Shown here in pieces: positions 1 to 24,426 of a DNA stretch of 24,426 nt. Position numbers and translations under genes: made by a program. Source of the stretch: a virus. The notes beneath the pieces are model-generated. The model was given only the letters and a program-made list of their open reading frames with translations, searched no databases and was not told the DNA's origin. Within the stretch, counting starts at the first letter, position 1; the number at the start of each line of letters is the position of its first letter. The DNA lies in the IMG/VR virus record IMGVR_UViG_3300042691_022657, positions 1 to 24,426 of that record. One strand, given 5' to 3'.

Positions 1-1605
1 ACGTTCAAGAAAGTCATTGACCGGCTGATGTGGGTGCAGGTGGCGCCCGCGCCAAACGCGCACGCGGCCGGGTCGTGCCTAGCGTCGGACCTCCGTTCGG
101 ACGTTTCGCGCAACCCGTTTATCTATCAGCTCGCGTCCGCAACCGTCCTGAACCGATACAACATCGTCACGAAGGGTTGGGCGTTCGTGCAGAGCCCGGC
201 GCTCGCCGGCACGTTCGGCGCGGGCGCGGCGATGGCCTACGCGCCGTCGCTGGGTTTGGTCGGCACGATCGCGGCGGGTGCGACGACGACGAGCGTTACG
301 CTGTCGACGGCGCTGCCGACGGCGGTCGGCCTGAATATGCTCGCGAACCGCGGCGGGTCGGGCGAGTACGGCTTCAAGCTGCGAATCATCGACACGACGG
401 CCGGCCGGACCGCCGAGCGGTACATCGTCGGGAATACCGCTGGCACGACGCCGACCATTACGGTGGCCTCGACGTTCGGCTTTACGCCGTCGACCGGCGC
501 CCGATACGAGATCATCGCCGGTCGCGTGTTCATGCTCGGCGCCGGTACGACGGCCGCGAACATCTGGCGGTCGTTCGAGGTATCGACCAACACGCTCTCG
601 ACGGGCCTCTCGACGACCGGCCTGCCGGCGACGGTCGGCACCGATAGCTCGATCATGGTGCTCGACGAGCAGTACACGCCGTTTAATTGCGCGCCCGGCG
701 ACGGGATGATCAAGGGTGGCTACAACTACGATTCTGGGCTGGTCCAGCGGTACGCCCTGACGGCGACGGCGGCGGGCGCCTCCAGCTTGACCGGGCAGGC
801 GTCGAATGGCGATGCCGTGGTCGCGGCGAACGAGTTCAGAAACTTCCAGATCCGCATCGTCGAGGACACGACGACGCCGGCCGCTGTGGGTCAGCGCCGC
901 ATAATTGCGTCCCATACCGCCGGTCCTAGCCCGGTTTACACGCTCGGTACGGCATGGACGACGCAGCCGTCGGCCTCGGCGAAGTTCGTCATCGAGCTGC
1001 CGAACCTGCTGCTGCTGCGGTCGTCTGCGACGACGACGGTGTACACCTACAACTACGGCGACGCGACGGTCAACAACGGCACCAACAGCATTGCGTCGGG
1101 CGCGTGGTCGACGACGTACTTCGGCGCGGCACCGGCCGCGAACGCAGCGGGCGGCATGTGGGCGCCGTCGTTCGGCATCGAGCCGGACGCAGCGCGTAAC
1201 GCGCGGCATTCGTTCTGCTACTTCTTCCGGGGCGGTGCAGCCACGCTGGACGTGCTCGACATTGCGGCCAGCGCGACGGGAACCTGGACAGGCGCGATCA
1301 CCTACGACGGGTCCGTGGCGTTGACGGTAGGCACGAGCGGCGCCTACTCGCCGTTCGATAACGAAGGCCGGATGTTCTACATGAACATCTACGCCGCGTC
1401 GGCCGTTAACCAGATTTACCGCTTCGACGTACAGAACAGGGTGCTATCGCCCTTCACGCCGACGGATTTCCTACAGACCGGCACGGCGACGCTCGGGCAG
1501 CGCATGGCGGCCTATGCGGCGATTGACGGCAACGACACATACGACGTCGTTCTGCTTCAGTCGCATCTTTCGACGGTCGCTCAGGAGATGGTGGTTCTCG
1601 TATGA
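1..1605 (+). CDS. Large beta-rich virion/fibre-module protein (5' end outside window)
   Basis: The reading frame is open from base 1 and the first ATG at 28 has no convincing ribosome binding site, so the start probably lies left of the window. At least 534 residues are visible. The protein is rich in Thr, Ala, Gly and aromatic beta-strand patterns, with no membrane segment or catalytic motif I recognise. Two stretches (about nt 255-525 and 760-1000) look like copies of one domain: each has an F-x-[LI]-R-I strand, then a [QE]-R-[RY]-I turn, an N/H-TAG segment, and ends in Y/F-x-I. Between and after them, segments such as RVFMLGAG, FCYFFRGGAATLDVLD and GRMFYMNIY followed by a YRFDVQNR strand resemble propeller blades. 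It heads the fibre module and ends in an ATGA overlap with the next gene. The virion role is inferred from context; the beta-propeller reading is a guess from strand patterns. Confidence 0.6.
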   Translation, partial: TFKKVIDRLMWVQVAPAPNAHAAGSCLASDLRSDVSRNPFIYQLASATVLNRYNIVTKGWAFVQSPALAGTFGAGAAMAYAPSLGLVGTIAAGATTTSVTLSTALPTAVGLNMLANRGGSGEYGFKLRIIDTTAGRTAERYIVGNTAGTTPTITVASTFGFTPSTGARYEIIAGRVFMLGAGTTAANIWRSFEVSTNTLSTGLSTTGLPATVGTDSSIMVLDEQYTPFNCAPGDGMIKGGYNYDSGLVQRYALTATAAGASSLTGQASNGDAVVAANEFRNFQIRIVEDTTTPAAVGQRRIIASHTAGPSPVYTLGTAWTTQPSASAKFVIELPNLLLLRSSATTTVYTYNYGDATVNNGTNSIASGAWSTTYFGAAPAANAAGGMWAPSFGIEPDAARNARHSFCYFFRGGAATLDVLDIAASATGTWTGAITYDGSVALTVGTSGAYSPFDNEGRMFYMNIYAASAVNQIYRFDVQNRVLSPFTPTDFLQTGTATLGQRMAAYAAIDGNDTYDVVLLQSHLSTVAQEMVVLV

Positions 1606-1766
1606 CCGTGCGCGAGTTGATTGACCTCGCTCAGGTCCGGCTGGCGTATCTCGCCCGGCAGCGTGAGACGGCGACGCGAGTGGGCGACGTCGCGCAGGTG
1701 GCGGCGGTCGATGCTGAGATCGCCGCGACACAGGAGACGCTGACCCAACTTCGGACGCTGCAGTAA
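1602..1766 (+). CDS. Small helical protein, fibre module (54 aa)
   Basis: The ATG at 1602 overlaps the preceding stop (ATGA), and the frame runs 54 codons to TAA. The product is almost wholly predicted helix. An N-terminal part contains RELIDLAQVRLAYLARQR, and a C-terminal amphipathic helix ends in TLTQLRTLQ with heptad-like Leu/Ala spacing. There are no Cys, membrane or enzymatic motifs. Similar tiny helical proteins occur beside fibre genes in other phage late regions, which supports it being real, as does the tight coupling to its neighbour. The role is unknown; a chaperone or trimerisation partner for the adjacent fibre proteins is possible but unproven. A 30-bp gap then holds the GAGAGG/TAAGG-type ribosome binding site of the next gene. 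Confidence 0.6.
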   Translation: MTVRELIDLAQVRLAYLARQRETATRVGDVAQVAAVDAEIAATQETLTQLRTLQ

Positions 1767-1796
1767 CAGCCGCCGGCAACGTCGAGAGGTTAAGGC

Positions 1797-3044
1797 ATGA
1801 GCCTGCTGCTGCTATTCGGCGGGCAGCCGCAGTCGTCGGGTCCGCTGCACGTCTCGCCGACGACGCCTGAGACCGTCGTCCGTACGCGAACGGTCGACGG
1901 GAACGCCGGCAAGCTGCGCGCCGTCGCCGCGCTGGTCGCGCTCGGACTCGTCGGCGCCGGGGCGTCCGTCAGCCTCGACGCGCGGGCCGACGCCGGCTCG
2001 CACGCCGGCGCCGAGCGTCTGGCCAGCGCCACGCAGCTGGGCCGAGCGGACGGCGCGAGCGCGGCGACGGCCGAGGCGGTCGTCCCGCCCGCGCCGATCA
2101 CGACCTCGCCCAGCGCCCTAGACGTCGGCTACCGCACGGGCCTATTCCCGAGCGATCGGCCCGCGAAGGCGCTCTCGGCATTCGCTGCCGCTCCGCCGAC
2201 TTCGAGCCTAAGTCTCGACGGTCGTGCCGACGGTACGAGCTACGGCTCCGCCGAGGCCGCGCAGCTCGTCACCGGGACGACCTACACGACGCAGACCGTC
2301 GTCGAGGTCGCCTACCGCGCGCAGTACGCGCGCCAAAGCACCGCGGGGCCGGCGTACGCCGCCTGGCTAGCCGCGCCGCCGGTCCCGCCGCCGGTGCTGG
2401 TGCTGGTAGGCGCCGACCCGCATTCGTGGCCGCTGCCGGTCCGCTACGACCCCGTGCCCTACGGCGCGCGGGCGATGGCGGCGTTCACTGTGCTGCAGGG
2501 CGGCGCGGTCATCGTCCGAGATGGCTGGGCGGCGGGCACCTCGAGCGCGCGAGCCGACCGACAGGCCCAGTACGTCACCGACGCGCGCGCCGACGGCACC
2601 AGCGCCGCACACGCCCCGCGGGTCGCCACCGGCGCGCAGAGCGGCTCGGCGCACGGCACCAGCTACGCCGCCGCGTCTACGGCCGCCGGCGTCAGCCTCG
2701 ACGGGCGGGCGGATGCCACCTCGAGCGCGCTGGCCGAGCGGCTGGCGGTCGCGGTGCAGGCTGGTCGGGCAGACGGCACGGCCGTCGCCGACGCCGAGCG
2801 GCTGCAGCTCGTCGCCGTGGTGCTCGACGGGCACGCGGGCGCGACGTCGGTCGGGTACGCGGTCCGGCTCGTGCTGCGGGCGCTGGACGGCTGGGCGGAT
2901 GGGACGAGCGTGGCGCAGGCGCAGGCCGGGCCGGGCGTGATCCCGCCGCGGATCATCGTGAAGCCGCCGCGCCGGCCGCGCCTGAAGGCTGACGCAGATC
3001 GCAGCGTGACGATCACGGGATCGTCGCGCACCACCAAGGTCTAG
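1797..3044 (+). CDS. Repetitive fibre-module protein built of ~20-residue repeats
   Basis: This 415-residue protein begins at the ATG preceded by a TAAGG-type site. It starts MSLLLLFGG, a hydrophobic N-terminus I associate with phage fibre-cluster proteins. Most of the rest consists of degenerate copies of a motif of the form L-D-G-R-A-D-G-T-S-x-A-x-A-E-R-L. Clear copies begin near residues 60, 81, 140, 241, 261, 281, 301, 321, 343 and 363, with a strict 20-residue period from 241 to 340. A Pro-rich break (about 193-224) separates two repeat zones. The C-terminus is basic and Pro-rich (VKPPRRPRLK) and ends in a Ser/Thr-rich tail. There is no enzymatic motif. It lies between fibre genes and its stop overlaps the next ribosome binding site. 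I infer a structural spacer or shaft; the sequence family is not one I can name. Confidence 0.6.
   Translation: MSLLLLFGGQPQSSGPLHVSPTTPETVVRTRTVDGNAGKLRAVAALVALGLVGAGASVSLDARADAGSHAGAERLASATQLGRADGASAATAEAVVPPAPITTSPSALDVGYRTGLFPSDRPAKALSAFAAAPPTSSLSLDGRADGTSYGSAEAAQLVTGTTYTTQTVVEVAYRAQYARQSTAGPAYAAWLAAPPVPPPVLVLVGADPHSWPLPVRYDPVPYGARAMAAFTVLQGGAVIVRDGWAAGTSSARADRQAQYVTDARADGTSAAHAPRVATGAQSGSAHGTSYAAASTAAGVSLDGRADATSSALAERLAVAVQAGRADGTAVADAERLQLVAVVLDGHAGATSVGYAVRLVLRALDGWADGTSVAQAQAGPGVIPPRIIVKPPRRPRLKADADRSVTITGSSRTTKV
2517..2936 (+). repeat. Tandem 60-nt (20-codon) degenerate repeat block
   Basis: This covers residues 241-380 of the repetitive fibre-module protein. The [DTS]-[GA]-x-A-x-[GA]-T-S/A core recurs at residues 242, 262, 282, 302 and 322, then with a 2-residue slip at 344 and 364, giving seven copies. 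Conservation is at protein level (Gly, Ala, Thr and Ser positions and a terminal R-L); the DNA copies have diverged. That suggests old duplication held by selection rather than recent slippage. Weaker copies occur upstream at about nt 1974-2085 and 2214-2277. Confidence 0.7.
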
Positions 3045-3055
3045 GAGAACCGCTC

Positions 3056-3724
3056 ATGCGCGGCGATAGCAACGTCAATGCCGTCCTTAACCTGGTCTAC
3101 AAGGGCATCGCGATCCCGAACATCGCAGACAACGCCGCCAGTTCGCCCCTGACGAACTTTTTCGTCTCGCTGCACACCACCTGGCCGGGCAGTGCGGGCA
3201 GCCAGACCACGGGCGAGGTCGCATACACGAACTACGCTCGCCAGGCCGTCGCCCGTGGCCCCGGCTGGACGGTCACCGGCAAGCAGGTGTCGCCCGCCGC
3301 GCAGATCTCGTTCCCGCAGTGCGGAGCGACTGGTGCGACTGCGAACTTCTTCGCGGTGGGCACCGCAGCGTCGGGCGCCGGCTCCATCATCGACGTCGGC
3401 GTGATCGGCGCCGCGCCGCGCCTGGTGGTCGGCCAGACCAGCGACACGCTGATCGTCCCCGGCCACGGGCTGGTGTTGAACGACCAGGTCGCACTGTTCG
3501 GGGTCTACGGCCTCGCGCTGCCGACCGGCATAAGCGAGGGGGCCGTGCTGTTCGTGCGTACCGCGCCGGATGCCGACACCATCACGCTCTCCACCACGCA
3601 GGGCGGCGCCACGCTCGACATCACCGGCATCGGCGTCGGCAAGATCCAGCGCCTGACGCCTCACCTCATCGTGCCGGGCTACACGCCGATCCTCGGCACC
3701 GGCACCGTGATCCGGCACGAGTAA
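3056..3724 (+). CDS. Phage tail fibre protein
   Basis: The 222-residue product starts at an ATG with a strong AGGAG site (3043-3047) overlapping the previous stop. The N-terminal half has the signature of a family of short phage tail-fibre proteins: a segment giving FFVSLHTTWPG, a QTTGEVAYTNYARQAVAR stretch, GWTV, an ISFPQCGATG segment and FFAVGTAASGAG. The C-terminal half (about residues 120-205) contains a VPGHGL...NDQVALFG...ADTITLS pattern. That pattern resembles the beta-rich domain (Ubiquitin-activating-enzyme FCCH-like) also seen inside the tail-tube gene at 12295. It lies just upstream of a fibre-tail adaptor, consistent with a structural role at the tail tip. Family placement comes from recognising the motif series, not from a search. 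Confidence 0.75.
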   Translation: MRGDSNVNAVLNLVYKGIAIPNIADNAASSPLTNFFVSLHTTWPGSAGSQTTGEVAYTNYARQAVARGPGWTVTGKQVSPAAQISFPQCGATGATANFFAVGTAASGAGSIIDVGVIGAAPRLVVGQTSDTLIVPGHGLVLNDQVALFGVYGLALPTGISEGAVLFVRTAPDADTITLSTTQGGATLDITGIGVGKIQRLTPHLIVPGYTPILGTGTVIRHE

Positions 3725-3730
3725 GCGCGC

Positions 3731-4015
3731 GTGTCCGCAGCGATCGTACTGCTGGATCCCGCCGACCAGGCGCTGGTCACGATCAACTGGTCGGACGTGG
3801 CCATCGGGGGGTTGGAAATCGTGGGGTTCGTCACACACACCGTGCCGGCGCCACTGGTCAAGATCATCGAGATAACCGACGTTGCGACCAAGACCTCACA
3901 GGTACGCGTCACAGGCGCGGTGCACGGCGGCATGTACATGGTCGAGGCTACGGTCGAACTCAGTAACGGCGAGATCCTGAACAGGCAGTTTCCGCTGCGA
4001 GCTTTCAACGGGTGA
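3731..4015 (+). CDS. Fibre-tail adaptor-like protein
   Basis: This 94-residue all-beta protein starts at GTG 3731, six bases after the previous stop, without a strong ribosome binding site, so translation is probably coupled. The pattern runs from VTINWSDV through a THTVPAPL strand and a segment with GGMYMVEATVELSNG to a final R-Q-F-P-L-R. This matches the small Ig-like proteins annotated in phages as fibre-tail adaptors: a WSD near the N-terminus, a tryptophan- or valine-rich middle strand, and a G-G-x-Y/M-x-V hairpin. It probably links fibre proteins to the tail. Its stop overlaps the GTG of the HNH gene. Assignment rests on pattern and context. Confidence 0.6.
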   Translation: MSAAIVLLDPADQALVTINWSDVAIGGLEIVGFVTHTVPAPLVKIIEITDVATKTSQVRVTGAVHGGMYMVEATVELSNGEILNRQFPLRAFNG

Positions 4016-4338
4016 GCCGCTTCTACGATCGGCGCGTGTGGCGCGATCGTGTGCAGCCGCTGCAACTGGCCCGAGAGCCGCTCTGCCGCATGTGCAAGGC
4101 TGCAGGCCGCATCCAGCCCGCGACCCAGGTCGATCATGTCATGCCGATCGACGAGGGCGGCGACCCTGTCGACGAGGCGAACCTACAGAGCCTGTGCGAC
4201 GAGCACCACGGCATGAAGACGCGCCAGGAGCACGGCGCGACGAACGTGCGATGGGGTTGCGACGCGAATGGCCTGCCGCTCGACCCCAAGCACCCGTGGA
4301 GGGGTAGGGGGGCGAAATCTTCAGGCCCTATCGGTTGA
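4012..4338 (+). CDS. HNH endonuclease (packaging-associated)
   Basis: This 108-residue product starts at GTG 4012, overlapping the upstream stop. It has a complete HNH core. The zinc knuckle has Cys25-x2-Cys28 and Cys62-x2-His65, the catalytic strand is V-D-H-V-M-P-I with His42, Asn57 lies in EANLQSLC, and the distal His65/His66 complete the fold. HNH proteins encoded next to the small terminase in HK97-like phages cooperate with terminase in cos cleavage and genome maturation (HK97 gp74 is the model). The position directly before the terminase genes supports that role rather than homing. The Gly-rich basic C-terminus is typical. Confidence 0.9.
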   Translation: MSRFYDRRVWRDRVQPLQLAREPLCRMCKAAGRIQPATQVDHVMPIDEGGDPVDEANLQSLCDEHHGMKTRQEHGATNVRWGCDANGLPLDPKHPWRGRGAKSSGPIG

Positions 4339-4392
4339 CGACCGACGCGGTTCCTTTTCGCGTACGTCCGCAGGTTGAATCGGAGTTTTCGA
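4339..4392. other. Candidate cos / packaging-site region (inference)
   Basis: This 54-bp gap between HNH and small terminase is one of the few real gaps in the left half of the window. It begins within a perfect short inverted repeat, TCGGT-tgacg-ACCGA (4331-4345), that overlaps the HNH stop. A C/T-rich stretch follows, then the GGAG ribosome binding site (4382-4385) for the next gene. In HK97 the cohesive end lies between the HNH gene and the small terminase gene. No cos consensus is recognisable here, so this is positional inference only. Confidence 0.2.
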
Positions 4393-4860
4393 ATGCCCGG
4401 CCCCGCCCGAACCCCGACCCAGATCCGCCGCGCGAAGGGCAATCCCGGAAAGCGGGCGTACAACAAGCGCGAGCCGAAGCTCCCGCCCGGCGCCCCGCCG
4501 ATGCCGGAAGGCCTGGACGCGGTCGGCCAGCAGGAGTGGCGGCGTCTGGTCGTGATCGCGCTCAAGGCGCAGGTGCTCACCGAGGCCGAGCGGTCGATCT
4601 TGGAGCTCGCCGCGGAGGCCTACTCGACGTGGGCAAAGGCGCGGATCGCGATCCAGGCGCACGGGCTGACCTACGAGACGACGAGCACTGCGGGCGACCT
4701 GGTGATCAAGGCGCGGCCCGAGGTGGCGATCGCCTCGGACGCGTGGCGCCGGTACCGAGCCGCGGTGTGCGAGCTCGGCTTCACGCCGGCGGCGCGCGCG
4801 AAGGTGTCGACGGTTGACCCGAGCGAAGAAGAAGACCCGGGCGCGGCCTACTTCAACTGA
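4393..4860 (+). CDS. terS: Terminase small subunit, P27 family
   Basis: The 155-residue product begins MPGPARTPTQ. I chose ATG 4393 because P27-family proteins start M-P-G-x-x-R-x-P-T and a GGAG lies seven bases upstream; a TTG at 4375 would add six atypical residues. The N-terminal GNPGKR motif, the helical middle (a QQEWRRL segment, then a LTEAERSILELAAEAYSTW helix) and the C-terminal W-x-x-Y-R-A-A-V-C-E-L-G-F-T-P-A-A-R segment are the family hallmarks. It would bind the packaging site and hand DNA to the large subunit. Its last 47 bases overlap the start of the large-subunit gene. Confidence 0.93.
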   Translation: MPGPARTPTQIRRAKGNPGKRAYNKREPKLPPGAPPMPEGLDAVGQQEWRRLVVIALKAQVLTEAERSILELAAEAYSTWAKARIAIQAHGLTYETTSTAGDLVIKARPEVAIASDAWRRYRAAVCELGFTPAARAKVSTVDPSEEEDPGAAYFN

Positions 4861-6592
4861 CCTCGCGAAGGACCACGGCCGGGACCCGGCCACCGTCTAC
4901 GCAGAGGCGGTCGCGCAGGGAGACATCCCCGCCGGCCCGTGGGTGCGGCTCGCCGCCGAGAGGCACCTGCGCGACCTGGTCGAGCTGCCGAAGCGCGGGT
5001 TCGCCTGGTCGCTCGAGAAGGCGGATCGGGCCTACGGGTACTGGTCGCAGGTCCTGCGTCTGAACGGCGGCCAGTTCGAAGGCCAGCCGTTCGACCTCCG
5101 GCTTTGGCAGGCCTTCCTGGTCGGCTCGATCTTCGGCTGGCTGGGCCCTGACGGGTACCGCCGGTTCCGGACCGCGTACGTCGAGATCGGCAAGGGCAAC
5201 GGGAAGTCACCGCTCGCGGGCGGCATCGGGCTGTACTGCCTGACCGCCGACGGCGAAGCGCGAGCCGAGGTGTACGCCGCGGCGTCGACGAAGGATCAGG
5301 CGATGATCCTGTTCCGCGACGCCGTCGCCATGCGCGACCAGTCGCCGACGCTGTCGAAGCACCTGGTCAAGTACGGGGGCATGAACCCCTGGAACATGTT
5401 CTTCCCGAAGACGGGCTCGTTCTTCCGGACGATCTCATCGGACGATAAGCAGTCCGGCCCCCGCCCGCACTGCGCGCTGGTCGACGAGCTGCACGAGCAC
5501 CCCGACGGGACCGTCGTCGACATGCTGGAGGCCGGCTTCAAGTTCCGCCGGCAGCCGCTGAAGCTGGAGATCACCAACTCCGGCGTCGACCGGAACTCGA
5601 TCTGCTTCCAGCACCACGAGTACTCGCAGCGAGTGCTCGAGCAGCGGGTCGAGGACGAGGCCTGGTTCGCGTACGTGTGCGCGCTCGACAAGAGCGACGA
5701 CTGGCGCGACGAAGGCGCCTGGATCAAGGCCAACCCGAACCTCGGCGTCTCGATCACCGAGAAGTACTTGCGCGAGCAGGTGAAGAAGGGCGAGGGCCTT
5801 CCGGCGTACGCGTCGAAGGTGCGCCGCCTGAACTTCTGCGAGTGGGTCGACGCCGCAACGCCGTGGATCGACGGCGACAAGTGGCGAGCGATCGAGGATC
5901 CCGAGCTCAGCCTCGCGCCGTACCTCGGCACGCGGTGCTGGGGAGGCCTGGACCTGTCGGCCCGGAACGACCTGACGGCGCTCGCGTTGGTCTTCCCGAG
6001 GCCTGACGGCACGGGGCGGGACGCGTTCACCTTCTTCTGGGCGCCGGAGGAAGGTCTGCGCGCGCGAGAGGACCGCGACCGGGTTCCGTACACGGTGTGG
6101 CGCGACCAGGGGTTCCTCGAGGTCACTCCGGGCGCGACGGTCGACTATGGCTACGTGGCGCGCCGCATCGTCGAGTTCCGCGAACGCTACGGCCTGGCGG
6201 CCGTCGCCTTCGACCGCTGGCGGATGGAGGAGCTCAAGCAGGAATTCGACGAACTCGGGTTCGAGTACTCGGTGCTCAGCTGCGATGCAGACGAGGACGC
6301 CATCGCCAACGCCACCGGACTGCTGCTGCTGAACCACGGTCAGGGCTTCCGGGACATGACCCCGGCGATCGAGGCCCTGGAGGCTGGCATCGCGAACCGG
6401 GCGATGCGTGTGAAAAAGAACCCGGTGCTCACGATGTGCGCGGCGAACGCGGTCGTGGAGGTGGGCGCCGCCGACGAGAAGAAGTTCCACAAGCGCAAGG
6501 CCCGCGGGCGCATCGACGGAATCGTCGCGCTCGCGATGGCGGAGCGCGCCGCAACGCTGCAGCTGGTGCCGAGCAAGTCGTTCTGGGAGTGA
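4814..6592 (+). CDS. terL: Terminase large subunit (ATPase-nuclease)
   Basis: The 592-residue product starts at TTG 4814 inside the small-subunit gene; AAGGTG at 4801-4806 is its likely ribosome binding site, seven bases away. The N-terminal ATPase has a P-loop-like EIGKGNGKS (residues 124-132), a Walker B ALVDELHEH (221-229, Asp224/Glu225) and the ITNSG coupling motif (253-257). The C-terminal RNase H-like nuclease shows acidic residues at Asp380 (GGLDLSARNDLTAL), Asp467 (AFDRWR) and Asp568 (RIDGIVALAMA). Length and motif order match HK97-type large terminases, which pump DNA into the prohead and cut it. The portal gene follows four bases after the stop. Confidence 0.96.
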   Translation: MTRAKKKTRARPTSTDLAKDHGRDPATVYAEAVAQGDIPAGPWVRLAAERHLRDLVELPKRGFAWSLEKADRAYGYWSQVLRLNGGQFEGQPFDLRLWQAFLVGSIFGWLGPDGYRRFRTAYVEIGKGNGKSPLAGGIGLYCLTADGEARAEVYAAASTKDQAMILFRDAVAMRDQSPTLSKHLVKYGGMNPWNMFFPKTGSFFRTISSDDKQSGPRPHCALVDELHEHPDGTVVDMLEAGFKFRRQPLKLEITNSGVDRNSICFQHHEYSQRVLEQRVEDEAWFAYVCALDKSDDWRDEGAWIKANPNLGVSITEKYLREQVKKGEGLPAYASKVRRLNFCEWVDAATPWIDGDKWRAIEDPELSLAPYLGTRCWGGLDLSARNDLTALALVFPRPDGTGRDAFTFFWAPEEGLRAREDRDRVPYTVWRDQGFLEVTPGATVDYGYVARRIVEFRERYGLAAVAFDRWRMEELKQEFDELGFEYSVLSCDADEDAIANATGLLLLNHGQGFRDMTPAIEALEAGIANRAMRVKKNPVLTMCAANAVVEVGAADEKKFHKRKARGRIDGIVALAMAERAATLQLVPSKSFWE

Positions 6593-6596
6593 CCTG

Positions 6597-7841
6597 ATGC
6601 CCTGGTGGAACCGCTTCCTGCCGCCGCGGAAGAGCGCGGACGGCACGCTCGAGCTGTTCCGCGAGGTCTTCGGGTCGCTGGCGAACTGGGCCGGGCGCGA
6701 GGTGAACCTGCAGACCGCGCTGCAGGTGTCGACGGCCTTGGCGTGTGGCCGCGTCATCGCCGAGGGGATCGCCATGCTGCCGTGGAAGCTGCACCTGCAG
6801 CGCGGCCGCACGATCGGTCCGGCGTACGACCATCCGCTGTACGACAAGCTCGCGCTCTCGCCCAATGCGCTGCAGACCGCGTTCGAGTTCCAGGAGACGC
6901 TGGGCTTGCACTTGGCGTTCTGCGGGAACGCCTACGTGTGGACGCCGATCGTCTCCCGGCGCATCGACGAGATGTGGCTGCTCGAGCCGGGCTGGGTGCG
7001 CGTCCGCTACCGCTGGGGCGAAGCGCCCGAGTACGAGGTGCGCTTCCCGGACGGACGCTTCGCCACGCTCGGGGCCGGCGAGATCTGGCACATCCGCGGC
7101 CCGAGTTGGACGTCCTACATCGGGCTCGAGTTCGTGAAGCTGGCCCGGCAGGCCCTCGGCCTTTCGATGGCGATTGAGGAGGGGCAGGCGCGCCTGCAGT
7201 CCAACGGCGTCCGGATGCCGGGCTATCTCTCGCTCGACGGCGTGCTGCAGGGCGATCAGTACCAGAAGCTGCGCGACTGGCTGGCCAAGGAACACGAGGG
7301 CTCGCAGAACGCCGGCCGTCCGATGATTCTGGATCGCGCCGCGAAGTGGATCTCGACGGCGATGACCAACACCGACGCGCAGACGCTGGAGCAGCGGCGT
7401 CTGCAGATCGAGGAAGTCTGCCGCTTCATGCGCGTGTTGCCGATCATGATCGGGCACGCGGACAAGACCGCGACGTACGCGTCGGCCGAGCAGATGTTCA
7501 TCGCGCACGCGATGTACACGCTCGGCCCCTGGGCGCGGCGGCTCGAGCAGAGCGCCGACAAGCGGCTGCTCACGCCCGAGGAGCGTGCCGCGGGCTACTA
7601 CACGAAGCTCAACGAGAAGGCTCTGCAGCGCATGACCTCGCGCGAGCAGATGGAGTACCTGGCGCGCGGCGTGCTCACCGGGATCCTCACTCGAAACGAA
7701 AGTCGCGAGAAGCTCGAGCTCAACCCGCTGGACGGGCTCGACGAGCCGCTCGCACCGGCGAACACGTTCAGCGGCAACCCGCCGGGCCCCGACACCGATC
7801 CGCCGCGGCCGACCGCCGCATCACAGGAGACCGAGGAATGA
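6597..7841 (+). CDS. HK97-family portal protein
   Basis: The 414-residue product starts at ATG 6597, behind a GGGAGTGA stretch spanning the terminase stop. Features of the family include VSTALACGRVIAEGIAMLPW near residues 45-64, a GNAYVW strand, the LEPGWVRV segment, EIWHIRG, and a stem/wing with RRLQIEEVCRFMRVLP before a long C-terminal helix (ERAAGYYTKLNEKALQ). It forms the dodecameric ring at the capsid vertex through which DNA enters and to which the connector and tail attach. The C-terminus is a Pro-rich tail (GNPPGPDTDPPRPT). ATGA overlap with the protease gene couples their translation. Confidence 0.96.
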   Translation: MPWWNRFLPPRKSADGTLELFREVFGSLANWAGREVNLQTALQVSTALACGRVIAEGIAMLPWKLHLQRGRTIGPAYDHPLYDKLALSPNALQTAFEFQETLGLHLAFCGNAYVWTPIVSRRIDEMWLLEPGWVRVRYRWGEAPEYEVRFPDGRFATLGAGEIWHIRGPSWTSYIGLEFVKLARQALGLSMAIEEGQARLQSNGVRMPGYLSLDGVLQGDQYQKLRDWLAKEHEGSQNAGRPMILDRAAKWISTAMTNTDAQTLEQRRLQIEEVCRFMRVLPIMIGHADKTATYASAEQMFIAHAMYTLGPWARRLEQSADKRLLTPEERAAGYYTKLNEKALQRMTSREQMEYLARGVLTGILTRNESREKLELNPLDGLDEPLAPANTFSGNPPGPDTDPPRPTAASQETEE

Positions 7842-8530
7842 AGCTCGACCGGTATGCGTGCGGGCTGCAGGTGAAGTTCGCGGATGGCGACCAGGCGAAG
7901 GCCGGGGCGTTCAGCGGCTACGGCGCCGTGTTCGGGAACGTCGACAGCGGCGGGGACATGCTCGTGAAGGGGGCGTTCAAGGAGACGCTGCGCGAGTGGA
8001 AGCGCCGCGGCAGCGCTCCGAAGATGCTGCTGCAGCACGGCGGCTGGGGCGCCTCGGTCGAGGACGGCATCCCGGTCGGCAAGTGGACCGAGATGCGCGA
8101 GGACGACACCGGCCTGTACGTCGAGGGCGAGCTCTTCGCGATGGACACGCAGAAGGGCAAGTACATCTACGAGGGCCTCAAGTCAGGTGCGCTGGACGGA
8201 CTCTCGATGGGCTACATCGCGCGCGACGTGGCGTACGGCAAGAAGCCCGAGGATCCGCGCCGGACCCTGAAGAAGGTCGACCTGTTCGAGGTCTCGATCG
8301 TCACGTTCCCAATGAACACCGAGGCCCGGATCGGTGCCGTGAAGTCGATCGAAGAGATCTCGACCCTTTCCGACGCGGAGGCCTGGCTGCGCGATGCCGC
8401 AGGCCTCACGCGTGCCCAGGCCCTCGCGTTCGTCTCGAGGGTCAAGAGCCTGCGTCCGAGTGATTCGGAGCGGCCCACCGACGCCGAGGAGCTCGTCCGC
8501 GAGCTGCGCCGGCGAGTCAGTTCGTTCTGA
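7838..8530 (+). CDS. HK97-family prohead protease
   Basis: I chose ATG 7838 (ATGA with the portal stop, GAGG just upstream), giving 230 residues; the frame stays open upstream but only as antisense-like noise over the portal gene. The start M-K-L-D and the F-S-G-Y-G-A-V-F-G-N-V-D-S-G-G-D segment are typical of the family. The catalytic triad is visible as His67 (MLLQHGG), Ser123 (GLSMGY) and Glu151 (VDLFEVSIVTFPMN). This enzyme removes the capsid protein's scaffolding domain during head maturation and then degrades itself. The C-terminal 60 residues are charged and helical. The capsid gene follows after 31 bases. Confidence 0.95.
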   Translation: MKLDRYACGLQVKFADGDQAKAGAFSGYGAVFGNVDSGGDMLVKGAFKETLREWKRRGSAPKMLLQHGGWGASVEDGIPVGKWTEMREDDTGLYVEGELFAMDTQKGKYIYEGLKSGALDGLSMGYIARDVAYGKKPEDPRRTLKKVDLFEVSIVTFPMNTEARIGAVKSIEEISTLSDAEAWLRDAAGLTRAQALAFVSRVKSLRPSDSERPTDAEELVRELRRRVSSF

Positions 8531-8561
8531 TCACCATCCACCCACAACCGGAGACGCACTC

Positions 8562-9896
8562 ATGGATCTGCACGAGGAGCTGAAGTCGACGATCGATCAG
8601 ATCGGCCGTCGCTTCGAAGAGTTCAAGACCGAGAACGACAAGAACGTCAAGAAGGCCGTCGCGGACGCGCTGGCGGAGGCGAAGCTCGCCGCGCTCGGCC
8701 AGGCGATCGACGACCTGACCGGCAAGAAGGAAGACCTCGAGAAGCGCATCAAGCTCGAGCGCGACGAGCGCGAGGCGCTGGAGCGCAAGGTCAACCAGCT
8801 GCGGCTGGGTGCCGGCAAGACCGACGAGGTCGAGCAGAAGGCGCTCGGGGACTTCAACCTGCAGGTGAAGGCGCTGGCGCGCGCGCGCGGGAGCTCGGCG
8901 GCAGACGTCGACGTCGAGGCCTTCCGGGCCTACAAGCAGGCGTTCCAGAACGTGCTGCGCAAGGGCGAGAAGAGCCTCCCGGCGGACGAGTTCAAGGTCC
9001 TGCAGGTGGGCGTCGACTCGGATGGCGGTTTCCTGGTGCCGGCCGACACCTCCGGCCGCATCGTCAGCCGCGTGTTTGAGCTGTCGCCGATCCGCGCGAT
9101 CGCGAACGTGCAGCCGATCAGCTCGGATCGCCTCGAGGGCATCGCCGACATCGGCGAGGCTGCGGACGGCTGGGTGGGCGAGACCACGGACCGTCCCGAG
9201 ACGGCCACGCCTGGCCTCGGCAAGTACGAGATCATGGCGCACGAGCAGTACGCGCAGCCGAAGGCGACGCAGAAGCTGCTCGACGACGCCTCGGTCGACG
9301 TCGAGGCCTGGCTGGCCACGAAGGTGGCCGACCGGTTCGCGCGTCGCGAGGGCGCCGCCTTCATCACCGGCAACGGGGCGGCGCAGCCGCGCGGCTTCGC
9401 CGCATACCCGACGGCGGCCACGGCCGACGCCACGCGGGCGTGGGGCACGCTCGAGCACGTGAACACGGGCGTCAACAGCGCCTTCGCGGCTTCGAACCCC
9501 GCGGACGTCCTCTTCGACCTCGAGGCGTCGTTCAAGACGGCCTACCTGGCGAACGCACGGATCGTGACCCGCCGGTCGGTCATCACGCTCATCCGGAAGT
9601 TCAAGGACCTGCAGGGCCAGTACCTGTGGCAGCCGGGTCTGCAGGCCGGCCGGCCGGCGACCCTGATCGGCTACCCGCTGGTCATGGCGGAGGACATGCC
9701 GGCGCTCGCGGCGGGCTCGCTGTCGCTCGCCATGGGCGACTTCAGCGAGGGCTACCAGATCGTCGACCGGCTCGGCGTGCGGACGCTGCGCGACCCGTAC
9801 ACCGAGAAGCCGTACGTGAAGTTCTACTCGATCCGTCGCGTCGGCGGCGCGGTCGTGAACTTCGAGGCGATCAAGTTCCTGCGCTTCGGCACCTGA
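8562..9896 (+). CDS. Major capsid protein, HK97 fold
   Basis: ATG 8562 lies eight bases after GGAG (8550-8553), giving 444 residues; upstream in-frame codons belong to an extension overlapping the protease gene. Residues 1 to about 80 form a highly charged coiled coil, the scaffold-like delta domain of this family. The conserved boundary is near residues 85-150, ending in D-S-D-G-G-F-L-V-P. The body shows GEAADGWVGE, W-L-A-T-K-V-A-D-R-F, the G-N-G-A-A-Q-P-R-G-F loop, G-Y-P-L-V-M-A-E-D-M-P and a C-terminal KFYSIRRVGG plus A-I-K-F-L-R strand. It should be cleaved by the upstream protease within the first ~110 residues; the exact site cannot be read off. A perfect palindrome follows the stop. 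Confidence 0.95.
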   Translation: MDLHEELKSTIDQIGRRFEEFKTENDKNVKKAVADALAEAKLAALGQAIDDLTGKKEDLEKRIKLERDEREALERKVNQLRLGAGKTDEVEQKALGDFNLQVKALARARGSSAADVDVEAFRAYKQAFQNVLRKGEKSLPADEFKVLQVGVDSDGGFLVPADTSGRIVSRVFELSPIRAIANVQPISSDRLEGIADIGEAADGWVGETTDRPETATPGLGKYEIMAHEQYAQPKATQKLLDDASVDVEAWLATKVADRFARREGAAFITGNGAAQPRGFAAYPTAATADATRAWGTLEHVNTGVNSAFAASNPADVLFDLEASFKTAYLANARIVTRRSVITLIRKFKDLQGQYLWQPGLQAGRPATLIGYPLVMAEDMPALAAGSLSLAMGDFSEGYQIVDRLGVRTLRDPYTEKPYVKFYSIRRVGGAVVNFEAIKFLRFGT

Positions 9897-9925
9897 TCCG
9901 CCGAGCCCCCAGGGCCGTCCCTCCA

Positions 9926-9951
9926 GCCCGGCGGCGAGCTCGCCGCCGGGC
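9926..9951 (+). promoter_or_regulatory. Perfect 26-bp GC palindrome after the capsid gene
   Basis: The two 13-base arms, GCCCGGCGGCGAG and CTCGCCGCCGGGC, are exact reverse complements. It lies 30 bp after the capsid stop and 28 bp before the next start. No T-run follows on either strand, so it is not a canonical intrinsic terminator. It could be a 3' mRNA-stabilising or attenuating hairpin, or a dyad bound by a protein. Confidence 0.6.
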
Positions 9952-9978
9952 GCACCCACGAACTTAGAGGACTTCTCC

Positions 9979-10428
9979 ATGCGCGACTTGATGAGCAACA
10001 TCCAGGTCCGCCGCGCGATCTCGCCGGCGGCCAGCCTGCTCGACAACACGCCGATCGTTTCGCAGGTCATCGACCGGCAGGGCTTCTTCTCGCTCGGCTT
10101 CGCGATCCTGATCGGCGCCGTGCCGGACGCGGACGCCACGTACACCGTGCTCGTCGAGCACGGCGACGCGGCGAACCTGTCCGACGCGGCGGCCGTGCCG
10201 GATGCCGAGCTGATCGGCTCGGATCCGAACAGCGTCACGGCGCCGGAAGCGCAGGCCGGCTTCACGTTCGCCTCCGACGACCAGGTCCGGAAGATCGGGT
10301 ACCGCGGCAGCCGCCGCTACGTGCGCCTCACGATCACGCCCGCCGCGAACACCGGCGCGACGCTGATCGCCGCGGTCGCGCTGCTCGGCAACGCCGAGGT
10401 CAAGCCGGTCGTCCAGCCGGCGGCCTAA
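9979..10428 (+). CDS. Uncharacterised head protein after capsid gene (possible decoration protein)
   Basis: The 149-residue product starts at ATG 9979, behind AGAGG (9966-9970). An internal ATG at 9991 is less well placed. The sequence is beta-rich: FFSLGFAILIGAVPDADATY, then a TVLVEHGDAANLSDAAAVPD stretch, a FASDDQVRKIGYRG segment, Y-V-R-L-T-I and a final hydrophobic strand with LIAAVALLGNA. I recognise this pattern from proteins encoded directly after the capsid gene in other proteobacterial phages, where it has no firm function. Position and beta content make a capsid decoration or stabilising role plausible. There is no signal peptide or membrane anchor. Function is inferred only. Confidence 0.6.
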   Translation: MRDLMSNIQVRRAISPAASLLDNTPIVSQVIDRQGFFSLGFAILIGAVPDADATYTVLVEHGDAANLSDAAAVPDAELIGSDPNSVTAPEAQAGFTFASDDQVRKIGYRGSRRYVRLTITPAANTGATLIAAVALLGNAEVKPVVQPAA

Positions 10429-10494
10429 CGGCGCCGGTCCAGTGACCACGGGCGGGGCCGCGACTGCGGCCCTGGCCCTCTCCCGGAGCACGCG

Positions 10495-11100
10495 ATGTCC
10501 GTCACCGTCACGGTCGCACCCACCGCCGAGCCGGTCACGCTGGCGGAAGCTCGCGCGCACCTGCGGCTCGATCACAACGACGAGGACGGCCTGCTGGCAG
10601 GCTACCTGCTCGCGGCGCGGCAACACATCGAGGGCGAGACGCGCCGTGCTCTGTCGCAGCAGACGCTGCAGTACCGCATCGATCGCGACTGGCCTACCGC
10701 GTGGATCGGCGGCGCATCGCGCGACGGGATTGCGCTGCCGCGGGCGCCGCTCAGGTCCGTGGTCGGCATCGAGTACGTCGATCCGGTCGGCGACACGCAG
10801 ACGCTGCCTGCCTCGCAGTACCAGGTCGCGCGCGCCAACGATTCCAAGCTCGAGGGCCTCATCCTGCCCGCGTACGGCGTGACCTGGCCGCGTGTGCGTG
10901 AGCAGTTCGAAGCGATCACCGTCACGTTCGTGGCCGGGTACGGTGGCAGCCTCGCGCTGCCCGAGCCGCTGCGGCAGGCGATCCTGCTGCTGACGGCGCA
11001 CTTCTACGAAAACCGCGAGCCGGTGAACGTTGGGAACATCGTCACCGAGATCCCGCTCACGGTCGCCAGCCTGGTCTTCCCGTACCGGGTGCTGGGCTGA
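10495..11100 (+). CDS. Head-tail connector protein (gp6-like)
   Basis: ATG 10495 follows GGAG (10485-10488) by six bases and opens a 201-residue frame. Hallmarks of the HK97 gp6-like connector family are P-V-T-L-A-E-A-R-A-H-L-R-L near the N-terminus, a helix with AARQHIEGETRRALSQQTL, a central RAPLRSVVGIEYVD strand, the F-V-A-G-Y-G segment, and a C-terminal helix with LRQAILLLTAHFYENREPV. It forms the ring under the portal that receives the tail-side closure proteins. Its stop overlaps the next ATG (TGATG). Confidence 0.9.
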   Translation: MSVTVTVAPTAEPVTLAEARAHLRLDHNDEDGLLAGYLLAARQHIEGETRRALSQQTLQYRIDRDWPTAWIGGASRDGIALPRAPLRSVVGIEYVDPVGDTQTLPASQYQVARANDSKLEGLILPAYGVTWPRVREQFEAITVTFVAGYGGSLALPEPLRQAILLLTAHFYENREPVNVGNIVTEIPLTVASLVFPYRVLG

Positions 11101-11417
11101 TGCGAGCCGGGCGCCTCGATCGCCGCGTGACGATTCAGTCGCGCAGCCTGGCGTCCGACGCGCAGGGCCAGCAGATCGAAAGCTGGACTGACGTGGCGAC
11201 GGTCTGGGGTCGCCGGCTGGACCTCCGCGGCCGCGAGTTCATGGCCGCCGAGGCCAAGCACGCCGAGGCGACTTGCACGTTCGAGCTTCGCTACCGCGCC
11301 GACGTCACGCCGCTGAATCGGCTGGTGTGCGAGGGCCGGGTCTACAACATCGTGCACGTCGCCGAGATCGGTCGGCGCCAGTCGCTGCAGATCGTCGCGT
11401 CCGCTCGGGTGCCGTGA
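11100..11417 (+). CDS. Head-tail closure/adaptor protein (SPP1 gp16-like)
   Basis: A 105-residue product starts at ATG 11100, overlapping the connector stop by one base. It begins M-R-A-G-R-L-D-R-R-V-T-I-Q, the start pattern of the phage head-tail joining family, and continues with a W-x-D-V-A-T-V-W-G strand pair. A further strand contains TFELRYRADVTPLNRLV, and the product ends with G-R-V-Y-N-I and a final L-Q-I-V-A-S-A strand. Such proteins sit between connector and tail and close the head after packaging. Position between connector and gp10-like genes is canonical. Confidence 0.88.
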   Translation: MRAGRLDRRVTIQSRSLASDAQGQQIESWTDVATVWGRRLDLRGREFMAAEAKHAEATCTFELRYRADVTPLNRLVCEGRVYNIVHVAEIGRRQSLQIVASARVP

Positions 11418-11923
11418 TGGTCGAGTCCGTGAAGGTCGAGGGTCTGCGCGAGCTCCGCGAGGCGCTGGTGCGCAAGATCCCGGCCGAGATGCAGGGCAAG
11501 GTCTTGCAGTCGGCGCTGACGGCCGGCGCGAGGCCGATCGTCAACGAGGCGAAGACGCGGGTGCCGCGGCGGACCGGCCGCTTGGCCAAGGCGATCTACT
11601 CGCGCCGCAACCGCGAAGGCAGCAACGGCGTCCGAGAAGAGCGCGTGATCACCGTGCGGCAGGGCGGCCGGCGCGACCGGGACGGCTACTACTGGCGCTG
11701 GATCGAGTTCGGCCGCGGCGTCGTGCAGATCGCGCGAGGCGTGCTCGGCACGCCGGGGAAGGGCTTCTTCGGTCGCGAAGTGAAGGCGGTACCGGCGCGT
11801 CCGTTTCTACGGCCCGCGTTCGAGAACCGCAAGACGGATGCGCTCGAGGCGATCCGCGTGCGGCTGGCGAAGGGCATCGCGAAGGCCGCCGAGAAGGCGC
11901 GCTGGCGCACCTCCAAGGGCTAG
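11417..11923 (+). CDS. HK97 gp10-like minor tail-joining protein
   Basis: I chose ATG 11417 (TGATG with the previous stop), giving 168 residues; the frame is open upstream but overlaps the closure gene. The N-terminus V-K-V-E-G-L-R-E-L-R-E-A-L, the K-T-R-V-P-R-R-T-G-R-L segment and the Y-W-R-W-I-E-F-G-R-G motif, followed late by P-A-R-P-F-L-R-P-A-F, are the signature of the HK97 gp10 family. It is a small basic protein at the head-tail junction or tail terminator region. It is somewhat longer than many homologues owing to the insertion between residues 105 and 130. Two bases separate it from the next gene. Confidence 0.88.
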   Translation: MVESVKVEGLRELREALVRKIPAEMQGKVLQSALTAGARPIVNEAKTRVPRRTGRLAKAIYSRRNREGSNGVREERVITVRQGGRRDRDGYYWRWIEFGRGVVQIARGVLGTPGKGFFGREVKAVPARPFLRPAFENRKTDALEAIRVRLAKGIAKAAEKARWRTSKG

Positions 11924-11925
11924 GC

Positions 11926-12285
11926 ATGGCCGTCAAGACCGTCCGCGACGTGCTGGCCGCCGCCGGCGCGGTGACCGCGCTCGTGCCTGCGCAGCGCATC
12001 ACGCCCCTGCACCGGCCGCAGTCGGTCGAGGTGCCGGCGATCACGCTGCAGCGGATCTCGCTGACGCCGAACAACCACCTGCGCGGCGATACCGAGCTGG
12101 ACGCGAACCGCGTGCAGCTGGACGTATACGCGGAGACCTATGCCGCGGCTCGCGCCGTCGCCGACGCGTGTCGCGCGGCGCTCGTGGCCGCCGGGCACCT
12201 GCTGCAGACCGAGTTCGACTCGCACGAGCCGGAGACCGACCCGGATCTCTACCGGGTGACCCAGGAATACAACGTCTGGACATGA
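11926..12285 (+). CDS. Tail completion protein (DUF3168/gp17-like)
   Basis: The 119-residue product starts at ATG 11926 just after the previous stop. Features of the family are an N-terminal helix with V-L-A-A-A-G-A-V-T-A-L-V, then P-A-I-T-L-Q-R-I-S and V-Q-L-D-V-Y-A-E-T-Y. A helix AARAVADACRAAL follows, and a C-terminal strand ends Y-R-V-T-Q-E-Y-N-V-W. Such proteins form the tail terminator ring that caps the tube before head joining. Position between gp10-like and tail-tube genes agrees. Confidence 0.85.
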   Translation: MAVKTVRDVLAAAGAVTALVPAQRITPLHRPQSVEVPAITLQRISLTPNNHLRGDTELDANRVQLDVYAETYAAARAVADACRAALVAAGHLLQTEFDSHEPETDPDLYRVTQEYNVWT

Positions 12286-12294
12286 GGAACTGAC

Positions 12295-12927
12295 ATGGCA
12301 CTGAAGACCCAGGGCACCCGCCTGCGCGTGGCGTCGACGAGCGGCTCGCCTGTGAACATCACCGGCATCACGGCCGCCAACCCGGCCGTCGTCACGGCCG
12401 TGGCTCACGGCCTGGCAACAGGCGACGTGGTCATCATCCGCGGCATCGTCGGCATGGTGCAGCTGAACGACCGGGCGTTCGTCGTCGACAACCTGACCGC
12501 CAACACGTTCAGCCTGCGCGGCATCGACTCGACTGGATTCACCGCCTACACGTCCGGTGGCACGGTCGCGCGCCAGACCCTGATCGACGTCGCGGAGACC
12601 TCGCAGATCGCCGGGTTCGACGGTCAGGCGACCGAGGTCGACACCACGCACCTGCGCTCCACGGCGAAGGAGTATGTGCTCGGGCTGCAGGACTTCGGCA
12701 ACGTGACGCTGTCGATGTTCACGGTCAGCGACGCCGGCCAGGCCCGGCTACGCGCGCTCAAGGCGCAGGGCAACGCGGCCGCGTTCGCCGTCACGCTGTC
12801 GGACAACAGCGTCGCGGCGTTCATGGCGTTCGTGCGTTCGTTCACGTTCGACGTCGGCGGGCCGGACGGGACGGTGCAGTCGCAGGTGCAGCTGCGCGTG
12901 ACCGGCGAGCCGGCCTGGTTCGCCTGA
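12295..12927 (+). CDS. Major tail tube protein with inserted FCCH-like domain
   Basis: ATG 12295 follows GAGGA and opens a 210-residue frame. The tube core is split. A short N-terminal strand (KTQGTRLRVAS) and the C-terminal two-thirds (V-A-E-T-S-Q-I-A-G-F-D-G, then D-T-T-H-L-R-S-T-A-K-E, the L-G-L-Q-D-F-G segment and FTFDVGGPDGTVQSQVQLRV) carry the tube fold. Between them, about residues 18-84, lies a separate beta module with V-A-H-G-L-A-T-G-D-V-V-I-I-R-G and N-T-F-S-L-R, the pattern of the E1 FCCH-like domain found in many virion proteins. The insert would decorate the tube surface. TGATG overlap with the chaperone gene. Confidence 0.87.
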   Translation: MALKTQGTRLRVASTSGSPVNITGITAANPAVVTAVAHGLATGDVVIIRGIVGMVQLNDRAFVVDNLTANTFSLRGIDSTGFTAYTSGGTVARQTLIDVAETSQIAGFDGQATEVDTTHLRSTAKEYVLGLQDFGNVTLSMFTVSDAGQARLRALKAQGNAAAFAVTLSDNSVAAFMAFVRSFTFDVGGPDGTVQSQVQLRVTGEPAWFA

Positions 12928-13268
12928 TGCTCTCTCGCGACCAGATCCTCGGGGCCGACGACCTTCGCCGCGAACGGGTCGACGTGCCCGAGTGGGGCGG
13001 GCACGTGTTCGTCGGGATGATGACCGGCACCGCCCGCGACGCGTTCGAGGCCTCGATCGTGAAGGACGGCAAGCCCGAACTGTCGAACATGCGCGCGAAG
13101 CTCGCGGTCGCCTGCATGGTCGACGAGGCAGGGCGCCCGATCTTCGGACCCGGGGACGTGGCGGCGCTCGCCGCCAAATCGGCCGCCGCGCTCGACCGCG
13201 TCGTGAAGGTCGCCCAGCTTCTCAACCGGCTCGGCGACGCCGAGCTCGAGGAGATGCGGGGAAACTGA
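12927..13268 (+). CDS. Tail assembly chaperone G
   Basis: The 113-residue product starts at ATG 12927, overlapping the tube stop. Its fold is indicated by the D-V-P-E-W-G-G-H-V-F-V strand pair, the M-T-G-T-A-R-D-A-F-E segment and a helical C-terminal half with RAKLAVACMVDEAGRPIFG. This matches the tail assembly chaperone family of HK97-like phages. It would coat the tape measure during tail assembly and is not part of the mature virion. The stop codon TGA comes directly after a slippery heptamer, so this is the non-shifted product. The shifted product is listed separately. Confidence 0.9.
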   Translation: MLSRDQILGADDLRRERVDVPEWGGHVFVGMMTGTARDAFEASIVKDGKPELSNMRAKLAVACMVDEAGRPIFGPGDVAALAAKSAAALDRVVKVAQLLNRLGDAELEEMRGN

Positions 13269-13480
13269 AAGCCCGGCCCGAGCGGCGGTTCTACCTCGCG
13301 CTCGCGCTCCGGCTGGGCAAGACGGTTCGGGAGCTTCTCGCGTCGGTCGACAGCGCGGAGCTGACCGAGTGGATGGCCTTCATGAGCCTCGAGGCCGAGC
13401 GCGAGCAGCCGGCCGCGCAGCCGGATCCGGAAGACGCGTGGCGGAAGGTGTTCGGGAGACCGCATGGCAAGTCTGGGTAG
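12927..13480 (+). CDS. Tail assembly chaperone GT fusion made by -1 frameshift
   Basis: Ribosomes that slip back one base at 13259-13265 read past the G stop. They add 71 residues starting L-K-A-R-P-E-R-R-F-Y (from base 13265) for a total of 184. The extension carries LALRLGKTVRELLASVDSAE followed by LTEWMAF, the signature of the phage T protein (DUF4035-like). The T frame has no sensible start codon of its own near its beginning, so fusion is the natural reading. In lambda and HK97, a low fixed ratio of GT to G is needed for tail assembly. The last 17 bases overlap the tape measure gene. Confidence 0.9.
13259..13318 (+). promoter_or_regulatory. Programmed -1 ribosomal frameshift element
   Basis: The heptamer G-GGA-AAC (13259-13265) is in the zero frame of gene G and directly followed by its TGA. 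After a five-base spacer (13266-13270) comes a strong predicted stem. Arm 13271-13284 pairs with 13305-13318 through 13 of 14 positions (one G-T wobble, one C-C mismatch at 13279/13310), with a 20-base loop. Slippery site, spacer and stem together have the geometry of known -1 frameshift signals; lambda uses GGGAAAG at the equivalent place. Confidence 0.92.
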
Positions 13481-15137
13481 ACTCGTTGTCAGCCTGGCGG
13501 TCGACACCGCCCGCTTTCAGGGCGATCTCGGCCGCGCGGCGGCGGTCGCCGAAGCGCGGATGCGGAACATCAAGGACACCGCGACGCGCGCGCTCGGCGC
13601 CGTGGCGGCGGCGGCCGGGGCCGCTGGCGGCGCGCTCGTGGTGGCGCTGCAGGCGGCCGCGAACCGCGCCGACGACCTGGTGAAGCTGGCGCAGGCCAGC
13701 GGTGTGACGGTCGAGCAGCTCTCGCGGCTCGAGTACGCGGCGAAGCTGTCCGGCGTCGAGACGGAGACGCTCGGCAAGGCGCTGCAGCGGCTGGCCGCGG
13801 CCGGCGCGCCCGACGCGAACGAGGCGCTGCTCGCGCTCGCCGACCGCTTCGCCAAGATGCCAGACGGCGCCGCGAAGACCGCGCTCGCGATCGAGACGTT
13901 CGGCCAGCGGCTGGGCCCGGGCCTGATCCCCCTGCTGAACTCGGGGCGCGAGGGGCTGCAGGCGTTCGCGGCCGAGTCGGACCGGCTCGGCAACACCATC
14001 AGCACGAACACGGCGCGCCAGGCCGAGGCCCTGAACGACAACCTGACGCGGCTACAGGTGGCGGCGTCAGGGCTCGCCAACCGGCTGCTCGCAGAAGTCG
14101 TCCCTGGACTCTCGCGCTACGCGGAGGCGCTCGCTACGGGCGTGACGCAGTCGCAGGCGCTCGGAGGCTCGGTGTCTGCGGTCGGCAGCATTATCCGCGG
14201 GATGATCTCAACCGCGGATCGGGCAGCGGTCACCTTCTCGAGTTTCGCGAAGACGATCGGCGCAGCGGCCGCGGTCGCTGCCTCGGCCGCCCGCGGCGAC
14301 TTCAGCGCCGCCGCTGAGATCATCCGGCAGCGCAACGCGGACGCCGCAGCGGAGACAGCGGCGCTGCAGGAGCGGCTCAAGGCGCTGTACTCCGACGCGA
14401 CGACGGCGCCGATCGCCGCCGCTGCCCCGCGAGTCGCCGCCGCCATCGTGGCGCCGATCAGCGAGGCCAGCCGGAAGGCGAGGGAAGAGGCCGAGCAGCT
14501 GCGGCAGCTCGCCGTCTCCAACCTCAAGTTTCTCGACAACGCGCAGAGCCGGGTGGCCATGCAGAGGCAGTTCGAGGCCGACGTGCAGGTTCTGACTAAC
14601 TCGGTCGGGACGGTCGACCTGGCTGGCAGCGTCGCGAACGACCTGCAGGCCGTCCGCGAGGCGCTGCAGGGCGTCGGCGAGACCAGCATCTATGCCCAGC
14701 GCGCGGCCGAGAACATGCAGGACAGCCTCGCGAACTTCTTCATGACCGCCGAGGGCGGGTTCCGCGGGCTGGCCGTCTCGCTGGTGAACACGCTGCGCCA
14801 GGTCGTCGCGCAGCAGGCCGCTGCGTCGTTCCTGAACTCCAGCGTCGGCAAGGGGGTCACCGGGTTCATCGGCTCGCTGTTCGGCGGCTTCCGCGCCGAG
14901 GGCGGCCCCGTGCTGAGCGGTCGCAGCTACATCGTCGGCGAGCGCGGCCCGGAGCTGTTCGTGCCGGGGTCGTCGGGCTCGATCGTCCCTAACGACCGCA
15001 TGGGCGGCGGCAACCTCACCGTCGCCCCCGTCTACAACATCAGCGGCCTCGGCCTGTCCTTCGAGCAGGTGCAGCTGCTGATGCAGCGGAACAACCGCGA
15101 GCTCGTGCGCCAGATCACCGACCCGCGGATGCGCTGA
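13464..15137 (+). CDS. Tape measure protein
   Basis: The 557-residue product starts at ATG 13464 inside the end of the T frame. The N-terminus ([16 protein letters not shown], then [20 protein letters not shown]) is typical for tape measures. An Ala/Gly-rich hydrophobic stretch follows (about residues 43-65), then long helical, Ala- and Gln-rich coiled-coil regions. Near the C-terminus (about 475-513) is the common G-G-P-V[18 protein letters not shown] motif. It sets tail length and is a candidate for genome-entry functions through its hydrophobic patches. With about 0.15 nm of tail per residue, the tail would be near 80 nm, which is short for a siphovirus. Confidence 0.92.
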
Positions 15138-15139
15138 CC

Positions 15140-15688
15140 ATGCCAGGGAGACGAGGCATCAACGCAATCGACTTGACTGGGCAGCGATTCGGCCGACTGG
15201 TCGTTCTAGAGCGCGCGCCCTCGCAGCCGCGCCTTACGAAGTGGCTCTGTCAGTGCGACTGCGGCGCGCAGACTGTCACGCGCACAGCCTACTTGCGCTG
15301 CGGCGATACCACGTCTTGCGGCTGTGCCGTGCGAGACTGGGCACGTCAAATGGCGCGCACGCTTGCGCCTGCGTTCCCGCGGCTTCGTCACGGCCACACC
15401 CGCAATACGCCCGGCGGCTGCTCGCCTACTTGGAACTCGTGGGCAGCAATGCGCGTCCGCTGCAAGAACCCGAAGCATCCTGGATGGCGCAACTACGGGG
15501 GCCGCGGGATCTCCGTTGATCCGGACTGGGATGTGTTTGATAACTTCCTGCGTGACATGGGCGAGCGCCCGCTGGGACTGACGCTGGACCGTATCGACGT
15601 GAACGGCCCTTACACAAAGTCCAACTGCCGCTGGGCAACCCGCGAGCAGCAGGCGCAGAACCGGCGACGGCCGCAGCGGGGGCTGTAG
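15140..15688 (+). CDS. Zinc-ribbon plus HNH-like protein (homing-type gene)
   Basis: The 182-residue product starts at ATG 15140, two bases after the tape measure stop, with no clear ribosome binding site. The N-terminal part has [15 protein letters not shown]. It is followed by a Cys cluster (Cys37, 39 and 41, Cys54, Cys60 and 62) that looks like a zinc ribbon. The C-terminal part contains N-Y-G-G-R-G-I (119-125), a [19 protein letters not shown] segment (148-165) and A-T-R-E-Q-Q, the pattern of mobile HNH-like or AP2-linked nucleases scattered in phage genomes. Its codon use is visibly less G/C-biased than that of its neighbours. It interrupts an otherwise canonical tail order, so I read it as an inserted selfish gene. 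DNA binding or cutting is inferred. Confidence 0.75.
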
Positions 15689-15690
15689 TC

Positions 15691-17268
15691 ATGGACTTTC
15701 TCCTGCCGCCGCACATCCCGGTCGCCGAGGTCGAATGGCAGCTGGTCGACTACTCGTCGCTGTTCCCCAACACGTTCGGTGGTGAGCCGAAGACGTACGA
15801 CCGCGGGCAGCGGTGGCTGGCGCGCTATCGGTTCGAGAACCTGCGTGACGCCGATCGCGCGACGCTGATGGCGCTCGCCGGTCAGCTGCGCGGCAAGTCG
15901 AACCGGCTGTGGGCGTGGGATCCGACGAACTTCCGGCGCGGGTCGTTTCCGACGAGCGAGCTGCTGCCGAACAACACGTTCGCGAACGGTACGGCAGGGT
16001 GGGCGGCCGGCACCGCCGGCAGCAACTGGACGCTGAGCGTGCAGGGGCGGGTGGCGCGCTCGACCCGAACGCAGGTGACGGCCGTTGACTATGCGCTGCT
16101 CGCTAATCCGCAGGTGACCGGCCTCGTGTCGCTCGCCCCGTACGTCTCGCGGTTCATGGTGCTGGCTGGGCGCGGCTCGACCGCCAGCGGGCACGCGATC
16201 AACGACGTCTCAAACGCGGTGTCGGGAGCGGCGCAGACGTCTCTCGGCCTGTTGTCGCAGGTGTTCGTGCCGACGACCGCTGCGCTGCAGCCGGGCATCA
16301 CGTCGCTGACGAACTCCGGCGCGCTGGCGGGCGACTATCTTGAGTTTCCATACACCTCGCTCTCGCGCTGCGCGCTGGTCGACGGCGGCGCCAACCTGCT
16401 GACGCACTCCAGCCAGATCGACAATGCAGCGTGGACCAAGGCCGGCGCCACGGTGGCAGCCAACGCCTTCACGGCGCCGGACGGCACGGCAACTGCCGAC
16501 GTGCTGGTTGAGAACACCGCCAATTCCGCGCATCGCGTCGACGGTCCGAACGTGGCCGCGGGCGCCACGGCCGAGGACTACGTGTTTGCCGTCGCACTGC
16601 GCGACGTGGGGCGCGCGTGGGCTTACGTCCAGCTGTACAGCGGTGGCGGCGCGAACTCCGTGATCACCTACGTCAACCTGGCGGCCGGAACGCTCGGCTC
16701 CGACACGACGAACGGCGCGTGGACCAACCGCGTGCGCTCAATCCGGCCGCTCGGCAACGGCTGGCACTACGTGATGATCGGCGGTCGGAAGCCGGCGACT
16801 GACGCCGTCGTGACGGCGCGCATCGGGGCCGCCTCCGCCGATCTGGTCCCGTCCTACACGGGCTCGGGCAGCAACGCGACGGCGATCTGGCGCGCCACGG
16901 TCGCTCGTGGCCTTAACAGCGTCCGGCTGGTCGAAACCGGTGCTTCGGCGCTCCCTACGGGGACGGCGCAGACCGGCACCAGCCTGCACCTCAAGGGATT
17001 GCCGCCCTCGGCATCCGGCCTGCTGCTGCCCGGCGACCGCTTTCAGGTCGGCAGCGAAACCAAGATCGCGACTGCCCCGCTGGACACCGACGCGGCCGGG
17101 CTCGGGTTCCTGCAGTTCGAGCCCGCGTTGCGCGCGGCGGCGGCCGACAGCGCGCCGGTCATCATTCACGAACCCATGCAGAAGTTCGTACTCGCCGAGT
17201 CGGCATCGTGGCCGACCCGGCCGGGCCGATTCTCCGACTTCTCGCTCGTGCTCGCGGAGGCACGATGA
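15691..17268 (+). CDS. Distal-tail-like protein with carbohydrate-binding-like insertion
   Basis: The 525-residue product starts at ATG 15691. Residues 1 to about 88 (a LVDYSSLFPNTFGGE segment, then QRWLARYRFENLRDADRATL, ending W-A-W-D-P-T) and the end (about 430-525: L-K-G-L-P, then G-L-L-L-P-G-D-R-F-Q-V-G and F-V-L-A-E-S) together make the compact tail protein seen alone in related phages. Between them lie about 340 extra residues. One beta domain begins E-L-L-P-N-N-T-F. A second opens N-L-L-T-H-S-S-Q-I-D-N-A-A-W-T-K and closes with a GNGWHYVMIGGR strand; it resembles the sugar-binding-like modules of phage tip proteins. Such 'evolved' distal tail proteins add host-surface adhesion. The receptor is unknown. 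Confidence 0.72.
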   Translation: MDFLLPPHIPVAEVEWQLVDYSSLFPNTFGGEPKTYDRGQRWLARYRFENLRDADRATLMALAGQLRGKSNRLWAWDPTNFRRGSFPTSELLPNNTFANGTAGWAAGTAGSNWTLSVQGRVARSTRTQVTAVDYALLANPQVTGLVSLAPYVSRFMVLAGRGSTASGHAINDVSNAVSGAAQTSLGLLSQVFVPTTAALQPGITSLTNSGALAGDYLEFPYTSLSRCALVDGGANLLTHSSQIDNAAWTKAGATVAANAFTAPDGTATADVLVENTANSAHRVDGPNVAAGATAEDYVFAVALRDVGRAWAYVQLYSGGGANSVITYVNLAAGTLGSDTTNGAWTNRVRSIRPLGNGWHYVMIGGRKPATDAVVTARIGAASADLVPSYTGSGSNATAIWRATVARGLNSVRLVETGASALPTGTAQTGTSLHLKGLPPSASGLLLPGDRFQVGSETKIATAPLDTDAAGLGFLQFEPALRAAAADSAPVIIHEPMQKFVLAESASWPTRPGRFSDFSLVLAEAR

Positions 17269-17894
17269 CGCGCTTCGTCTCGGCAACGAACGAGGCCGAG
17301 TTCGCAAGGGACTCGCTGGCGCCGCTGCTGCTCGTCGATCTCGACTTCGCGTCGGGCATGGTCCGCGCCCACACCGGCCAGTCCGACATCGTCTGGAACG
17401 GCAACACTTACACGGGCGTCGCCGGGTTCGGCGGCGTCGACGAAGTGACCGAAGAAGCCGGCGTCAGCACCAAGCCGCTGCGTCTGCGCCTCGCGGGCAT
17501 CCCGAACGAGTTGATCTCGTCGGCCATGCTGGAGACGTACCAAGGACGCCCGGTCGTGCTCTACATGGCCGCCGTCAACGTCGAGACGGGCACGTTCGTC
17601 GACACACCCGAGACGCTGTGGTCGGGGATCATGGACGTGATGACCGTGGAACTCGGTCCCGAGACGAGCGTGATCACGCTGGACTGCGAGGACCCGGACT
17701 ACGCGCAGCCGCTGCCGCGCCGGTACACGCAGGCCGACCATCAGCGGCGGTTCACGGGCGATCGGTTCTTCGAGTTCCTGCCGCGCATCCCGCAGTTCCG
17801 AGGCCAGTGGGGCACAAAGGGCTTCGGGTCCGGCTGGATCGACCCGCCGCCACCGCCGCCGTTCACCCTCCCGCCGAACCTCTACATCCCATGA
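17265..17894 (+). CDS. Tail-tip hub-like protein (DUF2163-like)
   Basis: I chose ATG 17265 (ATGA with the previous stop, GGAGG at 17256-17260), giving 209 residues. The pattern runs D-L-D-F-A-S-G, then W-N-G-N-T-Y-T-G-V-A-G-F-G-G. A segment P-L-R-L-R-L-A-G-I-P-N-E-L-I follows, then Y-Q-G-R-P-V-V-L-Y and W-S-G-I-M-D. The end has I-T-L-D-C-E-D-P, R-R-Y-T-Q-A-D-H-Q-R-R-F and G-D-R-F-F-E-F-L-P. This matches the hub-type proteins that follow the distal tail protein in GTA-like and many siphophage tails. The C-terminus is a proline run, an unusual flexible tail. ATGA overlap with the peptidase-like gene. Confidence 0.78.
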   Translation: MTRFVSATNEAEFARDSLAPLLLVDLDFASGMVRAHTGQSDIVWNGNTYTGVAGFGGVDEVTEEAGVSTKPLRLRLAGIPNELISSAMLETYQGRPVVLYMAAVNVETGTFVDTPETLWSGIMDVMTVELGPETSVITLDCEDPDYAQPLPRRYTQADHQRRFTGDRFFEFLPRIPQFRGQWGTKGFGSGWIDPPPPPPFTLPPNLYIP

Positions 17895-18298
17895 GGGTCG
17901 ACGGCTGGGAGGAGATCTTGTCGGCAGGCGTCGACGGGATGCGCGATCGCACGTTCGCTTGGGGTGAAACCGACTGCTGCCGGTCCGTCGCCGAGCTGGT
18001 CGACGCGATCCACGGCACCGACTACGTCGCGCAGCTCGCGGCGCGCTACACCGACGAGGCCTCGGCCCGCGCTTGGCTGCACTCCGCGGGCGGCCTGAAG
18101 CGCGCGGCGGATTCCGTGCTTGGCGCGGCGCTCGTCGGCTGGTGGCACGCGCGGCGCGGTGACGTGGTGCTGGTCGACGCGCCGGGCACGGGCGAGGTGC
18201 TCGGCATATGCCTCGGCCGCGAAGTGGCGGTCATCGGCGACGGCGTGACGCTGTATCCGCTCGAGCGCGCGACGCACGTCTGGCGGGTGGTCGAATGA
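17891..18298 (+). CDS. Tail-tip NlpC/P60-like peptidase candidate (DUF6950-like)
   Basis: I chose ATG 17891 at the ATGA junction, giving 135 residues. The active-site-like segment is F-A-W-G-E-T-D-C-C, with the Cys of the D-C-x motif as presumed nucleophile. It is followed by a helix (RSVAELVDAIHGTDY) and a late strand pair R-R-G-D-V-V-L-V-D and G-I-C-L-G-R-E-V-A. This is the layout of the DUF6950/NlpC-like proteins in the lambda gpK position. The expected partner His is less obvious, so enzymatic activity is uncertain. It would cut peptidoglycan or help tip assembly. ATGA overlap on both sides couples it tightly to the hub-like and J-like genes. Confidence 0.75.
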   Translation: MRVDGWEEILSAGVDGMRDRTFAWGETDCCRSVAELVDAIHGTDYVAQLAARYTDEASARAWLHSAGGLKRAADSVLGAALVGWWHARRGDVVLVDAPGTGEVLGICLGREVAVIGDGVTLYPLERATHVWRVVE

Positions 18299-20538
18299 GC
18301 AGAGTCCTAAAGGTCATCGCGACCGTTGCCGCCATTTACTTCACGGCCGGTGCGGCGGCGCTCGTCTCCGCCACCGCGTTCGCTGGCGCCGGCATTGCGA
18401 CGATCGCCAGCGTCGCCAACTACCTCGCGGTCGGCGCGGTGCTGTCCGGCATCGCCCGCGCGCTGCAGCCGAAGCCGCGCATCGCGGGCAACCCGGGCGT
18501 CCTGACCGAGTACGCCGGCACGACCGAGCCCGCGCGCATCGTCTACGGCCGGATGCGCGTCTCCGGGCTCAACGTCATTCCGCCGCTGACCACCGGCACC
18601 GACAATCAGGATCTGCACCAAGTGCTCGCGCTCGCCGGTCACGAGATCGACGGGTTCGACGAATACTGGGCGAACCAGGAGCAGATCACGCCTGCAGCCG
18701 TAACGGGCAGCAGCGGTGACGGACTCGTGAGCGTTGGCACATACGCCGACCGCATGTGGGTTCGCGGTTATCGTGGCACGAGCACGCAGACGGCTGACTT
18801 CATCCTCGACCAGGCGTCGGGCTCGTGGACCAGTGACCACCGGGGCCGCGGTATCGCCTACGTGGCGATCACGTACCGGTACAACGAGGCGGCGTATCGC
18901 TCCGGCAAGCCGGACATCTCGTGCGTGGTGCGCGGCAAGCGGTGCTATGACCCGCGCCTCGACACCAGCCCGGGCGCGAACCCGACCAATGCCGCCTACA
19001 GCGCCTACACCAACAATCCGGCGCTCATCTCGGCCGACTACCTCATTGACCAAGAGATCGGGCGCCGCGTGCAGGCGTCGCGCGTCAACTGGGCTGACGT
19101 GGTCGCCGCGGCGAACATCTGCGACGAGAACATCACGGGCAGTAACTCCACGCCGCTGGGCGACCAGAAGCGATATACCTGCAACGTGGTGCTGAACGTC
19201 GCGCAGACGATCGAGGAGCACGAAGAGAACCAGTCGATCCTCGCCGCGGCGATGCTCGGTGTGGTCTACCGCACCGGCGGGCAGTGGCGCATGTACGCCG
19301 GTGCCTGGTCGACGCCGTCCTTCACGCTCACCCCGGACGACGTGATCGGCACCGTGCAGGTCGCGACCGCCATTCGCCGACGCGACACGTGGAACACGAT
19401 CAACGGCACGTTCCTAGACGCGACGCGCAACTACGTACAGCAAGAGTTCCCCGAGGTCACGTCGGCCGCGTTCGTGTCCGCCGACGGGCGGAAGTTGCCG
19501 AAGCCTATCAGCCTGCCGGCGTGCACGAACGTCTACGAGGCTCAGCGCGCGGCGTTCGTGCTGCTGCGGCAGTCGCGGAATCGCCGGACCGTTACGGTGG
19601 AATGCGGCCTCACGCATTACCGGGTGCGCATCTGGCAGACCGGCACCGTCACGCTGCCCGAGATCGGCTGGACGAACCAGACCGTGCGCTGCACCGGCTG
19701 GCGCCTGACGGCCGAAGGGCGCGTTGAGCTGACGCTGCAGGAAGCCTACGCCGCCGACTGGGCGAACCCGCTGACGGGCGAGTATGGGATTCCCGGGACC
19801 ACGCCCGCGCCCACGATTGGGTTCGCGCGGCCGGGAACGCCGGTCTCCTTTACGGCAACGTCGGTGCCGGGCGGCATCTCGTTCTCGGTGGGCCGCAGCG
19901 ACCCCTACATCGCCGGGCAGGTCTACCGCATCTACGAAGCCGCGACCGGCGGCGCGTTCGGCAGCGCGACGCGCGTGGCCGAGTCGGACTCTGAAACCAT
20001 CGTGGTGCCGAAATCGGACACCACGTCGCGCGACTACTGGGTCACGGCACAGTGGAACGGCGGCGAGTCGGCGCAGCGCCCGGCGGCGGCGGGCCTCGCT
20101 GCAGCTGCGCGCCGCACCGACACGGCGGATCTGCAGGCGAACGCGGTGACGGACCTAATCGCTGTCGATACGTACGACGGCGCGGGCGCGTCGGTGGGCG
20201 CTAGCGGCCTTGGGCAGACACTTCGCACCGTGTCGTTCACGCCCTCGACGACCGGCCGGATCGAACTGTCTGGCGTGCTGGACTGCGAGGGCGTCGACGG
20301 CGACCAAGGGCAGACGTTGGGCTGGCTCGTCGAGGTCAACAGCGTGCGATCCGCGATGGCGGGCAGCCAAGGTGGTCGGCTGCAGACGCGGCACCAGCAG
20401 CCACTCGCCGCGACGTTCTTGGTCACGCAGTCCGGCGTGCAGCACAACCTGCTGCTCGTCGCCGTCAAGCCGTCAGGCTCCCCGCTGACGATGCGCGTCT
20501 ATACCTCGTCGGCCACGATCAGGTACGCGAAGCGATGA
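18295..20538 (+). CDS. Tail-tip attachment protein (J/gp15-like)
   Basis: I chose ATG 18295 (ATGA junction), giving 747 residues. Residues 5-55 are hydrophobic and Ala/Gly-rich. They are followed by P-A-R-I-V-Y-G-R-M-R-V-S-G at 79-91, the entry motif of J-like and phage-tail_3 proteins. The middle has a segment with DYLIDQEIGRRV (near residue 250), W-R-M-Y-A-G-A-W, R-R-D-T-W-N-T-I-N-G-T-F and R-R-T-V-T-V-E-C-G-L, again family features. A fibronectin-III-like domain lies around 505-600. The end (600-747) is beta-rich and lineage-specific, the likely receptor-contact part. At 747 residues it is shorter than lambda J, as if the long C-terminal fibre function has moved to other proteins. Confidence 0.88.
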   Translation: MSRVLKVIATVAAIYFTAGAAALVSATAFAGAGIATIASVANYLAVGAVLSGIARALQPKPRIAGNPGVLTEYAGTTEPARIVYGRMRVSGLNVIPPLTTGTDNQDLHQVLALAGHEIDGFDEYWANQEQITPAAVTGSSGDGLVSVGTYADRMWVRGYRGTSTQTADFILDQASGSWTSDHRGRGIAYVAITYRYNEAAYRSGKPDISCVVRGKRCYDPRLDTSPGANPTNAAYSAYTNNPALISADYLIDQEIGRRVQASRVNWADVVAAANICDENITGSNSTPLGDQKRYTCNVVLNVAQTIEEHEENQSILAAAMLGVVYRTGGQWRMYAGAWSTPSFTLTPDDVIGTVQVATAIRRRDTWNTINGTFLDATRNYVQQEFPEVTSAAFVSADGRKLPKPISLPACTNVYEAQRAAFVLLRQSRNRRTVTVECGLTHYRVRIWQTGTVTLPEIGWTNQTVRCTGWRLTAEGRVELTLQEAYAADWANPLTGEYGIPGTTPAPTIGFARPGTPVSFTATSVPGGISFSVGRSDPYIAGQVYRIYEAATGGAFGSATRVAESDSETIVVPKSDTTSRDYWVTAQWNGGESAQRPAAAGLAAAARRTDTADLQANAVTDLIAVDTYDGAGASVGASGLGQTLRTVSFTPSTTGRIELSGVLDCEGVDGDQGQTLGWLVEVNSVRSAMAGSQGGRLQTRHQQPLAATFLVTQSGVQHNLLLVAVKPSGSPLTMRVYTSSATIRYAKR

Positions 20539-20951
20539 GGCACCTGCGCTTCTACGACCCCGCGACCGGCGTCTTCGCGCTGATCGTCTCGGCCGTGGGC
20601 GAGGACGTCGTGGTCGAGCCGCCGCCAGGCCTCGCCGCCGTCGAAGGCGAGTTCGACCCGGCCACGCACCGCGTCGACCTGTCGACCGGCGAGGTGGTGC
20701 CGTACCAGCCGCCAGCTCCGTCGGCCGACCACGAGTGGGACGCCACGGCGTGCCGCTGGCGCCTGACGCCCGCCGCCGCCGAGGCCGCGCGCGAGCGCGC
20801 AGAGGCGCGGGCCAGGCTGGACGCGATCGACCGCGAAAGCATCCGCGCGCTGCGAGCCGTAGCCGCAGGCACCGACACGAAGGCCGATCGCGACCGACTG
20901 GCCGCGCTCGAGGCCGAGGCAGTTCCGTTGCGATCGAAGGTGAATCCATGA
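20535..20951 (+). CDS. Small tail-tip-associated protein with charged helical C-terminus
   Basis: The 138-residue product starts at ATG 20535, overlapping the previous stop. Residues 1-65 are beta-like (RFYDPATGVFALIVSAVGED and P-A-T-H-R-V-D-L-S-T-G-E-V). They are followed by a Pro-rich linker, a W-D-A-T-A-C-R-W-R-L-T hairpin and a long charged helix (EAARERAEARARLDAIDRES). The final helix resembles small phage proteins placed after J-like genes that pair with fibres or act as assembly factors. I cannot name the family, and its role is inferred from position. Confidence 0.6.
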   Translation: MRHLRFYDPATGVFALIVSAVGEDVVVEPPPGLAAVEGEFDPATHRVDLSTGEVVPYQPPAPSADHEWDATACRWRLTPAAAEAARERAEARARLDAIDRESIRALRAVAAGTDTKADRDRLAALEAEAVPLRSKVNP

Positions 20952-21286
20952 AGAACTGGACGTGGACGGGCTGGTGGAACGAGGACACGCGCGGCGTCGT
21001 GAAGATCGTCGCGGCGCTGATCCTGCTGGCCGCCGTCGGCTGGGGGCTGTTCGGCTGCACGGCCTACACGCCGGCCCGGCTCGAGCTCGGGCTCGCGCGC
21101 GAGATGGGCGGCAGCCCGGTGGTCGGCAGCGACCCCGTCGGCATGGCTCGCATCGTTCAGCCGATCACGCCGTGGCTGTCGCTCGAGTACCTCCACCTGT
21201 CGAGCGTGCCGGACGTCCGCGACCGCGAAACCGTCGACCAGGTCGGCCTGACCGTGACGATCCCGCTCGGCCCGGTCGCTCGCTGA
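20948..21286 (+). CDS. Membrane or lipoprotein-like protein at start of lysis region
   Basis: I chose ATG 20948 (ATGA junction), giving 112 residues; upstream in-frame codons overlap the previous gene. A Trp-rich N-terminus is followed by a hydrophobic segment (17-36) ending L-F-G-C, with Cys37 as possible lipidation site; the -2 Phe makes the lipobox imperfect. The remaining 75 residues alternate in a beta pattern: RLELGLAREMGG, WLSLEYLHLSSVPDVRDRE and V-G-L-T-V-T-I-P-L. Short proteins with this end are found in phage lysis regions. It could be an outer-membrane-directed lipoprotein or a type II membrane protein. Its function is unknown. Confidence 0.55.
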   Translation: MKNWTWTGWWNEDTRGVVKIVAALILLAAVGWGLFGCTAYTPARLELGLAREMGGSPVVGSDPVGMARIVQPITPWLSLEYLHLSSVPDVRDRETVDQVGLTVTIPLGPVAR

Positions 21287-21294
21287 GTGCCGCC

Positions 21295-21555
21295 GTGGGG
21301 CCCAACGACATCGACCACCTTCTGGAGCGGCAGCAGCGCCAGGACGAACGACTCAACGCACAGGGCGAGGAGATCGCAGCCTTGAAGGCCACGATGCCCG
21401 GTCTGCAAGCGTCGATCGACGCCAACACGGAGGCGCTGCGCGAGCACGCCAAGATCCTCAACGAGTACGCGGGCGCCAGGAAGGCGCTGCACTGGTTGTT
21501 CACGGCGGCGCTGGCGGTGGGGGCGTTCCTGTTCGGGCGGGAGATCAAGCCGTGA
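21295..21555 (+). CDS. Coiled-coil, C-terminally membrane-anchored protein (XhlA-like layout)
   Basis: The most reasonable start is GTG 21295, eight bases after the preceding stop, giving 86 residues. Residues 5-60 are a charged coiled coil (DIDHLLERQQRQDERL, then EEIAALKATM). They lead to A-R-K-A-L-H-W-L and a single hydrophobic segment (66-80, F-T-A-A-L-A-V-G-A-F-L-F), with a short basic tail. This is the layout of XhlA-type or related phage membrane proteins acting beside holin and endolysin. It could be a holin helper or inhibitor. Sequence identity to that family was not tested, so the call rests on layout and neighbours. Its stop overlaps the next GTG (GTGA). Confidence 0.6.
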   Translation: MGPNDIDHLLERQQRQDERLNAQGEEIAALKATMPGLQASIDANTEALREHAKILNEYAGARKALHWLFTAALAVGAFLFGREIKP

Positions 21556-21929
21556 GCCTCACTACCCGATGCCGCACGCGATTGCAGGGCGTGCACCCCG
21601 ATCTGGTCCGCGTCGTCGAGGCGGTTGCCGCCGAGTCGCCGCACGAGATCTTCATCACCGAAGGGCTGCGCACGAAGGCGCGGCAGCAGCAGCTGGTCGC
21701 CGCGGGCGCGTCGCGGACGATGAATTCGCGGCACCTGACCGGCCACGCGATCGACTTCGCGGTGCGCGTCGCCGGTCAGGTCCGCTGGGACTGGCCGCTG
21801 TACCAGCAGGTCGGCGAGGTGTTCGAGCGGGTCGCCGCGCGACTCGGCGTGCCGATCGTCTGGGGCGGCCGGTGGCGGACGTTCCGCGACGGGCCGCACG
21901 TGGAACTCGACCGAAGGACGTACCCATGA
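21552..21929 (+). CDS. M15-family peptidoglycan peptidase (endolysin)
   Basis: GTG 21552 (GTGA junction) opens a 125-residue product that is a compact M15 metallopeptidase domain with no signal peptide. The metal site is visible: S-R-H-L-T-G-H-A-I-D-F with His61 and Asp68, and D-G-P-H-V-E-L with His116, plus the W-G-G motif at 104-106. The I-T-E-G-L-R-T segment (35-41) is also conserved. It cuts peptide bonds in cross-linked peptidoglycan, most likely as L-alanyl-D-glutamate or D-Ala-type peptidase. With no export signal it needs a holin. It is followed by the two-helix membrane gene. Confidence 0.92.
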   Translation: MSLTTRCRTRLQGVHPDLVRVVEAVAAESPHEIFITEGLRTKARQQQLVAAGASRTMNSRHLTGHAIDFAVRVAGQVRWDWPLYQQVGEVFERVAARLGVPIVWGGRWRTFRDGPHVELDRRTYP

Positions 21930-22129
21930 ACGACCTGATCGCATTCTGGACCGCGCACGGGACGAAGGTGCTGGGCGTGCTCGCCACGATCCAGAGCGTC
22001 ATCCTCGCGCTCCTGACTGTGCCCGAGCTCATCCCGGTCGAGCACGTCAAGTGGTGGGCGGCGTCGGGCACCGTGCTCGGCGTGCTCACCACGCGCCGCG
22101 GATTCGAGAACAGCCAGCGGCAGCCGTGA
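21926..22129 (+). CDS. Small two-helix membrane protein, holin candidate
   Basis: I chose ATG 21926 (ATGA junction), giving 67 residues; the open frame upstream overlaps the endolysin gene. Two hydrophobic segments are visible: 14-32 (a VLGVLATIQSVILALLTV stretch) and a shorter one at about 42-56. They are separated by a short polar loop with P-E-L-I-P-V-E-H, and a charged tail with Arg-Arg follows. Size, topology and place right after the endolysin fit a class II-type holin. The second segment is weakly hydrophobic, so a single-span product remains possible. Confidence 0.6.
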   Translation: MNDLIAFWTAHGTKVLGVLATIQSVILALLTVPELIPVEHVKWWAASGTVLGVLTTRRGFENSQRQP

Positions 22130-22374
22130 GCACCATCATCGTTGCCGAGATCGACGGCCGAGTGTCGTCCGTCGGGCTCGCAGACGACGTCGTCCGGCTG
22201 CGACGCTATCTGGACGCGCACCCGCCGAGTGACCCGCACCTGCTGATCCTGCTGCAGGGGCTGCTGGCGAGTTTGTCGGCCTACGCGGTCGCGGAGGCGC
22301 GGGAGATCGTCGCGCAGGAAGCGGACGAGGACGACGGCCCGCCGCCAGTGCACGCGCAGAGGGTCATCCAGTGA
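22126..22374 (+). CDS. Unrecognised small protein in lysis cassette (82 aa)
   Basis: GTG 22126 lies in a GTGA junction with the previous gene, giving 82 residues. I do not recognise it. The N-terminus is beta-like (TIIVAEIDGRVSSVGL). The middle is a helix with R-L-R-R-Y-L-D-A, and a second, Leu-rich helix (LLILLQGLLASLSAYAVAEA) leads to an acidic stretch (E-A-D-E-D-D) and a Pro-rich end. The Leu-rich helix is amphipathic rather than a clear membrane span. It lies between the holin candidate and the inner spanin gene, with a GTGA overlap on both sides, so co-expression in lysis is likely. A regulator or an unrelated accessory protein is possible. Confidence 0.55.
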   Translation: MSTIIVAEIDGRVSSVGLADDVVRLRRYLDAHPPSDPHLLILLQGLLASLSAYAVAEAREIVAQEADEDDGPPPVHAQRVIQ

Positions 22375-22751
22375 TCCCGTACCTCAATCTCGCCCGGCGG
22401 TTCTGGTGGCTGGTGCCCATCACCGCGCTCGCCCTGGTCGCCGCCTACTGGCACGTCCGCGCCGATCGCGCCGAGGACGCGCTGCTCGAGGCCCGCACGA
22501 TCGCCGCAGCTGACCTCGCGACCGCCGAACGCACCGCCCGGGAGCGGCTCCAGGCCGCGCAGGACGCCGCCAGAGCTGAGCGGGAGCGGCTGGTGGCGCA
22601 GGGCAGGGCGGCAGCCGACCGCGCCGCAGCGGCCGAGGCGCAGGCCCGGGCCGCCGCTCAGGACTACCGGCGCCGGCTGGCGCAGCAGCGGGCGACCGAC
22701 CCGGGCTGCGCGGCGTGGGCGCAGGAGCGTGTGCGATGCGAAGTTCCCTGA
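22371..22751 (+). CDS. Inner-membrane spanin (Rz-like)
   Basis: GTG 22371 (GTGA junction) opens a 126-residue product. An N-terminal membrane anchor (residues 12-27, WWLVPITALALVAAYW) is followed by a long Ala/Arg/Glu-rich coiled coil (about 30-105) that would span the periplasm. The C-terminus ends with a short T-D-P-G-C-A-A-W-A-Q-E-R segment and Cys123. This is the standard layout of an i-spanin. It pairs with the overlapping outer-membrane lipoprotein gene; together they fuse inner and outer membrane in the last step of lysis. Two Cys residues (113, 123) could form inter-chain disulphides. Confidence 0.85.
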   Translation: MIPYLNLARRFWWLVPITALALVAAYWHVRADRAEDALLEARTIAAADLATAERTARERLQAAQDAARAERERLVAQGRAAADRAAAAEAQARAAAQDYRRRLAQQRATDPGCAAWAQERVRCEVP

Positions 22752-22996
22752 TCCTGTGCGCCGCGGTGCTGGCCGCCGGCTGCACCCAGCCGGTCCGGCC
22801 GTGCGCGCCGCAGGTCGTCGAGATCGAGCGCGTCGAGCGCGTGCCGGTGCCGGCCGAGTGCCTGCAACCGTGCGCGGAGCCGGCGGGCGTGCCGGGCACG
22901 AACGGCGAGCTGCTCGAGGCGTACGCCGCGCGCGGCGAGGCGTTGGCCTGCTACCGCGCGCGGGTGGAGTGCGTGGAGGCGGTCACGGGCCCCTAG
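22736..22996 (+). CDS. Outer-membrane spanin lipoprotein (Rz1-like)
   Basis: ATG 22736 lies inside the last 16 bases of the inner-spanin gene in a different frame, giving 86 residues. The N-terminus M-R-S-S-L-I-L-C-A-A-V-L-A-A-G-C is a lipoprotein signal peptide with lipidated Cys16. The mature part has Pro and five further Cys (23, 42, 46, 72, 79), which is many for an o-spanin. The overlap with an inner-membrane coiled-coil partner is the classic Rz/Rz1 arrangement. Its TAG stop shares the tetramer CTAG (22993-22996) with the stop of the convergent gene. Confidence 0.85.
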   Translation: MRSSLILCAAVLAAGCTQPVRPCAPQVVEIERVERVPVPAECLQPCAEPAGVPGTNGELLEAYAARGEALACYRARVECVEAVTGP

Positions 22997-23205
22997 GGTG
23001 CCGCTGAGACACCCTGACCGCGCTGACGATCGCTCACGTCGCCGCCGAATTGCCACGAGCAGTAGGCGACGAACGCGAGGATCGGCAGCACCACCATCAG
23101 CCGCAATCTCGAGCGCACGGTAGACCGCGGCGCGCCGCAGCTTGGGCACGCGGCCGCTTTCGTCGACACCGCGGCACCGCACTCCCCGCACCTCGTCATC
23201 GCCAT
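22993..23205 (-). CDS. Zinc-ribbon membrane protein (70 aa)
   Basis: On the minus strand, ATG at 23205-23203 lies five bases after a full GGAGG (23211-23215), so I prefer this start over longer frames. The 70-residue product begins M-A-M-T-R-C-G-E-C-G with Cys6-x2-Cys9 and Cys20-x2-Cys23, a small zinc ribbon. A hydrophobic segment (35-51, L-R-L-M-V-V-L-P-I-L-A-F-V-A-Y) and a short polar tail follow. It is the only clear gene opposing the late operon. Small zinc-ribbon/membrane proteins of this kind occur in proteobacterial genomes and prophages. It may be a lysogenic-conversion (moron) gene or a host gene at an element boundary. Function is unknown. Confidence 0.75.
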   Translation of the reverse strand: MAMTRCGECGAAVSTKAAACPSCGAPRSTVRSRLRLMVVLPILAFVAYCSWQFGGDVSDRQRGQGVSAAP

Positions 23206-23302
23206 GCGATCCTCCCTGCGGCGCCCGTCGCCGCGCATCGTCAGCCTGCTGAACCGCTGACCGATCCGCAACGCTGCGCCGCGCCCAGCACCAACGCGCG
23301 CG

Positions 23303-23324
23303 CAGGGGTACGCAACCGCGGTAC
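23303..23324 (+). repeat. 22-bp direct repeat, copy 1 (GGGGTAC-type)
   Basis: The copy has the form CAGGGGTAC-nn-AACCG-n-GGTAC and matches the second copy at 23527-23548 in 19 of 22 positions. Both contain two GGTAC cores exactly 13 bp apart. The copies are 224 bp apart and flank most of the non-coding stretch. Arm-type integrase binding sites or operators are possible; this is inference. Confidence 0.65.
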
Positions 23325-23428
23325 CGATCGAAGCGACGCAGCACGAATTCCAGCGAATGAAGCCGAAAGCGTGCGCGCTGTGGTTCCGGCTCCCGGCACC
23401 AGCATTCCCAATCCAAGCACGCCCATTC

Positions 23429-23445
23429 TCCCGCAACCGGCGGGA
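23429..23445. other. Short GC hairpin in integrase upstream region
   Basis: TCCCGC and GCGGGA form a six-bp stem around the loop AACCG. No T-run follows on either strand, so it is not a canonical terminator. It may mark an untranslated leader or a protein-binding dyad. Confidence 0.3.
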
Positions 23446-23526
23446 AAGTCGCGCAGAATCGGGCACTTGAGCCGTACCGGGCACCGTCCAAGCCCATCCA
23501 TTCCAGCCCATGCACCCACCCCATGA

Positions 23527-23548
23527 CAGGGGTACCGAACCGGGGTAC
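23527..23548 (+). repeat. 22-bp direct repeat, copy 2 (GGGGTAC-type)
   Basis: This is the second copy of the CAGGGGTAC-nn-AACCG-n-GGTAC repeat. It differs from copy 1 only at the two n positions after GGTAC and at the n before the last GGTAC. It ends 28 bp before the integrase ATG and shares its first half with the inverted repeat at 23528-23575, so three related sites cluster here. Confidence 0.65.
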
Positions 23549-23575
23549 GCTCCGCGCGTTCCAACCGGTACCCCT
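23528..23575 (+). promoter_or_regulatory. Inverted repeat abutting the integrase start
   Basis: Arms AGGGGTACCG (23528-23537) and CGGTACCCCT (23566-23575) are perfect 10-bp reverse complements, 28 bp apart. The right arm ends one base before the ATG at 23577 and sits where a ribosome binding site should be; no purine-rich site is visible there. Binding of a protein to the dyad, or pairing in the mRNA, could restrict integrase expression. This is a reading from sequence geometry only. Confidence 0.5.
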
Positions 23576-23576
23576 C

Positions 23577-24426
23577 ATGGCACTCAGTGACGCCCGAATC
23601 CGCTCCGCACGCCCGAAGGAGCGCGCCTACAAGCTCTGGGACGAGAAGGGTTTGTTCCTGCTCGTGAAGCCCAACGGCTCGCGCCTGTGGCGCTGGCGCG
23701 TGCAGCAGCACGGCCGCGAGACGCTGCTCAGCTTCGGCGCCTACCCGGCCGTGTCGCTCGCGCAGGCGCGCACGAGCCGCGACCAGGCGCGGGCCCGGCT
23801 CGCCGCCGGCGAGGACGCGCGCGGGCCGGCCGCCGAGATCCCGACCTTCGAGGCGGCGGCGCGGCTCTGGCTCGACCAGGTCGCGAAGAAGCGGAAGTGG
23901 AAGCCCGTCACGACCGAGGTCGCACGGCGGCGCCTCGAGCAGTACGTCTTCAACACCCCGGTCGGCCGCAAGCGCGTGCACAAGATCGCCGCCCGCGAGT
24001 TCGTGCCCATCGTCGCCGCGATCGACTCCGCCGACCGCGGCGAGACCGCGCTGCGCGTGCGCTCGCTGATCACCCGGGTGATGCGGTTCGCGGCCGGCCG
24101 CGGCTGGACCGACGTCGACCCCTCCGGGACGCTCCGCGAGACCGTCGTCGCCCCGCAGCCGACCAACCGCGCCTCCGTGAAGGACCCCGTCCAGGTCGGC
24201 CGGCTGATGCTCGCGCTGCGCGGCTACCTGGGCACGCCGGTCGTGCAGGCGGCGCTGCAGCTCGCGCCGTACGTCTTCCTGCGCCCGGGCGAGCTCCGCC
24301 AGGGCCGCTGGCCGGAGATCGACCTCGAGGCCGCGGAGTGGCGCATCCCCGGCGAGCGGATGAAGATGGGGCGGCCGCACCTCGTGCCGCTGTCCCGCCA
24401 GGCGGTGGCGATCCTGAAGGCGCTGC
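23577..24426 (+). CDS. int: P4-type tyrosine integrase (3' end outside window)
   Basis: The frame opens at ATG 23577 and runs off the right edge after 283 codons. The N-terminus M-A-L-S-D-A-R-I-R-S-A-R-P (then Y-K-L-W-D-E-K-G-L-F-L-L-V) is the DUF4102 arm-binding domain of P4/CP4-type integrases, with L-S-F-G-A-Y-P-A-V-S-L-A-Q-A-R. A core-binding SAM-like helical domain (about 88-190) follows, then the catalytic domain with L-R-P-G-E-L-R (Arg236) and R-M-K-M-G-R-P-H (Lys263). The H-x-x-R and Tyr nucleophile lie beyond the edge. It would recombine attP and attB. No ribosome binding site is evident; a dyad abuts its start. Whether it belongs to the same element as the late genes is not proven. 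Confidence 0.93.
   Translation, partial: MALSDARIRSARPKERAYKLWDEKGLFLLVKPNGSRLWRWRVQQHGRETLLSFGAYPAVSLAQARTSRDQARARLAAGEDARGPAAEIPTFEAAARLWLDQVAKKRKWKPVTTEVARRRLEQYVFNTPVGRKRVHKIAAREFVPIVAAIDSADRGETALRVRSLITRVMRFAAGRGWTDVDPSGTLRETVVAPQPTNRASVKDPVQVGRLMLALRGYLGTPVVQAALQLAPYVFLRPGELRQGRWPEIDLEAAEWRIPGERMKMGRPHLVPLSRQAVAILKAL

Follow-up and report, generated by a model that had tools for sequence, protein, structure and literature searches.

A 20-residue repeat protein encoded beside GP4-type fibre genes: a probable length-variable fibre stalk or adhesin

Introduction

Ralstonia phage GP4 provides a structurally solved reference (PDB 8JOU) for a fibre-I protein (gp80) and a fibre-tail adaptor (gp77). 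In Alishewanella phage LSH1, gp34-36 comprise an adhesin, a GP4 fibril homologue and a small Ig-fold protein (PMC13243795). The passages of that paper on the adhesin report poor beta-helix predictions for its spacer parts, which the authors regard as beta-helix-like or disordered. For Burkholderia phage JC1, virion proteomics is available: Table 6 of the respective study (PMC9144972) includes gp53 and gp55 among the detected virion proteins, and gp54, encoded between them, is absent from this table.

The DNA analysed here, called the window, is the whole stretch of 24,426 nucleotides of IMG/VR virus record IMGVR_UViG_3300042691_022657. It carries genes for homologues of both GP4 proteins. These genes are preceded by a gene for a repeat protein designated REP; the position of this gene is called the slot, and JC1 gp54 is a slot protein as well. 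Repeat proteins of phage fibre modules usually stay 'hypothetical', and REP can now be tied to a structurally solved anchor, 8JOU.

The REP gene and its 20-residue units

REP (415 aa; 1797..3044, + strand) starts with MSLLLLF, and a ribosome-binding-like GAGAGG is found at 1784-1789. A sequence-only reading of the window had placed the start of the feature at 1974, which lies inside the gene. A spurious open reading frame is unlikely because the GC content at the three codon positions is 75/63/90% and the gene belongs to a tight same-strand operon.

The protein contains ten copies of a 20-residue unit with the consensus LAxVVLDGRADGTSxAxAER, all without internal gaps and all encoded on the + strand. 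Two of them form an N-terminal pair with a spacing of 20 (aa 55-94; 1959..2078, units at 1959-2018 and 2019-2078), one is located centrally (aa 135-154; 2199..2258), and seven constitute the C-terminal array (2502..2927, units at 2502-2561, 2562-2621, 2622-2681, 2682-2741, 2742-2801, 2808-2867 and 2868-2927). In the array, the motif glycine occupies aa 243, 263, 283, 303, 323, 345 and 365, which corresponds to spacings of 20, 20, 20, 20, 22 and 20. The upstream copies have it at aa 62, 82 and 142, and no copy is present between aa 155 and 235. The sequence-only reading had described seven consecutive copies, with an exact 20-residue register in five, and more copies upstream, and both are there. 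Its term 'strict' overstates the regularity in view of the single spacing of 22 and the copy-free stretch.

Among the ten units, A10 and A18 are invariant, S14 is found in nine, G8, T13 and A16 in eight, D7, D11 and G12 in seven, and R9 and R20 in six. Positions 8, 10, 12, 14, 16 and 18 are occupied by Gly, Ala or Ser in 60 of 60 cases, compared to 15 of 70 for the odd-numbered positions from 7 to 19 and 39% in the whole protein. Ala accounts for 87 of the 415 residues. Self-identity of REP at lag 20 amounts to 81 versus 38.8 expected (z 7.8, 500 shuffles). Lag 2 stands out, too, as do lags 42, 60 and 62, which can be composed of 20 and 22; lag 4 is weak (z 2.6/1.8), and lags 3 and 7 are not significant in the comparison with shuffles. 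Both a collagen-like protein (Gly-X-Y) and a heptad coiled coil had been dismissed from the letters alone, and the missing periods 3 and 7 agree with this. An alpha-helical, glycine-zipper-like array is very improbable: a weak Gly-zipper match of a relative, L061 (E 0.012; 15.9 bits, below the cut-off of 25), points in its direction, whereas the strict alternation of small residues, the prominence of lag 2 instead of 3 or 7 with only a faint lag 4, and the strands in the AlphaFold2 models (see below) argue against it. Here and in the following, L-numbers denote loci retrieved in this analysis.

At the DNA level, a two-copy motif pattern matches the window six times, five of them inside the REP gene, with 0.12 matches expected. 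When the copies were compared, 388 residue pairs were identical; 176 of them use the same codon, and 180.6 are expected from the codon usage of the gene. The conserved Ser is encoded four times by TCG and five times by AGC. Synonymous codons are random between the copies, which indicates old copies and a pattern maintained at the protein level. This substantiates the earlier suggestion that the DNA has diverged under selection for the pattern.

REP ends in a short basic tail (PPRIIVKPPRRPRLKADADRSVTITGSSRTTKV; 2943..3041, + strand), which by eye resembles the endings of repeat proteins from L011 (GRTVVVAGPSRTI; BLAST E 1.1) and L114 (GSRSTTVH).

Relatives of the repeat in other viruses

Searches with the REP sequence in Pfam, PHROG, phages, plasmids, viral contigs and the PDB yielded no match, and the BLAST low-complexity filter may mask weak ones. 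The pattern DG[RW]ADGTSxAxA, which is specific for the window, has zero matches in viral contigs and matches one copy in the window itself. A more general DNA pattern was composed of two GxAxGTS copies and a relaxed third one, every 60 bases and in frame. It matches 69 stretches in viral contigs; a control pattern in which every gap was lengthened by one base matches none there. Some of the 69, for example L046, L075 and L096, are unrelated simple repeats. The repeat is no isolated case: its motif and period recur in many viral contigs.

In the retrieved open reading frames, consecutive motifs are separated by 20 residues in 278 cases and by 22 in 29. Where a frame has four or more pairs spaced by 20 (51 frames), the counts for distances of 18, 19, 20, 21 and 22 residues are 12, 5, 391, 3 and 42. 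Some of the spacings of 20 are imposed by the search pattern itself, which does not explain why 22 is more frequent than 21. Inherited copies are counted repeatedly in these totals, with one 22-residue spacing common to the L039 group. When a profile built from the retrieved frames was applied to 589 open reading frames, REP ranked third by its best five units in register (-26.9 versus -97.2 for the best of 1000 shuffles), five columns of this profile being preset by the search pattern. The best single unit of REP scored lower (5.4) than the best shuffle (10.4). The two frames that outrank REP belong to L029 and L030, which were retrieved through gp80 alone and not through the repeat, and which also encode such repeat proteins.

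No significant pairwise similarity was found between REP and any other repeat protein from phages or viral contigs. REP shares the 20-residue GxAxGTS architecture with other phage proteins, and its kinship with them is putative. In genome contigs, the three-copy pattern matches eight stretches. According to their open reading frames, L109, which originates from a Sphingomonadales MAG and is adjoined by gp80 and gp77, is the sole real relative among them, and the remaining seven represent different simple repeats. Ten repeat proteins of this kind were scanned: none exceeds a Pfam cut-off, and three match a PHROG with E ≤0.001. A search with limited wording of the open-licence literature found no report on 20-residue repeats in phage tail fibres. 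REP is best read as one of many uncatalogued repeat proteins of this kind.

Linkage to GP4-type fibre genes

In the window, REP is followed by gp80 and then by gp77. The gp80 homologue (3056..3724, + strand) corresponds to GP4 fibre I in its first ~140 residues (Pfam PF23140, 42.9 bits, cut-off 27) and possesses an extra C-terminal part. The gp77 homologue (3731..4015, + strand) matches the fibre-tail adaptor (Pfam PF23148, 30.5 bits, cut-off 27). Profiles built from relatives of both proteins lead to the GP4 structure, with E 7.4e-7 for 8jou_a (gp80) and E 4.8e-12 for 8jou_D (gp77). Because REP directly precedes these two genes, its assignment to a fibre module, already proposed from the sequence alone, is well supported. 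The extra part of the gp80 homologue (residues ~128-199) has separate matches to L003, L004 and Microbacterium phages.

Further downstream, HNH, terminase, portal, capsid and tail-tip genes are located; the names terminase, distal-tail and J-like are based on matches, and the others were assigned by reading the open reading frames. Two HNH-like genes (4012-4338 and 15140-15688) are interspersed with structural genes; in other loci, relatives of the first one are found before the gene for the small terminase. The distal-tail-like protein (15691-17268) matches two different tail families, phrog_1302 at its C-terminus and phrog_5939 in the middle, which suggests an inserted domain.

The association extends to other viruses. 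Using our own HMM (E ≤0.01), gp80 homologues were detected in 28 of the 69 repeat stretches, always on the same strand, and in one of 24 loci of a comparison set fetched via terminase (Fisher p 4e-4). Among the stretches with at least four pairs, 20 of 51 have gp80 (p 9e-4 against the same set). In the other 41 of the 69 no gp80 was seen; the amount of DNA per locus varies, so that a miss does not imply absence. L055 and L061 display the order of the window, repeat-gp80-gp77. Pfam Gp77 matches (E ≤0.01) were obtained for nine of 24 small proteins, most of which are encoded by the gene after the repeat frame and which include those of the window and L011. Tail-fibre families are matched by several of 28 larger following genes, the most frequent family by five of 28. 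In the L039 group, the C-terminal tail differs, and tail-fibre-like genes come next in place of gp77.

The slot after A28 and B54

Two genes precede REP on the + strand. A28 (525 aa; 28..1605) has no match in Pfam or PHROG. B54 (54 aa; 1602..1766), its conserved partner, overlaps the A28 end (ATGA). Relatives of A28 were found in 227 stretches of viral contigs, with 78-89% identity in the best 80 loci. In tblastn, B54 follows A28 in 66 of these best 80 of 227. The only named phages with A28 are the Synechococcus phages MinM1, B23 and S-CRM01. A rule for M-LL-type starts identified the third gene in 46 of the 80 loci. In the remaining 34, the available DNA is too short, a different gene is present, or the start rule overlooked the slot gene.

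Taking these 46 slot genes together with those of the window and Pam2, 17 show a strong period (z >6), and it is always 20-23 residues: 20 in two, 21 in four, 22 in five and 23 in six. L115-L119 are near-identical, so that the 17 are not 17 independent cases. L180 falls just under the threshold (z 5.9, period 22). The strongly periodic proteins constitute eight groups with no blastp similarity between groups. Most other slot proteins lack a strong period and have 106-187 residues. As a control, other open reading frames of at least 200 residues were inspected: z >6 was found in eight of 714, with periods of 13, 13, 13, 17, 20, 21, 21 and 39, and the two with period 21 (L170, L171) are slot genes that the start rule had missed. 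Many A28 loci, among them L130, L147, L157 and L185, encode in place of a repeat protein a short slot protein that starts with MFLTLLQ or MLLTLLQ and has a hydrophobic or acidic end. These short proteins are probably helical.

L114 is the clearest case for comparison. Here, A28 (89% identical to the window) and B54 (68%) are followed by a 21-residue repeat protein and then by a Gp77 gene over the cut-off (46%), and no significant similarity was found between REP and its L114 counterpart (E 3.2). Related phages also vary in the number of units, by whole units: 8 versus 12 (L120, L126), 8 versus 9 (L142, L165) and 9-13 in the L039 group. A comparison of repeat numbers among related phages, suggested by the sequence-only reading, thus reveals differing copy numbers. 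L011, a phage whose head genes show the highest similarity (portal 72%), is an exception to the range of 20-23. Its repeat protein (306-1094), located before gp77, has a unit of ~32-34 residues.

The strongly periodic proteins after A28-B54 all have a period of 20-23 in spite of unrelated sequences, which is a testable rule. It points to one shared rod architecture in the slot as a means to vary fibre length and surface, and suggests that the REP-type repeat is a fast-evolving building block of fibres. A more far-reaching interpretation is tentative: The repeat sequence in the slot might have been replaced repeatedly, while the length remained fixed at 20-23 and spacing shifted mostly by two. 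The result would be a period-locked, nearly sequence-free rod, which is held by conserved ends and whose length and surface can be quickly varied.

Fold of the repeat array

AlphaFold2 with REP and 11 relatives yielded a mean pLDDT of 42.3, with 288 of 415 residues below 50. The models have two strands per REP unit and a pLDDT of ~55-63 across most of the array. For the L039 relative with 18 others, the mean pLDDT was 51.0. Foldseek searches against the PDB gave no hit with E <0.001 (best E 2.1 for REP and 0.45 for a relative).

The main argument for a beta structure of the array is the alternation of small and large residues combined with the even-numbered spacing: Spacing changes are mostly by two residues, and even-numbered changes preserve the inward/outward parity of a beta strand. 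Hence, the beta part of the beta-solenoid claimed in the sequence-only reading is favoured, and the solenoid itself is not established, given the low-confidence models and the missing significant fold match. The alternation and the spacing make a beta-solenoid plausible.

Alternatively, the repeat region could be a flexible, mostly disordered linker that acts as an entropic spacer, with the 20-residue pattern as a relic of unit duplication. The low pLDDT values and the Ala-rich composition are compatible with this, and the LSH1 authors encountered the same ambiguity for the C-terminal part of their adhesin, as the respective passages state (PMC13243795). However, synonymous sites are randomized, yet small residues are kept at every alternating position, and a period of 20-23 recurs in sequence-unrelated proteins of the same slot, a register that a linker would not need. 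We regard a linker as unlikely.

Phage fibres are commonly trimers. The units might therefore build an intertwined trimeric beta-fibre and not a single-chain solenoid. A face composed of small residues only would permit close chain-chain packing, and the single-chain models are weak. This arrangement is doubtful, although somewhat less so than the linker.

REP as a probable stalk of a GP4-type fibre

Probably, REP serves a GP4-type fibre module as a structural protein, either a length-variable, beta-rich stalk or an adhesin. In such a stalk, each unit would form one coil, or a strand pair, of a beta-rich rod. One face of the rod would consist of Gly, Ala and Ser only, and several chains may pack closely through it. 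The number of units would determine the length of the stalk, which would present or space the receptor-binding part. The basic C-terminal tail could dock on the fibre-I or the adaptor protein and tie the rod to the tail. A role as tail spacer, as formulated in the sequence-only reading, would be in line with this.

A third possibility is that REP stays outside the virion as a chaperone-like aid in fibre assembly, which is left behind. We consider this quite improbable. It would account for JC1 gp54, which is missing from the virion proteins in Table 6 with both of its neighbours present (PMC9144972). On the other hand, the database records of BcepIL02, BcepMigl and DC1 designate the slot protein as 'virion structural protein', which is a record label only, and the slot protein of Mae-JY28 has an extra N-terminal region. 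To our knowledge, tandem arrays that vary in length are rare among chaperones, which also argues against an assembly aid. For the stalk or adhesin, we infer that REP is not only encoded in the fibre operon but is part of the fibre; the JC1 table speaks against this step.

Comparison with known systems

Proteins in or near a REP-type slot were compared in named phages. A best period of 20 was found for BcepIL02 gp56 (z 8.3), DC1 gp54 (z 8.5) and the slot-region proteins of BcepMigl (z 5.0), Mae-JY28 (z 5.3), DSL-LC06 (z 3.8) and MW202711 (z 9.6), and a best period of 23 for those of Mwe-JY26 (z 8.1) and Pam2 (z 14.6). Lacusarx gp194 (z 3.8 at 18) and RXM_154 (z 2.4 at 29) lack a strong period. 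In S-CRM01, gene 023, annotated as tail fibre, is located directly after the A28 homologue. Unlike REP, it has a collagen-type repeat with a best period of 15, not 20. A GxAxGTS relative in L039 matches phrog_23524 (function not assigned; E 3e-6), whereas REP has no match to it.

The gene order is not constant, either. Whereas the repeat gene precedes gp80 in the window, Burkholderia phage BcepIL02, DC1, Microcystis phage Mae-JY28 and Lacusarx have gp80 and gp77 on either side of the variable gene. LSH1, as far as described in the passages cited above, has a three-gene module of the same kind and a poorly predicted stretch in its adhesin; it differs in gp34, which has a lyase-like beta helix, whereas REP is without a recognisable enzyme domain. 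BcepIL02 gp56 and DC1 gp54, encoded between a 'head protein' gene and a gp77-like gene, have another unit sequence, and the phage-record search revealed no pairwise similarity between them and REP. Nevertheless, they share with REP the 20-residue period, the same slot and a basic C-terminal tail.
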